Positions 1-64,000 of a DNA stretch of 64,000 nt are shown here, piece by piece (the first letter of the stretch is position 1; each line of letters opens with the position of its first letter). The position numbers and the translations under genes were made by a program. The notes below the pieces were generated by a model that saw only the letters and a list, made by a program, of their open reading frames with translations, did not search any database and was not told the origin of the DNA. The stretch is from an uncultured Candidatus Entotheonella sp. (lineage in GTDB: Bacteria; Tectomicrobia; Entotheonellia; Entotheonellales; Entotheonellaceae), in contig OX639990.1 of NCBI GenBank assembly GCA_951828535.1, forward strand, positions 3,211,300 through 3,275,299, read 5' to 3'.

Positions 1-3000
1 GATTTGGCGGATGCGGTCGTCCTTGACGTTGGGGATGCGAATGTTGCCAGAGGCCGCAGGGTTATAAAGAGGAAACTCTATTGTGCGTCCCGGATTTCTC
101 ATCAATTGCAGCCGTCCCGGCGTTGAGTTGATAAACACCGCAATTCCCTTGCTTTCTTCTGGCGTCAGACCCGTGACGGGAATGTAGCCGATACCTACGT
201 ACTTATTGTCACTGGCGGTGGCGGTCACGCAACCTGTGTTGTTTCGCTGGCCTTGGGTAATCAACAGGTACCCTGCTTTTTCTAACATCCTCTTGGTTTC
301 TGGGTGGATGCTACCGTTGACCTTGCGCATTTCTTCGTCGCTATTCTTGGGAATCCAGTATTCATCCGGAGTGCTGGTGATGCTGGTTTGCCCTTTCGTG
401 CCTTTTGATGCCAATACAGGGAAGCTTCCAGACGTTTCTATCTTTGATCTCTCGAAGGGTCCGTATAAGCTCGCTCCTGTCTTGTGGATCGTTACGTTTG
501 GAATTTTCTTTAACGCTTTCATAACTTCGTCGTCGGCAAATTGCCTCGCAGCTTCTGCAAGCTCGGGTTTTCGCCAGATAGCAGGAGTCCAGTCACCGGA
601 CCTAATGCGTTCTGCTGGCCAGTGGGTGACTTCGCCCCATCCGTCATTCATCGTACCCTCTGGGCAATTCAATAGAGCTGTGTGCATTTCTTCTACTTCG
701 CTGTCGCTCATCGGCATACGGTCTAGGCTGATGAATTTCGTCGCAGTACTTGTGCCATCATGTCGTTTGGCGACAACGATGCTTTCGTTGATGTTGGTGT
801 TTTGGCTCAGGTTGGTCTGCCCCGGCTGGTGGCAAGTCAGCACGGTGTCGATCTGGTAGCGCCGGGCCAGCACGACCCGCTCATGTTGTCCTGACGGGTT
901 GGTTAAGGCAATCGTCGGATGCACGATTGTCAGGACGCCGTCTTGTACCTTCAGGCATCGGTCTGCTAGAGCGACAAATAAAGGGGCTATTGAATTCTTG
1001 TCGACAAAATCATCCATGTCCTTGTCACTGCGCACCAGCATCCGCTCCATGGTGTCTATACGAGTACGCAGAGACTTCTGGGTACTATCTGGGAACTTTT
1101 GGCCCACGTTGCTCCTGTTGGTGAACGGTGGGTTCATGATGACGATTCGGGCATCTCTGGTCGCTTCCACGGCATCCTCCAGCGTGGCATCGTCAGGCTG
1201 ATCCCAAACGACTTGAGAGGCGATTTTGTCGTCGGTTAATCCCAATTCGTTGTCCCTGGGGACAATGGCCTTTTGCCCCAGCAGTTCCAGCGATCCCGCG
1301 GACACTCGCGCCGGGTCGTCGGCTACGGGCCCGTAGGGCATCAGGTGCAGTCCCATCTTGCGGTAGCGGATTTCCTGATTGCCGGTGGTCAGTTGCGATG
1401 CCGCCAATTGCAGCGACACTGGGTTGATGTCCAACCCTTTGATGGTTTCCTCGACCGTCAGTTTTTGCAGGTCGGCGATCTGTGCCTCGCTGGCGTCCTG
1501 CTCACGCGCTCTGCGTTTCATGTCAGTGAGTGTGGCTGCCAGCAGAGTCCCGCTGCCGCAAGCCAGGTCTACCGTCTTGTGCCTTTTCCATGTCTCGGGC
1601 TCAGTCCAATTCACGTCTCCGCAGGCGTCCAGCGTAAGACGGGCGGCGATGGACGCCGCTACCGGCCTAGTGAAATACGCCCCGTCGCTTGCTTGGTTGC
1701 CCATCACCCGGTTGAACAGAGGACCGGCGTGGTCTGCGCCCATGTCGGCGTAGGTTTCTGCGATGCGTTCTGCCTCCGCCGTGATGTGGCGCAAGGCGCG
1801 CTCCAGTCCGGCAGTCTTGCCAGTATCTTCGATGGCTTGAATTGTTCCTACTGCCGGTGCAAGGACGGGTTGAAAGTCGTGGCGCATGATCCGTTCCCAC
1901 TCCCTGGTGAGCCTGCGCACCACGTTCACGTCATTCTTGACGGCCTCCAGGTCGCTTATGCCGCTGAGCCAGCGTCCGGCGGCTATGCGCTGGTGCAGCA
2001 TGGCGGCGTTCATCATCAGCAATGCGGCGATGGTGCAGCCGTCGGCCTGCTTTTTGCGGCTCTCCAGATTCAAGTTGTCCAGTTGAAAATGAGCGTCCAG
2101 GGCACTGCATAACTCGTCGTCCCGCAAGTGTCGAGACGCTTCGCCGACGCTGGATTCCAAGATATTCAGGTCTCTGACAACCCGGTTGCGGCTCAGGCCG
2201 GACTTGGTGAGCAGGTTTGTCGTGATGGCGTTGCCGTGGTCTTCCAGGCCGGTGAGCAGGAGCAACTGCATGGCGTCGTGTGCGGCGACTTCCTGTTGGG
2301 TGCGTCTGGGCTTCCGCTTACTGCTGTGGGTCAGACGTACGCCCTTGCCCTGATTGATCATCGCTTTGCCCTTTGCCTTGGTCTTCCTGATGTCAACCGG
2401 CCCAGGCGTGCCGTCCGGTTGCGGGTTGGCGTGGGCAACGCTGTCGACGCGCAACTCGATGTTGCCGTCGCTGTTCTTCTTTCCGGAGATGATTGTCGAC
2501 GGTATTGGCGTAAAATTGCCTTGACGCAGGGCTGGCCCATCGGCTGGGGCCGATGGTCTGGACCCCTGATGGTATAGGGACGGATGCTCCCTCTCGGTGA
2601 GGGGAACGAACATGTTTGACGGCCGTTCGCTACCTTCCAGTACGCTTTCGACGGCTCTTTGTGCTTCTCCTGGCGCGCCGACATGTGCATGGTAATGTAT
2701 TCGGCCATCTTCTCGGTTAGCTATAGCTATCACGGTAGCTTCCGTCTCAGGTTCGGCCGGGACGTACAACTGGAGCAATTCGGAAAGATTGTCCTCGATA
2801 CGGCTGTCGTGGGCGCGCAGCGCCAGCAGTATCTGACCCAGTTCTTGCCAGCCGTCTTCCGGTCCGCTGGTCTTGAGCCATTTCTCGGCGTCAATGTTAG
2901 GCGGAATCATGATGGGACAGATGATGTAGCCTATTTCCTTGCCCGGTGCCGTGCGCATGGCCCGGCCCACGGCCTGAATGACGTCGATGGGACTTTTTCT

Positions 3001-4842
3001 TGCCTCCAGGAAGGCGACGGCGCTGAGTGAAGGCGAGTCGGTGCCTTCCCCGAAGATGCCAACGTTGACTATGCCGTGCGGGTTTTGTTCGTCGGCCTGC
3101 GCTAACCGGCTTTTGGCGTTTTCGCGGGCGGTAACGTTGCTGGTGGCGTCGAGGTGCTCCAGGCTGTAATTGGCGACACGCTGGCCGTTGCGGTTATTGT
3201 CCAGCCACTTCTGCACCCAGTCCCGCACGGTGTCGGATTGCAGTTGTTGCGCCATGGCCTTTGACTTGGCGACGGTATTCATAAACGAAATGCAGGATTT
3301 CACGCTTGTGTTGCCGGCTTCAGGCCTGGTGGTGGCACCGCCCAACACTAGGGCTAGGGTCATTCCCTTGAGGAAATGTGTCGTCGTAAGCGCGTTCCTT
3401 CCCCTCTGCGCTGTCGTATTCGCCAGCGCATTGGCAGCGGCAAACGCATCCGGGTCGTTGACCCCGAGAGCAATGATGCGGTAGTCGGCCAGCCATTCGT
3501 TGGCGACAGCTTCCATGTAGCTCTTGCGGTACAGTTCCACCCCGAACACGGCTTCGTCATCCATGTTCCGAACCACCCAGTCCGGGTTTCTGGGCCGGGA
3601 GTTGCCACTGGTGTCGTACACACGGGGCGTGGCAGTCTGGTAGATCCGGTACTTGGCAGGGAAGCGGTTATTGTCATGGCAGACGGTGAAGTCGCGGATA
3701 CGCTCTTCCAGCTTCCTATTTCGGCGTAGTCCAGCGGTGCGGTGCGCCTCATCGGCAACCAATACGGCAGCGGCGGCGCCGGTGTCGCGCAGGGCTTCGC
3801 CAATCCGGTGGCTGCTCTGATAGGTGCCGAAGATGACGTTCGCTTGGTGATCGCCTTTACCCTGCTGAATCCAGGCGGCGATTTCCGCCGGGTCTGTAGT
3901 GACCTTGCCTTTTACCTCGGACGCGCTGACGTTGCTCCTGTCCAGGGTAGGATCGTCCTGGGCGCTGCCCGTGCCTTCCTTCCTGGGGTCGAAGCCGGCC
4001 GTTTCGTCGGAGCACACCGCCAGTGCCCGGATACGGGTTTTGGCGTGCTGGAGGTACTCCCGCCTGATCTGGGCGACCAGGGCAATAGACGGGCACAGCA
4101 CGATTGCCACTCCGCCTGGCGGTGTCAATTTCTCGATGATGCGTAGCGAGATTCGTGTCTTACCAGTCCCGCAGGGCAGGATGATTTTGCCGCGCGCCTG
4201 ACCGACCGGCAGGCCGCCGCTTTCGGATCGTTCGTGCTCCTTGAGGATGCGCACGCTTTTCTCGATGGCCTCAGCCTGCATACAGGTTCTGGTTTGGCGG
4301 CGGTCCTCACCGCCGGGATTGGGCTCGCAATGCGGGCATTCCTCGCTGATGAACGTGCCTTGCTGTTGCAGCAAGTCATTGGCGATGTTCACCATTTTGA
4401 TGGGCTTGCTGGTCATCGACAGGACCTGCTGGGCATTGTTGCTCAACGGGTTGTTGCCGTTGGTCACAATCCAACGCTCGGCCCAGAATTCGCCGGCCGA
4501 CGCGCTGGCGAACTTGTCAGTTTCCTCTTTGCTTATGGCGTCGCCGTTGCCGCGCGCATCCAGTTTTCTGGCCTTGCACTGTATGGCGATGTATTCGCCG
4601 TCACCGCGACGTACCGCTACGGCGTCTATTCCCACGTCCTGGTTAGTGGTGTCAGGAAACCGCTGTTTCCGTTCGGGCCATTCGGCCCAAGAGTGGCATC
4701 TTGAGACGTCCCATTCTTTGAGGTGGGGCGCTATCGTTATGGTGAGGTCTTCAAGCCACTGGCCGTCGGTGCTTTGAGGGCTCATTTCGGCTACAGTGCT
4801 GACGGCCTCTCTAATTACATCTTGTGCGTTGACGCTCCGCAT
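1..4842 (-). CDS. Type ISP-like restriction-modification polypeptide: nuclease, helicase and N6-adenine methylase (3' partial)
   Basis: One open frame of 1614 codons runs from ATG at 4842 to the window edge with no stop; I checked frame register at the start, at each motif and at position 1. Domains in order: an Mrr-like PD-(D/E)xK nuclease near residues 70-95 (GIDAVAV, then IAIQCKA); an SF2 helicase with Walker A CGTGKT near residue 230 and DEAH at 3733-3744; a helicase C-terminal half (VGIFGEGTDSPSLS, QAVGRAMRTAPG); a connector; then a gamma-type adenine methylase with SAM motif DLACGSGTLLAA and catalytic NPPF at 1123-1134, followed by the start of a probable target recognition domain. This order is that of single-chain LlaGI/LlaBIII-type enzymes, which cut, translocate on and methylate DNA. 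AAGGAA lies just upstream of the start. The C-terminus is outside the window. It is the most prominent defence gene of the left island. Confidence 0.85.
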   Translation of the reverse strand, partial: MRSVNAQDVIREAVSTVAEMSPQSTDGQWLEDLTITIAPHLKEWDVSRCHSWAEWPERKQRFPDTTNQDVGIDAVAVRRGDGEYIAIQCKARKLDARGNGDAISKEETDKFASASAGEFWAERWIVTNGNNPLSNNAQQVLSMTSKPIKMVNIANDLLQQQGTFISEECPHCEPNPGGEDRRQTRTCMQAEAIEKSVRILKEHERSESGGLPVGQARGKIILPCGTGKTRISLRIIEKLTPPGGVAIVLCPSIALVAQIRREYLQHAKTRIRALAVCSDETAGFDPRKEGTGSAQDDPTLDRSNVSASEVKGKVTTDPAEIAAWIQQGKGDHQANVIFGTYQSSHRIGEALRDTGAAAAVLVADEAHRTAGLRRNRKLEERIRDFTVCHDNNRFPAKYRIYQTATPRVYDTSGNSRPRNPDWVVRNMDDEAVFGVELYRKSYMEAVANEWLADYRIIALGVNDPDAFAAANALANTTAQRGRNALTTTHFLKGMTLALVLGGATTRPEAGNTSVKSCISFMNTVAKSKAMAQQLQSDTVRDWVQKWLDNNRNGQRVANYSLEHLDATSNVTARENAKSRLAQADEQNPHGIVNVGIFGEGTDSPSLSAVAFLEARKSPIDVIQAVGRAMRTAPGKEIGYIICPIMIPPNIDAEKWLKTSGPEDGWQELGQILLALRAHDSRIEDNLSELLQLYVPAEPETEATVIAIANREDGRIHYHAHVGAPGEAQRAVESVLEGSERPSNMFVPLTEREHPSLYHQGSRPSAPADGPALRQGNFTPIPSTIISGKKNSDGNIELRVDSVAHANPQPDGTPGPVDIRKTKAKGKAMINQGKGVRLTHSSKRKPRRTQQEVAAHDAMQLLLLTGLEDHGNAITTNLLTKSGLSRNRVVRDLNILESSVGEASRHLRDDELCSALDAHFQLDNLNLESRKKQADGCTIAALLMMNAAMLHQRIAAGRWLSGISDLEAVKNDVNVVRRLTREWERIMRHDFQPVLAPAVGTIQAIEDTGKTAGLERALRHITAEAERIAETYADMGADHAGPLFNRVMGNQASDGAYFTRPVAASIAARLTLDACGDVNWTEPETWKRHKTVDLACGSGTLLAATLTDMKRRAREQDASEAQIADLQKLTVEETIKGLDINPVSLQLAASQLTTGNQEIRYRKMGLHLMPYGPVADDPARVSAGSLELLGQKAIVPRDNELGLTDDKIASQVVWDQPDDATLEDAVEATRDARIVIMNPPFTNRSNVGQKFPDSTQKSLRTRIDTMERMLVRSDKDMDDFVDKNSIAPLFVALADRCLKVQDGVLTIVHPTIALTNPSGQHERVVLARRYQIDTVLTCHQPGQTNLSQNTNINESIVVAKRHDGTSTATKFISLDRMPMSDSEVEEMHTALLNCPEGTMNDGWGEVTHWPAERIRSGDWTPAIWRKPELAEAARQFADDEVMKALKKIPNVTIHKTGASLYGPFERSKIETSGSFPVLASKGTKGQTSITSTPDEYWIPKNSDEEMRKVNGSIHPETKRMLEKAGYLLITQGQRNNTGCVTATASDNKYVGIGYIPVTGLTPEESKGIAVFINSTPGRLQLMRNPGRTIEFPLYNPAASGNIRIPNVKDDRIRQI

Positions 4843-4995
4843 GGTGGTTTCCTTGGTGGTCCGCGACCTTCATCGGAACACGAATTGGCGTTAGCTCTGC
4901 ACTGTTTTCCCCGGAGACGATCACGAAAACGACAGAATGACGCGGCATGAGGAACGAGGGTTTCCTCCGCCTCTTTTGGCAGTCCTCTTTCGTGC

Positions 4996-5934
4996 CTAGC
5001 GCAGAATAGATATCTTTCCGCTCTTCAAGACCGCCACGTTGGCTGTCCTGCTGTACACTTGGCGGGCAGCATGACAAACCGTGCGCCCGTTGATGGCCGC
5101 GACTTGACCAGCTCGTGCCTCAATATTCACGGCAAGTGGATCTTCGAACACCCCCAACAGGGCCTGCCTCGCGTTCAGAGGAAATGACACTTCCGTCTCG
5201 GGCAATCCATACCCGATTGGACCGCGTTTGTTTGGCTCTTTAGACACAGGAGTTACCGGATGATCGCATGTAACAAAATCCGGAGCATCCACATCAGCCG
5301 TCACGAGTGACCAGTACCGAGAACCAAGTAACCGCAGGGCATGGTCGAATCCCGCCAATTCCAGCGACAAGCTCTCGCTTGTGCTGACAGTGATCGTGTA
5401 CTGATCGTCATGAATGAATTGCCTCAGGGCCTCGAATGAGCCCTCAGCATCCTGGGGAATGGATCCGTCCTGCTTGGCTTGTGCAATATGATGTTCAAAT
5501 AGCCGACTATCCCTTGCAAGCATGTCCCCAATGACTCGAACCATGTTATGCCGAGCATCCTTCATCTGCTTCCGGCGTCTCGGATTACGCACAATGAATA
5601 GCGCCATCAAGTTTAGGATGTAGCTGAAATCCTCATCGTTAGGCAACGTGCCACCGGTCTGAATCCCTCGAATTATGGAGATAGCCTTCCCTTCGAACTC
5701 GCCTAGTGCTCGTTCCAAAACATCCGGATCATGACCGTGAATATCTATACGATTGAAGTCGCGCTCAGCACCAACGTTTCTGGGCTTGGTCTCAAAGACG
5801 GAATGTGACAAGAGGTCGGACACATGGAGTCGACCATCTCGTGTTCCCTCTGCGGTGAAACCAGCAAGGTATCCTTGCGAAATGAAATGATGATTCCTGG
5901 CAAATTTCTTCATGGTTTTGTTTGTATCGGTCAA
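4996..5934 (-). CDS. DUF4238 family protein
   Basis: This is a 312-residue protein. The N-terminal motif RNHHFISQGYLAGFT (about residues 13-27) is the hallmark of DUF4238 proteins. A central part with MALFIVRNPRRRKQM and a later TCDHPVTPVSKEPN segment (about residues 223-236) also fit that family. No signal peptide or membrane segment is visible, so it is probably cytoplasmic. The biochemical function of the family is unknown to me. It lies about 150 bp upstream of the Type ISP-like gene on the same strand, so the two could be co-transcribed, and a defence-related accessory role is possible but only inferred. A second in-frame ATG seven codons later (MKKFARNHH) is an alternative start. Confidence 0.7.
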   Translation of the reverse strand: MTDTNKTMKKFARNHHFISQGYLAGFTAEGTRDGRLHVSDLLSHSVFETKPRNVGAERDFNRIDIHGHDPDVLERALGEFEGKAISIIRGIQTGGTLPNDEDFSYILNLMALFIVRNPRRRKQMKDARHNMVRVIGDMLARDSRLFEHHIAQAKQDGSIPQDAEGSFEALRQFIHDDQYTITVSTSESLSLELAGFDHALRLLGSRYWSLVTADVDAPDFVTCDHPVTPVSKEPNKRGPIGYGLPETEVSFPLNARQALLGVFEDPLAVNIEARAGQVAAINGRTVCHAARQVYSRTANVAVLKSGKISILR

Positions 5935-6757
5935 CGTTGGGGTTCAACCGTGAGTGAGGGCAACTTGGGAGTGGCCCGTTGGTGGTTAGATCGAGATGAA
6001 TGATCAAGGACCCGATCCATCCGCTCCCAAATGTAACCCGGTATTCCACTAGTCATGTGGCATAACTGTTTACGTAGTACGGTTCTGGTTGATTTCGCAT
6101 TTCCACCTCGCGCCGACGACACCCTCCGAAACCACGAAGTCTCTCTGTCTGTCAAAGTGGATCGTAATTTGGTTGCTTTTGCCGCCAAACGTCTGGGCGT
6201 TCGATGCTGCCGTACCCGTTCTGATGATAATACCGCCTGGGCGTAATTTCCTATCCGAATCTTGCAACTAATACCGTGGTGATCTCAAGGAAATCCTTAC
6301 TCTCAATAATACGATAATACGACCGTTTCACGACCAACAGCGAAAGAAACACTGGGTGAGAATTACCCCTGGGTACAATCAGCAAGTCACAGGCTGTGCA
6401 TCGGTGGCGCTATTTCGTCCTTCTTCCCCTTTGGGGCTATCGTTAGCCTACAACGTACAGGATAGAAACCAAGACCTCCTCGCCAAGGGAAGGAAATACT
6501 GTGCACTTCATATTGTTTCGTGATTGGCACGGCAAGTGGTTCTGGCGTCTTTATGCCCAGTACAACGAGAGCCCTATAGCAGCATCGACTGATACCTACG
6601 ACGAGAGGACAGATTGCCTAAAGAGTATCATGCTGGTGAAGCAATCCTCTTACGCCCCTATCCACGGATGAAACGGGAACCGGACAGCAGATAGAAAAGA
6701 CCGCCCATACGAATTTAGCAGGGACAGCATTGGGCGTCACGGTTTTGATATCCAGGG
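5935..6757. other. 820 bp stretch without a convincing gene
   Basis: Short ORFs occur on both strands but none has a recognisable motif, a good ribosome site or a stable frame. The stretch is less GC-rich than the core genome and separates the DUF4238 gene from the plasmid-like remnant. I see no tRNA, integrase or clear repeat in it. Confidence 0.5.
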
Positions 6758-7189
6758 TTAAACGATTGGTGGGAGACACTGTTCCAACGCCTCGGTTTTG
6801 GCCGCTTCCCAGCGTCCACGTGTCCACGCCCTCAGCACGTTGTTCCTGTCCTGTCGCCTCACGACCTCATACGTCTCCAGCTCGGTGGGGTCATACCCAT
6901 CCCCGATGAGTCCGCGGGCCAGGACGCGGTACACCTCGACGTCCCCTGGTCCGAAATCGACCCCGGCCAGCGGCGTCACGAGCGCTAGGAGTTCCGGTGC
7001 AGGTTGCGGCTCCAGCTCGCGCAGCCATGCGCGTGCCTGGTCTTCGTCGCAATTGGTGATATGCCCGTGGAAGGATGTGGTCTGGACAATGCTGCGTAAC
7101 ATTCCGCAAGGGTTAAAGGTACCGAGACGGCGGGCTCGGGCAATGGCCGCATAGAATATGAGGCGCTCGGCAGGGCTGTTACCAATCAC
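6758..7189 (-). pseudogene. Truncated paralogue of the C-terminal domain of the 8708-10039 protein
   Basis: The 143-residue product (GTG start at 7189) aligns along its length with the last ~135 residues of the protein at 8708-10039. RLIFYAAIARARRL corresponds to RTAFFAAIARATRV, CGMLRSIVQT to CGLLRQLVET, and CDEDQARAWLREL to IDEDQANHWLKAL. The N-terminal winged-helix part is absent. The frame is open upstream for about 28 further codons without a good start and is then closed by TAA. It is either a decayed second copy of the Rep-like gene or a stand-alone single-domain protein. Remnant status is my inference from the missing N-terminus. Confidence 0.6.
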
Positions 7190-7400
7190 GCCGTTGTAGC
7201 AGGTGTCAACAGCGGGGAGAGATGTCCCATCTTTGGGACGATGGATTGTGAGGGACGCTTAAGAGCGTGGAATTATGTCAAGGGGTTCGGAAGTAGATCG
7301 GATTTGAAGGGCGGCCGGCCGGGTTAACGACAATATAGTTTGCTGGCTCGGTGGAGGATTCTGAGGGCGGGCAGACGCCGAATGGACTCCCTCGCCCTTT

Positions 7401-7859
7401 TCACAGGTTGCCGTTGAACATTTGTCGAAGTATGCGCCAAGTGCTACTCGCGTCCTGGCAGGCTAACGTCCCCTGTTCAATCTCCTTGCACTGGGTCAGA
7501 GTCTGGTGCCGCCTGACTACCGGCCTGGCCTTGCTTGGCATCGTGATTTGCCCTGTGACGGCAGCGTCGATGACGTGGTTCCGGTGTTCGTGCAGTTGGT
7601 GGACCAGGGCCTGCTCGGGAGCTGTCGCCGGACGCGGGCGCGAAAGGGATGCGCCGATCCCGCCACCAAGCATTGCAGCGGCGCCAGTGGCCAGCGTCTG
7701 GCTGCGGCCATCTCCGACACTGGAACCAATGAGAGCGCCGATGGTCGGGCCGATCACTCGGGCCAAATCCTGATTCGCGCCTGGGCAGCAGGTGGCCTGA
7801 GCGACGGTCGTGGACATTCCTAACAGCATAATTGCAACCGAAGCAACGAAACGTTTCAT
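7401..7859 (-). CDS. Exported glycine-zipper protein
   Basis: This 152-residue protein has an N-terminal signal peptide (charged MKR, a hydrophobic stretch, likely cleavage after AQA near residue 22). It is followed by glycine-rich segments GPTIGALIGSSVG and GAAAMLGGGIGASL (about residues 37-72) with the small-residue spacing of glycine-zipper envelope proteins. The C-terminal half is hydrophilic and carries two cysteines. It lies next to the traT homologue on the same strand and probably belongs to the same plasmid- or ICE-derived block. The exact function is unknown; an envelope location is the safe inference. Confidence 0.6.
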   Translation of the reverse strand: MKRFVASVAIMLLGMSTTVAQATCCPGANQDLARVIGPTIGALIGSSVGDGRSQTLATGAAAMLGGGIGASLSRPRPATAPEQALVHQLHEHRNHVIDAAVTGQITMPSKARPVVRRHQTLTQCKEIEQGTLACQDASSTWRILRQMFNGNL

Positions 7860-7891
7860 TCTTCCATCCCTGCTTCCGCTTTAGGCGCTGC

Positions 7892-8650
7892 TTAGAACAA
7901 CCCGGCAAGAACACGCGTCAATCCAGCATTGAGCTCCGGTGCCGCTTCTTCATACTTCAGGTTGACCTTATTGGCCGTGCTCATCACGCGTGTGCGGTAA
8001 CGCTTTTCGTCAGTGACTTCGGAAAATGTCGTGATTTCGGAGCCGCCAATGCCCTGGCTGGCGTCGACCTGGAGATCTCGCTGGCCGGTGACGCCGGCGC
8101 GAGCCTTCTGGGAGATCTGCACATCGGTGATGGCTACGAAGAAGACATCCTGGACAGCGGCATTTACGACGGTTTCAACCAGGCCGCCGACGATGGCACC
8201 GGCGACGGCCATGTTTTGGGTACTGCCGCCGGTGGCGACACCGACGGTAGCCCCTGCCACGATACCGGCAAGCGGCGCGCCGTAGCTACCATTCAAGGCC
8301 GCCTCCGCCGCCGTCACACTGGCTCTGGATACACTCAGGATTTGCGCCTGTAGCTTGAATTGTGCCGCTTCTGGGTCATCAATGACCTGGTAGCCTTTGG
8401 CGCTGATGGCATTCCTGATCGGACCTTCAAGGTCGAAGGTGGGTTTGTCGGAAGTGTCGCGTACCTGGACGAATACATCTCTCTTGTCTGGACTTACGGG
8501 ATCAAGAAATACCGCGTCGGACATTCTCGTCTGAACGTCCAGACTGCGCTTGGCAACACTGGTGTGGACAGCGGCACAGCCGTTCAGGATGGCCCACAGG
8601 ACTGCGAGGACCAGGAATACAGCAATGTGTCGGGTGGTGTTGCTATTCAT
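7892..8650 (-). CDS. traT: TraT-like surface exclusion / serum resistance lipoprotein
   Basis: This 252-residue protein starts with a lipoprotein signal peptide ending in a lipobox (LNGC at about residues 22-25). The mature N-terminus CAAVHTSVAKRSLDVQT followed by MSDAVFLDP is characteristic of TraT. A glycine- and alanine-rich hydrophobic region (about residues 125-160) matches the membrane-interacting segment of the family. In F-like plasmids TraT forms an outer-membrane oligomer that blocks mating-pair formation with cells already carrying the plasmid. Its presence with no other tra gene in view suggests a remnant of a conjugative element. The length fits the family. Confidence 0.85.
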   Translation of the reverse strand: MNSNTTRHIAVFLVLAVLWAILNGCAAVHTSVAKRSLDVQTRMSDAVFLDPVSPDKRDVFVQVRDTSDKPTFDLEGPIRNAISAKGYQVIDDPEAAQFKLQAQILSVSRASVTAAEAALNGSYGAPLAGIVAGATVGVATGGSTQNMAVAGAIVGGLVETVVNAAVQDVFFVAITDVQISQKARAGVTGQRDLQVDASQGIGGSEITTFSEVTDEKRYRTRVMSTANKVNLKYEEAAPELNAGLTRVLAGLF

Positions 8651-8707
8651 CTTTCGTGTCCTTTCCGTCGAAGTTGACGCCCCGAGACATGGGGCGGCAG
8701 TTGAGCA

Positions 8708-10039
8708 CTACACAGAATCGCCGCGTGTCAGAAGTTCGAATACCGCGGCGTGCCAACGTTCGGGCGGCCATTCGGATTGCCCCTCGGGGGTGGATGAAAG
8801 GTATGAGTAGGGATCGCCGTGAAACCCGGCAGAAGTGAGATTACGGCGCAGTAAACGGACGAAATGGGCGTCAGCGGAGAGGGGTTCCGAGCTGGCCAGC
8901 TCGACGATCCGAGGAAGAGCCTTTAACCAATGGTTCGCTTGGTCCTCGTCGATCTGAGAGATGAACCGGTGGTAGTCGGGAGTTTCAACCAGCTGTCGCA
9001 GGAGGCCGCAGGCGTTTCGTGTTGCCACTCGGGTGGCACGTGCGATCGCTGCGAAAAAGGCGGTTCTATGCGCCTCGGTGGGACGAATCACGCCAGAGAC
9101 CAGGGCTGCCTGGTAAAGCTGCTCCCTGCGTCCTGGCGTGTGGAGGTCGAGAGGCTGAATGTTGCCCCAGTTGGGTTGCGAAGCACCAGCCGGGAGAGAC
9201 TGGTTTGTTTCAATTTCGTCAGAAAGCGACTGGTTCTTAAGAGGGGGTTCTGTTACGTTCGATTTCTGGCGTTTGGGGGGTTCTGCTACGTGTTGGTTTT
9301 CCACAGGTGGTTCAATGACAAGCAGGACCCACTCTCCGTAGCGTTGTCGGACGCGCTGAGGAGTGTCAAGGCGGGCGAACCATCCATCGGCGATCAGTTG
9401 GGCCCGCGCGGTCTTGATGCTGGATGGGTCTCCCCCGAATACGAGGGCAATCCAGGAAGCCTTGCAACAACCTTTGTAGATTTCGTATCGCTTCGTGAGC
9501 ATGGTTCGAATCAGGAGGGCGAACATTACGCCGGCGTACACTGGCCTGGGGCGTTGTGACGTCATGAGAAAAACCAGCATTCGGCGTGGCATCCTCATCG
9601 CGCGGCCTGCGTTGGCGTGTCCGATGTCCGACAGCATTTGCGCTGCGAGTTGGCGTAGTTCGGGGTGGTGAAGGTCGTCCAGGTTAGTGGCTACCCAGAT
9701 GTTGGTGGTTGTAAAGGTCACGAGGTTGACGTGCTCAAGGGCGGATAGAGCGGACTGGAGGCGTTTCGCAGTCATATTGGGGGACTTGATGGCGGAAGTG
9801 ATCTGCGAGGTGTCATAGCGGGGATTCTCTTTGCGTTCGGAGGCGGTTTCGTACCAACACTTGATTTCCCATAGGGCAATCCAGACTCGGAGAGCCAGCC
9901 AATCCACTTTTCGTTGTCTGTAAGCGGCCCATACCATCAGCAGGGCCATCGGAGGGATGGAATAACAGCCTCCGGGAATGCTGGGAGGTTGTTGTTTTTG
10001 GTTGGTTTTCCGAGGCCTTCTGTGGTAATATGGTTCCAC
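8708..10039 (-). CDS. Winged-helix DNA-binding protein, plasmid Rep-like (unassigned family)
   Basis: This 443-residue protein starts at GTG 10039, with GGAGC ten bases upstream. I do not recognise a named family. Two regions look like winged helices: about residues 75-115 (SQITSAIKSPNMTAKRLQSA) and about 205-240 (PSSIKTARAQLIADGWF). Two winged-helix modules in tandem are typical of iteron-binding replication initiators, hence the Rep-like suggestion. A linker at about 250-290 repeats the pattern EPP..NQ. The C-terminal ~135 residues form a separate domain that also exists as a lone copy at 6758-7189. Strong palindromes lie directly upstream (10061-10166), as expected for an autoregulated or origin-linked gene. 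Function is inferred, not proven. Confidence 0.55.
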   Translation of the reverse strand: MEPYYHRRPRKTNQKQQPPSIPGGCYSIPPMALLMVWAAYRQRKVDWLALRVWIALWEIKCWYETASERKENPRYDTSQITSAIKSPNMTAKRLQSALSALEHVNLVTFTTTNIWVATNLDDLHHPELRQLAAQMLSDIGHANAGRAMRMPRRMLVFLMTSQRPRPVYAGVMFALLIRTMLTKRYEIYKGCCKASWIALVFGGDPSSIKTARAQLIADGWFARLDTPQRVRQRYGEWVLLVIEPPVENQHVAEPPKRQKSNVTEPPLKNQSLSDEIETNQSLPAGASQPNWGNIQPLDLHTPGRREQLYQAALVSGVIRPTEAHRTAFFAAIARATRVATRNACGLLRQLVETPDYHRFISQIDEDQANHWLKALPRIVELASSEPLSADAHFVRLLRRNLTSAGFHGDPYSYLSSTPEGQSEWPPERWHAAVFELLTRGDSV

Positions 10040-10060
10040 TGGTGAGCTCCATGCCTAGGG

Positions 10061-10115
10061 AGTATCTCCCCGGTGAGGCAATTGCCTCCCCCAGTTGCAG
10101 CTGGTTGGGGATACT
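10061..10115. promoter_or_regulatory. Nested inverted repeats upstream of the Rep-like gene
   Basis: A perfect 14 bp palindrome GAGGCAATTGCCTC lies at 10075-10088. It is enclosed by imperfect outer arms AGTATCTCCCC (10061-10071) and GGGGATACT (10107-10115), with a further small palindrome CAGTTGCAGCTG between. It begins about 20 bp upstream of the GTG start at 10039, a position suited to an operator or origin element for that gene. Confidence 0.5.
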
Positions 10116-10135
10116 GGTTTGGAGCGACGTCTTGC

Positions 10136-10166
10136 CTGCCCCCATTTGTCGCTCAAATGGGGGCAG
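10136..10166. repeat. Perfect 13 bp inverted repeat with 5 nt loop
   Basis: The arms CTGCCCCCATTTG (10136-10148) and CAAATGGGGGCAG (10154-10166) are exact reverse complements separated by TCGCT. There is no following T-run on either strand, so it is not a standard terminator. Together with the palindromes at 10061-10115 it may be part of a plasmid origin, a transfer origin or an operator. Confidence 0.6.
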
Positions 10167-10299
10167 TGGCTTCTCTACGCCTCTTCGCCTGGTCGCTTTG
10201 GTTTTCCTTCCTCAGTTGGCATGAGACTGTCCGCCAAATTGTCCGTGTTCTAGCGGTCGAGATTTCCACGGAAGATTCGGCACTGCCCACCTAACGGAT

Positions 10300-10339
10300 G
10301 GAAATAAGAGGAAATGAGCGGAAATCAGGGGAAGATTCG
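10300..10339. repeat. Four-copy 10 bp tandem repeat (GGAAATNAGN) before obgE
   Basis: Successive units read GGAAATAAGA, GGAAATGAGC, GGAAATCAGG and GGAAGATTCG. The last unit is part of GGAAGATTCGGC (10330-10341), which also occurs at 10270-10281. The array sits where accessory DNA meets the core gene obgE and may mark an integration boundary. Confidence 0.5.
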
Positions 10340-10345
10340 GCGGGG

Positions 10346-11356
10346 GTGAGTTTCTTGTTCGTTGACGAAGCCAAAATTTTCGTGCGCGGCGGCAACGGCG
10401 GCAACGGCTGCATGAGTTTCCGCCGCGAAAAGTTCGTGCCGCGCGGCGGGCCCGACGGCGGCAACGGCGGCGGCGGCGGTCACGTCATCATGCAGGGCGA
10501 CGCAGCGCTGCACACCCTTCTGGATTTGCGATACCGCACCTACAACATGGCGGAACGGGGCCGGCACGGCAAGGGCAAGGACATGCACGGCCGGCGCGGT
10601 GACGATTGCGTCATACGGGTCCCCCTCGGCACGATCTGCCGCGATGCGGAAAGTGAGGCGGTGCTGTGGGACTTCCAGTCGCAGGGCGAGCGCTTCATCG
10701 CGGCGCGTGGCGGCAGAGGCGGACGCGGCAACGCCACTTTTGCCAGCTCAACGAACCGGGCGCCGCGGCAAGCTACCGACGGCGCCTTGGGCGAGGAGCG
10801 CTGGTTGCTTCTCGAGCTGAAATTGCTGGCCGACGTCGGGCTGCTCGGCTTTCCCAACGCCGGCAAATCCACCCTGATCTCCCGCCTGTCGGCCGCCACC
10901 CCCAAAATTGCTCCCTATCCGTTTACCACCCTGACGCCTAATCTCGGCGTGGTGGCCCTGCCCGACTATGCGTCGTGCGTAATGGCGGACATCCCCGGCT
11001 TGGTGCCCGACGCCCACAAGGGCAAGGGGCTGGGCCTCGAATTTCTCAGACACATCGACCGCACCCGCGTGCTGGTGCACCTGCTGGACCTGGGCGCTCA
11101 GGAGCACGGCAGAACGCCGTGGGAGGATTTCACGGCGATCAATCACGAACTGGCCTGCTTCAGACCGGATTTGGCACAGCGCCCGCAGATCGTTGTGGCA
11201 TCCAAGATGGACCTGCCGGAGGCGCAGCAGCGCCTGCCGGAGATGCAATGTCTGTTCGCCGCCCAGGGTCTGGAGGTGGTGCCGATTTCGGCGGTCACCG
11301 GCGCCGGCCTGGACACGCTGGTGCAGCGGCTGGCGCTCCAACTGAAGGCGGCGTGA
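10346..11356 (+). CDS. obgE: Obg/CgtA GTPase
   Basis: Obg is a ribosome-associated GTPase needed for 50S assembly and stress control. The glycine-rich N-terminal Obg fold begins FVDEAKIFVRGG and continues with RGGPDGGNGG. The G domain has G1 GFPNAGKST, the switch region TTLTPNLGVV, G3 DIPGL, G4 SKMD (usually NKxD) and G5 SAVTGAG. I choose GTG at 10346 because family members start one or two residues before FVDEAKI; the in-frame ATG at 10298 would add a non-conserved extension overlapping the tandem repeat. About 336 residues. Its usual upstream partners rplU and rpmA are absent; accessory DNA abuts it instead. proB follows after 26 bp. Confidence 0.95.
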   Translation: MSFLFVDEAKIFVRGGNGGNGCMSFRREKFVPRGGPDGGNGGGGGHVIMQGDAALHTLLDLRYRTYNMAERGRHGKGKDMHGRRGDDCVIRVPLGTICRDAESEAVLWDFQSQGERFIAARGGRGGRGNATFASSTNRAPRQATDGALGEERWLLLELKLLADVGLLGFPNAGKSTLISRLSAATPKIAPYPFTTLTPNLGVVALPDYASCVMADIPGLVPDAHKGKGLGLEFLRHIDRTRVLVHLLDLGAQEHGRTPWEDFTAINHELACFRPDLAQRPQIVVASKMDLPEAQQRLPEMQCLFAAQGLEVVPISAVTGAGLDTLVQRLALQLKAA

Positions 11357-11382
11357 AACAAGGCTGAGGAGAAAGACACCCC

Positions 11383-12489
11383 ATGGCAAACGGCGAGCGC
11401 CTGGTGGTGAAGGTAGGCAGCGGCCTGCTGCGCGATCCCGGCGGCGGGCTACGGGATGACGTGGTTCGGCACATCGTCAGGCAGATCGTCAGCCTGCGCG
11501 ACGCAGGCCGCGAGGTCATCCTGGTGTCCTCGGGGGCCATTGCGCTCGGCATCCAGGTGCTGGGTCAGGCGAGTATTCCCAAGGCGATCACCCACCAGCA
11601 GGCAGCCGCGGCGATCGGTCAGGGACACCTGATTCGTATCTACGAGGACCTGTTTGCCGACTTCGGCAAGAAGGCCGCGCAGGTCCTGTTGACGCACGAT
11701 GACCTGCGCGTGCGCAGGCGCTATCTCAACGCACGTAACACGCTGCTCGTGTTGCTGCAGTACGGCGTCGTTCCGGTGATCAACGAAAACGACACCGTGT
11801 CGGTGGACGAAATCCGCTTCGGCGACAACGACGTGCTGGCCGCCATGGTATGCAACCTCGTGGACGCCGACCGCCTGATTATCCTGACGAGCGTCGACGG
11901 CTTGTACACCGCCGACCCCTCGCTGCACCCCGAGGCGAGGCTCATTCCGCGCGTGGACGACATCGACAGCATTGAGGCGCTGGCCAGCTCCGCCACGCAC
12001 GCCACCGGCAAGGGCGGCATGGCCACCAAGATCCGCGCCGCCAGGATGGCCGGAGCCACCGGCGTTCATACCCACATTGCCAACGGATTCGAGCCCGACA
12101 GCGTGCTGCGCGTGCTGGCCGGGGAGGCCGTGGGCACCCACATCACGCCGCCGGAGACGCCGCGCCTGTCGAGCCGTAAGCGCTGGATCGGCTACGCGCT
12201 GAAGGCGCGCGGCGAGATCCGCGTGGACAACGGCGCCAAGCGGGCGCTCACCACCCAGGGCCGCAGCCTGCTGCCGTCGGGAATCGTTGCGGTCTCCGGC
12301 ACGTTCTTCTTTGGTGACGCCGTTTATTGCGTCGACACCAACGCGCACCGATTCGCCCAAGGGCTGGTGAATTACAGCGCCGCCGAGCTGCAGGCCATTC
12401 GCGGCCAGCACACCTCGCGCATCGAGCCCATCCTGGGTGCCAAGGCGTATGACGAAGTGATCCACCGGGACAATCTGGTGCTGCTATAA
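11383..12489 (+). CDS. proB: Glutamate 5-kinase
   Basis: ProB phosphorylates L-glutamate with ATP, the first step of proline synthesis. The 368-residue protein has the amino-acid kinase fold: LVVKVGSGLL at the N-terminus, VSSGAIALG, INENDTVSVDE and FGDNDVLAA, and the nucleotide-site segment ATGKGGMATKI. It ends in a C-terminal PUA domain (from about residue 275), as in the long bacterial form. GAGGAGAAAG lies upstream of the ATG. It follows obgE closely and precedes rsfS by 9 bp, so an obgE-proB-rsfS operon is likely. proA and nadD, often found nearby, are not in this cluster. Confidence 0.95.
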   Translation: MANGERLVVKVGSGLLRDPGGGLRDDVVRHIVRQIVSLRDAGREVILVSSGAIALGIQVLGQASIPKAITHQQAAAAIGQGHLIRIYEDLFADFGKKAAQVLLTHDDLRVRRRYLNARNTLLVLLQYGVVPVINENDTVSVDEIRFGDNDVLAAMVCNLVDADRLIILTSVDGLYTADPSLHPEARLIPRVDDIDSIEALASSATHATGKGGMATKIRAARMAGATGVHTHIANGFEPDSVLRVLAGEAVGTHITPPETPRLSSRKRWIGYALKARGEIRVDNGAKRALTTQGRSLLPSGIVAVSGTFFFGDAVYCVDTNAHRFAQGLVNYSAAELQAIRGQHTSRIEPILGAKAYDEVIHRDNLVLL

Positions 12490-12498
12490 GGAGACGGC

Positions 12499-12900
12499 AT
12501 GGACCTATCCCTGGACGAACGAACCCGCATTTGCGTTCTGGCGGCCGACAGCCGACAGGCCGACGACATCGTTGCGCTCGACATGACGCCGCATTCGTCC
12601 ATCGCCGACCGTTTCGTTATTTGCCAAGGGAGGTCCGACCGTCAGGTCAAAGCCATCGCGGATGCGGTGGAGGAACAACTGGGTAAGAACGGGGAGAAGC
12701 CGCGGGCCATGGAGGGGTATCAAACCGGTTCGTGGATTCTGATCGACTACGTGGACTTGGTTGTCCACGTTTTCGATCCCGAGACCCGGGAGTTTTACGG
12801 CCTCGAACGCTTGTGGGGACACGCCGACCAAGTGGCCATTCCAGAATTGCCTACCTCTCATCCGCCAGCCTCAGAATCCCTGCTTGTCGAAAAGAGTTAG
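12499..12900 (+). CDS. rsfS: Ribosomal silencing factor RsfS
   Basis: RsfS (YbeB/Iojap family) binds L14 on the 50S subunit and blocks subunit joining under nutrient limitation. The family core is clear: DIVALDMT near residue 23, [18 protein letters not shown], then [21 protein letters not shown] and a Tyr-containing EFYGLERLW. The 133-residue length fits, with a short non-conserved C-terminal tail. GGAG lies 7 bases upstream. Its 3' end overlaps the convergent purF gene by 30 bp. Confidence 0.93.
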
Positions 12901-14283
12901 CTGGTGCAGGTCGTCCCGCCACGGCGTGTGCACGGGATACTGGCCCGTGAAGCAGGCGCTGCAATAGCCCTGCTCCTGCTGGCGCGCCACCTCCATCATG
13001 CCCTCGTGACTGAGATAGGCCAGGCTGTCGGCCTGGAAATAGCTGCAGATATGCTCCACCGAGTAGCTTGAGGCGATCAACTCCTCATGCGTTGGCGTGT
13101 CGATGCCGTAGAGACACGGATGCGTGATGGGCGGTGAGCTGATGCGCATGTGCACCTCCTTGGCGCCCGCCTGCCGGAGCATGCTCACCAGCTTCTTGCT
13201 GGTGGTGCCGCGCACGATCGAATCGTCGACAATGACGACGCGCTTGCCTTCCAGCAAGCCGTGGATGGTATTGAGCTTGATCTTGACGCCAAAGTGCCGG
13301 ATGGCCTGCTGCGGCTCGATGAACGTGCGGCCCACGTAGTGGTTGCGGATGAGGCCGGTATCGAACGGGATGCCCGCCTCCTCGGCGTAACCGAGCGCCG
13401 CGGGCAAGCCGGAATCGGGCACCGGGATCACCACGTCGGCGTCGACCGGCGCCTCGCGGGCCAGTTGACGGCCAAACGCCTTGCGGGTGAGGTAGACGTT
13501 GTGCCCGAATACCTGGCTGTCGGGGCGAGCAAAGTAGATAAGCTCGAACACGCAGTGCTGGGGCGGCCGGGTGGGAAAGGGGAAGTAGGACTGCACGCCT
13601 TCCTGCGAGATACGCACCAGCTCGCCCGGCTGCACGTCTCGCACGTACGTCGCCTCGATGAGGTCGAGGGCGCAGGTCTCCGACGCCACCACATGGCCGG
13701 TCTGCAGCCGTCCGAGGCACAGAGGCCGGAAGCCGTACGGGTCGCGCACCGCGATGATTTCGTGGGGGTTCATGATCAGCAGCGAATAGGCGCCCTGGAC
13801 CTGTTGCAGCGCCTCCACGACGCTATCCAACAGGTGCCCGGCCTGCGAACGCGCCATGAGGTGCAGGATGACCTCGGTGTCGCTGGTGGATCGGAAGATG
13901 GAACCGTCGGCCTCCAGGCTGGTGCGCATGCGGGCGGCATTGACGAGGTTGCCGTTGTGGGCGATGGCCAGCGAGCCGCGGGCGTAATCGACGAACAGCG
14001 GTTGGGCGTTGCGCAGGGTGGATAAGCCCGTGGTGGCGTACCGGTTGTGGCCGATCGCCAAGTATCCCGGCAGGCGAGCCAGGCGGTCCTCGGTAAACAC
14101 GTCGTTGACGCGCCCCATGCCCACTTCGGCATGCATGGTCTCGCCGTCCGAAGACACGATGCCGGTGCTTTCCTGGCCGCGGTGCTGCAGCGCGTAAAGC
14201 CCCAGATAGGTCAGCTTGGCGGCCTCGGCCGGGCCGTATACACCCACAATGGCACATTCGTCGTGAAGCTTATCCGCGTCCAC
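12871..14283 (-). CDS. purF: Amidophosphoribosyltransferase
   Basis: PurF makes phosphoribosylamine from PRPP and glutamine, the first committed purine step. The N-terminal nucleophile is the Cys in DECAIVG at residue 10, so a nine-residue propeptide must be removed, as in the Bacillus-type enzyme. LQHRGQES and GHNRYATTG belong to the glutaminase domain. [14 protein letters not shown] is the PRPP-binding loop. The cysteines in QHCVFE, THPCLYG and YCSACF fit an Fe-S cluster form, unlike the E. coli enzyme. 470 residues. It overlaps radC by 14 bp at its start and rsfS by 30 bp at its end. Confidence 0.95.
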
Positions 14284-14995
14284 TGGTCAGCCACCCTTCG
14301 TCCTTGAAACTCACGTGGTCGTTACGTCCAACGATAATATGGTCCAGCACGGGGATGCCGATCGTCTCGCCGACTTCCAGCAGGCGGCGGGTCAGGGCGC
14401 GGTCCTCCGGGCTGGGCTGCGGGTCGCCGCTGGGATGGTTGTGCACGCAAATGATGGCGGCGGCGGAATCCCGGATGGCGGGGTTGAACACCTCGCGCGG
14501 GTGCACCACGCTGGCGTCGAGCGACCCCTGCGAGACCATCACGTCGCGCAGGAAGCGGTTCTTGCGGTCGAGCAGCAGGACTTGAAACTGCTCGCGCTTC
14601 TTGTCGGCGAGTCTGGGTATGTAGAAGCTGGCCACGTCCTCGCTGCAGCGGAACTGCTTGCGCTGCAAGGGGCCATCCTCCTTTTGCAAGCGGCGGCGGC
14701 CGAGCTCGAAAGCGGCCTTGATCTCGCACGCCTTGGCGGGCCCGATGCCCGGTGCCTCGCACAATTCGGCAACCGTGGCGTTGCTGATGGCCGAGAGATC
14801 GTTGTCGAACCGGTCAAGCAGACGGCGCGACAAGTCGACGGCGCTCGCCTTGCTGGCCGGGTCGCCGGTGCGCAGCACGATGGCCATGAGCTCGGCTTCG
14901 GACAGGTTGTCCTCGCCGAGCTGCAGAAGACGCTCGCGGGGACGCTCGCCCTCCGGCCAGTCCTTGATGGGTTGGTTGTATGGGCTTGCTGGCAT
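14270..14995 (-). CDS. radC: RadC-family JAB domain protein
   Basis: This 241-residue RadC homologue has an N-terminal UPF0758 helical part with a helix-hairpin-helix-like [15 protein letters not shown] (about residues 85-100). The C-terminal JAB/MPN metalloprotease-like domain carries the metal signature [14 protein letters not shown]. The N-terminal [15 protein letters not shown] is standard for the family. Despite the name, a role in DNA repair is not established. The last codons overlap purF by 14 bp, so both are probably transcribed together. Confidence 0.93.
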
Positions 14996-15099
14996 GGGTG
15001 CGGCACCGGTTGTTTTGGCGGGAACGGCCGGCTTTTGCCGGCGTCAAGTCTGGCAGTGTACCAGATTCCCCGGGCAAGTACACGGCGGCGCGGCGGCGG

Positions 15100-15128
15100 T
15101 TGACCTGCGGCTGCTTCGTCTCTATAGT
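15100..15128 (+). promoter_or_regulatory. Sigma-70 promoter for fabI
   Basis: TTGACC at 15100-15105 and TATAGT at 15123-15128 are separated by 17 bp. This places a transcript start about 45 bases upstream of the fabI ATG. It is divergent from radC. Confidence 0.65.
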
Positions 15129-15179
15129 CCCTTTAACCGCCTGCTTTCCGCCATCCATCACGCTAAGGAACAACCCCCC

Positions 15180-15956
15180 ATGAATGTTCTCGACCTGAGC
15201 GGCAAGACAGCCCTGGTGCTGGGTATTGCCAACCGTTGGTCCATTGCCTACGCCATTGGCTCATTGCTGCAGGCGCACGGCGTGCAGGTGGCGGTCACGT
15301 ACCAGAACGAGCGGGTTGCCGACGAGGTGCTGAAACTCACCGGCGACTGGCCGGGCGTGCTGCCGCTGGCGTGCGAGTTGACCGACGACGCGCAGGTCGA
15401 GGCGGTGTTCGAACGCCTCAAGAACGAGTTTGGCAGCCTCAACTACCTGATTCACTGCATCGCCTTCGCCGAGCGCAGCGAGCTGCAAGGGCCGTTTCGC
15501 AACATCTCGCGCGGCGGCTTCCATACTTCGCTGGACATCAGCGCCTACTCGCTCATCGGCGCGGCACAGCGAGCGGCGCCGATGATGCCGGCCGGCGACA
15601 GCAGCATCCTCACCCTCACCTACATGGCCAGCGAGCGCGTCGTGCCCAACTACAACGTCATGGCGCTGGCCAAGGCCGCCCTGGAAAACAGCGTGCGCTA
15701 CCTGGCGAGCGACCTGGGGCCGCTGGGCATCCGCGTCAACGCCATTTCCGCAGGGCCGGTGCGCACCGCCTCGGCACGAGCCATCAGCGGCTTTACCGAC
15801 ATGCTCAAGCAACACGCCGAAAAATCCCCCCTGCGCCGCAACGTCAGCGCCGAGGAAGTGGGCAAGGCAGCCCTCTACCTGTGCAGCGACCTCGCCAGCG
15901 GCGTGACCGGCACGGTGCATTTCGTCGACGGCGGCTACCACATTCTGGGAGCGTAA
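15180..15956 (+). CDS. fabI: Enoyl-[acyl-carrier-protein] reductase (NADH)
   Basis: FabI reduces trans-2-enoyl-ACP in the last step of each fatty-acid elongation cycle. The 258-residue protein shows the FabI-specific glycine-rich start LSGKTALVLGIANRWSIAYA. The catalytic Tyr and Lys are in YMASERVVPNYNVMALAKAA, and the C-terminal SGVTGTVHFVDGGYHILG is canonical. The ATG at 15180 is chosen because AAGGAA lies 10 bases upstream and the family starts here; longer in-frame ORF sequence upstream is only readthrough. The MFS gene follows after 30 bp. Confidence 0.96.
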   Translation: MNVLDLSGKTALVLGIANRWSIAYAIGSLLQAHGVQVAVTYQNERVADEVLKLTGDWPGVLPLACELTDDAQVEAVFERLKNEFGSLNYLIHCIAFAERSELQGPFRNISRGGFHTSLDISAYSLIGAAQRAAPMMPAGDSSILTLTYMASERVVPNYNVMALAKAALENSVRYLASDLGPLGIRVNAISAGPVRTASARAISGFTDMLKQHAEKSPLRRNVSAEEVGKAALYLCSDLASGVTGTVHFVDGGYHILGA

Positions 15957-15986
15957 CCGCCGCCCGAACCGCAACCAGGGACCCCG

Positions 15987-17567
15987 ATGGCTGAAAATGC
16001 CCAACCCGCGCCGCAATATACGGTCATGGGACTCGACACACGGGCGCCCTCCTACAAGTGGCTGGTGGCCGCCGTCGTGTTGCTGGCCGGCAGCACCCAG
16101 ACGTTCGCCGGCAACAGCGTCAACCTCGCCATTCCTCGCCTCATGGCCGCTTTCGGCACCGACTTGGCCACCGCCCAATGGGTCACCACCAGTTTCCTGA
16201 TTACCCGCACCCTGGTCACGCCGGTCCTCGGCTGGCTCGGCAGCCTCATGGGCAACCGCAACCTGTTCGTGGCCATGCTGGTGACGTTCGTCATCGCCAG
16301 CCTGGGCTGCAGTTTTGCGCCGAATTTGCCAATCCTGATCCTCTGCCGGCTGTTGCAGGGCTGCGCCACCGGACCGATGGAGGGGCTGACCGCCGTCATC
16401 CTGGTGCAGACGTTTCCGGCGCGGCAGCGGGGGACGGCGCTCGGGCTGCGTTCGATCGGCTGGTCGGCGGGGCAAATCGTTTCGTTTACCGCCGGCGGCT
16501 ACCTGATGGAGCAGTTGTCGTGGCGGGTGCTGTTTCTGCTGGGCATCCCGACCGGCGTGCTGGCTGCCGTTCTGGGCTGGCTGATGCTTCCACAGCAGCG
16601 GGAGTATCGGGGCGAGCCGGTCGATTACCCCGGCCTGCTGAGTCTGGGCGGCTTTCTGGTTCCCCTGCTGCTGCTCATCAGCCTGGGGCGCCGGGCGGAC
16701 GTGGAGACGTGGATGCTCGTGCTGCTGGGTCTGGGGGCGCTGCTGGGCGGCGGGTGCTTCGTGCTGCGTGAGCTGCTGGCGGCCTTTCCGGCGGTCAACT
16801 TGCGGCTGTTTACGCGGCCTGCGTTCGGCGTCATCTGCGCCACGGCGTTCTTCAACAGCCTGGGGCTGTTCGGCGCCCAGTTCATGGTGCCGATCTTTCT
16901 GCAGCAGGTAATCGGCCTGACGCCGCTGCAAGCTGGTCTGGCCATCGTACCGGCCCTCGCCGTCTCGGCCATGACCGGCGTCCTCATCGGGCGGCTTACC
17001 GACGTGATGCCGCCGTCGCTTCTGGTGCTTGGCGGCCTGGCGGCGCTTACCAGCGTCTTCTACATATTTTCCTCGGTGACGGCGTTGACCGCGGTGGGCG
17101 TACTGGTCGTTTACATCATGCTCTACCGCATCTGCATGCTGTGCATCTCCACCCCGATTACGGCCCTCAACGTCCGCATCCTCGGCACCCGCCAGGTACG
17201 CATGGGCCAGGGCCTGCTGGGCGTGGTTCGCAACATCGGCGCCTCCCTCGGCGTGACCGTGACCAGCGTGTTTTTCGAGCAGCGCCGGGCGCGGCACCAG
17301 CTATGGGGATACAACGCCTACGACGCCGGCGCGCCGGACCATCAGGCGACCCTGAGCCAGTTGGAAGACACCCTGACGCAGGAGGGCATCGAGGGCACAG
17401 CGACGAACCGCATGGCGCTGCGCGCCATCCAGCGGCAACTCGACGTTGAGGCCATTGCGGCCGGCTTCCGGGACAGTTTTCTCTTTGTGTGCGTGTGTTT
17501 TCTGATTTCGGCGCTGCCGATGGTGTGGCTCATGGCGCGGCGGCTCGACCGCGCCCAGGCGGGATGA
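15987..17567 (+). CDS. DHA2-family MFS drug:proton antiporter
   Basis: This 526-residue integral membrane protein has about 14 hydrophobic segments, the DHA2 (EmrB/QacA) topology. Motif-like features include NLAIPRLMAAFGTD near residue 45, WVTTSFLITRTLVTPVLGWL in TM2, and CRLLQGCATGPMEG in TM4. A hydrophilic segment at about 435-490 contains charged residues (LSQLEDTLTQEG), as in EmrB proteins. It exports hydrophobic compounds by proton antiport. No emrA-like adaptor is adjacent, so the partner is unknown. It may be co-transcribed with fabI. Confidence 0.88.
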   Translation: MAENAQPAPQYTVMGLDTRAPSYKWLVAAVVLLAGSTQTFAGNSVNLAIPRLMAAFGTDLATAQWVTTSFLITRTLVTPVLGWLGSLMGNRNLFVAMLVTFVIASLGCSFAPNLPILILCRLLQGCATGPMEGLTAVILVQTFPARQRGTALGLRSIGWSAGQIVSFTAGGYLMEQLSWRVLFLLGIPTGVLAAVLGWLMLPQQREYRGEPVDYPGLLSLGGFLVPLLLLISLGRRADVETWMLVLLGLGALLGGGCFVLRELLAAFPAVNLRLFTRPAFGVICATAFFNSLGLFGAQFMVPIFLQQVIGLTPLQAGLAIVPALAVSAMTGVLIGRLTDVMPPSLLVLGGLAALTSVFYIFSSVTALTAVGVLVVYIMLYRICMLCISTPITALNVRILGTRQVRMGQGLLGVVRNIGASLGVTVTSVFFEQRRARHQLWGYNAYDAGAPDHQATLSQLEDTLTQEGIEGTATNRMALRAIQRQLDVEAIAAGFRDSFLFVCVCFLISALPMVWLMARRLDRAQAG

Positions 17568-17580
17568 GAATATTGGATTT

Positions 17581-17715
17581 AAAGTGGTTCCCGTTTGAAA
17601 CCCAGAATATCTCGAAATACAGGGCGAGGTCGAATATTGGCCATAAAACCCGAGGCCAAACCGTAACGGTCCTGCCACACGCGGGCTATCCATGACCAAC
17701 CTTCTTGGTCTCAGT
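17581..17715 (+). repeat. Left copy of the imperfect direct repeat flanking the defence island
   Basis: This ~135 bp sequence aligns in direct orientation with 24540-24680. Shared blocks in the same order are AAAGTGG, ACCCAGAAT, TTGGCC, ACCGTAACGGT, GGCTATCCATGA and TTCTTGGTCTCA. ACCGTAACGGT is itself palindromic. It contains no ORF. It may be a degenerate IS end, a MITE or an attachment-like site. Confidence 0.7.
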
Positions 17716-17864
17716 ATGCATATACATGAGGTTGATAGTAAAGTGACTTCATCGCAGAATATGGACCGGACTAAGTTGTTCATCGAATTGGTTCCTTTGC
17801 TTGGTTTTTAAGATCTTCGGGATAAAGATGCCTTTGAGCTTTCGCTAACTCGCGATGATGGAAA

Positions 17865-18965
17865 GTGGAGAGAAGAAACACGGTGGGTGACCCCTCGAGA
17901 CATTCGGAAACTACCATCAAGGAAAACCCTAACGGCTCGTTTGTGTGGAAGCCCCAACTAACGGCAGGCTGCTTGTTTAGTGGAATGGGGGGATTTGCTT
18001 CCGGCCTGCTCCAAGCCGGTTTTTCGATCCGTTGGGCCAGCGACAGCGATACGTATGCTTGCACTGCGTTCCGTCACCGCTTTCCTGATATCCCGTTAGT
18101 AGAAAAGGATGTTCGCGAGCTTTCTGTGAAGAAGGAGGGCTTGTCGGCGGTTCAGATACTGGCGGCAGGATTTCCATGCCAGAGTTTCTCCCAGGCGGGA
18201 AGCCGGGGCGGTTTCGAAGACCCTCGTGGCGCGTTATTTTTTGAGATTCCGCGTTTGATAGAGGAATTCAAACCGGCGGATCGACCCGCCTTAGTGATTC
18301 TGGAAAACGTGCCGAATCTACTATACGGCGCTGATGGTGTCTGGTTCGATCAAGTTCGACGCGCCTTGCGCCAAGCGGGCTATTGGTTCAGAGAACAATC
18401 ATGTTGGACGGTGAATGTAAAAGACACGACGGACTTACCGCAGGATCGCGAAAGGCTGTTTATGGTTGCGGCGTCACGAACGTTTTTCACGCACAATCCC
18501 TTCTCCCCTCCTTCAATTGCCGGAAACGGCAGCGGCACCGTCCTCCGTCCCCTAGACACGCTCGTCGACCGCACAAAGCAAGGAGCTGAAGATGGATACC
18601 TGTCCCCCGGTAACCGTTACTACAAGATGATCGACAAAGCGATGGCTTCCGGCGAGTCGGACGCGAACATCTATCAATTGCGACGTTCATATGTTAGAGA
18701 GAAAAAAAAGGGGCTTTGTCCAACCTTGACGGCGAACATGGGAATAGGCGGTCACAATGTGCCATTCGTCCGCGATCGGTGGGGCATTCGCCGACTAAGT
18801 GTCGATGAAGTGGCGCGATTCCAAGGATTTGATGCCGGCGCTGAACTCTTTCCCTCCATACCCCTGCCTGAGCAATACCGCCTGTTGGGAAACGCGGTGT
18901 GCGTACATCTCGCGCGCATAATCGGACGAGCGTGTGCAGAAATCCTAAACCGAGGACATCAATAA
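17865..18965 (+). CDS. DNA (cytosine-5) methyltransferase
   Basis: This 366-residue C5 methyltransferase carries the family motifs in order: LFSGMGGFASGL (motif I, SAM), GFPCQSFSQAG (motif IV, catalytic Cys), ENVPNLL (motif VI), QDRERLFMVA (motif VIII), RRLSVDEVARFQGF (motif IX) and YRLLGNAVCVHLA (motif X). A GTG at 17865 is taken as start; a later start nearer KPQLTAG is possible. It is the first gene of the defence operon, and the ATPase gene starts at the next base after its stop codon. A vsr gene at the operon end is the usual companion of C5 methylases. Confidence 0.93.
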   Translation: MERRNTVGDPSRHSETTIKENPNGSFVWKPQLTAGCLFSGMGGFASGLLQAGFSIRWASDSDTYACTAFRHRFPDIPLVEKDVRELSVKKEGLSAVQILAAGFPCQSFSQAGSRGGFEDPRGALFFEIPRLIEEFKPADRPALVILENVPNLLYGADGVWFDQVRRALRQAGYWFREQSCWTVNVKDTTDLPQDRERLFMVAASRTFFTHNPFSPPSIAGNGSGTVLRPLDTLVDRTKQGAEDGYLSPGNRYYKMIDKAMASGESDANIYQLRRSYVREKKKGLCPTLTANMGIGGHNVPFVRDRWGIRRLSVDEVARFQGFDAGAELFPSIPLPEQYRLLGNAVCVHLARIIGRACAEILNRGHQ

Positions 18966-19106
18966 ATGATTGACAAGATCGGCTGGAGGTTCCCGCCGAC
19001 GAACGGCGGGGCGGGCGACGGTTTCAACGACTCGGGAATCGCACACTTCAAAGGTTCACCGATATCGAGCCTCGCTCGGGAAACAATTCAGAATTCGCTT
19101 GACGCC

Positions 19107-20588
19107 GAGCCTCTTGCAGAATTACGAAACGACTGGATTTATTGCAGATTGGAGTAGGATGACTTTGGCTGGGACAGGCCGACCCTCCTGAGTATCATGG
19201 TGTCCTCCACAGACCTCATGACGAGGAGAGCGGCCATGCCCCTGCGCGAGACTCTATCGAACTATTGGTATGCCTTTCAACAAGAACTGTTCCCCAGACT
19301 CGAAATGGAGTTTGGCCCCCTGAGCGGGCGCTATGGACTCTTTGTTGCGGTCCTCGAGTTCGTGCGCCTCGAAATCCTTTTGCCGTCCATGTCCAGCTTG
19401 CCAGGCCGGCCACCGCAGGATCGCGCCGCACTGGCGCGCGCCTTCATTGCCAAGGCGGTCTTCGACATCCCGACGACGCGGGCCCTCATCGAACGTCTGC
19501 GGGTTGACCAGACACTTCAGCGCCTGTGCGGCTTCAGCAGCGCCTGCCGACTTCCGAGCGAGGCCACGTTCTCACGCGGCTTTGCCGAATTCGCCGACAG
19601 CGCCCTGGTTAGCCGTCTGCACGAGGCGCTGGTTACGCGGACGATGAAGGGCCACTTGGTCGGGCATATCTCGCGCGATGCCACGGCAATCGCGGGCCGT
19701 GAAAAGCCGCTGCCGAAGGTGCCTGGCGCACGCCGAACGAAGCGCCAGCGAGGGCGCCCGCGAAAGGGTGAACAACGGCCCAAGGAACCCACCCGCCTGC
19801 AACGTCAGTTAGCCATGACGCTGCCGCAAATGTTGGACGAGTTGCCAAAGCCGTGCGACGTCGGAGTGCGGACAAACGCCAAGGGCGCGTTTGAAAAGTG
19901 GGTCGGCTACAAGCTGCACGTCGACGCCGCCGATGGCGGCGTGCCGGTGAGTTGTATTTTGACCTCGGCGTCGCTGCATGACTCACAAGCAGCCATCCCA
20001 TTGGCACGTCTGACGGCTGGGCGGGTTAACAACCTCTACGACCTGATGGACGCAGCTTACGACGCTGAGGAGATACGGGCCTACAGTCGAAACCTCGGCC
20101 ACGTGCCGATCATCGACTTCAACCCCCGGGGATCGGGCGGGCGAGGCGAAGCGATCAAGCGCGAAGCAACGGCACGCCGCGCTCTTGGCTATGTTTTTCC
20201 GGAACAGCGGCGCTACCACGAACGCACGACCGTCGAGCGGGTGTATGCGCGGCTCAAGGAGGAGTTCGGCGGTCGTCATGTTCGGGTACGGGGGCACGCG
20301 AAGGTGCTATGCCACCTCATGTTGGGCATCCTTGCACTGGCGGTCAGCCAGCTGATGCACCTGCTGCCACCGCTCTGATGGAGCTTGTTCGCCCGACATC
20401 ACTGCAACACCGCCCTCATGGAGGGCCGGGGACAACCTTGCCCACAGGTCGTAGAACCTGCTCCAACTGGACACCGAGGTAACTCTTGCAGCACGTTCCT
20501 TAAGCCTTCATGCCTATTGCGGCTCAAGGCGACGCTTCGTGCTTCCGTAGCCGAGCCTGCAGTTGCTCATGAATTTTGCAAGAGGCTC
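19107..20588 (+). mobile_element. Complete 1482 bp insertion sequence
   Basis: The ends are inverted repeats: GAGCCTCTTGCAGAATT at 19107-19123 and the complement of GAGCCTCTTGCAAAATT at 20572-20588 (16 of 17 matched). The flanking GCC at 19104-19106 and 20589-20591 is a 3 bp target duplication. The insertion lies between codons 47 and 48 of the ATPase gene, and excision restores the frame. One transposase gene fills the element. The precise IS family is uncertain; the transposase is of the DDE type with a DUF772-like N-terminus (IS5/IS1182-like). Confidence 0.9.
19236..20378 (+). CDS. DDE transposase (IS5/IS1182-like)
   Basis: ATG 19236 is preferred over 19197 because GAGGAG lies a few bases upstream, giving 380 residues. 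The N-terminal region resembles DUF772: AFIAKAVFDIPTTRALIERL, CGFSSACRLPSEATFSRGF. Next come IGHISRDATAIAGREKP-type sequence with the first catalytic Asp (SRDATAI), MDAAYDAEEI with a second Asp, and a C-terminal ERVYARLKEEFGGRHVRVRG containing the Glu of the DDE triad. A basic linker KRQRGRPRKGEQRPKE lies in between. It appears intact, so the element may still be mobile. Confidence 0.88.
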   Translation: MPLRETLSNYWYAFQQELFPRLEMEFGPLSGRYGLFVAVLEFVRLEILLPSMSSLPGRPPQDRAALARAFIAKAVFDIPTTRALIERLRVDQTLQRLCGFSSACRLPSEATFSRGFAEFADSALVSRLHEALVTRTMKGHLVGHISRDATAIAGREKPLPKVPGARRTKRQRGRPRKGEQRPKEPTRLQRQLAMTLPQMLDELPKPCDVGVRTNAKGAFEKWVGYKLHVDAADGGVPVSCILTSASLHDSQAAIPLARLTAGRVNNLYDLMDAAYDAEEIRAYSRNLGHVPIIDFNPRGSGGRGEAIKREATARRALGYVFPEQRRYHERTTVERVYARLKEEFGGRHVRVRGHAKVLCHLMLGILALAVSQLMHLLPPL

Positions 20589-22399
20589 GCCTTTAAGAGC
20601 GACACGGAACCGGTTCATGTTTCCTTTGAATTGATCAATCTCGGGCGAGACGTCGAGTTTGGGAGAAAGGAACTTGACCGCGCAATTATGGCTTGTAGGG
20701 ACTCACCGGATTGCAAGGGTTTGGCAGAATCAGAGCTAGAGGCGGCACATCAAGCGCTGGAAGCGGAGACCGTGCAGAGCTTACGCGTGTCTGATCGCAA
20801 CACCACGGGCCTCCGAGAAGACAACTGGCGCGCCCTAGTCAAGACCCGGGGACTAAGCATCAAGTCCGAGGAGGGAGCAGGCGGGTCCCACGGAATAGGT
20901 AAGGCGGCGCCATTTGCGGTTACTGCGTTGCGAACGGTGTTCTACTGGACACATTACAGGATAGGCGACGATGCTTACGAATGGTTTCAGGGTAAATCGG
21001 TTCTCATGTCCCACCCCGGTGAAAATGGGGAGACTCAGGGAACCGGATTCTACGGCATTAAGGACGGCTGTCGGCAATTGTCAGGGAGTTCCATACCGAA
21101 ACGGTTCAGGCTATTGCTGAATGACGGCCAACCCGTCGAGGGCACGGCATTGCATATTCTTGGATTCCGAGCCGACCCAGATTGGCGTTGTCATATTGCT
21201 GAAAGCGTAATCGTCAACTATTTCTACGCTATAGAGACAGAAAAACTTGATGTCATCGTCGAACCTGATAAACACCTAGAACAGTGGAATTTGTATCAGA
21301 TCAAAGCCGATTCCTTGGAGCGGTGGTTCAAGTATCTCCAAGAGCATAATGCTGGCGGAGACATAGGGGAAGAAAGCGGCGGTGCGTTGGCCGAGGCGCG
21401 CGCGTACTGGGAGACACTGAAAAACGGTATACAGGTGGACAAACAAGACCTAGATCTCGGCCATTGCCGTCTCTTCATCAAAGTCGCTGATGGCCTGCCT
21501 AGCAGGGTGGGATTCGTCCGCAATACGGGCATGTTGATAACGACTCAACAACGCAATTTGATTCGCTTTCCGGGATGCCGAGACTTCGCGGCGCTTTGCG
21601 TGTTCGAGGATTCAGCCGGAAATGAGTTTTTGCGCCAGATGGAGAACCCTCAGCACGATCAATTTGAACCAAATCGGCTGCCAGGGGATCAGCAAAGTCG
21701 CGGCCGTCGAGCCTTGAAGCGAATCACCGACTGGATTCGCGCCGAAGTACGCAAATCTGCCGGTTTGCCAGAGAGTGGAAAAAAAACGGTGCTTTCGGAG
21801 CTAGCGGCCTATCTCCCAGATTATGAACCTGACGAGCCATTCGACGATGCGCCCGACGGAGCCGGCAAGAGTACCAGAGAACCGGGATTCGCGGAGCGGG
21901 TGAAGGTGGGCCTCAAGCCAGTCCGTCGTACTAAGCCCCCGGAATTGTCGTTGGATGACGGACCGGAAGTCGACAGTGACGGCGACGACACCGGCAACGA
22001 AGGTGGCTCACCAACGGGCGTCAATGGGGGTGGCGGAGGTGGCGGTGGCACCGGGGAAGGAAATGGCCAAGGCGGTACAGGAACACGGGGAGGAACTAGC
22101 AGACACCGCGGGATTCCCGTCTCACGAGTTCGTATTCTTCCGATTACCGGCAGGGAAAATTGTTACCGGCTCAGTTTCATGGCTGACGGGGACGGACTTG
22201 CATGCTTGACTCTTGAAGAGGCGGGAGACTCCTCGGCCATATCACGAAAGGATGTCCGTGCGGTTGATGAGAATATGTCGCTTGATCGAGTGCACCTAAC
22301 AAAACATCAGCGAACTGTGGTGGAAATCACTGTTGATGGACCAATTGACGACAGGGCGTGGCGTTTGTCGGCCACCGCTGTCTCCGAAGGAGATGCGTC

Positions 22400-23266
22400 T
22401 TGAGGTTCGACCCCGGCAAGGCCTGGCCATATCCAGTCCTGCGCCCAACAAGTTGCGGCGACGATTATCCACAAGCGGAGTTTGAAGTCGAAATCGACAT
22501 TCAGCGCGTGAAAGGCAGCACTGCCATTGAGCTGTCAGCAGAATTTCAACTCAGCGACCGGAGCCTTCTGCAACTTGTCAAGCAATGCAAAGCGCGGTTT
22601 GCGCTATTGGTGAAGGCGTCGAAGACTCATTACCGGCAGATGCTCGAATCCAATCAACCACACATCAAGCACTCCTTCACCGCAGGGGAACTGTCAGGTC
22701 GCGTGGAATTCGCGCCTTTCCTGATTTGCACGGAGGCATTGCGGGGATTTCAGGCGGGCGGTTGGCACGCTGATTTCGCCGGGCGGAGCTTCGATATTCC
22801 AGCTGGCGCGGTGCTCGCGACGGATGAGCCGAAGGACTACTGGGTCGACACCGCTGATGAGGCCCCTCTTGGGTCAATTTTCGGCCACAAATCTCGGGCA
22901 GAGCTTCCTGACGGTCGCTGGGAACTTGAACTTGGGGAAGATCATGTGTGGATTGTCATGTCCAACGCTAACGCTGCCCAATACGAAAGGGCGCGCAAAC
23001 GGGCAAACAACCGGGCGGAAGGCCAGTACCTGATGAACGGCTTGTACCTACCTGCATTATTGGCAGTACTGCAGGAAGTCGATCAGCATCCCGAACAATA
23101 CCAGGACTGTCGTTGGTTTGCGTCTCTTGACCAGCGCCTTGAATCGGTAGGATGCCAGACTCTTGGTCCAGAGGGTTCGAACCGTTGGGTAGACGCCCAG
23201 AAAGTGCTCGATGCTCCCTTCCCGAGGATGCCAATAATTGCCGAGGCCGAAACCGACGAATCATGA
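22400..23266 (+). CDS. Defence-operon protein of unknown family
   Basis: I do not recognise this family. Start TTG at 22400 is chosen because GAAGGAGA lies 8-10 bases upstream and it overlaps the ATPase stop as TTGA, which implies translational coupling. The 288-residue product starts RFDPGKAWPYPVLRP and has an alpha/beta-looking N-terminal half (FEVEIDIQRVKG, AIELSAEFQLSD). It has no signal peptide or membrane segment. A later part has HVWIVMSNANAAQYERAR and a conserved-looking GLYLPALLAVLQEV. Its position between the MORC-like ATPase and the DUF6339-like gene suggests a subunit of the same complex. Confidence 0.75.
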   Translation: MRFDPGKAWPYPVLRPTSCGDDYPQAEFEVEIDIQRVKGSTAIELSAEFQLSDRSLLQLVKQCKARFALLVKASKTHYRQMLESNQPHIKHSFTAGELSGRVEFAPFLICTEALRGFQAGGWHADFAGRSFDIPAGAVLATDEPKDYWVDTADEAPLGSIFGHKSRAELPDGRWELELGEDHVWIVMSNANAAQYERARKRANNRAEGQYLMNGLYLPALLAVLQEVDQHPEQYQDCRWFASLDQRLESVGCQTLGPEGSNRWVDAQKVLDAPFPRMPIIAEAETDES

Positions 23267-24024
23267 GCAAGCTCCGCTACTACACGGCTGATGCGCTTGA
23301 TAAGCTTCGTCACTCGATTGCGGATCGCCTGGATTGGTACTATTCACCCGTCAGCGAACCCGATCTGCCGTCGCTCGGTGCTTTCAGATATTCCCAGTTG
23401 GACGCACCGATGCTTGCGGATCGACTTGTGGCGGACGACAAGCGACCATCTGCAAATGATGCTGACAACGCGATGCTCGTGTATGACGCTCTGCGGGAAT
23501 TATCGCCACATCAGGCATCCATTGAACGCATGTGGGTACATTTGTGTCATTGCGACTGTCCGCAATACGTTGCTTCGCGCTGGCTGAATAAACGGCCGGA
23601 GAAGGAGGAGGATGCTGTGCGCGAGGTGCAGAATCACTTTTTCGCGATGGGCAATAGGGCATTGATCCGAGACAACGGTGTTTCACGGCTGTGGTGGCTG
23701 GGCAAGATTGCTCATGACGTCGATCCTGATTGCCCGCGAGACTTCTTGACCATATTGCTTCACCGTCAGGATGTGCGATCGGCTTTGATTGAACGACCCT
23801 CCGTGTCCATGAACCGCCGATTGCTGCGCGGGATCTACGCAGTAATGCGGGAGTACTGGATCAATGGCGGAAATTTGTTTGAACGAGAGATTTTCCGTAG
23901 TTGGATGGTCGCGTTAAACCGGCGGGGTGGGATTGTACTCTTGGACGCCTTGCCGGATGCTGAGCTTGGCAAACTACTCCGTGAGGAGGCTCACCAAGCC
24001 ATCAATCTGTCAGCCGCACGGTGA
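23263..24024 (+). CDS. DUF6339-like defence-operon protein
   Basis: ATG at 23263 overlaps the upstream stop (ATGA). The 253-residue product begins KLRYYTADALDKLRHSIADR, which resembles DUF6339 proteins that I associate with C5 methylase/ATPase/Vsr operons; the assignment is from memory and moderate. The protein is mainly helical, rich in Trp and Arg, with no membrane segment. CHCDCPQY near residue 92 could bind metal, but this is speculative. It has no recognisable catalytic motif. The vsr gene follows after 6 bp. Confidence 0.65.
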   Translation: MSKLRYYTADALDKLRHSIADRLDWYYSPVSEPDLPSLGAFRYSQLDAPMLADRLVADDKRPSANDADNAMLVYDALRELSPHQASIERMWVHLCHCDCPQYVASRWLNKRPEKEEDAVREVQNHFFAMGNRALIRDNGVSRLWWLGKIAHDVDPDCPRDFLTILLHRQDVRSALIERPSVSMNRRLLRGIYAVMREYWINGGNLFEREIFRSWMVALNRRGGIVLLDALPDAELGKLLREEAHQAINLSAAR

Positions 24025-24030
24025 CTTCAC

Positions 24031-24453
24031 ATGGCTGACAATCTAAGCCAGGAAGACCGGTCACGGTGCATGTCCCGGATTCGTTCGCGGGGCATGAAGC
24101 CTGAACTAGTTGTCCGTTCAATGGTGCACCGCCTCGGGTACCGTTTCCGACTGCATCGGCGCAATATGGCAGGCAAGCCGGACTTAGTTTTCCCGCGCCA
24201 CCGAGCAGTGATATTTGTCAACGGTTGCTTCTGGCACTGGCATTCCGACCCGAACTGCCCGATCGCTAGTCTACCAAAATCCAATCTCGGATACTGGGAA
24301 CCAAAACTCGCACGAACGCGGTCCAGGGACCGGGAGCATGCGGCCTCTTTGGAAGCTGATGGTTGGCGCATTCTAACTGTATGGGAGTGCCATTTGCGGA
24401 GCGATCCTGGCGCTGTTCTTCTCAGGATTCAAGGGTTCATGGAAAATGATTAA
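24031..24453 (+). CDS. vsr: Very short patch repair endonuclease
   Basis: Vsr nicks DNA 5' of T:G mismatches that arise when 5-methylcytosine deaminates, so it pairs functionally with the C5 methylase at 17865. The 140-residue protein has MSRIRSRGMKPELVVRSMVH at the N-terminus, LHRRNMAGKPDLVFP with the catalytic Asp, and VNGCFWHWH with the Cys/His zinc ligands. RSRDREHAASLEADGWRIL then WECHL complete the family signature. It is the last gene of the operon. In some C5 methylase/ATPase islands it may act as an effector rather than only in repair, which is inference. Confidence 0.93.
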   Translation: MADNLSQEDRSRCMSRIRSRGMKPELVVRSMVHRLGYRFRLHRRNMAGKPDLVFPRHRAVIFVNGCFWHWHSDPNCPIASLPKSNLGYWEPKLARTRSRDREHAASLEADGWRILTVWECHLRSDPGAVLLRIQGFMEND

Positions 24454-24539
24454 GGCTGAGCAGGCGTTCGTTGCCAGTCTTGATCTTGACTGTGAATCTG
24501 CATCTAGGGGCGGCTACAGATGCCGGTGTATGGCTTTCC

Positions 24540-24680
24540 AAAGTGGACCCCATCTGACACCCAGAATTTTTCGACATACATGCCGAGTTCGAGTCTTGGC
24601 CCTAAATCCAAGGCAACACCGTAACGGTGCTGCTGATCTGCTACATGGGGCTATCCATGACTAAGGTTCTTGGTCTCAAT
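24540..24680 (+). repeat. Right copy of the imperfect direct repeat flanking the defence island
   Basis: It aligns with 17581-17715 in the same orientation, including ACCCAGAAT, ACCGTAACGGT, GGCTATCCATGA and TTCTTGGTCTCA. It ends 10 bp before the stop of sufU, so the island sits exactly between the MFS gene and the suf cluster. Confidence 0.7.
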
Positions 24681-24690
24681 AGGGATTATT

Positions 24691-25083
24691 TTAACTGCCT
24701 TCGGCTTCCGCCTCGTATTGGTGAATGGCCTTGCCGAGGGCGCGCAGCGGCAGCATGGCGCACTTGACGCGCATGGTGGTGAGCGAAATACCGACGAGGT
24801 CCAGCATGTCCTGCCGGTCCATCTCCTTGACTTCTTCCAGCGTTTTGCCTTCCACGGCCTCCATCAGCATCGAGGCGGCGGCCAGGCTGATGACGCAGCC
24901 CTCGCCCTCGAAGCACACCTCGGCCAGGCGGCCTTGCGGGTCGAGGCTGGCCTGAACGCATACCTCGTCGCCGCACAACGGGTTGAGGTCGCGGAATTGC
25001 AGGGTGGGTTGCGGCAGCGAGCCCCGATTGTAGGGGTTCTCGTAATGGTCCAGGATGTTTTCCTGGTACATGTTGAAACTCAT
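24691..25083 (-). CDS. sufU: SufU-type Fe-S scaffold / sulfur transfer protein
   Basis: This 130-residue NifU N-terminal-like protein has three conserved cysteine sites: NPLCGDEV, EGCVISLAAASML and KCAMLPL. SufU accepts sulfur from SufS and, in many bacteria, is a zinc-dependent sulfur transferase; the start LYQ-like MYQENILDHYENPYNRG is typical. It overlaps the upstream sufS by 4 bp (ATGA type), so they are translationally coupled. sufB, sufC and sufD are not in this window. Confidence 0.93.
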   Translation of the reverse strand: MSFNMYQENILDHYENPYNRGSLPQPTLQFRDLNPLCGDEVCVQASLDPQGRLAEVCFEGEGCVISLAAASMLMEAVEGKTLEEVKEMDRQDMLDLVGISLTTMRVKCAMLPLRALGKAIHQYEAEAEGS

Positions 25084-26327
25084 CGCCTTAACAACCTCCT
25101 GGCTGCGCCAATGGCTTCGACGAGGACGTTGATCTCCTCGGTCGTGTTGTAGACGTAAAAACTCGCCCGACAGGTGCTGTTGAGCCCGAGGGTGCGCATG
25201 AGCGGCATGGCGCAGTGGTGGCCGCCGCGAATGGCGACGCCGTGCTGGTCCAGAATCGAGGCGATGTCATGCGGGTGCAGGCTGTCGAGGTTGAAGGAAA
25301 TAACGCCGCCGCGGTCGTCGGCCTCAGGGCCGTAGATGTCCAGGTCGCGCACCTCCCGCATCTGCTCCAGGGCGTAACGAACCAGGGTATGCTCGTGTGC
25401 CTGCACCGCCTCCATGCCGATGCCCTGCAGGTATTCCACCGCTGCCGCCAGGCCGATACCCTGCGCGATGGGCGGCGTGCCGGCCTCGAATTTCCAGGGC
25501 AGGTCGTTCCAGCTTGCGCCCTCCAGGGTGACCTCGCTGATCATGTCGCCGCCGAACAGGAAGGGTTCCATTTGCTCCAGGATGCGGCGTCTGCCGTAGA
25601 GGCCGCCGATGCCGGTGGGGCCGAGCATTTTGTGCCCGGAAAAGGCGAAGAAGTCGCAGTCCATGGCGCGCATGTCGACGGCCATATGAGGGATGCTCTG
25701 GGCGCCATCGACGCAGATCAGGGCGCCGTGGGCGTGTGCCATGCGGCCGAGCTCGTCGACCGGGTTGACGGTGCCCAGCACGTTCGATACCTGGGCGACG
25801 GAGACCAGCTTGGTGCGCGGCCCGATGGTCTCGGCGGCGTGTTCCATGTCCAGGCAGCCGTCGGCGGTCAGGCGAATATATCGAATGACGGCGCCGGTAC
25901 GTCTGGCCACTTGCTGCCAGGGCACCAGGTTGCTGTGATGTTCCAGCGGCGTGAGGACCACTTCGTCGCCGGCTTGCAGGTTGGACAGCCCCCAAGCATA
26001 GGCCACGAGGTTGAGCGCCTCGGTGGTGTTCTTGGTGAAGATCATTTCTTCGAAGTCGGCATTGATGAAGTCGGCGACGCGCACGTGCGCCTGTTCGTAG
26101 GCGATGGTGGCCTCTTCGCTCAAGACATAGACGCCGCGGTGGATGTTGGCGTGGGATTCCCGGTAGTAACGGCTGACGGCGTCGATGACAGCGTTCGGTT
26201 TCTGGGACGAGGAGGCGCTATCGAGATAGACCAGCGGCCGGTCGTGGATGGTACGGCTGAGGATCGGAAAATCGCCCCGCAGGGCCTCGACATCGAGGGC
26301 CGGTGGCGTTTGCAGAGGCAGGGACAT
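25080..26327 (-). CDS. sufS: SufS-type cysteine desulfurase
   Basis: This 415-residue PLP enzyme releases sulfur from L-cysteine for Fe-S assembly. YLDSASSSQKPNAVIDAV near the start, VLTPLEHHSNLVPWQ, CVDGAQSIPHM and FSGHKMLGPTGIGGLYG (PLP Lys) identify group II desulfurases. RGGHHCAMPLM contains the catalytic Cys that forms the persulfide. GGAGTTTCATAC lies before the ATG. It is followed directly by sufU, the usual pair in genomes where SufE is replaced. Confidence 0.95.
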   Translation of the reverse strand: MSLPLQTPPALDVEALRGDFPILSRTIHDRPLVYLDSASSSQKPNAVIDAVSRYYRESHANIHRGVYVLSEEATIAYEQAHVRVADFINADFEEMIFTKNTTEALNLVAYAWGLSNLQAGDEVVLTPLEHHSNLVPWQQVARRTGAVIRYIRLTADGCLDMEHAAETIGPRTKLVSVAQVSNVLGTVNPVDELGRMAHAHGALICVDGAQSIPHMAVDMRAMDCDFFAFSGHKMLGPTGIGGLYGRRRILEQMEPFLFGGDMISEVTLEGASWNDLPWKFEAGTPPIAQGIGLAAAVEYLQGIGMEAVQAHEHTLVRYALEQMREVRDLDIYGPEADDRGGVISFNLDSLHPHDIASILDQHGVAIRGGHHCAMPLMRTLGLNSTCRASFYVYNTTEEINVLVEAIGAARRLLRR

Positions 26328-26420
26328 GTATGAAACTCCTTAAGTCAGGCGCTGGACGGAAGCGGCGCGACACCCCGTTGATTGGTAATCCAGCACTCTA
26401 ACCAACCTGCTTGCCTGGCG

Positions 26421-27344
26421 TCAAGCGACGGGGTCGGGAGGGACGGGGCGACGACGCCCTGCCGTGTGCTGCAGGACGAGGCCGGCGACGATCAGCCCCA
26501 GACCCGCAAACGTGGCGCCGCGAATGACCTCACCGACCAGCAGGTTGATGAACAGCAGGGACAGAAACGGCGAGATGAAGATGAGGTAACCGACTTGCGC
26601 GGTGTTGGCCGCCAGCCTGAGCGCCATCAACCAGCACACGAAGGCGACGCCCATCTCGAACAGCCCCACGTAGGCGGCGCCCAGCAGGCCCGGCTGGCTG
26701 GTGACGTGCAGGTCGGAAAACAACCAGCAGGCGGCGAGCACAAAGGGAAATCCGAACACGAAGTTAAGCCATAGCCCGGCCACCGGGTCACGGTCGTCCT
26801 TGGTGTTGTAAATCCAGTACAGCGCCCAGATGACGGTGCTCCCCAGTGCCAAGGCAACGCCGACGGGGTCCGAGAAGCGCAGGCCGAACACGTCGCCGCG
26901 GGTTGCAATGACCACCACGCCGCTGTAACTGATCGTCCCGGCCAGCAGTTCCCGCACACCGATGCGTTGCCCCAGCAGCGGAGCGGACAGAAAGGCCAGC
27001 GTCAGCGCCCAGGTATAATTCAGCGGCTGCGCCTCCTGCGCCGGCAACAGATCGTAGGCTTTGAAGAGAATCAGGTAATACAGGAACGGGTTCAGTACTC
27101 CCAGCGCCAGCGACTGCCCATATTGCCTGCCCGAGTACGACAGCACCAGACGCCACCTGCCCTGCACGATCAGGATGACGCTGAGCACCAGAATCGAAAC
27201 GACACATGCAACCAGCAGAAGTTGGAAGTGATCCACGTGCCGCAAGGATAGTTTGAACGCCGACGCCACGGTGGACCACAGCAGCACGGTGGTCAGTCCG
27301 TACGCATACGCTTTCGTCTGGTTGCGCATGGTCTCGGCATCCAA
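26421..27344 (-). CDS. EamA/DMT-superfamily transporter
   Basis: This 307-residue protein has about ten hydrophobic segments arranged as two EamA repeats. The second repeat begins near residue 160 (GVALALGSTVIWALYWIY), and FISPFLSLLFINLLVGE near residue 255 corresponds to the conserved PV/A..lll..GE signature. The substrate is unknown; relatives export amino acids or other metabolites. A shorter start at MRNQTKAYAYG (6 residues in) is possible. No operon partner is apparent. Confidence 0.85.
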   Translation of the reverse strand: MDAETMRNQTKAYAYGLTTVLLWSTVASAFKLSLRHVDHFQLLLVACVVSILVLSVILIVQGRWRLVLSYSGRQYGQSLALGVLNPFLYYLILFKAYDLLPAQEAQPLNYTWALTLAFLSAPLLGQRIGVRELLAGTISYSGVVVIATRGDVFGLRFSDPVGVALALGSTVIWALYWIYNTKDDRDPVAGLWLNFVFGFPFVLAACWLFSDLHVTSQPGLLGAAYVGLFEMGVAFVCWLMALRLAANTAQVGYLIFISPFLSLLFINLLVGEVIRGATFAGLGLIVAGLVLQHTAGRRRPVPPDPVA

Positions 27345-27394
27345 GGACAGGGTGATGCGGCCTGCCGCCGTTCACTCGTCATTGCCTGCCGTGT

Positions 27395-27817
27395 TCACGC
27401 ATCAATGCGGGCGGAGGCGTAACCGCTGGCCACTTCCGTGCCGTCCTGGTTGACGGTGGAAACGATGAGATCGACGAAATGGACGCCGTCCTCTTCGCGG
27501 GTGGCCTGCACGGTGGCAGTGGAGGTCAGGGTATCGCCGGGCCAGACTTGGCGGGTAAAACGGACGCCGAAGGTGGCGAGGCGGCCGTCGCCGACGTAGT
27601 TGGTCAGCATCTTGCCGGTTACGCCCATGGAAAGCATGCCGTGGGCAAACACGGAGGGGTAGCCGGCGACCTGCGTGGTGTACACCTCATCGGTGTGGAT
27701 GGGGTTGTAATCGCCGGAGGCGCCGGCGTATTGCACCAGTTGGGTGCGGGTCAGGTTGTCGACGACGATCTCCTGGTGTGTGTCGCCGACCTTGAGCGTT
27801 TTTGCTGACAATGCCAT
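27395..27817 (-). CDS. MaoC-like (R)-specific enoyl hydratase subunit, catalytic half
   Basis: ATG 27817 is preferred because AGGAGA lies directly upstream; an in-frame extension to 27883 would overlap the neighbour. The 140-residue product has the hot-dog hydratase motif YAGASGDYNPIHTDEVYTTQ with catalytic Asp and His, and FAHGMLSMGVTGKML. Together with the gene at 27828 it forms the split two-chain type of MaoC dehydratase, like mycobacterial HadAB-type proteins and actinobacterial steroid-side-chain hydratases. The acyl-CoA synthetase at 28726 is divergent and may act on the same pathway. Confidence 0.85.
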   Translation of the reverse strand: MALSAKTLKVGDTHQEIVVDNLTRTQLVQYAGASGDYNPIHTDEVYTTQVAGYPSVFAHGMLSMGVTGKMLTNYVGDGRLATFGVRFTRQVWPGDTLTSTATVQATREEDGVHFVDLIVSTVNQDGTEVASGYASARIDA

Positions 27818-27827
27818 GGGGATTCTC

Positions 27828-28313
27828 CTAGCTCTGATCGACGGGTCGCTCGGTGGTGACACCGACGCCGCGCGAGGTGACAACCAACTCGCCGTGTTGA
27901 TCGCGGTACTCGGTGATGGATTCGGTGAAGATCAGCTTGCCCGAGCGGCGGCCTTGTTTTTCCCAGGTCTTACCGGGTTTCACGGTGGCGGTGAGCACGT
28001 CGCCCGGCTTGGGATGGCGGTGATAGATGTAGTGCTGCTCGGCGTGCAGACCGCCGCCCCCACCGCCTTCGCCGCGCGTCACACCGGTGGGCTCTTTACC
28101 GGAGCCGAACCAGGGCTGGCCCGGCTTGGGCCGCAGGAAGTAGTCGGGATTAAACTGTGCGCTGGCCTGCACGAACGTCGGCGGCGCGATGACGGAACCG
28201 GGCTCCGTGCCGCGGGCGTAGTCCGCGTCGTGATAGATCTGGTTGGTATCGCCAATCGCACGGGCGAACAGCATGATGTGACCCGCCTCAACGGGAAATC
28301 GTTCCACGGCCAT
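27828..28313 (-). CDS. MaoC N-terminal-like hydratase subunit
   Basis: The start MAVERFPVEAG at 28313 has GAGGAAG upstream; the ORF opens five codons earlier. The 161-residue protein matches FAS1-type MaoC_dehydrat_N domains: FARAIGDTNQIYHD near residue 20, then IAPPTFVQASAQFNPDY and LHAEQHYIYHRHPKPGD. This half is normally the substrate-binding, non-catalytic partner of the MaoC subunit encoded 10 bp downstream. The two are probably an obligate heterodimer. Confidence 0.85.
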   Translation of the reverse strand: MAVERFPVEAGHIMLFARAIGDTNQIYHDADYARGTEPGSVIAPPTFVQASAQFNPDYFLRPKPGQPWFGSGKEPTGVTRGEGGGGGGLHAEQHYIYHRHPKPGDVLTATVKPGKTWEKQGRRSGKLIFTESITEYRDQHGELVVTSRGVGVTTERPVDQS

Positions 28314-28328
28314 TATCGTCTTCCTCAT

Positions 28329-28725
28329 CGGGATCAGGGGATGTGCAACCGAGCCGTTGCAATCGCGTGCACGGCACGTGCCGTGCCGGAACGCTGCCGC
28401 AGTGGAGCACGGTCGGGGCGGCAGCGAAGCCGATGATACAAAGCAGGGGGGCCGATATCAACCGCAGCACGGCTTGCGATGCACCGCACCGGGCAGGCCC
28501 GCCGCGGCGGTCTTTGTGGTATGGTATGGGCCGCTTCCGTGGCTTCTCAGGTATGCCTGAGGTAAAGATAATGCCGTCAGGAGAGCGGCTCACGTTGACA
28601 CAAGAGCATATCCACACAACGCCGGACCTCTCGACATGGCCGAAAACGAATTCTCAGCGGATGACGCCATCCAAGGGGCGAAACAGATGGCGCGCGCGGC
28701 GGTGCACGCCGACTAAGGAGAATGG
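28329..28725. other. Divergent intergenic region between the MaoC pair and acyl-CoA synthetase
   Basis: About 400 bp. It holds a small hairpin CTCAGG-TATG-CCTGAG (28546-28561) and a 26-codon ATG frame (28636-28716) that ends directly before the ribosome site of the next gene. That peptide shows no recognisable motif, so I do not call it a gene. Promoters for both flanking genes should lie here but no strong match was found. Confidence 0.4.
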
Positions 28726-30420
<1,695 letters not shown>

Positions 30421-30460
30421 GACCCTGAACACGGTCGGCAGCCGCCGGGAAGGAGATGGC

Positions 30461-31132
30461 ATGGAATTGTATGAGGTGATGCGTACGACGTTTTCCGCTC
30501 GGGAATTCACCGACGCGCCGGTGTCGGACGAGACGCTTTACACGATTCTCGACAACGCCCGTTTTGCTTCAAGCGGCGGCAACCGCCAGGGGTGGCACGT
30601 GCTGATCGTGCGCCAGCAGCAAACCCGCCAAGCACTGGCGGCGTTGGGCGAGCTGGCGGCCAAGCGGTACGCCGCCCAGCAGCTTGCCGGTGAGAGCCCG
30701 TGGAATTCGGTGTCGCCCACGGGTGTCGATGCGGCGACCATCGAGAACACCGCGGCTCCAGCGCGGCTAAAGGAATCGTTCATACAGGCGCCCGTGGTGC
30801 TGGTGGTGTGCGTGGACCTCCGGGTGGTGGCGTCCACGGACCAGTATCTCGACCGGGTGGGGGTGATCAGCGGGGCATCGATCTATCCCTTTGTGTGGAA
30901 CATCCTGCTGGCGGCGCGGCACGAGGGATATGGCGGCACGATTACGACGTTGGCCGTGGCCCAGGAATCCAAGGTTCGGGCGTTGCTGAATATCCCGCCA
31001 CACGTTGCCGTCAGCGCCGTTGTCCCATTGGGTCAGCCGGTCAGACGGCTCACCCGGCTGCGCCGCAAGCCGGTGTCGGATTTTGCCCGGCACGAAAGCT
31101 GGGACGGCCAGCCGCTCGGCGCAGGGTCGTAG
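30461..31132 (+). CDS. Nitroreductase-family flavoprotein
   Basis: ATG 30461 with GGAAGGAGA upstream gives a 223-residue protein. It begins [18 protein letters not shown], the usual N-terminal FMN-contact region of nitroreductases (S/R-R-x-F). Later segments are [19 protein letters not shown] and [22 protein letters not shown]. It probably reduces a quinone, enone or nitro compound with NAD(P)H. It lies 40 bp after the acyl-CoA synthetase and may share its transcript. The physiological substrate is not evident. Confidence 0.85.
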
Positions 31133-31155
31133 CGTTTGGCTCGCACCCTGATGGG

Positions 31156-31395
31156 TCAGGCCCGTTTCAGCCCTCTTGTGCGGCCCCGCTCGCGCCTGAC
31201 GAGTGTGACGATCTCCTGGGCAGAGAGGTTCGCTCCGACAGAGGGGACGTCCAGGGGTGACGCGGGTACACGTTCCGGCACCAGCGCATAAGTCCTACCG
31301 TCTCGTCGACGTATCAGTACCTTGCCTGTGGATTCGGCTTCGTCAAGCACACTGGAAAATTTCTGTCTGGCCTCCGAGTACGTGTAAACCTCCAC
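31156..31395 (-). CDS. Phd/YefM-family antitoxin
   Basis: This 79-residue protein starts MEVYTYSEARQKFSSVLDEA, the Phd/YefM N-terminal DNA-binding fold, and continues with TGKVLIRRRDGRTYALVP. The C-terminal part, rich in Arg, would wrap the toxin. Its start codon is 1 bp past the end of the PIN toxin gene, so it is the second gene of the pair, an inverted order compared with most TA operons. Confidence 0.85.
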   Translation of the reverse strand: MEVYTYSEARQKFSSVLDEAESTGKVLIRRRDGRTYALVPERVPASPLDVPSVGANLSAQEIVTLVRRERGRTRGLKRA

Positions 31396-31396
31396 C

Positions 31397-31795
31397 TTAC
31401 ACCTCCAGGTGAACGAGCCTTAGACCCATGCTGTCCGCCGCGCGCCTGAGTGACCGATCCAGCGTCAACAAGGGCGCTCCACACCGCACAGCACATTCCA
31501 GAAAGTACGCGTCGTATGTATAGACGTTGACTTCGGCCGCAATGGACACGGCGTTCACCAAGTCAACATCTACATAACGGAGCGGAATGCTGAGGAAAAT
31601 CTCCAAGCCTCTTTGGGCATCCGCGGCTTCAATCCGACGCCGCTTGATCATCGCTGTGAAAGCATTCCCGACTTCCCACGGAATAGAGCCGGGGCCGACG
31701 AGCGTGTGGCCCGTCGTCGCCGAGACAATCGCGTCTCGCTCGGGCTCGGCTACGAGCACCGCAATGAGCGCCGACGTGTCTATCACAATTTCCAA
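31397..31795 (-). CDS. vapC: VapC-type PIN-domain toxin
   Basis: This 132-residue PIN RNase has four acidic residues in expected places: MEIVIDTSALIAVL (Asp 6), PWEVGNAF (Glu near 41), TYDAYFLECA (Asp near 93) and LTLDRSLRRAA (Asp near 112). The start is TTG at 31795 with GGAGGAGG upstream. Such toxins cleave tRNA or rRNA. It is transcribed before its antitoxin. Confidence 0.87.
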   Translation of the reverse strand: MEIVIDTSALIAVLVAEPERDAIVSATTGHTLVGPGSIPWEVGNAFTAMIKRRRIEAADAQRGLEIFLSIPLRYVDVDLVNAVSIAAEVNVYTYDAYFLECAVRCGAPLLTLDRSLRRAADSMGLRLVHLEV

Positions 31796-31818
31796 TGCTC
31801 CCTCCTCCCAACCTATAA

Positions 31819-31846
31819 ATGGTACAATTGTCTACCATGATGTCAA
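31819..31846 (-). promoter_or_regulatory. Promoter with overlapping inverted-repeat operator for the TA pair
   Basis: On the minus strand TTGACA (31841-31846) and TACCAT (31819-31824) are 16 bp apart. The inverted repeat ATGGTA...TACCAT (31819-31838) fills the space between them. This fits autorepression by the toxin-antitoxin complex. Confidence 0.45.
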
Positions 31847-32113
31847 ACGGCAGTGCTGGCAATGGGTGCATCCCACGTAGCCGCAACTTGCGCTCCGCTC
31901 CGTTCCTCCATTTCGTCCTGCGACCGCTGCCTTGCAACGGTGTGCACCCGCATGTACCCTAATACGCCTGCACCCGCAAAACTCGTGCGCATGATTCCCT
32001 ATTTTGGAGAGCCTCACGGCGCGTCCTGCGCAGCATTGCAGTCCAGGCGCGGCGCCTTAGCAAGGCCGTGTCTTGTCACACCACCCCAGCGATAAGCCAA
32101 CAGGAGAGATCAC

Positions 32114-33313
32114 ATGACAATCGGTGAGCAGTGGAAGCAGGTCGAGGCCGACTATTACATGCAGGTGGTACGCCGCATGCCCATGGTCCTCGAACGCGCG
32201 CAAGGCACGTATGTGTACGACACCGAGGGCAAGGGCTACCTGGATTTCACCGCCGGCTGGGCGGTGCTCAATGTCGGACATTCACACCCCGAAGTCACGG
32301 CGGCCATCCAGGAGCAGGCCGGCATGATCTTGCAGATGAGCAATTTGTTCTACACCATCCCACAGCTCAAGCTGGCGAAGATTCTGGTCGACAATTCCTG
32401 CATGGACAGGGTGTTTTTCTGCAACTCCGGGGCGGAGGCCAATGAGGGGGTATGCAAGCTCGCCCGCAAGTACGGCAAGCTGCACCTGAACGGCGCGCAC
32501 GAGATCATCACGGCGGACAACTCGTTTCACGGGCGCACCATGGCCATGATGGCGGCGACCGGGCAGGCCCACTACCAGGACAACTGGCGGCCGCTGATGC
32601 CGGGGTTCGTCAATGTCCCGTACAACGATGTGGACGCCATCAAGGAAGCCACCACGGATCAGACGTGCGCGGTGCTGCTGGAGCCGGTGCAGGGAGAGGG
32701 CGGCGTGAACGTGCCGGACCCCGATTACTTCACGCAGGTCCGCGCTTGGTGCGATGAGAAGCGCCTGCTGCTCATTTCGGATGAAGTACAGACCGGCATG
32801 GGGCGGCTCGGTACCCTGTTCGGATACGAGCAGTTCGGCTTCGAGCCGGACGCCCTGACCATGGCCAAGGGCCTCGGCGCGGGTGCACCCCTGGGCGCCT
32901 TCCTGTGCAAGCAGGAATACGCCGTTCTGGAGCCCGGCGACCACGGCTCCACCTTCGGTGGCAACGCCCTGACCACGGCGGCCGGTGCGGCTGGCGCCAA
33001 GGTCGTCGTTGACGAGAACTGGTCGGCCAAGGGCGCGGAGGCCGGCGCGTATCTCAAAGCCCGGCTGGAGGAATTGCAGGCGAAGCACGACGTGGTCACC
33101 GACGTGCGCGGCATGGGCATGCTGCTGGCGCTTGAGTTGGCTGATAATCGCGCCGGGGCGGTGATCGCCGAAACCGTCGCCAACGGTCTGCTGCTCAACG
33201 CGGTGCGACCCAACACCCTGCGGTTCATGCCGCCGCTGACCACCAGCCGGGCGGAAATCGATGAGGCCATCGGCATTCTTGACGCCGCCCTGAACAAGGT
33301 GCCGGCGCCCTGA
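32114..33313 (+). CDS. argD: Acetylornithine / succinylornithine aminotransferase
   Basis: This 399-residue class III aminotransferase transfers an amino group to N-acetylglutamate semialdehyde in arginine synthesis. It has YLDFTAGWAVLNVGHSHPEV, FCNSGAEANEGVCKLARKYG, SFHGRTMAMMAATGQ and DEVQTGMGRLGTLFGYE with the conserved Asp. The PLP Lys is in DALTMAKGLGAGAPLGAF. AGGAGAG precedes the ATG. No other arg genes are adjacent. A related class III aminotransferase with another substrate cannot be excluded. Confidence 0.88.
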   Translation: MTIGEQWKQVEADYYMQVVRRMPMVLERAQGTYVYDTEGKGYLDFTAGWAVLNVGHSHPEVTAAIQEQAGMILQMSNLFYTIPQLKLAKILVDNSCMDRVFFCNSGAEANEGVCKLARKYGKLHLNGAHEIITADNSFHGRTMAMMAATGQAHYQDNWRPLMPGFVNVPYNDVDAIKEATTDQTCAVLLEPVQGEGGVNVPDPDYFTQVRAWCDEKRLLLISDEVQTGMGRLGTLFGYEQFGFEPDALTMAKGLGAGAPLGAFLCKQEYAVLEPGDHGSTFGGNALTTAAGAAGAKVVVDENWSAKGAEAGAYLKARLEELQAKHDVVTDVRGMGMLLALELADNRAGAVIAETVANGLLLNAVRPNTLRFMPPLTTSRAEIDEAIGILDAALNKVPAP

Positions 33314-33337
33314 GGCTCTGCGCCGCATGTGAAGATC

Positions 33338-33778
33338 ATGGCCGATCAACCTGACCTGCATATCACCGACACGGTGACGATTCCGATGGCGGAGTTGCAA
33401 TTTCACTTCAGCCGCAGCGGCGGTCCGGGCGGTCAGCACGTCAACCGCACGGCGACGCAGGTGGAGTTAACGTTCGACGTGCAGCAGTCGGCCAGCCTGG
33501 ACGAAGCGCAGCGCGCCCGCGTCCTCAGCAAGCTGAAATCGGCCATCGACAGCCGCGGGGTCCTGCACCTGACTTGCCAAACGACTCGTAGCCAGTTTCG
33601 CAACCGCGCCGAGGTCACCGAGCGGTTTCAGCACCTGTTGCGACAGGCGCTGCACGTCCCCAAACCTCGCCGCCCCACGCGCCCTGGCCGGGCGGCCGCC
33701 GAGCGCCGTATGCAGGAGAAACGCCGCGTCGGCATCCTCAAACAGGAGCGGCGGCGCCAACAGCCCGTAGACGAGTAG
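33338..33778 (+). CDS. arfB: Alternative ribosome-rescue factor ArfB
   Basis: ArfB (YaeJ) hydrolyses peptidyl-tRNA on ribosomes stalled without a stop codon. The catalytic GGQ loop is in SRSGGPGGQHVNRTATQVEL (about residues 26-45). The C-terminal tail is Arg/Lys rich (RPTRPGRAAAERRMQEKRR), which in ArfB enters the empty mRNA channel. 146 residues, near the family length. ATG 33338 is preferred to GTG 33329. It follows argD by 24 bp. Confidence 0.92.
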   Translation: MADQPDLHITDTVTIPMAELQFHFSRSGGPGGQHVNRTATQVELTFDVQQSASLDEAQRARVLSKLKSAIDSRGVLHLTCQTTRSQFRNRAEVTERFQHLLRQALHVPKPRRPTRPGRAAAERRMQEKRRVGILKQERRRQQPVDE

Positions 33779-33842
33779 ATGCCCGTTCGAGGTACCCTCG
33801 TATGTCCCGCGTCTGATACCAGAGCTTCGGAGAACACGTGCC

Positions 33843-34838
33843 ATGAAACTAACTGCGTTCCTTTTCAGCATCCTCGTGGCCCTGACAACAGTTGGCTGCG
33901 GCGGCGGCGGTCGGCTTCCTGTGCCTGACGACACCCAGAACGAAGGCCAGATACGGTTCATACGCAACACGACGTTTGACGGACAAGTTCTGAGCGTCAA
34001 AGTGGTACACGAAGACGAGAGCGTGACGGAGCTTACGACGGCCAGGAATGCCGTAGACAACGGCAGGCCGTTTCGTCCCGCCATGCCCGATCACTCGGGT
34101 TGGTCGTGGACATTCATCAACACCGCGCAAGGCAGCACCACGTATGCCTATGCTGCGATCAGTTGGACCAATGACGACCCGACCGATTACCTGGCCGCCG
34201 GGTATTGGCTCCATTTCCCCGGGCATCCCCCTGACCTCTCGGCGGTCGAGGCCGCCGGGTTCATCGACGGTCCGGAGATCGACGTATCGAATCCACCCCA
34301 GATGCCGGTGCAGGGACAGGCCACCTACGGCGGCCCCGCCGGGGGTATCTATCGGTATCAATACGGCGACAATTGGGGGGAACTGGCGGGAACTCGCGGG
34401 GTCGAGGAGTATGAAGCGATCGTCACACTGACGGCGGACTTTTCCGCCAACACCCTGAGCGGCTGCATCGGCTGCCAGGGAGACATCGCCATCCGGCGTT
34501 CCCATCTGCATAACCTGCTGGGCGACGAGGTGCAGCATCTCGAAGCCCCGCCTACGAACTACGAGTTGCGTCTCGGCGCCGTGTCCTTCAACCCGGACGA
34601 TGGGACGTTCGAACACACGGACGTAACGGTTATGCATCCCGAGCGCGCTATCACGCAATCGGAGGGTCTCTGGGGCGGGCAGTTTTCCAACATCCCCGAT
34701 CCGACCGGTAACCCCCGTTTGGTGGCAGGCTTCAGTGCTGCCGGGTTTGAGGAAGCCGACGGCAGCCGCGGGTCCTTTTGGGGCATGTTCAACGGCTTGA
34801 GCGCGTCATGGGTGGCTGGAGAGAGCCAGGAGCCTTGA
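33843..34838 (+). CDS. Surface lipoprotein with transferrin-/factor H-binding-like C-terminal barrel
   Basis: This 331-residue protein starts with a lipoprotein signal (lipobox TVGC, Cys 19) followed by a Gly-rich tether. The C-terminal ~40 residues read WGGQFSN, then GNPRLVAGFSAAGFEEADGS and GSFWGMF. This is the eight-stranded barrel ending seen in TbpB-like and factor H-binding lipoproteins and in many anonymous Slam-exported lipoproteins. TADFSANTLSGCIGC near residue 200 is a typical barrel strand pattern. No Slam gene is adjacent. The ligand is unknown. Confidence 0.65.
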   Translation: MKLTAFLFSILVALTTVGCGGGGRLPVPDDTQNEGQIRFIRNTTFDGQVLSVKVVHEDESVTELTTARNAVDNGRPFRPAMPDHSGWSWTFINTAQGSTTYAYAAISWTNDDPTDYLAAGYWLHFPGHPPDLSAVEAAGFIDGPEIDVSNPPQMPVQGQATYGGPAGGIYRYQYGDNWGELAGTRGVEEYEAIVTLTADFSANTLSGCIGCQGDIAIRRSHLHNLLGDEVQHLEAPPTNYELRLGAVSFNPDDGTFEHTDVTVMHPERAITQSEGLWGGQFSNIPDPTGNPRLVAGFSAAGFEEADGSRGSFWGMFNGLSASWVAGESQEP

Positions 34839-34913
34839 GGCGGCAAGGATTGCTGAATTAAAGTCCCCTATCGGTTCAACTAGGTGAGCGGGCCAGGGTG
34901 GGGAGATGTCGAA

Positions 34914-36083
34914 ATGAACATACCTTCCGCTTATCAGATCGGATACGAGAAGGCGCGAGCGCTCAACCCGCAGGTCGCCGCCAGGTATGTCGAGCACACG
35001 GTCATTGGCGACCCGGCGGCCGATGCGGCCATCGAGGCACTGGCGGCCTTGCGCCAGAAAGACGCGCTTCGGTTCATTAACGCCGGCATGGAACAGGATG
35101 GCGAGACCCTGGCGGCCGGACCGCCGGAATTGCGGGAATTCTTCGAGTATGTAGAGGCAACGCCCGCGTGGTTCGACCCGGATCTGGTCTATCCCGGTTG
35201 CCGCGCCTTCCATGAATACTCCGACCTGTTCATCCCGGCGTTCTTCGTGGTCACCTTGCAAAATGCGGCCTCCCTGATCAGCAAGGCGTTCTACACGACG
35301 GGGCGGGTGTTGACCGAGCACGGCCTGCGCCGCATCCGGCAGAACACCCGGCACTTTATCGAGATCATGCTTCCGGGCGCGCTTGAGCGTCAGGGCGATG
35401 GCTGGAAGCTGTCCGTGCGCATCCGACTCGTGCACGCGCGGGTCAGACGGCTGGTCCGCACCGCGGGCGACTGGGACGAGATGGTCTATGGCGCACCGCT
35501 CAGTGGCGCGCACCTGGCACTCGCATCGGCGAGCTTTTCCGCTACCATGTTGCATCAGGCAATGCAGCTCGGCGCGCAGTTGGACGATGAGGCGCGCGCC
35601 AGCTTCATGCAGATCTGGCGTTATGCCTCGTGGCTGATCGGCACACCCGAGGCGCTTCTGTTCGAGGGCGACGAAGCCAAGACCCACGAGTTGTACCGGA
35701 TAGCCCGGATCTGCGAGCCGCCGCCCAACGAGGAGGCAGCCGCCGTCGCCAACGCGCTGGTCACCGCCATGCCTCACATCGCCGGCCTTGCCGAGCCGGC
35801 CGCTCAACGGGCCATGGTGACCCATGCGTATCGGGTCTCCCGTGCTCTCCTTGGCCACGACCTCGCCGACCAGCTTCAATTTCCCAGACAACAAACGGCG
35901 GGGCTGCTGACGTGGATGCGATGGAAACGCTGGCTCCTCATCGTCTTCAACCGAGTGGCGCCGAGCATGGCCGACAAATGGCGAGGCAATAACTTTGTCC
36001 TTCTGCTCGACGCCTCGATGATCGGCGACTTCAGCTACCAGTTACCCGATCACCTGGATGCGGAGAAGGCGAGCCCGTGGTAA
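34914..36083 (+). CDS. MpaB/latex-oxygenase-like (DUF2236) haem protein
   Basis: The start ATG 34914 with GGGGAG upstream is preferred over GTG 34884. The 389-residue product has the DUF2236 core: PAWFDPDLVYPGCRAFHEYSD, then TTGRVLTEHGLRRIRQNTRHFIEIM, VRIRLVHARVRRLV (with conserved RLxHaxvR) and WRYASWLIGTPEALL. These residues match the catalytic domain of MpaB and rubber oxygenase Lcp, where His and Arg surround a b-type haem. It probably oxidises a hydrophobic isoprenoid-like substrate. It overlaps the sulfotransferase gene by 7 bp, so the two are coupled. Confidence 0.8.
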   Translation: MNIPSAYQIGYEKARALNPQVAARYVEHTVIGDPAADAAIEALAALRQKDALRFINAGMEQDGETLAAGPPELREFFEYVEATPAWFDPDLVYPGCRAFHEYSDLFIPAFFVVTLQNAASLISKAFYTTGRVLTEHGLRRIRQNTRHFIEIMLPGALERQGDGWKLSVRIRLVHARVRRLVRTAGDWDEMVYGAPLSGAHLALASASFSATMLHQAMQLGAQLDDEARASFMQIWRYASWLIGTPEALLFEGDEAKTHELYRIARICEPPPNEEAAAVANALVTAMPHIAGLAEPAAQRAMVTHAYRVSRALLGHDLADQLQFPRQQTAGLLTWMRWKRWLLIVFNRVAPSMADKWRGNNFVLLLDASMIGDFSYQLPDHLDAEKASPW

Positions 36084-37123
36084 GTCCCTCTGCCTTGACC
36101 ATTCCCCCTGTCTTCATCCTGAGCACCGGACGGTGCGGGTCGACGATGGTGTCGAACATCCTGAACGGCCACCCGCAGGTGCTCAGCCTCTCCGAGTTCA
36201 TCAGCTATATTGGAATCCGCTCGCTCAGCCGCCGCCGGCCTAGCGGGGATTGGATGTGGGACCGTTACAGCCGCCAACGGCCTCGAACCCGTCTCATGCT
36301 ACGGGCACGGTACGAGGAATTGCTTTACCCGCTTGACGACCCGAACGCCCGCTACACGCAGGACGACGTGCCGCCCATTCTGTGCGCCACGCTCCCGCAC
36401 CTCACCGAACGATACGAGGAGTTGTACGACGAACTCGGGCCAGTCGTGCGGTCACAGCCAAAACAGCCCCCTGCCGACCATTTCCGTCATCTCTTCGCGT
36501 GGCTGTGCGAGCAGTTCGGTTGCTGCACCTGGGCCGAACGTTCCGGCGGGTCTCTCCTGTTCGCTTCCAGGTTGTTGCTTGAGTTTCCCGAGGCGCGGGT
36601 GATCCACGTGTTCCGCGACGGACGGGAAACGGCCATTTCGATGAGCCGTCACTACCTCTTTCGCTTGGTCGCGGCGAACATGCTGGCGATGCGGTCGTAT
36701 GGATTCGATGCCATGAAGTCGCTGGCCCGGGGAAAGCACTGGGAGCGGCTCAGCTTTTGGTTGGAGCCATTGGCGATGGTGCTGCTCAAGCCCGAACGGC
36801 TACCTTACGACAGGCTGACGCTGCCGTATTTCGGGACGCTGTGGAGTGCCATGATCGAGAGGGGAGACCGCATGCTCGACCGTCTCCCTTCCGAGCGCCT
36901 GCTGAACCTGAAGTTCGAGGACGTACAGATGGAGCCGGACGTTCAAATCCGGCGTCTCATTCGCTTCATTGACCCGGCTCTGGAAGACGAAGCCTGGCTG
37001 CGCGAGGCGTCCGCAATTCCGCGTCCGACGCCGTCGAAGTTCGATCACCTCGAGGCAGCCGAGCGTGACGCGCTCACGGAAGCATGCCGCCTGGGGCTCG
37101 AACGTCTCGGCTATGCGCTCTGA
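36077..37123 (+). CDS. PAPS-dependent sulfotransferase family protein
   Basis: This 348-residue protein begins with GTG at 36077 inside the end of the MpaB-like gene. The 5'-phosphosulfate loop is FILSTGRCGSTMVSNIL (about residues 13-29), and the 3'-phosphate site is VIHVFRDGRETAISMSRHYL (about residues 175-194). Between them lies an insert rich in aromatic residues that may bind the acceptor. A sulfotransferase coupled to an MpaB-like oxygenase suggests sulfation of an oxidised lipid or terpenoid, but the acceptor is unknown. Its last 13 bp overlap the convergent DUF1499 gene. Confidence 0.8.
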   Translation: MVSPSALTIPPVFILSTGRCGSTMVSNILNGHPQVLSLSEFISYIGIRSLSRRRPSGDWMWDRYSRQRPRTRLMLRARYEELLYPLDDPNARYTQDDVPPILCATLPHLTERYEELYDELGPVVRSQPKQPPADHFRHLFAWLCEQFGCCTWAERSGGSLLFASRLLLEFPEARVIHVFRDGRETAISMSRHYLFRLVAANMLAMRSYGFDAMKSLARGKHWERLSFWLEPLAMVLLKPERLPYDRLTLPYFGTLWSAMIERGDRMLDRLPSERLLNLKFEDVQMEPDVQIRRLIRFIDPALEDEAWLREASAIPRPTPSKFDHLEAAERDALTEACRLGLERLGYAL

Positions 37124-37467
37124 AGCCGACGCCGGAGCGCCTCGACGCGCGCCCGGTTAACGCCGAAGTCGTAATAACCGAGCCGTGACGCGGAGCGGAC
37201 GTGGATCACGCCCTGCGCACGGCACAGTCGGCACTCAAGGTCGTCGGCGAACCCGATGCGGGTGCGGCACACCGCATGAAGGTAATCCTCCGTTGCAGCG
37301 ACGATGGCGGTGCGCGGCATACCGGCCAACAGACTCTTCAAACGGGCAAAGGCGGCCGCGGCATCCCCTGCCACGGCGAACGGCTCGACGCGGTGGCGGG
37401 CCGATGCGTCGTCACGGCTACAGACGCAGTTGGGGCGGCGCCCACAGGGCGCAAGGGGTTCGCACAT
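37111..37467 (-). CDS. DUF1499 family protein
   Basis: This ~118-residue protein shows RRPNCVCSRDD near the start and FADDLECRLC, VIHVRSASRLGYYDFGVNRARVEALR at the end, the DUF1499 signature. YLHAVCRTR matches the conserved YLHAE motif. GTG 37476 is an equally possible start. No signal peptide is obvious. The function of the family is unknown; some plant and bacterial members are near photosynthetic or stress genes. Confidence 0.8.
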   Translation of the reverse strand: MCEPLAPCGRRPNCVCSRDDASARHRVEPFAVAGDAAAAFARLKSLLAGMPRTAIVAATEDYLHAVCRTRIGFADDLECRLCRAQGVIHVRSASRLGYYDFGVNRARVEALRRRLQSA

Positions 37468-37534
37468 GATCTTCACCCGCTCACGGAGGTTTTATGAGGC
37501 GACTCTAACGGGCTTCTGCCACCCCAATCATGAC

Positions 37535-37852
37535 TCAGGGATGCGGCCCCCAGGGCGAGGCAAACAGGAGCTTGTTCTCTTGCGTCAGGATCATAGGGCG
37601 CAGCTTGCCGGCGAAGGCCATGAACTCCGCGTCCGCGAATACCGCAGCCCAGTGCTGCCGCCGATCGGCGTCGTCATCGAACTTCCACAGGTGAACCAGC
37701 TGATTCATTGCGCCGATGTCGCCGGTGAAGTAGCCAACGAGCTTGTCTTCGTACTTCTGAAGCGCCGGCCATCCCTCCGAATGGTATAGCGACACAGCCT
37801 CGCCCAGCCTGCCGACGTGAAAGGTGTACGTGCGCAATTCATAAAGTGCCAC
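37535..37852 (-). CDS. NIPSNAP-family protein
   Basis: GTG 37852 gives a 105-residue protein starting ALYELRTYTFHVGRLGEAVSLYH, the typical NIPSNAP ferredoxin-like start; a longer ORF to 38101 has no family support. GGGAGA lies upstream. The segment MNQLVHLWKFDDDADRRQHWAAVFAD is also family-like. Function is unclear, but small NIPSNAP proteins often accompany degradation pathways. Confidence 0.82.
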   Translation of the reverse strand: MALYELRTYTFHVGRLGEAVSLYHSEGWPALQKYEDKLVGYFTGDIGAMNQLVHLWKFDDDADRRQHWAAVFADAEFMAFAGKLRPMILTQENKLLFASPWGPHP

Positions 37853-38085
37853 GGGGTTCTCCCAACCGAGTTGAATAAAAGGGGTTACGCATCGTGAGAT
37901 GCCCGCGCCCAGCATAAACGAAAGCCCCCGCCGATTCCACGCCGTCCCCTGCCCTTGTTGCCGACCCCACGCGGACCTATACTTGCCGGACGCCCAGCCG
38001 GTCGGGCGCTGACGCCTGATGAATAAACAAACCGCCGCCGTGTGGCCGGGCATCCGGACGCGATGGTTCCCAGCAGGATGCATGC

Positions 38086-40350
38086 ATGCAGAATGGTTCA
38101 ACGCCTGTCGTCAAAGACCTGGTCCTGATCGGCGGCGGTCACAGCCACGTCACGGTTCTCAAACAGTTCGGCATGCGGCCGGTGCCCGGCGTTCGCCTCA
38201 CGCTCATCTGCCGAGACGTCCACACGCCCTATTCCGGCATGCTGCCGGGCTTTGTCGCCGGCCACTACGATTACGACGACATTCACATCGACCTGGGACC
38301 GCTGGCGCGCTTTGCCGGCGCTCGGTTGTACCATGACGAGGTGATTGGCCTTGACCCGGTCAACAGGCGTATTCGATGCGGCAATCGGCCGGACGTGTCC
38401 TACGACGTGCTGTCCATCAATACCGGCTCCACGCCCGACTTCTCGCAGGTGCCGGGCGCAGACAAGTTCGTGGTACCGGTGAAGCCCATTCATAATTTCC
38501 TGTCCCGCTGGGAGCGTTTGGTGCCCCGCGTATTGGCGGCCCGCGGCGTGGCGCGCATCGGCGTTGTCGGCGCCGGTGCCGGCGGCGTCGAGCTGACGCT
38601 GGCGATGCAGTGCCGTCTGGGGCAATTGTGCCAGGAAGCCGGGTACCAAGCACAACTGACCTTTCACCTTTTCAGCCGCACCGAAACCGTCCTGCCAACC
38701 CACAACAGACGAGTACAAGCAACATTTCAGCAGCTTCTGGTGGCCCGCGGCGTGCACGTTCATGCGCCGTGCCGCGTGACCCGGCTGTGGGAAAATGGCC
38801 TCGGTTGCGAGGACGGCAGCACGCATGAGCTCGAAGAAATACTCTGGGTCACCAACGCCGCGGCGCCCTGCTGGCCGGCAGATGCCGGGCTTGCGGTGGA
38901 TGCGCACGGCTTCATCCGCCTCAATGACGCTTTGCAATCGGTGTCGCACGCCGACATCTTTGCCGCCGGCGACGTGGCCGCAGTTGAGACCCACCCACGC
39001 GAGAAGGCCGGGGTGTTTGCGGTGCGCCAGGGCCCGCCGCTCGCCCGCAATCTGCGCCTCGTCCTGCTGGGACAACCGCCCCAGCCCTTTACGCCTCAGA
39101 AGCAGTGGCTCAGCCTCATCAGCACGGGGGACAAATACGCCGTGGCATCGCGCGGCAAGTGGTTCTTGAAGGGCCGCTTGATCTGGCGCTGGAAGGACTG
39201 GATCGACCGCCGCTTTATGGACAGGTTCAACGTGCTGCCGGAGATGCGAGAAACACCTGCCGTCGATCTGGCGCCGGGGCTGGCGGACGCCGACGCGATG
39301 CGGGAAATCTCCGCCATGGCGATGCGCTGCGGTGGCTGCGGAGCCAAGGTTGGCGCGACCACTCTCGACCGCGCCCTGGCGAAATTGCAGCCGGTGCAGC
39401 GCACCGATGTCGTCGTCGGCCTGGACCACCCCGATGACGCCGCAGTGGTCGAGGTGCCGTCCCAGAAAGTGATGGTGCACACGGTTGATTTCTTCCGCGC
39501 TCTCGTCGACGACCCCTATATCTTCGGCAAGATCGCTGCCCAGCACAGCCTGGGGGACATCTTCGCCATGGGCGCCGAAGGCCAGACGGCCCTCGCCATC
39601 GCCACCGTCCCCTATGGCCTGGAGCAAAAGACTGAGGACACCCTGTCGCAGATGCTGCAAGGCGCGGAGGAAGTACTGCACGACGCCGGGGTGGCGCTGG
39701 TCGGCGGGCACACCAGTGAAGGCGCCGAACTGTCATTGGGCTTCGCCATCAACGGACTTGCCGAACGGGCCAGCCTGCTACGCAAGGGCGGCATGCAGCC
39801 CGGCGACCGCCTCATCCTCACCAAGCCTTTGGGCACCGGCACACTCTTCGCTGCCGAAATGCGGCTCAAGGCCAAAGGGCGCTGGGTCAGCGCTGCCCTG
39901 GCTTCAATGCTGCTATCGAACCGTACGGCGGCGGCGTGCCTGCGGCGGCACGGTGTCACGGCCTGTACTGACGTGACCGGCTTTGGCCTCCTCGGTCACT
40001 TGGTTGAAATGACCCGCGCGTCGCAAGTCGGCGCGTGCCTTGACCTGAGCCAGTTGCCCGTCCTCGACGGCGCTGAGGAAACCGTCGCAGCGGGGATTTT
40101 CAGCACCCTGCAGCCGCAGAACGTGCGCCTGCGCCGCGCCATTCGCGACCTCGATGCCGCCGCGCAGGCGCCCCGTTACCCGTTGCTTTTCGATCCCCAG
40201 ACCGCCGGCGGCCTGTTGGCCAGCGTCCCGCCAAACCAAGCCACCGCGTGTCTTGCCGAGTTGCAGGCTCTAGGATACGAGTACGCGGCGGTCATCGGCA
40301 CGGTTGAGCAACATTCCGATCACTTGGAACCCATTGCGTTGTTGATCTGA
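38086..40350 (+). CDS. selD: NDH-2-like FAD oxidoreductase fused to selenide, water dikinase (SelD)
   Basis: This 754-residue fusion has an N-terminal pyridine nucleotide-disulfide oxidoreductase-like part with DLVLIGGGHSHVTVLKQF (FAD), GVVGAGAGGVELTLAM (second dinucleotide site) and ADIFAAGDVAAVE (C-terminal FAD contact). From about residue 405 it is SelD: CGGCGAKVGATTLDRAL with catalytic Cys and Lys three apart, DDAAVV, and VGGHTSEGAELSLGFAING. SelD makes selenophosphate from selenide and ATP for tRNA-Sec or 2-selenouridine. The fusion is known in cyanobacteria and some proteobacteria. The probable selenoprotein gene at 43311-44840 lies 3 kb away. selA, selB and selC are not in the window. 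Confidence 0.93.
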   Translation: MQNGSTPVVKDLVLIGGGHSHVTVLKQFGMRPVPGVRLTLICRDVHTPYSGMLPGFVAGHYDYDDIHIDLGPLARFAGARLYHDEVIGLDPVNRRIRCGNRPDVSYDVLSINTGSTPDFSQVPGADKFVVPVKPIHNFLSRWERLVPRVLAARGVARIGVVGAGAGGVELTLAMQCRLGQLCQEAGYQAQLTFHLFSRTETVLPTHNRRVQATFQQLLVARGVHVHAPCRVTRLWENGLGCEDGSTHELEEILWVTNAAAPCWPADAGLAVDAHGFIRLNDALQSVSHADIFAAGDVAAVETHPREKAGVFAVRQGPPLARNLRLVLLGQPPQPFTPQKQWLSLISTGDKYAVASRGKWFLKGRLIWRWKDWIDRRFMDRFNVLPEMRETPAVDLAPGLADADAMREISAMAMRCGGCGAKVGATTLDRALAKLQPVQRTDVVVGLDHPDDAAVVEVPSQKVMVHTVDFFRALVDDPYIFGKIAAQHSLGDIFAMGAEGQTALAIATVPYGLEQKTEDTLSQMLQGAEEVLHDAGVALVGGHTSEGAELSLGFAINGLAERASLLRKGGMQPGDRLILTKPLGTGTLFAAEMRLKAKGRWVSAALASMLLSNRTAAACLRRHGVTACTDVTGFGLLGHLVEMTRASQVGACLDLSQLPVLDGAEETVAAGIFSTLQPQNVRLRRAIRDLDAAAQAPRYPLLFDPQTAGGLLASVPPNQATACLAELQALGYEYAAVIGTVEQHSDHLEPIALLI

Positions 40351-40437
40351 ATGATAGACCATAACCCACATCACTCCGATTCATGCGACTGGCCGCGGTG
40401 CGGCCAAGTCCTTGTTGGACATCATAGGAGAGGAGTC

Positions 40438-42135
40438 ATGTACCGAATCATCGCGATTGTGTTGCTGCTGGCCGTTCAATCAGCGAGTGCGGTGGATTTC
40501 TGGGTTGGTTCTGCGTACTACTTGAGGGGCGACTTTACGGCTGCCCTGCGGGAGTGGCGCCCACTGGCCGAGGAAGGGGACGCCCGAGCGCAGTATTATT
40601 TGGGCATCATGTACGCCAACGGCGAAGGGGTTCCCGAAAACGACCGTCAGGCCGCCTACTGGTTTCGGAAGTCAGCCAGGCGAGGAAATTCCCAGTCGCA
40701 GTATCACCTGGGCATCATGTACGCCAACGGCGAGGGGGTTCCCGAGGACGACCCTCAAGCCGTTTACTGGTTTCGGAAATCGGCCAAGCAAGGGGACGCC
40801 CGGGCGCAGTTTAGCCTGGGGGTGATGTACGAATTCGGCGAGGGAGTTCCGGAGGACGACCGTCAAGCCGTGAACTGGTATCAGCAGGCAGCCGAGCAGG
40901 GGCACTCGCGGGCGCAGTTCGGCCTGGGACTGATGTACGCCGACGGCGCCGGAATCCCACGGGACAACGTCCAGGCATACGCCTGGTTCAATCTCGCCGC
41001 TGCGAGAGGTGATGAACGGGTCCAACAACTGGCCAAAAGACGGAAGACGATCATCCGTGAAGAGATGACGTCCACCCAAATTATCGAGGCTCAGCTTCTC
41101 AGCGGCATGATCGCGGACCGCATCGACCGTGCTACGGGTATCGACCGTCCCCTTCCATCCCCGTCCACCAACCCAGTAGAGCCAAATGAGGGGCAGACTC
41201 AACCCCCTGGCCCCCCTGCGCCCGTCGCCAGCCTGTCGCAGAACACCGTACGTCAGTCACAAAGGCATCTTGCGGCACTCGGCTATGACCCGGGTCCGGC
41301 GGACGGCCTCATTGGCAAGCGCACCCGGATTGCCGTGCAGCATTTTCAGCGCTACGCCGGCCTTGCGCCGACCGGACAGATAACGGAGGAGCTTCTGCGG
41401 CTGCTTCAGGCGGCGGTCACGGGGGGACAGGCGAGACAGGCTGCCGAGGTGCCGGCCAAGCCCGAAACAACCGGCTCCGGCAGTGGTATTGTGGTCAGCC
41501 GTACCGGTGAGATTTTGACCAGCCACCACGCCGTGGAAAGGTGCGCCGCCGGTGCGACGATTACGTTTGGGGACATCTCCCGTCACGCGATGGTTCAGGC
41601 GCAGGACACCGAGAATGATTTGGCCCTGCTGGTAGTGGATTCCGAAGAGTCCTGTGCGTGGTGGAGCCCGACGTGCTCGGCTGTGTTCGACAAGCCGGCG
41701 TCATTTAGCGAGTTGCCCCGCGCCAGCTTGGGCGCGGAGGTCGCGGTGGCGGGATATCCGCTGAAGGGATTGCTGGCGCCAACCCTCAACGTCACGCGGG
41801 GAAACGTCAGCTCTCTGACTGGTCTCGGCAACGAGGCGAAGTGGCTGCAAATCAGTGCACCGGTGCAACACGGCAACAGCGGCGGTCCGGTATTGGATAA
41901 CGCAGGGAACGTCATCGGCGTGGTGACGGCGAAGCTCAACGCCATCCGCACGGCACAGGAGACCGGCGACGTTCCTCAGAACGTCAACTTTGCCCTCAAA
42001 GGCGCCATCGTACGCAGCTTCCTCGAAATCCACGGCATCGAATACAGCCGCCAGCCGTCCGACGAGGCGCTCACGCCGGAGGGTCTGGCGACGCTGGCGC
42101 ACGGCTTCACCGTGGCAGTCACCTGCCGGGAGTAA
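40438..42135 (+). CDS. Exported Sel1-repeat, peptidoglycan-binding serine protease
   Basis: This 565-residue protein (ATG 40438, AGGAGAGGAG upstream) has a signal peptide ending SASA near residue 18. Four Sel1 repeats of 36 residues follow (pattern ARAQYYLGIMYANGEGVPE...). Next is a helical linker, a peptidoglycan-binding domain 1 (LGYDPGPADGLIGKRTRIAVQ), and a trypsin-fold protease with His in TSHHAVERC, Asp in ENDLALLVV and Ser in HGNSGGPVLD. The combination suggests a periplasmic HtrA-like protease held at the wall, perhaps sensing envelope stress. A bidirectional terminator follows. Confidence 0.88.
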   Translation: MYRIIAIVLLLAVQSASAVDFWVGSAYYLRGDFTAALREWRPLAEEGDARAQYYLGIMYANGEGVPENDRQAAYWFRKSARRGNSQSQYHLGIMYANGEGVPEDDPQAVYWFRKSAKQGDARAQFSLGVMYEFGEGVPEDDRQAVNWYQQAAEQGHSRAQFGLGLMYADGAGIPRDNVQAYAWFNLAAARGDERVQQLAKRRKTIIREEMTSTQIIEAQLLSGMIADRIDRATGIDRPLPSPSTNPVEPNEGQTQPPGPPAPVASLSQNTVRQSQRHLAALGYDPGPADGLIGKRTRIAVQHFQRYAGLAPTGQITEELLRLLQAAVTGGQARQAAEVPAKPETTGSGSGIVVSRTGEILTSHHAVERCAAGATITFGDISRHAMVQAQDTENDLALLVVDSEESCAWWSPTCSAVFDKPASFSELPRASLGAEVAVAGYPLKGLLAPTLNVTRGNVSSLTGLGNEAKWLQISAPVQHGNSGGPVLDNAGNVIGVVTAKLNAIRTAQETGDVPQNVNFALKGAIVRSFLEIHGIEYSRQPSDEALTPEGLATLAHGFTVAVTCRE

Positions 42136-42149
42136 CCGAAGCCCGCCAA

Positions 42150-42201
42150 AAAAGAGCCGTAGGCAGCCTTGGGAGTGGTCCCCGCTGCATACGGCTCTTT
42201 T
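42150..42201. terminator. Bidirectional rho-independent terminator
   Basis: Arms of 17 bp with one mismatch (AAAAGAGCCGTAGGCAG at 42150-42166, CTGCATACGGCTCTTTT at 42185-42201) give T-runs on both strands. It lies between the convergent protease gene and the aldo/keto reductase gene. Confidence 0.9.
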
Positions 42202-42229
42202 GCCTTCACGCCTTGGGCGCTACGTCGCT

Positions 42230-43258
42230 TTAGGTGAAATACGTATCCGACGTGGCCGCCGCAAAGAAATTTTCCTGAAAATGCCCAGCGCTTTGCATAT
42301 CGGCGTTAACCACATCAAGCCCGTGCGCCAGCACGTAGGCGTAACTGCGCTGGAAGTTCGTCAGGTTCGCTGCCATGAGCTTATCGTTATACAAATGGTC
42401 ATAGGCCCTCGGCTTGGCGCGCGTGAGTCTCCTACCGGCCAAGTGACGACCCGCCTTCATGCCGATCAATCCAATGCCGGCGGTCCGCGCCCGGGCCAGC
42501 ATCGGCTGCAAGTCGCGCATCAGCGGCGTGCCCGGCAAGAGGCGCCGGCCCGGATTGTCGTACCAACCCGCCGGCGTAATGGCAATTTGCGCCAGGGTGT
42601 ACCAGCCGGTTTCGATTGCCACCTCCATAAGCGCGGCAGCGTTCTCGTGCGTGCTGATACCGAAATACGACACCTTGCCCGCCTGCCGCGCCGTCTCGAA
42701 TGCGCTATACACTTCCTCGCTGCCAACCAGGGCGGCATTATTCACGCCCATGAGATAGTAGGCGTCCACGTGATCGACCTGCAATTCCGACAGGCTATTG
42801 TCGAGGTAGGCGGACCAAGCCTGAGCAGCCTCTCGCGCCTGAGCCACGGTCAAGGTATCGGACGGCTTCAGGTTCCCACCGACCTTGGCCTTGGAGATCA
42901 GAAAAATATCCTGCCGACGCCTCTTCAAGAAGGGCGCCATATTCTTCTCGGCGTCCTTGTAGAACCCGCGGAAACCTACGTCGAAAACGTTGATGCCGGC
43001 CTCGAACGCCGGCTCCAAGAGACCGACCGCCTGCCCGCGGGAGAGCGCTGAGCCGCAGCCGAACACCAGCCGGCTGGCCTTGAAACCGGTGGCGCCGAGC
43101 GTTCGATAAGTCATCGCCGGTGCTACCGGCGTCGCCGCGGTCGGAGTTGTCGCCGCCCCGTGGTGCATGGCGTGTGCCACGCCCGACCGCCAAGTCTGAC
43201 TTCCAAGCCCGATCCATGCCATCAACTGCAGAAAGTGGCGCCGTGTTTGCCGTGCCAT
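42230..43258 (-). CDS. Tat-exported aldo/keto reductase-like protein lacking the catalytic His
   Basis: This 342-residue protein starts with a twin-arginine signal (TRRHFLQLMAW, then AHA near residue 30). The barrel follows: MTYRTLGATGFKASRLVFGCG, NVFDVGFRGFY (Asp and Tyr), ISKAKVGG (Lys) and then DAYYLMGVNN where family members have LLH; the usual His is Met. HENAAALMEVAIETG and NADMQSAG complete it. Export by Tat is unusual for an NADPH-dependent enzyme. It is encoded 53 bp after the LinD-like selenoprotein gene, so it is probably co-transcribed with it. Confidence 0.8.
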   Translation of the reverse strand: MARQTRRHFLQLMAWIGLGSQTWRSGVAHAMHHGAATTPTAATPVAPAMTYRTLGATGFKASRLVFGCGSALSRGQAVGLLEPAFEAGINVFDVGFRGFYKDAEKNMAPFLKRRRQDIFLISKAKVGGNLKPSDTLTVAQAREAAQAWSAYLDNSLSELQVDHVDAYYLMGVNNAALVGSEEVYSAFETARQAGKVSYFGISTHENAAALMEVAIETGWYTLAQIAITPAGWYDNPGRRLLPGTPLMRDLQPMLARARTAGIGLIGMKAGRHLAGRRLTRAKPRAYDHLYNDKLMAANLTNFQRSYAYVLAHGLDVVNADMQSAGHFQENFFAAATSDTYFT

Positions 43259-43310
43259 CTGTCTTCCCTCCTTATGTGATGAATCCCGCCGTTCGTGGTT
43301 GCGCGGGGAT

Positions 43311-44840
43311 TTAGTGCGAAATGAGAATCGTGTGCTCCCCGACCGTCGTGGTGATTTCCAGGTCCCCGTCGACGATCGACCATTGCTCCGAGGGCTGGTC
43401 GTCGATCAGAACCCGAACATCGCGCCCGATGTTTCGCACCCGGAACGACGTCCCGCTGCCTGCCGCGCGGGGCAGCCCGCCATCCGTAGACACGATGAGC
43501 GTGCGCCGGCTGGTATCGTACCACGCCTGCGACAAGCAGACATTGGGAAAATCCACCCCATAAACCGTCGGCTCGATGAACTTCCTCAGGTTGGGCTCAT
43601 GGTACACGTGCCAGAACGCCCCCGGGCCGCCGGCCTCGTGCACTGCAATGCCGGCATTATATTGCCCGCGGGGATACCACTCGTTCAAGCCGAAGCCCCA
43701 GGTGAATTCGCCGCTTTCGCGGTCCCAAGTGGGCTCGTAGTTGGCCTCCGCGTAAGCTTTCAGCTTGGCGTAAATGGCGTCCTCGCCGAACTCACGCGCC
43801 AGCGTCAGGCCGCGAATGGTGCCGGAGGGCTCGCCCTTCAGGGTGGTGTAGTCCACCGATGCCTCCCGGAGGGGCTCAAGACTGCGCCAGCCCAGGAACT
43901 CGGCGGCTCCATCGAACAGCCGCCGCGCCTCGGCGGGTTTCTGCCCGATCAGTTCGTGCGACAATAGCAGGTGACCACTCGCCTTGGTCATGTGATGGTA
44001 AGCCACTAGCGGGTCATAATACAACGTCGAGCAGTCGGTGGCCTTGCCCTGAATTGCTCCCAGCCCATACAACTCCTTGGCGTGCTCCCACCAACTGTGG
44101 AATACCCGGTGCAGGTCGCTTCCGTAAAGCATGTCGTGCAGCCTCAGACCGAGGCCGGCTCCGGCCAGTCACTGTGGCCAGATCTTGGTGTTTTCTCACT
44201 GACAGCCTTCCGCGACCTTGGACCACTGATTCGCCAGATACTCGGCAATGCCGGAATGTATCCACGTGAAGGTGTTCTCGCCGTCCCGCACCATGTCGAA
44301 GGGCCGGTTCCATTTTTCGTCGCCGGAGACGTACAGGTGAAAACCCAGCATCATCAGGAACCAGCCCTTGAAGAACAGGTTGCCGTCGGCGCCGATCGGG
44401 TCCATCTGCAGGCCCCACGGCTCGATGCCGTTGGCCGTCCAGCCCGGCACGTCGTACTGCCCGCGCAGGTGCTTGGGCATCAACGTCTCGTGCCAGCCCT
44501 CTGGATAGCTGTCGCGCCGGGGATCGGCGCCGATCTGATCCAACCAATCCCTGGCGGCGTGGTAGCCGGTGTGGCGGTAGACCAGTTCGTCCAGAATCGT
44601 GCTGTACACCTCGCGCCAAGCCGGTGTGGTATCGGCCATCAGCACCACGGCGTGGCTGGACTCTCGGAGGTCCATGCGCGCCCACGAGGCGGTGGGCTCG
44701 CGGGAATACGAGTCCCAATGCGGATGGGCCTCGCCGTCCTTGTCCCAATTGTCCGGCGTGGTTGCTTTCCGGTAGAGGTAGCGCAGCCAGCCGCGACTCC
44801 TTTCGGACGTGGCGGCGTAACCGCGTACGGTTTTTGACAT
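43311..44840 (-). CDS. Linalool dehydratase/isomerase-like protein with two in-frame TGA codons (probable selenoprotein)
   Basis: Read through, this is a 509-residue protein. ATG 44840 has AAGGAGAT upstream. Codons 215 (TGA, 44196-44198) and 224 (TGA, 44169-44171) interrupt one continuous frame; both halves belong to the same LinD (Ldi) fold. The local sequence GCQ-U-ENTKIWPQ-U-LAGAGLGLRLHDMLYG aligns with LinD [20 protein letters not shown], where both Cys are catalytic and nine apart. LFFKGWFLMMLGF matches the LinD KGHLNLMYGL helix, with Trp for the LinD active-site His. Hairpins follow both TGAs. LinD itself interconverts linalool, geraniol and myrcene; the substrate here is unknown. If TGA were a plain stop, only an inactive 214-residue half would be made. 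Confidence 0.8.
44139..44157 (-). promoter_or_regulatory. Candidate bacterial SECIS hairpin for Sec224
   Basis: Nucleotides 15-33 after the second UGA form a 7 bp stem CGGCCUC/GAGGCUG closing the loop GGUCU at nucleotides 22-26. In E. coli fdhF the GGU CUG codons and the GGUCU loop lie at the same distance from its UGA. The loop is the SelB-binding element. Confidence 0.75.
44160..44182 (-). promoter_or_regulatory. Candidate bacterial SECIS hairpin for Sec215
   Basis: In the mRNA, nucleotides 17-39 after the first UGA (U = 1) form an 8 bp stem UCUGGCCA/UGGCCGGA (one U-G pair) with the 7-nt loop CAGUGAC. The loop contains GU and, within UGA, the second recoded codon. Confidence 0.55.
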
Positions 44841-44852
44841 GTTTTATCTCCT

Positions 44853-45200
44853 TAAAGCGGTTTGCGTTTGTATGTGTGGCCTATCTACGCGTCATGTTGT
44901 GATGCGCCCCGTCGAGATCGTTCGTGACCGCGGCGGTTGGTTTTGGGGGTTGGGTTCTTGCGGTTCTGGCGCACCTTTTCGGCCAGGAATTTGTTGTCGG
45001 GGCTCGAACCCCCCTTGCCCCCTTATCAGGGGGGGAATTTCCAAAAACCGCAAGGGCTCAGGGACAATGCCTCCAAGGCCCCCCTGACAAGGGGGGTTGG
45101 GGGGTTACGCCAAGGCAGGCGCAGGGCCGCTCGGGTGCACGTCTTTGTGACGCCTTACACTGCTGCGGATATCCCATATAGGCATGCGAAAACCGCTTTA
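44853..45200. repeat. Intergenic region bounded by TAAAGCGGTTT inverted repeats
   Basis: The gap between the LinD-like and CaiB-like genes is 381 bp. TAAAGCGGTTT at 44853-44863 is exactly inverted at 45190-45200. Inside lies the C-rich element at 45007-45106. No gene is seen. The left arm abuts the ribosome site of the LinD-like gene, so insertion of a small element into its upstream region is possible. Confidence 0.4.
45007..45106. repeat. 100 bp MITE-like element with 28 bp inverted ends
   Basis: The left end AACCCCCCTTGCCCCCTTAT continues CAGGGGGG, and the right end is its inverted partner with 24 of 28 positions matching. Elements of this C/G-run type are dispersed in many proteobacterial genomes. 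No ORF is present. Confidence 0.6.
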
Positions 45201-45221
45201 GGTTAAGACGTCCGTCCTCCT

Positions 45222-46442
45222 TCAGAACGCCGTGTTAGCATTGCCGTCGTCCATGATCAGAGCGCCCGACGCCTGCAGCGCCGCGATGTCTGTTGCGCTG
45301 TAACCCAATTGGCGCGTAATCTCGACCCCGTGCTCCCCGAATCGCGGCGCATGGCTGCGGATGCTGCCCGGGGATTTGGAAAATTTGACCGGCGAACGCA
45401 CCAGCAGCGTGTCCCCCTCGCTTGGGTGGCGGTGCTTCTCGAACATGCCAACCGCCTGCAGGTGCTCGTCCTGCATCAGGTCCTCAATGTCGGCAACCGG
45501 CATGCAGGGAATCTCGGCCTCTCCGCATATCGCTACCCACTCGTTGGTGGTCTTCATCGGCGTGACACTGGCGACGAAGCCGTACAGGTCGTCGACGCTC
45601 GTCACCCGCGCCCGATAGGTGGCGAAGCGCGGCTCCTGCATCAATTCCGGACGCCCGACAGCCGTGAAGAATCCCAGCCACTGTTTGTCGCTGTACGGCA
45701 GGATGCACACGTGGCCGTCGCGGGTCGGAAATGGCCGCCGTGCCGGCGTCAACACTCGTTGATAGCCAAGCGGAGCCATGGGCGGTTCATAGGCACAGCC
45801 GTCGAGGTGCTCCATCAGATTGAACGCCACCATCGTTTCCAGCATGGGGACCTCGACGAACTGCCCTTCCCCTGTCCGCTCCCTGTGCACCAGCGCCATG
45901 GCCACCGCTTGGCTGAGCGTCAATCCGACGATCTTATCGGCGATGGTGGAAGGCACGTAACGCGCCTCTCCGTCCTGCCGCTTGAACAGGCTGGCCAAGC
46001 CCGAGGCGGCTTGGATCGCGTCGTCGTAGGCGGGCTTGGCGCGGTATGGACCGTCCTGCCCGAATCCGTACGCCCCAACGTACACCACCTCCGGCTTCAG
46101 CCTCGCCACCGCCGTGTAACCGAAACCGAGCCGTTCGATGGCTTGCGGACGCATGTTGTGCACGAACACGTCCGCGGTCGGGATCAGGCGGCGCAGCACC
46201 TCCCGACCCGCCTCCTGCTTCAGGTCGAGCGCCAGCGACCGCTTGTTGCGATTGGCGTTGAGGTAGATGCCGCCCATGCCGGCGCGGCGCACCGTGCCCA
46301 TGTCGCGCGCAATGTCACCCGTGGGCGGCGCTTCCACCTTGATCACGTCGGCCCCCATGTCTCCCAGAATCTGGGTGCCATAGGGGCCGAGCAGAACCGT
46401 GGTGATATCGATGACGCGAATGCCGTCCAGGGGACCGGGCAC
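45222..46442 (-). CDS. CaiB/BaiF-family CoA transferase
   Basis: GTG 46442, with AAGGAGGG upstream, gives 406 residues. The N-terminus PGPLDGIRVIDITTVLLGPYG and GDMGADVIKVE are the class III CoA-transferase signature. NKRSLALDLKQEAGREVL and VDVFVHNMRPQAIERLGFGY fit the family, where an Asp near residue 170 (YDDAIQAASGLASLF) is the catalytic nucleophile. FPTRDGHVCIL belongs to the second domain. It moves CoA between acids; the substrate is unknown. Near a LinD-like enzyme and acyl-CoA ligase, degradation of an isoprenoid or carnitine-like acid is conceivable. Confidence 0.9.
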   Translation of the reverse strand: MPGPLDGIRVIDITTVLLGPYGTQILGDMGADVIKVEAPPTGDIARDMGTVRRAGMGGIYLNANRNKRSLALDLKQEAGREVLRRLIPTADVFVHNMRPQAIERLGFGYTAVARLKPEVVYVGAYGFGQDGPYRAKPAYDDAIQAASGLASLFKRQDGEARYVPSTIADKIVGLTLSQAVAMALVHRERTGEGQFVEVPMLETMVAFNLMEHLDGCAYEPPMAPLGYQRVLTPARRPFPTRDGHVCILPYSDKQWLGFFTAVGRPELMQEPRFATYRARVTSVDDLYGFVASVTPMKTTNEWVAICGEAEIPCMPVADIEDLMQDEHLQAVGMFEKHRHPSEGDTLLVRSPVKFSKSPGSIRSHAPRFGEHGVEITRQLGYSATDIAALQASGALIMDDGNANTAF

Positions 46443-46681
46443 GATAACCCTCCTTGCAAGGCCAAGAAAGTGGCTGGTGATTGTCTGCAAGAGCCGCTGG
46501 CAGGGCGGGCATGATGCCACACGCTGCCCCCTCTTACAAGGCGGCGGAAGGCATCAGGACAGTCTCACGTGCGCCCCTGCCTGTCGAATTCTCCTTATGC
46601 GTAGACACCACCCGGTGCATCCCTTAAGATGCCGCTCCTCGGTACGATTGACCATCCCTTTGGAAGATAAGGAGACGGGAA

Positions 46682-48190
46682 ATGGCATACTTTCTGAGCA
46701 AAGAGGAACTGGACAAACTTCAGCACGCGGAGCGCGAGGATCTTCGCTCTCCCATTCCCACCCGCATCATTTCCAACGGTGAGTTCGACCCCCTGCCGCA
46801 GACGGAGAAGCAGGGGCAGTTCGAGGCCAGAATCCAGGAACTGGCCGATACCTATGGCAAGAAGCTAGGCATGGATCGGCGCGACTTTCTGCGTTCGAGC
46901 TGCGGCATGGCAGCGGCGTTCCTGGCGCTGAACGACGTGTTCGGGCCGGTGTTCACGGTGGATCAGGCCGAGGCTGCCGACCCCGACGTGGTGCTAGCCC
47001 GCGCCGAGGGGCTGAAGCACCAGTTCATTTTCGATGCCCAGACCCATTTCGTGCGCGACGACTTCATGCACGAGGAGGCTCTGGGCCTGCGCAAATTTGC
47101 CGGTACGCACTGGAACCCGAGTAACGAACTGCTCGACCCGGACCACCAGGAACTGTGGATGGTCAAGTTCGAGAACTACGTGAAGGAGATTTTCGTTGAC
47201 AGCGATACCGACGTTGCCTTGCTGTCGGGCGCTCCTTTCGACGATCCGACTTGGATCCTGGTTCACAACGACCAGATGGTGCGCGCCCGTAATATCGTCA
47301 ACAGCATCAGCGGCGCGCGGCGCATGCTGAGCCACGCGGTGCTGCGGCCGACGCAAGCCGGCTGGGAAGACGAAGTGGACGAGGCCATCGAGGTGCACAA
47401 GCCGGACGCTTGGAAGATGTACACCATCGGCGATCCGTTCGGCACCTCCAATTACCCCTGGCGGCTGGATGACGAGAAGCTGATGTACGGCACCTACGAA
47501 AAGATGGTGAAGGCCGGCATCACCAACGTGGCGGTGCACAAGGGCCTGCTGCCGCTCGACTTCATGCAGAGCCGCGCCGATACTTGGCAGTACGCCACCC
47601 CGTGGGACGTCGGCAAGGTGGCGAAGGATTGGCCACAATTGAACTTCATCATCTATCACTCGGCGTGCCAGCCGTTCCTGGAGCTTCCCGGCCCGCAGCT
47701 CGAACTCTTCGAACAGACCGGCGAGATTCGCTGGGCCACCGACCTCGCTAAGATTCCCGAGGAATTCGGCGTGAGCAACGTGTATGCCGAGCTGGGCACG
47801 GTGTTCGCCAATTGCTGCGTCACGCACCCGCGTCTGGCCGCGGGCCTGGTGGGCACCCTCATCAAGGGCATGGGGGCGGAGCACGTCATTTGGGGCAGTG
47901 AGGCGCCGTTCTACGGCTCGCCGCAGTGGGAAATTGAAGCTATGCGGCGCCTGGAAATCCCCGAGGACATCCAGCGCAAGCACGGTTTTGCGCCCTTGGG
48001 TGTTGCGGACTCGATGGTCAAGAACGCCATCTTTGGCCTCAACTCGGCCAAGATGTTCGGCCTCGACCTGCGCACCGCCCGCGGACCGATCTCGCAGGAC
48101 ACCTTCGCGCAGATCAGGGACGAATATCACCAGTCCGGCGGCTTCTACCGCAACCGTAGCAACGCCGCTTACGGCTTTGTGCAGGTATAG
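46682..48190 (+). CDS. Tat-type amidohydrolase-family protein
   Basis: This 502-residue protein belongs to the amidohydrolase 2 (metal-dependent TIM barrel) group: FDAQTHFVRDD at about residue 120, NVAVHKGLLPLDF (His), FIIYHSACQPF (His) and VIWGSEAPFYGSPQW replacing the usual GSD motif. A twin-arginine motif MDRRDFLRSSCGMAAAF lies at residues 64-80, after a conserved-looking ~60-residue N-terminal extension. AAGGAGACGGG upstream of 46682 supports the long start. The extension may be cytoplasmic and removed with the signal. Substrate unknown. It is divergent from the CaiB-like gene. Confidence 0.75.
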   Translation: MAYFLSKEELDKLQHAEREDLRSPIPTRIISNGEFDPLPQTEKQGQFEARIQELADTYGKKLGMDRRDFLRSSCGMAAAFLALNDVFGPVFTVDQAEAADPDVVLARAEGLKHQFIFDAQTHFVRDDFMHEEALGLRKFAGTHWNPSNELLDPDHQELWMVKFENYVKEIFVDSDTDVALLSGAPFDDPTWILVHNDQMVRARNIVNSISGARRMLSHAVLRPTQAGWEDEVDEAIEVHKPDAWKMYTIGDPFGTSNYPWRLDDEKLMYGTYEKMVKAGITNVAVHKGLLPLDFMQSRADTWQYATPWDVGKVAKDWPQLNFIIYHSACQPFLELPGPQLELFEQTGEIRWATDLAKIPEEFGVSNVYAELGTVFANCCVTHPRLAAGLVGTLIKGMGAEHVIWGSEAPFYGSPQWEIEAMRRLEIPEDIQRKHGFAPLGVADSMVKNAIFGLNSAKMFGLDLRTARGPISQDTFAQIRDEYHQSGGFYRNRSNAAYGFVQV

Positions 48191-48296
48191 TCGCCCCAGG
48201 CGATGACGGATGGCGTTTGCGCGGGCGCTTGCCCGGCCCGTGCAAACGCTTTTTTTGACCCGCACGGGCAAACCTATCAGGAGGAAGACAGACCGT

Positions 48297-49640
48297 ATGA
48301 CCGTACCTTACCTAGCGCTGGACGAGGCCGACCTCGCGGGCAAGACCTTGATCATGCGCGTGGACTTCAATTCGCCCGTCGAGGAGGTGGGCGACGATCT
48401 CGTTCTGCGGGATACGACGCGGATCGACGATCATCTGCACACGTCGGTTATGCCCTTATTCGAATTGCCCAAACCGCCTCGCAATATCGTGCTGCTGGCG
48501 CACCAGGGCCGGCCGGGAAGGGACGATTGCACGACGTTGCTGCCGCACTTTGTCTACTGCCGGGACAAGCTGCGGTCGAAAGGGATCGAGACGGCCTACG
48601 TGTGGGAAGGGTCCGGCAGCGCAGCCGTCAGGCAACTAGGTGAAGAGGCGGTGGCGTCTGCCGACGTCCTGGCGCGTATTCGGAGTCTGCCGGAGCGCAC
48701 GGTGCTGCTGCTCGAAAACGTGCGCTTCAGCGAAGCGGAATCGAACGTCAAGGGGAACCAGCCGGCGGCTTTCGCCGATACCCCCCTGATTCGCATGCTC
48801 GCCGAGGTGAACAACCGTGTGGTGGCTCTGGACGGATTCTCGGTCGGGCACCGCGCCCAGGCTTCGGTGGTGGGTCTGGCGGCCTTGGGACCGCTCCATG
48901 CGGGGCCGGTCGTAATGCGTGAGATTGAGCAATTGTCGCAGGCCCTAGAGTCGCCCAAAGCCCCCATGTTGCTGATCGTCGGCGGCGCCAAGGTCGATGA
49001 CTCACTCAGCAGCATGCAGGTTTTCCTGGAGCAGGGAAAGGCGGACACGGTCCTGACGGGCGGGCTCGTCGGCTTGGTGTTGTTGCAGGCGCAAGGGATT
49101 CAACTCAACGAGCAGACGGAGACGAACATTGCTGCCGTCACCCGTGACCTGTCGCAGACCCTCGCCAAGGCCCGCGCCTTGATGGACAGCTTCGGCGGCA
49201 ACAAGATCAGGGTGCCGGTCGACATTGCCCTGGGACCGCAGCTGGCATCGGCGGCGCAGCGAGCCGAGCTGACGGTGAACCGCATCGACCCGCACGACCC
49301 ACGCCATATCGGCGACATCGGCCTGCAAACGATCGCGCAGTACGCCTGCGACATCGCGCAGGCCAACACATTGGTCATGAATGGCCCCATGGGCCGCTAC
49401 GAATGGCCGTGTTTTACGCGCGGCAACGAAGAAATTCTGCGCTACGCCGCCTATGCGGCGCAGGCGAGAAACGCCCACGTTCTGGTCGGCGGCGGCGACA
49501 CCGGGGCGTCGCTCGGGGCGCTGTCCGCGGAGCTGGTCGGTCAGGTTAACGTATGCTCGTCGGGCAAGGCGTTCCTGGAGGTGTTGGCGACGGGCACGGT
49601 GGAGTCGTTGATCGGCGTCCGCATGTTGGCCCGTCGGTGA
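48297..49640 (+). CDS. pgk: Phosphoglycerate kinase, archaeal-like subtype
   Basis: ATG 48297 with AGGAGGAAGA upstream gives 447 residues. Features are LAGKTLIMRVDFNSPVEE, TRIDDHLHT, VLLAHQGRPGRDDCTTLLPH, VLLLENVRF and GGGDTGASL. The phrase HQGRPGRDD...TTLLPH is characteristic of archaeal PGKs (bacterial enzymes have SHLGRP). The segment normally FVNDAFGxxHR is here ALDGFSVGHRAQAS. It may be a glycolytic enzyme acquired from archaea or a divergent paralogue. No gap or other glycolytic gene adjoins it. Confidence 0.8.
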   Translation: MTVPYLALDEADLAGKTLIMRVDFNSPVEEVGDDLVLRDTTRIDDHLHTSVMPLFELPKPPRNIVLLAHQGRPGRDDCTTLLPHFVYCRDKLRSKGIETAYVWEGSGSAAVRQLGEEAVASADVLARIRSLPERTVLLLENVRFSEAESNVKGNQPAAFADTPLIRMLAEVNNRVVALDGFSVGHRAQASVVGLAALGPLHAGPVVMREIEQLSQALESPKAPMLLIVGGAKVDDSLSSMQVFLEQGKADTVLTGGLVGLVLLQAQGIQLNEQTETNIAAVTRDLSQTLAKARALMDSFGGNKIRVPVDIALGPQLASAAQRAELTVNRIDPHDPRHIGDIGLQTIAQYACDIAQANTLVMNGPMGRYEWPCFTRGNEEILRYAAYAAQARNAHVLVGGGDTGASLGALSAELVGQVNVCSSGKAFLEVLATGTVESLIGVRMLARR

Positions 49641-49644
49641 AGGG

Positions 49645-49685
49645 CTCTCCGGCGGGGCCCATCTCTTGATGCGCCTGCCGGAGAG
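49645..49685. terminator. Possible hairpin between convergent pgk and YHS genes
   Basis: CTCTCCGGC (49645-49653) and GCCGGAGAG (49677-49685) form a 9 bp stem with a 23 nt loop, but there is no T-run. It could be a weak or factor-dependent terminator. Confidence 0.3.
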
Positions 49686-49697
49686 GGTAGGGCGGGA

Positions 49698-50171
49698 TTA
49701 ATTTCCGCTCAGGATCTGCGGCCAATTCACGTCAGCCTTGGCGATGTATCCGGGGATGTCCTTCTCCCAAATCCTCTGCACCTTGAGGCTGAAGTTCAGG
49801 TAGAGCTTGTCGTCGACAATTTTCCAAGCATCCGGGTCGATCTTGGCGGTATAACCCTGGCTCACTGCGTAAGCGCAGTAGCCGCCGTATTGGGGCGCAT
49901 ACTTCTCCGGGTCGCCCGCGAACAATTCCATGTTCTCCGCGCTGGCAAAGTACCAGGTGGCACCCATCCACTCGTAGCTGTGGGCGCCTTTGCCCTTCAC
50001 CGGCTCGCCCTGAACGAAATAGGCCACCGGATCGTGCCCCTTGATCGCCCACCCCAGCAGGGTGGCATTAACCGGCTGGACGGCCATGGCTGTGGCCGGC
50101 ACCAGTATGGCGACAACGATCAGAATCCCAAGCACTGCCAGCCAACCGTTCCTCTTTCTTAGCAGTGTCAT
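49698..50171 (-). CDS. Exported YHS-domain protein
   Basis: This 157-residue protein has an N-terminal signal peptide or anchor (LAVLGILIVVAILVPATAMA, residues 11-30). The YHS domain follows: AIKGHDPVAYFVQGEPVKG, then WMGATWYFASAENMELFAGDPEKYAPQYGGYCAYAV. Single periplasmic YHS proteins often bind metals or act near copper or haem systems. LYLNFSLKVQRIWEKDIPGYI at the C-terminus is shared by this subfamily. Confidence 0.85.
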   Translation of the reverse strand: MTLLRKRNGWLAVLGILIVVAILVPATAMAVQPVNATLLGWAIKGHDPVAYFVQGEPVKGKGAHSYEWMGATWYFASAENMELFAGDPEKYAPQYGGYCAYAVSQGYTAKIDPDAWKIVDDKLYLNFSLKVQRIWEKDIPGYIAKADVNWPQILSGN

Positions 50172-50280
50172 ATTTTTCCTCCCTGTTTCTTGTTCCCGGC
50201 CCCCTCTACGGAGGCTCCCCCTTAAAACCGCTTCGTCTCATGGGGAATTCCCTGACTAATTGTGCGTGCGGCTTTGAATT

Positions 50281-50643
50281 CTACGGCTCGTCGGCGAACT
50301 CAAACACCACCTCTCCGGGACGCACCAGCCGAAGTTCCTCGCGGGCAATCTTCTCGATGTACTCCAGATCGTTCAGCAGACGCCAGATCTCGCCGTGCAA
50401 CTCGGCGTTTACTGCCTCGACATCGGCGAGGTCGCTTTCCAGCACGGCGAGCTCGTGCTGCTTTTCCCACATGGCGAGGAAGCCCTTTTCGTTTTGGATA
50501 GCCAGCGCCATCATGCCCAGGATAAAGATACCGCTGAGGATCAGGGCGATACACAGCCAGGGCGTGGTGAAAATCTGACGTATGACGCCGCTCAGGGGGG
50601 CTTCGGAGTCCATGCCCGAGGATGTCATCGGGGCGCCATGCAT
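50281..50643 (-). CDS. FtsB/DivIC-like septum formation initiator
   Basis: ATG 50643, preceded by GGAGGACACC, gives a 120-residue protein with one membrane span (WLCIALILSGIFILGMMALAI) and then a coiled coil (HELAVLESDLADVEAVNAEL). The C-terminal EYIEKIAREELRLVRPGEVVFEF is the classic DivIC/FtsB ending (ExIAREeL.m..pgE.v). It would act with FtsL and FtsQ at the division site. It lies 59 bp downstream of hemL on the same strand. The usual neighbour eno is absent. Confidence 0.85.
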   Translation of the reverse strand: MHGAPMTSSGMDSEAPLSGVIRQIFTTPWLCIALILSGIFILGMMALAIQNEKGFLAMWEKQHELAVLESDLADVEAVNAELHGEIWRLLNDLEYIEKIAREELRLVRPGEVVFEFADEP

Positions 50644-50702
50644 CGTTGGTGTCCTCCAAGTGGGATGTCGGATTACGCCTGCGGCTAATCCCACCTGCAT
50701 TC

Positions 50703-51995
50703 CTACAGGCCCTGCAGGGCCGCGGCGCCGGCGCGCAGGGTGGCTTCGATGTCGCTGTCGGAGTGCGCCGTGGACAGGAAGCCGGCCTCGTATTGCGAGG
50801 GCGCCAGGTAGATACCGGCTCGCAGCATGGCGGCGAAGTAGCGGCGAAAGGCGGGCACGTCGCAGGCGCTGGCGTCGTCGAAGTTGCGTACCGGCTTGGC
50901 GCTGAAAAAGAGCGTGAACATCGAGCCCAGGGCTGTGGTGTAGACCGGCACCCCGTGCTGACGGGCGGCCTTGGCGGTCTCGTCCATCAGATAGGCGGCG
51001 CGCTCGCCCAGGGCTGCATAGGGCGGCTCGGCGCGCAGAATCTCCAGGGTGGTGATGCCGGCGGCCATGGCCAAGGGGTTACCGGACAGCGTGCCGGCCT
51101 GGTAGATCGGCCCGACCGGCGACATGTGCTCCATGATTTCCCGCTTGCCGCCGTAGGCACCAACGGGCAGGCCGCCGCCGATCACTTTGCCCAGGGTGGT
51201 CAGGTCGGGGTCGATGTCGAACAGGGTCTGCACGCCGCCGTAGGCCACCCGGAAGCCGGTCATCACTTCGTCGAGGATCAACAGCGCATCGTGCTGGCGC
51301 GTCAGGTCGCGCAGTCCTTGCAGGAAGCCGGTCTCCGGCGGTACCAGCCCCATGTTGCCGACAGCCGGCTCGACGATGGCACACGCCACCTTGCCGGCGT
51401 TCTGCTCCAGCGCCACGCGCACGGCGTCAAGATCGTTGAACGGCACGGTGAGGGTGTGGCGGGCGAGGTCAGCGGGTACGCCGGGGCTGTCGGGCACCCC
51501 GAAGGTCATGGCGCCGGAGCCGGCCTTCACCAGGAGGCTGTCGGCGTGGCCGTGGTAGCAGCCGGCAAACTTGAGGATGCCGTCACGCCCGGTGAAACCG
51601 CGCGCCAGGCGAACGGCGCTCATCGTCGCCTCGGTGCCGGAATTGACCAGGCGCACCATGTCGATGGACGGAAACGCCTCGACGATTAAACGCGCCAATT
51701 GCACCTCGCGCGCCGTAGGCGCCCCGAAGCTGCAGCCCTCGGCGGCGGCGGCCTGAACGGCTGCTACCACCTCCGGGTGGGCGTGCCCCAAGATCATCGG
51801 ACCCCACGAGCCCACGTAGTCGATGTAGGCATTGCCGTCCACGTCGTAGACCCGCGAGCCCTCGGCGCGCTGGATGAAGGGCGGCTGCAGGTTGACCGAC
51901 TTGTAGGCCCGCACCGGGCTGTTGACGCCGCCGGGGATGATCTGCTGTGCCTGCTCGAAGAGCTCTGCGGAGGTGTCCATACGCTGATCCGTCAC
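50703..51995 (-). CDS. hemL: Glutamate-1-semialdehyde 2,1-aminomutase
   Basis: HemL makes 5-aminolevulinate in the C5 haem pathway. LFEQAQQIIPGGVNSPVRAY, SWGPMILGHAHPEVV, FVNSGTEATMSAVRLARG-like sequence, and TLGKVIGGGLPVGAYGGK (PLP Lys) identify it. GTG 51995 has AAGGAAAGG upstream; ATG 51980 or 52031 are alternatives. About 430 residues. It starts 16 bp after the mtnP stop on the same strand, so the two are co-transcribed. Confidence 0.95.
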   Translation of the reverse strand: MTDQRMDTSAELFEQAQQIIPGGVNSPVRAYKSVNLQPPFIQRAEGSRVYDVDGNAYIDYVGSWGPMILGHAHPEVVAAVQAAAAEGCSFGAPTAREVQLARLIVEAFPSIDMVRLVNSGTEATMSAVRLARGFTGRDGILKFAGCYHGHADSLLVKAGSGAMTFGVPDSPGVPADLARHTLTVPFNDLDAVRVALEQNAGKVACAIVEPAVGNMGLVPPETGFLQGLRDLTRQHDALLILDEVMTGFRVAYGGVQTLFDIDPDLTTLGKVIGGGLPVGAYGGKREIMEHMSPVGPIYQAGTLSGNPLAMAAGITTLEILRAEPPYAALGERAAYLMDETAKAARQHGVPVYTTALGSMFTLFFSAKPVRNFDDASACDVPAFRRYFAAMLRAGIYLAPSQYEAGFLSTAHSDSDIEATLRAGAAALQGL

Positions 51996-52011
51996 AGCGC
52001 CATTCCTTTCC

Positions 52012-52875
52012 TTATGAGAGGTAACGATCAATCAGTAGCCCCAGCCGCTCTTTGGCCGCCGCCGGAATCATCGCCGGGTCGGTAATCAAGGCGTATTGCA
52101 AGGCGGTGCTGCACGGGCATGTGCGCTCCCCCTTCAGGGCCGGCGCGGTGTGCGCGATGATGTCCTGGGCGAGCTGCACGTTGCGCCGCAGGACTTCCAG
52201 GATGGCGCCAATGTCCACGTCGCTGGCGCTGTCGTGCCAGCAGTCATAATCGGTGCACAAGGCTAGCGTAGCGTAGCATAACTCGGCTTCACGGGCTAGG
52301 CGCGCCTCGGGCAGGTTGGTCATGCCGATCACGTCCACGCCCCACTGCCGGTAGATCTGCGATTCGGCGCGGGTGGAGAACTGCGGCCCTTCGATGCACA
52401 AGTAGGTGCCGCCGACGTGCACCGTGGCCCCGGCGGTGGTGGCAGCCTGCTGCAGCGCTTGCGCCATGACGCCGCAGACCGGGTCGGCAAAAGCGATGTG
52501 CGCGACCACGTCGGTATCGAAAAAGGTGGAGACGCGCGAGCGGGTGCGATCGAAGAACTGGTCCGGGGTGACCACGTCGCCGGGGTGGATGTCCTCACGC
52601 ATGCTGCCGACGGCGCTGACGGAGATGACCCATTCGACGCCGAGCAATTTCATGCCGTAGAGGTTGGCGCGGAAATTGATAGCGGACGGCGGGATGCGGT
52701 GGCCGCGCCCGTGGCGGGGCAGGAAGACCATCTCCCGGTCCCCCAGGGTGCCGAGTATGAAGGCGTCGGACGGCGCCCCAAAGGGCGTCTCGATCCGCTC
52801 CTCGCTGACGTTTTCCAGCGCCGCCATGGCGTATAATCCGCTGCCGCCGATGACCCCGATCTTGCCCTTGTGCAT
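52012..52875 (-). CDS. mtnP: S-methyl-5'-thioadenosine phosphorylase
   Basis: This 287-residue enzyme phosphorolyses MTA in methionine salvage. KIGVIGGSGLYAM, LPRHGRGHRIPPSAINFRANL and CIEGPQFSTRAESQIYR are the MTAP/PNP-II signature, and IGMTNLPEARLAREAELCYATLALCTDYD fits MTAP rather than purine nucleoside phosphorylase. ATG 52875 (MHKGKIG) has AGGAGA nine bases upstream. No other mtn genes are adjacent. Confidence 0.92.
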   Translation of the reverse strand: MHKGKIGVIGGSGLYAMAALENVSEERIETPFGAPSDAFILGTLGDREMVFLPRHGRGHRIPPSAINFRANLYGMKLLGVEWVISVSAVGSMREDIHPGDVVTPDQFFDRTRSRVSTFFDTDVVAHIAFADPVCGVMAQALQQAATTAGATVHVGGTYLCIEGPQFSTRAESQIYRQWGVDVIGMTNLPEARLAREAELCYATLALCTDYDCWHDSASDVDIGAILEVLRRNVQLAQDIIAHTAPALKGERTCPCSTALQYALITDPAMIPAAAKERLGLLIDRYLS

Positions 52876-53014
52876 GTGTTGCATTCTCCTCTGCTCCGGC
52901 TTCAACTGGTGGGGCGAATGAGTGCTTTAGCGTAGGTCGGTTTAGCTGCAAGCGTAGTCCGACGGCTGAAGGGGGGAGGAAGTCGGAGACGCTCCGCTAA
53001 TCCGACTTACAGCG

Positions 53015-54016
53015 TCAACTGGCCAGGTGCTCGGCGATCTGCACCGCATTTAGCGCCGCACCCTTGCGCAGGTTGTCGGCAACCACCCACAGGTGCAGGC
53101 CATTGGGTATGGAGAGGTCGGCGCGAATGCGCCCGACGAAAACCTCGTCCCGGCCGTTGGCGTGAATCGCCAGGGGATATTCCTGTTCCCGACAATCGTC
53201 CTCGACCTCCACGCCGGGTGCCTGTTCGAGCAGATCGCGCACCTGTGGCACGCTGAGCGTGCGCTCGGTCTCGATGTAAACGGAGGCGGAGTGACTGTGC
53301 GCCAGTGGCACGTAGACCACCGTGGCGCTCACCGGCAGGTCCGGCGCTGCCAGCAGCTTGCGGGTTTCGTCCATCAGCGCCATTTCTTCCTCACAGTGGC
53401 CGTTGTCGACAAACGCTCCGCCCTGCGGCAAGCAGTTAAAAGCGAGCTGGTGCGGAAATATCTCCGCTTCCACGGGGCGGAAATTCAGCAGGTCGCGTAA
53501 TTGCTGGTCGAACTCCCGCACGGCGTGGCGGCCGCGCCCGGAGGCGGCTTGGTACGTCGAAACCACCACCCGCGCCAGGGTAGCCTCGGCGTGCAGGGGG
53601 GCGAGGGCAAGAGCGAGTTGCGTCGTCATGCCGTGTGGGATGGCGATGATGCCGTGATGGCGCTGCAGTACCTCGGGGTTGATTTCCGGCACACAGAGAG
53701 GTACGTGCGGATGCAGGCGAAAAGCGCTGCTGCAGTCGAGGACCAGGGCGCCCGCCTGCGCGGCCTGCCGGGCATAATCGTGGCTCGCCTCGGCGCCGGC
53801 GGCAAAGATGGCGGTGTCCACCTCGTCAAAGGCTTCCTTGCTCAACTCGCGCACCACTGTGCTGCGGCTGAGAAACTCCACGCGGCTGCCGGCGGAGCGG
53901 TCCGAGGCCAGCAGGGTGAGAGTGCCGACGGGGAAGCCGCGTTCTTCCAGGATGCGGAGCACTTCTTGCCCAACCAGGCCGGTGGCGCCGACGACGGCCA
54001 GATGACATGCTTCCAT
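53015..54016 (-). CDS. Aspartate-semialdehyde dehydrogenase-like protein lacking the catalytic Cys (Usg-1-like)
   Basis: This 333-residue protein has the Asd fold: LAVVGATGLVGQEVLRIL, LDCSSAFRL, STYQAASGRGRHAV and a dimerisation domain. The active-site NPNCST of true Asd reads IPHGMTTQ here, so the thiolate nucleophile is absent. In Pseudomonas, a cysteine-less Asd paralogue (usg-1) also lies next to leuB and asd. It is encoded 3 bp after leuB on the same strand. I therefore call it non-catalytic or altered; a real asd may lie elsewhere in the genome. Confidence 0.85.
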   Translation of the reverse strand: MEACHLAVVGATGLVGQEVLRILEERGFPVGTLTLLASDRSAGSRVEFLSRSTVVRELSKEAFDEVDTAIFAAGAEASHDYARQAAQAGALVLDCSSAFRLHPHVPLCVPEINPEVLQRHHGIIAIPHGMTTQLALALAPLHAEATLARVVVSTYQAASGRGRHAVREFDQQLRDLLNFRPVEAEIFPHQLAFNCLPQGGAFVDNGHCEEEMALMDETRKLLAAPDLPVSATVVYVPLAHSHSASVYIETERTLSVPQVRDLLEQAPGVEVEDDCREQEYPLAIHANGRDEVFVGRIRADLSIPNGLHLWVVADNLRKGAALNAVQIAEHLAS

Positions 54017-54019
54017 GGC

Positions 54020-55111
54020 TTAACCTGCGCTCGCCGCGGTGTCGTTCAGGGCGGCGCAGACCAAGTCGCCCATTTCGGCGGTACCGACCTGCGTGGCGCC
54101 GGGCCGCATAACGTCGGCGGTGCGGTAGCCCTGGTTCAGAACCCTCTCCACTGCCGACTCGACGGCCTGCGCGGCGTGTGATTCGTCCAGCGCATATTGC
54201 AGCATCATGGCGACCGAGTTGACGGTGGCGATCGGATTGGCGATGCCCTGTCCGGCGATGTCGGGGGCGCTGCCGTGCACGGGCTCGAAAACCCCTACCG
54301 TGCCGCCAAGGCTGGCGGACGGCAGCATGCCGATGGAGCCGGTCAGCATGGCGGCCACGTCGCTCAGGATATCGCCGAACAGGTTGCTGGTGACGATGAC
54401 GTCGAACTGGCGCGGGTCGCGGATGAGCTGCATGGCGCAGTTGTCGACGTACTGGTGTTCCAGCTCGACGTCGTCGTAGCCGCCGGCCAGTTCCGTCACT
54501 TCGCGGCGCCACAACACCGACACGTCGAGCACGTTGGCCTTGTCGACCGAGGTTACCCTGCCGCGGCGTCTGCGGGCCAGGTCAAAGGCCAGGCGCGCGA
54601 TGCGGGCGATTTCGGCGCTGCTGTAACTCATGGTGTTGATGCCCCGCTCGCCACTGGCGTCGGGCTCGATGCCGCGGGGCTGGCCGAAATAAATGCCGCC
54701 GACCAACTCCCGAACGACCAGCAGGTCGATGCCCTGCACCACTTCGGGGCGCAGGCTTGACGCCTCGATGAGGGCGTTGTACAGCTTGGCCGGGCGCAGG
54801 TTGGCGAACAAATCGAGGGCCTGCCGAAGCCGCAGCAGGCCGCGTTCGGGTCGTTTGTCCGGGGGCAGATCGTCCCACTTGGGGCCGCCGACGGAGCCGA
54901 ACAGAACCGCTTGGCTGTCGCGGCACAACTGCAGAGTCGCCTCGGGCAACGGATCGCCGGTCGCGTCGATAGCGGCACCGCCAACCAAGCCCTCCTGCAA
55001 CTCGCAGCGGATGCCGAACGGCGCCTCCAGCGCGCACAAGACCTTGACGCCCTGCGCCACAACCTCCGGGCCGACACCGTCTCCGGGCAACACCGCAATT
55101 CGGTACGTCAT
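54020..55111 (-). CDS. leuB: 3-isopropylmalate dehydrogenase
   Basis: This 363-residue NAD-dependent enzyme oxidatively decarboxylates 3-isopropylmalate in leucine synthesis. [60 protein letters not shown] and the NAD segment [21 protein letters not shown] are all present. leuC and leuD are not adjacent. Confidence 0.95.
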
Positions 55112-55150
55112 GGTTCCGTATACCCCCGCGTCAGGCCCGCTCCCCGGGAC

Positions 55151-55483
55151 CTACTTGAAGATCAAACCTCTGAACAGAATCAGCACAACCGCGCCGATGA
55201 AACTGAAGACCATCAGGCCGTAGAGCCGCACCAGCCAGTTGCGCATTTGCCGCATCTCAGCCCGAAAATCCAGCATCTGCTGATTGAGATCGTTGAAGCG
55301 CTGTTCGATATGGGCGAGGTCCTGGGCCCTCGCCTTCTCCATATAGGCAAAACCCTGCTCCATGCGCTTCTCGAGACTGAGAAACCGCTGATCGGCGCGT
55401 TCCTCAGCATGGTCGAAACGCTCCTCGATGCGCTTGACGAACTCCTGGAATTGCTCCTTGCTAACGTACCTCGTCTCAGCCAT
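55151..55483 (-). CDS. Small coiled-coil membrane protein
   Basis: ATG 55483 overlaps the trpF stop as TGATG and has GGGAGGG upstream. The 110-residue product has heptad-like helices (EFVKRIEERFDHAEERADQRFL and following repeats of ERF/EQRF) and one C-terminal transmembrane segment (LYGLMVFSFIGAVVLILFRG). No known family is certain. Such tail-anchored coiled coils resemble phage- or Bdr-like proteins. Its coupling to trpF may be accidental. Confidence 0.7.
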   Translation of the reverse strand: MAETRYVSKEQFQEFVKRIEERFDHAEERADQRFLSLEKRMEQGFAYMEKARAQDLAHIEQRFNDLNQQMLDFRAEMRQMRNWLVRLYGLMVFSFIGAVVLILFRGLIFK

Positions 55484-56118
55484 CAGGAGCCCTCCCGTCT
55501 TCCGTTCGTCATCGACTTGGCGCGCTTCACGAAAGCCCGCACCTTGGCGGTGTCCTTTTTCCCCGGCATTGCCTCCACGCCGCTGCACACGTCGACAGCG
55601 TAGGGTCGCACGGTGTGGATGGCTTCTTGGACATTGTCCGGCGTCAGCCCGCCGGCCAGGATAATGCGTCCGTAGCCGTGCAGCGACGCCACCCGCTGCC
55701 AGTCGGCCTTGACGCCGCCGCCGCCGTAGAGTGCGCCGTGGAAGCCCTCGATCAGAAAGGCGTCAACGGGGTAATGCGGCATCATCTCCGGCTGCACCTG
55801 CTCGGTGAAGCGTAAGGCCTTGATGCAGCGCCACGGCAGGCGGCGGCACAGGTCGGGGCTTTCATCGCCGTGCAACTGCACCCATCTGACACCGCTTTGC
55901 CGCACCACCTGCGTGATCGTCTCGAAGCTCTCGTTGACGAACACGCCGACGGCCGGCAGGTCTGCTGGCAGGCTGGCAACGATGGCGCCGGCCTGTTCGG
56001 GGGTGACGTAGCGGGGGCTGGGAGGGTAGAAGATCAGGCCGATCATATCGGCGCCGGCGTTCACCGCCACGCTGGCGTCGGCAATCGAGGTGACGCCGCA
56101 AATTTTAACGAGGGTCAT
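55483..56118 (-). CDS. trpF: Phosphoribosylanthranilate isomerase
   Basis: This ~211-residue TIM barrel carries out the third step of tryptophan synthesis. VKICGVTSIADASVAVNAGADMIG holds the catalytic Cys, VQLHGDESPDLC a family signature, and AGGLTPDNVQEAI with DVCSGVEAMPGKKD the phosphate site and catalytic Asp. ATG 56118 is chosen over 56127. It follows trpC by 10 bp. Confidence 0.95.
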   Translation of the reverse strand: MTLVKICGVTSIADASVAVNAGADMIGLIFYPPSPRYVTPEQAGAIVASLPADLPAVGVFVNESFETITQVVRQSGVRWVQLHGDESPDLCRRLPWRCIKALRFTEQVQPEMMPHYPVDAFLIEGFHGALYGGGGVKADWQRVASLHGYGRIILAGGLTPDNVQEAIHTVRPYAVDVCSGVEAMPGKKDTAKVRAFVKRAKSMTNGRREGS

Positions 56119-56128
56119 GATAGGCACG

Positions 56129-56932
56129 CTAGGATGCGGGCGCGACGCCGCGTAGCTGATCCAGCTTGGCGCCGATGTCGGGCTCGCGCATCAGGGATTC
56201 ACCAACGAGAAACGCCGCCACGCCATGGCCTTCGAGGCGTTCGACGGTGGCGCGGTCCCGGATGCCGCTCTCGCTGACCACCCGGTGGCCGGACGGCACC
56301 TGGGACAGAAGCTCCAGGGTAGTCGCCACGTCGGTGTGGAAAGTGTGAAGGTCGCGGTTGTTGATACCGATCAGGCGGCAGTCGCAGGACAGCGTCTTCT
56401 CCAGCTCCGCGGCGGTGTGCACCTCGACGAACGGCTCCAGGCCGAGTTCGCGGCTCAGGGACGCTAGATCGGCCAGAACCGGCACTTCCAGGGCCGAAGC
56501 GATCAGCAGCACCGCGTCGGCGCCGTGCAGGCGCGCCTCGTAGAGTTGGTAGGCGTCGAGGATGAAGTCCTTGCGCAGGAGCGGCAGCGCCACATGCTGC
56601 CGAACGGCGTGCAGAACGGCCAGATCGCCCTGAAAAAAGGGCTTGTCCGTTAGCACCGAGATGGCTGCGGCGCTGTGGCGGGCGTATGTGGCGGCGATGG
56701 CGAGCGGATCGAAATCGGCGCGGATGACGCCGGCGGACGGCGAAGCCTTCTTGATTTCGGCGATGATGCGCGTCCCCCAGCCGTCATGAGCTTGCAGGGC
56801 GCTCCAGAAGTCGCGCGTGGGCGGCAGTGATTCGGCCTCGCGCCGCAGGGTTTCGAGCCGCACGACTTGGCGCGCGCGGGCGACTTCCTGCCGTTTGCTG
56901 TCCAGGATACGCGCTAGGATGTCGGCGACCAT
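56129..56932 (-). CDS. trpC: Indole-3-glycerol-phosphate synthase
   Basis: This 267-residue TIM-barrel enzyme has ILARILDSKRQEVARAR at the N-terminus, IIAEIKKASPSAGVIR (catalytic Lys), LRKDFILDAYQLYEARLHGADAVLLI, and ESGIRDRATVERLEGHGVAAFLVGESLM. It overlaps the upstream trpD by 19 bp, so translation is coupled. Confidence 0.96.
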   Translation of the reverse strand: MVADILARILDSKRQEVARARQVVRLETLRREAESLPPTRDFWSALQAHDGWGTRIIAEIKKASPSAGVIRADFDPLAIAATYARHSAAAISVLTDKPFFQGDLAVLHAVRQHVALPLLRKDFILDAYQLYEARLHGADAVLLIASALEVPVLADLASLSRELGLEPFVEVHTAAELEKTLSCDCRLIGINNRDLHTFHTDVATTLELLSQVPSGHRVVSESGIRDRATVERLEGHGVAAFLVGESLMREPDIGAKLDQLRGVAPAS

Positions 56933-57942
56933 TGTTGGGTAAACTCCTGCAATTGTTCGAGCTTGGCGAGGGCGCGGCCGCTTTCGAGGGATTCGCGCGC
57001 CTGCGGCAGGCAGTCGGTGATACTCTGAGCGGCGGTGCCGGCGGCAATCGCGGCGGCGGCGTTCAACAGCACGATGTCGCGCCGCGGTGATGCCTCGTTG
57101 CCTAAAATCCGCTTCACCAAGTCAGCATTGTGAGCGGCCTCACCGCCCTGCAGGTCGGTAGGACGGGCGCGCGTCACACCGAAATCTTCCGGACGCACCT
57201 CGTAGGTATGCACCTCGCCGATGCGCAGTTCCGAGACTATCGTGGCAGCGGTCGTGGTCAACTCGTCCAGGCCGTCGCTGCCGTGCACCACGAAGGCGCG
57301 CTCAGCGCCAAGGTTGTGCAGCACCGCGGCCAGCACCGGGGTCAGCCTGCTGTCGTACACCCCCACCAGCTGATGCCGGGCGTGGGCTGGATTGGTCAGG
57401 GGGCCAAGAATGTTGAAGATTGTCCGTACGCCGATTTCTCGTCGCGGACCGATGGCGTGCCGCATGGCACCATGGAGTGCCGGGGCGAACAGAAAGCCGA
57501 TGCCCACCTCGGCGATGGCCGCCTCCACGCCGGCGGGCTCGAGCGACACGTCGACGCCCAGTGCCTCCAGCACGTCGGCGCTGCCGCACTTGCTGGAAGC
57601 GGCCCGGTTGCCGTGCTTGGCCATGACCACCCCGGCGCCCGCGGCTACGAACGCCGCCGCCGTCGAAATGTTGAACGTGCCCGCGGCGTCGCCGCCCGTG
57701 CCCGCGGTATCCACCGGCGTGCTGCCCGCCGGGGTGCGGATAAAGGTCGCCTTGTCGCGCATCACCCGGGCGCAGCCGGTGATCTCCGAGATGCTCTCGC
57801 CCTTGACCCGCAGGCCGATCAGAAAGGCGGCAATCTGCGCCGGCGTTGCCGCCCCCTCCATGATCTCGGTCATCACCCCTATGGCTTCCGCTTCGGTGAG
57901 ATGCCTCCCCTCGATGACCGCCTGGATGCCTGCTCTCATCAT
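56914..57942 (-). CDS. trpD: Anthranilate phosphoribosyltransferase
   Basis: This 342-residue enzyme has GTGGDAAGTFNIST (PRPP loop), KHGNRAASSKCGSADVLEALG and GRREIGVRTIFNILGPLTNPA. It is the first gene of a trpDCF operon. No trpE or trpG is found in the window. A second ATG one codon downstream is possible. Confidence 0.96.
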   Translation of the reverse strand: MMRAGIQAVIEGRHLTEAEAIGVMTEIMEGAATPAQIAAFLIGLRVKGESISEITGCARVMRDKATFIRTPAGSTPVDTAGTGGDAAGTFNISTAAAFVAAGAGVVMAKHGNRAASSKCGSADVLEALGVDVSLEPAGVEAAIAEVGIGFLFAPALHGAMRHAIGPRREIGVRTIFNILGPLTNPAHARHQLVGVYDSRLTPVLAAVLHNLGAERAFVVHGSDGLDELTTTAATIVSELRIGEVHTYEVRPEDFGVTRARPTDLQGGEAAHNADLVKRILGNEASPRRDIVLLNAAAAIAAGTAAQSITDCLPQARESLESGRALAKLEQLQEFTQQWSPTS

Positions 57943-57993
57943 GGCTGATTTCCTGTCCGTAACCCCAACGGATCTCTCAATTTATGGGCGGCG

Positions 57994-58022
57994 ACCTTAT
58001 CACACGGACCGGCAAAAGGCAA
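57994..58022 (-). promoter_or_regulatory. Possible sigma-70 promoter for trpDCF
   Basis: On the minus strand TTGCCT (58017-58022) and TAAGGT (57994-57999) are 17 bp apart, about 52 bp upstream of trpD. No leader peptide with Trp codons or attenuator was recognised. Confidence 0.35.
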
Positions 58023-58247
58023 AAGGTGCGGTGGGGGATGGTCCTCAATATCGACGAGGGGTTACGGGGCGCCGTACACGTTCTCCGACTCGCCGGTTCT
58101 GACGACCCGGCAGCATAAGGGCATGCGTAAGCGGCTGGCGCGAGAGGCGCCGGGTGGACTTGGCCATTTTGGGCCAGTTGGCGGGGATTTGATATGAAGC
58201 GTTGACCGATCTGATTACGACGCCCGCGTGTCGGCGCGTCTGACGGC
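58023..58247. other. Intergenic region upstream of trpD
   Basis: About 225 bp between the end of the anti-sigma gene and the trpD promoter. A small G/C-rich hairpin region is visible, but no gene, tRNA or clear terminator. Confidence 0.4.
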
Positions 58248-59126
58248 TTACAGCCCGCCTATGACCGTCCTGATGGGCCGCATTGGACCTACAACATTGT
58301 GTATGACGTCGGTGTTCTGCCGGTACCTGACGGTGCCGGCCACCCGCAGCAGGGCTTGGCGGTCGATGTCGCCGACCATTGAATAGGTTACGCCGGCGCG
58401 CTGCCACAAAATAATCGGCCGGCCGGCCACGTGCTGCACGTAGAACCTGCCGCCCTCGGTTGGTGTCATGCGCCGGGCAGGGAGCGACAGGGCGGCATCC
58501 CGGAAAGCGAACACCAGCAGGTCCGAGCCCTCGTGCCTGTACTTCATCGCCAAGCCCTTGCGGTCCCGTAGTCGGCACAGGCGGCCCCCCACCAACTGCG
58601 TGGCTTTGTCGGTAATGCACGGCACGTGAAAGGAATGGCCGATGACGTCGCTAGCCCACCGAATGAGTTGGCCGTCGTCACTTGTCTTGACTTCCATGGG
58701 TACGTTCTGGTCCAGATAGGTGTGATACGCCATGGCGGTCTCGTGCACGAATTTGTGCGCCGCGTTGTCCCCGCTTAACAGGTCGCGCACCGGGTTCAGG
58801 AACACCAGCAGCATGGCTGCAGCCAGCGCTGCGCCAAGGCCGACGTCCCGCCACTGCACCGCCTCGCGCAACATCGCCAACTGGGGCCAGCGATGCCTGC
58901 GCTGTTGCGTGGCGCGCCGGATCAGCAGCAGCTTTTCCGCCTGCGGCAGGGGCGCCGTCGCAGCCTGCCGGCGGACCACGGCCCGCACGGCACGCTCAGC
59001 CGCAACCAGATCGGTGCATTCGGGGCATTCCTGCAGGTGCTCCTGCACGTCCAGGCTTTCCTTTATCCCCAGTACCTGATCGAGAAAAAAGGCCAGATAT
59101 TTCCTACATTGTTCACAGGACAACAT
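58248..59126 (-). CDS. Membrane anti-sigma factor with ZAS zinc-finger
   Basis: This 292-residue protein begins LSCEQCRKYLAFFLDQVLG and has EHLQECPEC (H-x3-C-x2-C) at about residues 29-37, the anti-sigma zinc-binding motif. One membrane segment lies at about 96-114 (VGLGAALAAAMLLVFLNPV). The C-terminal domain is presumably periplasmic and has conserved-looking CITDK and GRLCRLRDRKG cysteines. It follows the ECF sigma gene by 3 bp and should sequester that factor at the membrane. Confidence 0.85.
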   Translation of the reverse strand: MLSCEQCRKYLAFFLDQVLGIKESLDVQEHLQECPECTDLVAAERAVRAVVRRQAATAPLPQAEKLLLIRRATQQRRHRWPQLAMLREAVQWRDVGLGAALAAAMLLVFLNPVRDLLSGDNAAHKFVHETAMAYHTYLDQNVPMEVKTSDDGQLIRWASDVIGHSFHVPCITDKATQLVGGRLCRLRDRKGLAMKYRHEGSDLLVFAFRDAALSLPARRMTPTEGGRFYVQHVAGRPIILWQRAGVTYSMVGDIDRQALLRVAGTVRYRQNTDVIHNVVGPMRPIRTVIGGL

Positions 59127-59129
59127 GGC

Positions 59130-59702
59130 TTATTCCTTAACGTATCCGTTCTTGCGCGCGAACTCCGCGAGACTCTTTCGCAGCAGCCGTCGCCCGCGAA
59201 ACAGACGGCTCATCACCGTTCCTTCCGGGCAGTCGATGATGGCGGCGATTTCCTTGTACGAAAATTCGGCCATGTCGGCCAACAAGACGACCATGCGATA
59301 GACCTCGGGGAGCGCGTCCAAGGCGTGTTTAACGTCGTCTTGAACGACGTGCCGCAGCACCTCTTCCAGGGAGGCTTGATCGCTCCATTCGGGGAACAGG
59401 GTCGGGTCGGCATAGAAGGGCTCGACACGTTCAAAATCTGTCTGCTCCTGCTGCCGCGAGGCTTTTCGATAGGTATTGATGTGTGTGTTCCGTAGAATCG
59501 TAAACAACCACGCCTTGATATTTGTTCCAGGCTCGAAACGATCAAAGAAGCGATACGCCTTGAGGTAGGTCTCCTGAACCAAGTCCTGGGCCTCATGGAC
59601 GTTTCGGGTCAGGCGCATGGCGGTGCTATAGAGCACGTCGAAGTGCTCAAGGGCGACGTCTTCGAATTCCTCTTGGCGGCTTATGGTATCCCGTTCAGCC
59701 AT
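59130..59702 (-). CDS. ECF RNA polymerase sigma factor
   Basis: ATG 59702 (GAGGAC upstream) gives 190 residues. Region 2 is DVLYSTAMRLTRNVHEAQDL and VQETYLKAYRFFDRF; region 4 is ALDALPEVYRMVVLLADMAE and SYKEIAAIIDCPEGTVMSRL. It resembles RpoE/SigR-type ECF factors. With the adjacent ZAS anti-sigma it forms a stress-response switch, perhaps linked to redox or envelope damage. Confidence 0.92.
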   Translation of the reverse strand: MAERDTISRQEEFEDVALEHFDVLYSTAMRLTRNVHEAQDLVQETYLKAYRFFDRFEPGTNIKAWLFTILRNTHINTYRKASRQQEQTDFERVEPFYADPTLFPEWSDQASLEEVLRHVVQDDVKHALDALPEVYRMVVLLADMAEFSYKEIAAIIDCPEGTVMSRLFRGRRLLRKSLAEFARKNGYVKE

Positions 59703-60087
59703 GGCTGTCCTCTTCGGCCTGCTCAGGTAACCGGCAGGTGGAGGTGGGGTATCAGTAGGCAGATTACTTACTGGCTCGGTGTTTTTGATCGTACAGGTAG
59801 GCCCACAGGCAGATGAGACCTTACTCAATGAAGGCAAAGATGCCGGGCCATTCAAATCCGTTATCAGGCATTGTCGTTTGACTCTTCCAGGAAGTAAGCG
59901 GCGATAAAGATCAATACGACTCTCAGCAAATATAGCACAAAGTCAGGAGCTTCCTAGCTATCCGGTCTCCATGCTGGTGAGTCTCGCAAGGGGGACGCCC
60001 TGGCTGGTGTCTGAGAGGTATCTGACCATTATGTCTTGGGACTGGGCGAAGCTGGTACGTTCTTGCCAGCGGGTGCGGGACGAGGCG
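59703..60087. other. Upstream region of the ECF sigma gene
   Basis: About 385 bp without a supported gene. It should hold the sigma-factor promoter and the end of the STAND ATPase transcript, but no strong -35/-10 or terminator was identified. Confidence 0.4.
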
Positions 60088-62118
60088 TCAGGATGTGCCG
60101 AAACGGCTGAGAGCGCGCTCGGCACTGCGGCGCACTTGCGGGTTACCGTCACCCAGCAGATCGCGAAGCGCGGATACAGCACGCTCGTCCGCCAGGTGGC
60201 CGAGGGCCAGGGCGGCGCTCTCGCGCAGCAACGGGTAGTTCTCGCGCAGGGCCGCAATGAGATGCGGCACGGCGCGGCGGTCATCCTGGCGGCCCAGCGC
60301 CTCAGCGGCAATGCGGCCAACTTCCTTGTCTTCGTCGATCAGCATGGGAATCAGTGCGTGCACCACGTCGGCCCCGGCCAGGTTGCCGAGGGCGCGGGTG
60401 GCAATCCAGCGCACGTCACTGTTGCCGTCGGCCAGTGCTTCGATCAGCACCGCGGCTGTTTGCGGCAGGGCGACGTCGGCAAGGGATTGCACTGCGGCGC
60501 TGCGGACTCTTCCCTCGGCGTCGTGCAGCATGAAGCGCAGAAGCGGCACCGCCAACGGAGCCGAGAAGCCGCCCAGGGCCGTTGCCATGCGCTGTCGTTC
60601 GACAATCCCGCAGGTCGCCAGCAGGCGGTGAAAAGGCGTCAGCAGCGTGACGTTCCACAGGTCGTCATCGGCCAGTGGAATCCCGTCCACGAGCCCGGCC
60701 AGAGCCGGGAGCCGGGCGCGCTGACCTTCATACACATGCGAAAGAACGGCGGCGGCGAGGCGCCGGAGCCTCGCCCGTTGCCGCCGGGCAGTCGGATCGG
60801 GATGCAGAAACGATTGCAACGATGCCTGGAGGCCCGTGTGACCCATCGTGTACCGCATGCTGTAGGGATCGTGGTGCAATAAGCCGTAGCGCACGCCTTG
60901 CCCCAGCAGCTTTTCAATGCCGGCGCGAAGGGCGGCGGGGTCGGGCGGCGAGGCTTCATCGCTGCAGCGGATCATGAACTCTTCAACGCCAACCTGTTTG
61001 CCCGGCGGCAGGAATGCCCAAGCTTCCAGAAGCTCATGCCACAGCGGCGCGGCGTCGGAATGGTCGCGGGCAATGCGCCGCACGATGCGGCCCACGAGGG
61101 CGTCGGTGTCGTCTCGAACGAGGTCGCGCACCGTTTGCGCCGCGGCGTCCTCCGCCACCGCGGCGGCCGCCACAAGAAAAGGCCAGGCCAGTGCATGGGT
61201 GTCGCGTACCTCGCTAAGCGCCTCCCACCAAGGCGTCCGGACGCCGCTCGGCAGGCAACGCGCCAACTGCTGGTGCAGGCGTTTCCGCTCCTCACCGGCC
61301 AGGGGTTCGAGGGTGCAGGTTGTCAGCGCAGTCCCCTCCGACAGCCCTTGCCGAATGAACTCAACGGCCTCGGCAGGCCCCGCCCACACGGCCAGGGTCG
61401 GCATGCCGGCTTGGTTCAAGGCATCAGTGAAGGCCGCCCAAGCCGCGCGGAAAGACTTGGCCTGCACCGCCTCCACCTGATCGACGACCACAACCAGCAC
61501 CGCCTTGCCCGCTTCGATGCGACCGGGCATGGAGCCGATCAGGTCCGTCCAGCGTCGTTGCGGGTCCCGCGACGCCGCATCGCCCCCGCGATTCAGTCCT
61601 TCCATCACCGTTGCCGCGCCGACCGCCCAAGGGTGCTGCCGCACACGCGCCAACAGGCTCGCCAACGGCGACGCGCTCTGTCCTGACTGTGCCCTGTCCG
61701 TCGCGGCAATCATACGGGTGAAGTCCGCATCGTCCCAGTTCAGTCCCTTCAGACTGCGCAGACGCCTAGTGTCGCGATATGCCTTCTGCACAATCTGCTG
61801 GCTTCTTGCCCGCAAGGCGGCAAGCAGCGAGGCGAACACGTCCTGCGCCAGCAGGCAATCCGCCGCATTCACCTGCACCAGCAGCACCTCGGACGGCTGA
61901 CAGCGCCGCGCCACGAATTCCTCCAGCAGCGCCGATTTGCCACTCCCCGCCGGCCCCTGCAGCACCACGAATACCTGCCTACCCTGGGTCGCCAATCGCA
62001 AACCGGCGTCCAGCTCGGCCAACACCGCTTCCCGACCGATGAACGGCACCCGCAGCAGCGGCTTGTGCCGCGTACGGCGGCCTCTTATTAGCAAGCTTTG
62101 AAGCCAGGGCAGGCGCAT
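60088..62118 (-). CDS. STAND-like P-loop ATPase with C-terminal HEAT repeats
   Basis: This 676-residue protein has FIGREAVLAELDAGL and the Walker A loop GPAGSGKSALLEE (about residues 55-67). A Walker B-like VLVVVVDQVEAV lies near residue 210. After a helical middle, the last ~150 residues form four to five HEAT-like repeats, for example VRSAAVQSLADVALPQ, VRWIATRALGNLAG, VGRIAAEALGRQDD and LRESAALALGHLAD. STAND ATPases with repeat sensors act as signal or defence switches; no effector domain is visible here. It lies next to the core gene nusB and follows it on the same strand after 62 bp. Confidence 0.8.
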   Translation of the reverse strand: MRLPWLQSLLIRGRRTRHKPLLRVPFIGREAVLAELDAGLRLATQGRQVFVVLQGPAGSGKSALLEEFVARRCQPSEVLLVQVNAADCLLAQDVFASLLAALRARSQQIVQKAYRDTRRLRSLKGLNWDDADFTRMIAATDRAQSGQSASPLASLLARVRQHPWAVGAATVMEGLNRGGDAASRDPQRRWTDLIGSMPGRIEAGKAVLVVVVDQVEAVQAKSFRAAWAAFTDALNQAGMPTLAVWAGPAEAVEFIRQGLSEGTALTTCTLEPLAGEERKRLHQQLARCLPSGVRTPWWEALSEVRDTHALAWPFLVAAAAVAEDAAAQTVRDLVRDDTDALVGRIVRRIARDHSDAAPLWHELLEAWAFLPPGKQVGVEEFMIRCSDEASPPDPAALRAGIEKLLGQGVRYGLLHHDPYSMRYTMGHTGLQASLQSFLHPDPTARRQRARLRRLAAAVLSHVYEGQRARLPALAGLVDGIPLADDDLWNVTLLTPFHRLLATCGIVERQRMATALGGFSAPLAVPLLRFMLHDAEGRVRSAAVQSLADVALPQTAAVLIEALADGNSDVRWIATRALGNLAGADVVHALIPMLIDEDKEVGRIAAEALGRQDDRRAVPHLIAALRENYPLLRESAALALGHLADERAVSALRDLLGDGNPQVRRSAERALSRFGTS

Positions 62119-62180
62119 GGTGGCACCTCGTGGAATGGCGAAAAGTCAACAGGCGAGAAGGCCGCCAACCGGCGCGGGCG

Positions 62181-62639
62181 TTATGCGGGAGGACTGGAAA
62201 CGGGATCGGAAGCGGCAACCGGGGCGTCTTCGGACGGCGCCACCTGATTTTTGATGCGATCGAGAATGCCGTTGATGAAGGATGGCGCATCGTCGGCGCC
62301 GTAGCGCTTGGCCACCTCGATGGCCTCATTGATGGTCACGTTGGGGGGAATTTCCGGCATGAACAGCAGCTCGTAGATGGCAAACCGCAGAATGTTGCGC
62401 TCCACTAGGCCGATGCGCTCGAGGGACCAGTTGGCGCTCCATTCCCGGATGAGGGCGTCGATCTCGTCACGGCTGGCGACCACGCCGCGCAGCAAAACAC
62501 CGGTGAATTCCCGCGTACGCGCCGCCGTGAGCGCATGCGCCCATGCACTGGCCAACACAGCCTCCACGTCCCCGTGGGTGATCTCGACCGCGTACAGAAG
62601 TTGCAGGGCCGCCTCTCGTCCTCGGCGTCGTGTGGCCAT
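62181..62639 (-). CDS. nusB: Transcription antitermination factor NusB
   Basis: NusB binds boxA RNA with S10 to prevent early termination in rRNA operons. The 152-residue protein has RRRGREAALQLLYAVEITHG, LVERNILRFAIYELLF and PNVTINEAIEVAKRYGADDAPSFINGILDRI, the full family signature. The C-terminal tail is Ala/Pro/Ser-rich. It belongs to the ribBA-ribH-nusB cluster. Confidence 0.95.
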   Translation of the reverse strand: MATRRRGREAALQLLYAVEITHGDVEAVLASAWAHALTAARTREFTGVLLRGVVASRDEIDALIREWSANWSLERIGLVERNILRFAIYELLFMPEIPPNVTINEAIEVAKRYGADDAPSFINGILDRIKNQVAPSEDAPVAASDPVSSPPA

Positions 62640-62686
62640 TTCGAGACTCCGTTGCTCGCTGCGCTCGCAGCGGATCAGCTAATACG

Positions 62687-63175
62687 CTAGCTACCGCTCG
62701 CTGTGGCGTGCAGCTGGCGATACAGATTCGCCATTTCCATGGCCGAAACGGCTGCCTCCCAGCCTTTATTCCCGGCCTTGCTGCCGGCGCGCTCGATCGC
62801 CTGCTCCAGCGTATCGGTGGTCAGCACTCCGAAACTTACCGGCACGCCACTGTTCAGGGCCGTATTGGCGATGCCGTTGGCCGCCGCGGCAGCGATGTAG
62901 TCAAAATGCGGCGTGGCTCCCCGAATCAGCGTGCCGAGGCAAATGACGGCGTCACCGGCGCGCCCGCTATCGACCAGTTTGCGCGCCATCAGGGGCACCT
63001 CGAACGAGCCCGGCACCCGGTACACCGTGATCGCCTCGTCGCTGGCGCCGTGCCGAACCAGGGCATCCATGGCGCCGTCGAGCAGGCGCTCGGTAATGAA
63101 CTCGTTAAACCGGCTGACGATAATAGCGAACTCCAGACCGGCGGCGGACAGGTGGCCTTCGACAAAACGGGGCAT
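62687..63175 (-). CDS. ribH: 6,7-dimethyl-8-ribityllumazine synthase
   Basis: ATG 63175 with AAGGAGAAGG upstream gives 162 residues. [51 protein letters not shown] and [20 protein letters not shown] with [17 protein letters not shown] identify the riboflavin enzyme, which condenses the pyrimidine and 3,4-dihydroxybutanone phosphate and forms an icosahedral or pentameric shell. Confidence 0.96.
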
Positions 63176-63229
63176 GGCGATTTCCTTCTCCTTGGCTGTC
63201 ACACGCACCCGTACGCGCGGCGTTGGCGG

Positions 63230-64000
63230 TTACCACCACTCCTGATTATCGGGGGGTTCCACCTCGTCCATGGCGTCGAAGACGTGGCCCAGTTTTTCGT
63301 ACTTGGTGCGCAGGTACTGGGCGTTGTGCTTGCCGGGGCGCACCTGAATCGGCACGCGCTCGGCCACCTGCAGGCCAAACCCTTCCAGCGCCACCACCTT
63401 GCGCGGGTTGTTGGTCAACAACCGCATGCGTCGCACCCCGAGGCGCACCAAAATCTGGGCGCCGGTGCCATAATCCCGCAGGTCAGCCTTAAAACCGAGG
63501 TCTTCGTTAGCCTGCACGGTGTCGAGGCCGCTGTCCTGCAGGGCGTAGGCGCGGATCTTATTGGCCAAGCCGATGCCGCGGCCTTCCTGGTTGAGGTACA
63601 GCAGTACCCCTTGTCCGTCCTCGGCGATCAGGCGCAGGGCGCGCTTGAGCTGGGCGCCGCAGTCGCAGCGGAACGAGCCGAAGACGTCACCGGTCAGGCA
63701 GGAGGAATGGATGCGCACCAGCACCGGTTGCGCCGGGTCGATCGTGCCCTTGACCAGCGCCACGTGCTGTTCCTTGCTGATTTCATGCTCGAAGACGACG
63801 GCTCGGAACTCGCCGACATGCAGCGGCAAGCGGGTTTCCGCCACGGTGCGTACCAGCACCTCGCGCTGCATGCGGTAGTGGATCAGGTCCTTGATGGTGA
63901 CAATCTTGAGCCCGAAGCGCTCAGCGAATTCCATCAGTTGCGGAACCCGCGCCATGGTGCCGTCGTCGTGCACGATCTCGCAGATGACGCCCGCCGGTGC
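63230..64000 (-). CDS. ribBA: Bifunctional DHBP synthase / GTP cyclohydrolase II (5' partial)
   Basis: The frame is open to the window edge. The first visible residues APAGVICEIVHDDGTMARVPQ are the C-terminal end of the RibB domain, followed by FAERFGLKIVTIKDLIHYR. The RibA domain has the zinc ligands CLTGDVFGSFRCDCGAQL, YLNQEGRGIGLANKI and LLTNNPRKVVALEG. The upstream N-terminal RibB half lies outside. It starts the riboflavin cluster ribBA-ribH-nusB. Confidence 0.95.
   Translation of the reverse strand, partial: APAGVICEIVHDDGTMARVPQLMEFAERFGLKIVTIKDLIHYRMQREVLVRTVAETRLPLHVGEFRAVVFEHEISKEQHVALVKGTIDPAQPVLVRIHSSCLTGDVFGSFRCDCGAQLKRALRLIAEDGQGVLLYLNQEGRGIGLANKIRAYALQDSGLDTVQANEDLGFKADLRDYGTGAQILVRLGVRRMRLLTNNPRKVVALEGFGLQVAERVPIQVRPGKHNAQYLRTKYEKLGHVFDAMDEVEPPDNQEWW

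Follow-up and report, generated by a model that had tools for sequence, protein, structure and literature searches.

A gene on the reverse strand of the analysed window, a 64,000-nucleotide stretch of contig OX639990.1 from a bacterium of sponge-symbiont type, Ca. Entotheonella, very probably encodes an enzyme of the linalool dehydratase/isomerase (Ldi) family with selenocysteine (Sec) at both catalytic positions, codons 215 and 224. The relatives of this gene are a new selenoprotein family with predicted Sec, distributed over at least three bacterial phyla. Both components, selenoproteins and the Ldi family, are already known. Known selenoproteins are for the most part redox or metal enzymes, many of them thioredoxin-like, and the interest of the present case lies in selenium that would replace the two catalytic cysteines in a barrel of lyase/isomerase type, a fold of non-redox type. 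In the literature searched, linalool dehydratase and selenoprotein are nowhere mentioned jointly. The preliminary description of this DNA had named no described selenoprotein in the Ldi family, and none was found in PMC13188914, a 2026 catalogue that covers 119 families of prokaryotic selenoproteins and contains no Ldi protein, or in NCBIfam (June 2026), in which no model matches the Ldi-like protein. In the mechanism proposed here, both UGA codons would be read as Sec by the SelA/SelB/tRNA-Sec/SelD system of the genome, a separate hairpin immediately 3′ of each UGA would direct its own recoding, the hairpin of UGA215 being a less typical SECIS with the second UGA in its loop, and full read-through would yield one ~57 kDa enzyme of Ldi fold. 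Computation shows the single frame and its conservation, the Sec machinery, the two hairpins, the fold and the match to the catalytic residues of LinD, while actual Sec insertion, chemistry and substrate are what we infer.

Reading frame, family and fold

Two ORFs on the reverse strand, 44840-44196 and 44132-43311, had been described as sharing one frame with only two TGA codons between them, and these coordinates proved exact. The two TGAs, nine codons apart, are the only interruptions of a single frame of 509 codons, with no other stop before the TAA at 43313-43311 (Table 1). Only the first of the two ORFs is preceded by a Shine-Dalgarno sequence, and a ribosome-binding site of its own was not evident for the downstream ORF starting at 44132. 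When the gene was compared with three double-TGA homologues and with the paralogue in its own genome, most differences, before as well as after the TGAs, were found at third codon positions. Ldi selenoprotein genes are likely to carry annotation as two truncated fragments.

The read-through protein scored above the Pfam gathering cut-off for Ldi (PF18566; Table 1), and other members of the same branch scored 41-62. Single-sequence comparison with PDB chains placed both TGA codons on Cys171 and Cys180 of LinD (chain 7ad2), and this alignment confirmed the numbering of the catalytic cysteines, nine apart, which the preliminary description had given. When a 26-member profile was compared with LinD (E 7e-24), the TGA columns stayed unchanged on the two Cys. 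The LinD catalytic pair, C-E-x7-C at 171/180, thus aligns column for column with codons 215/224, and LinD carries Cys at both catalytic positions, whereas Sec is predicted at both in the window protein. An AlphaFold model of the read-through protein, for which 25 aligned sequences served as input, reached a pLDDT of 86.5 and a pTM of 0.89; its best fold match was to the LinD structures (VIA-align Z 33.5, rmsd 2.5 A, 327 residues), and the next folds were (alpha/alpha) barrels with Z of about 19. The (alpha,alpha)6-barrel common to the window protein and LinD/Ldi of Castellaniella defragrans (PDB 5g1u, 5hlr; PF18566) comprises residues 8-419 here. The window protein differs from LinD in sequence, with an identity of about 16%, and in an extra C-terminal beta domain beyond the LinD match. 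At the position of LinD His129, a substrate-pocket residue, the alignment places Trp160 of the window protein, a point of difference from linalool dehydratase/isomerase proper.

Table 1. Features of the Ldi-family locus and the SelD gene, in window coordinates.
Feature	Position	Strand	Details
Predicted selenoprotein gene, Ldi family, 509 codons	43311..44840	-	ATG 44840 to TAA 43311; predicted Sec at 215 and 224
TGA codon 215, LinD Cys171 position	44196..44198	-	Family column: Cys n=22 (16 Cys/TGA + 6 Cys/Cys), TGA n=6
TGA codon 224, LinD Cys180 position	44169..44171	-	Family column: TGA n=22, Cys n=6
Shine-Dalgarno AAGGAG, 5′ of ATG 44840	44848..44853	-	Sequence
Candidate SECIS for codon 215, UCUGGCCA-CAGUGAC-UGGCCGGA	44160..44182	-	Loop 21 nt after UGA215, contains UGA224
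SECIS stem-loop for codon 224, GGCCUC-GGUCU-GAGGCU	44140..44156	-	Loop 18 nt after UGA; covariation
Stretch matching Pfam Ldi PF18566, residues 145-374	43719..44408	-	45.4 bits, cut-off 26.1
C-terminal beta domain, residues 425-508	43317..43568	-	Outside LinD-aligned part of AlphaFold model
SelD fused to N-terminal oxidoreductase; supplies activated selenium	38086..40350	+	TIGR00476 316 bits (cut-off 125); TIGR03169 497 bits

Cysteine and TGA among the relatives

Among the 28 family genes, including the window gene, columns 215/224 were TGA/TGA in six, Cys/TGA in 16 and Cys/Cys in six, with no TAA or TAG at either column; the relatives therefore carry Cys or TGA in exactly the columns to which the preliminary description had pointed. 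The six distinct TGA/TGA genes belong to two genomes of one Ca. Entotheonella genus and to Chloroflexota (SAR202, Dehalococcoidia records and G590). Cys/TGA was found in 16 distinct genes from alphaproteobacterial records, from two genomes in the class of G042, and as a paralogue in the genome of the window and its sister, and Cys/Cys in Streptomyces, in two genomes in the class of G042 and in three in the class of G045. In a tree that left out the frame-broken double-TGA copy of G001, the double-TGA genes other than L049 formed one supported group (100/99).

The Cys/Cys relatives (Streptomyces NZ_CP108633.1; L050 and L051 in the G042 class; L089-L091 in the G045 class) resemble the window protein in their length of about 500 residues, in 37-48% identity and in the same HCENTK(I/V)WPxC motif, but unlike the window gene they have Cys at both columns and a broken SECIS stem. 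The paralogue in the window's own genome (G000:C1:899763-901265) is 62% identical; its codon 224 is again predicted to be Sec and is followed by the same SECIS, whereas its codon 215 is Cys and the first hairpin is missing. As the family naturally includes Cys/Cys, predicted Cys/Sec and predicted Sec/Sec members, the advantage of Sec over Cys would be testable within one scaffold.

Stops in frame, and the frame changes in the G001 double-TGA copy, would also be expected of a degraded or mis-assembled gene in which nonsense mutation or read errors had produced the TGAs. However, identical TGAs occupy both catalytic columns in several phyla and assemblies, never replaced by TAA or TAG, and the differences downstream of them lie mostly at third codon positions; the conserved TGA columns together with the covariation of the SECIS (see below) refute this explanation for practical purposes. 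Read errors in particular, by which the preliminary description had allowed that its reading could fall, are ruled out because the same TGAs recur in independent assemblies.

The sister-genome double-TGA copy (L025 5001-6461, OY282375.1, Ca. Entotheonella sp.; G001:C1:1725377-1726840) is split among three frames and misses about six residues right after the motif, and is either a decaying gene or the product of assembly indels. Three to four Cys/Sec Ldi paralogues apiece were found in the alphaproteobacterial genomes G044, G046 and G047 (L057-L068), which suggests an expansion of the Ldi family.

RNA hairpins and selenocysteine machinery

The hairpin after UGA224 has the features of a classical bacterial SECIS. 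In each of the 22 Sec genes, a 6-bp stem bears a GGUCU loop (GGUUU once) 18 nt after UGA224. In 20 of these 22 sequences, pairing was standard in 120/120 cells and nine double-sided compensatory changes were found (C-G/G-C/U-A and C-G/U-A); no shuffle reached the observed pairing or covariation score, and sliding the partner destroyed the pairing. The six Cys/Cys genes retain only 2-4 of the 6 pairs. The hairpin of the window gene, with its GGUCU loop, 6-7 bp, 18 nt spacing and -11.2 kcal/mol, agrees with the bacterial SECIS criteria of a 3-9 nt loop with an early G, a stem of 4-16 bp, a spacing of 16-37 nt and an MFE <= -7.5 (PMC13188914), and in longer stretches rival folds compete with it (z -0.15 over 39 nt). 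The SECIS of E. coli fdhF has the same GGUCU loop at the same 18-nt distance from its UGA, but differs in stem sequence and host protein. Compensation in the stem alters the protein in two genes, with Leu to Phe opposite Arg to Lys; L052 and L053 are divergent Cys/Sec members in which the stem change comes with Leu to Phe (GFGLKL for GLGLRL).

The hairpin after UGA215 (UCUGGCCA/UGGCCGGA) has 8 bp and a 7-nt loop at a distance of 21 nt, with a folding energy of -12.0 kcal/mol and a z of -2.6. Of the six TGA215 genes, five have all 8 pairs and one a shifted 5-bp version, and only 2-6 of the 8 pairs remain in the Cys215 genes, so that the hairpin is limited to TGA215 genes. The model of PMC13188914 has a G at one of the first two positions of the loop, which most genes lack here. 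We call this element a candidate SECIS because the second UGA lies in its loop and the early G is mostly absent. An Rfam scan of the locus returned no match; the eukaryotic model SECIS_1 did not match either, but it was silent on the controls too and is therefore uninformative.

The absence of the canonical G near the loop start would also fit a gene in which only codon 224 is Sec and UGA215 is a stop or is otherwise read, the full-length protein being rare and the first UGA regulatory, and two UGAs 27 nt apart would be expected to reduce the yield. Such an arrangement is nevertheless quite improbable, given that column 215 is Cys or TGA in 28/28 members, that a dedicated 8-bp hairpin is confined to TGA215 genes, that the double-TGA form recurs in Chloroflexota and Ca. 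Entotheonella, and that double-Sec proteins are already known (PMC13188914). Sec in place of both catalytic cysteines, as the preliminary description had proposed, is supported computationally by the Cys/TGA columns, by the Sec machinery and by recurrence across assemblies. The gene would then be a compact case of closely spaced Sec codons, each with a separate RNA signal.

The machinery for this recoding is present. In the window's genome, selA and selB are adjacent (G000:C1:3374799-3378091; 606 and 363 bits, both above cut-off) and tRNA-Sec has the anticodon UCA; selA/selB and selC are far from the Ldi gene, and the SelD fusion, with a pyridine-nucleotide oxidoreductase at its N-terminus, is about 3 kb from it. 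All of selA, selB and tRNA-Sec, on which the preliminary description had let its proposal depend, are thus found in the same genome, and SelD within the window as well. SelA was detected in 12/12 tested genomes with TGA-bearing copies, and SelB above cut-off in 8/9 tested genomes, the exception being a fragmentary SAR202 MAG. SelA presence was also considered as a separator of Sec from Cys members and was rejected, since several Cys genomes have SelA.

Read-through of TGA in the Ldi frame might also come about if the organism had reassigned UGA, for instance to Trp, Cys or Gly. This is exceedingly improbable: four genes neighbouring the Ldi gene terminate with TGA, the Ldi gene has TGA at just two columns, and the Sec system is complete in the genome.

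Predicted chemistry and genomic context

Because the predicted Sec pair replaces the catalytic Cys171/Cys180 of LinD, lyase, hydratase or isomerase chemistry appears most likely, and we favour, with moderate confidence, a cofactor-free reaction of this type on an allylic-alcohol or alkene substrate. Sec surpasses Cys as a nucleophile and as a leaving group and exists in ionised form at neutral pH, and the selenolates would act as a stronger nucleophile, leaving group or base. The active-site cysteines of LinD serve in acid/base catalysis and possibly as a nucleophile forming a thioterpene (review PMC6013536). Since Sec occupies the Cys180 position in every Sec member, the distribution suggests that the Sec at this position performs the selenium-dependent step and that the Cys171 position is tuned between Cys and Sec. 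Identity to LinD is low and Trp stands where LinD has His129; for these reasons the reaction probably departs from that of LinD in its substrate and in some catalytic steps, and linalool itself is probably not the substrate. Such an enzyme is potentially a useful biocatalyst for alkenes and allylic alcohols.

The main rival to lyase/hydratase chemistry is a selenolate redox enzyme or switch with a diselenide or selenenylsulfide between 215 and 224, which is compatible with two Sec; redox enzymes make up most known selenoproteins (PMC13188914), and LinD is oxygen-sensitive and requires a reductant (PMC6013536). We consider a redox role unlikely, however: the fold and the positions of the residue pair belong to a cofactor-free lyase/isomerase, a thioredoxin-like fold and a CxxU/UxxC motif are absent, and the motif is unchanged in the Cys/Cys relatives. 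The most far-reaching reading, a non-redox, cofactor-free hydratase/lyase/isomerase with a catalytic Sec pair whose codons, 27 nt apart, are served by two SECIS elements in series, the second codon in the loop of the first element, is given a little better than an even chance.

Except for the synteny shared with the second Ca. Entotheonella genome, the gene neighbourhoods of the family contain no convincing recurring partner, and the context therefore reveals no substrate or pathway. Elsewhere in the window, a small YHS-domain protein with Cys is encoded at 49698-50171 on the reverse strand; a YHS-domain selenoprotein family appears in the 2026 catalogue (PMC13188914).
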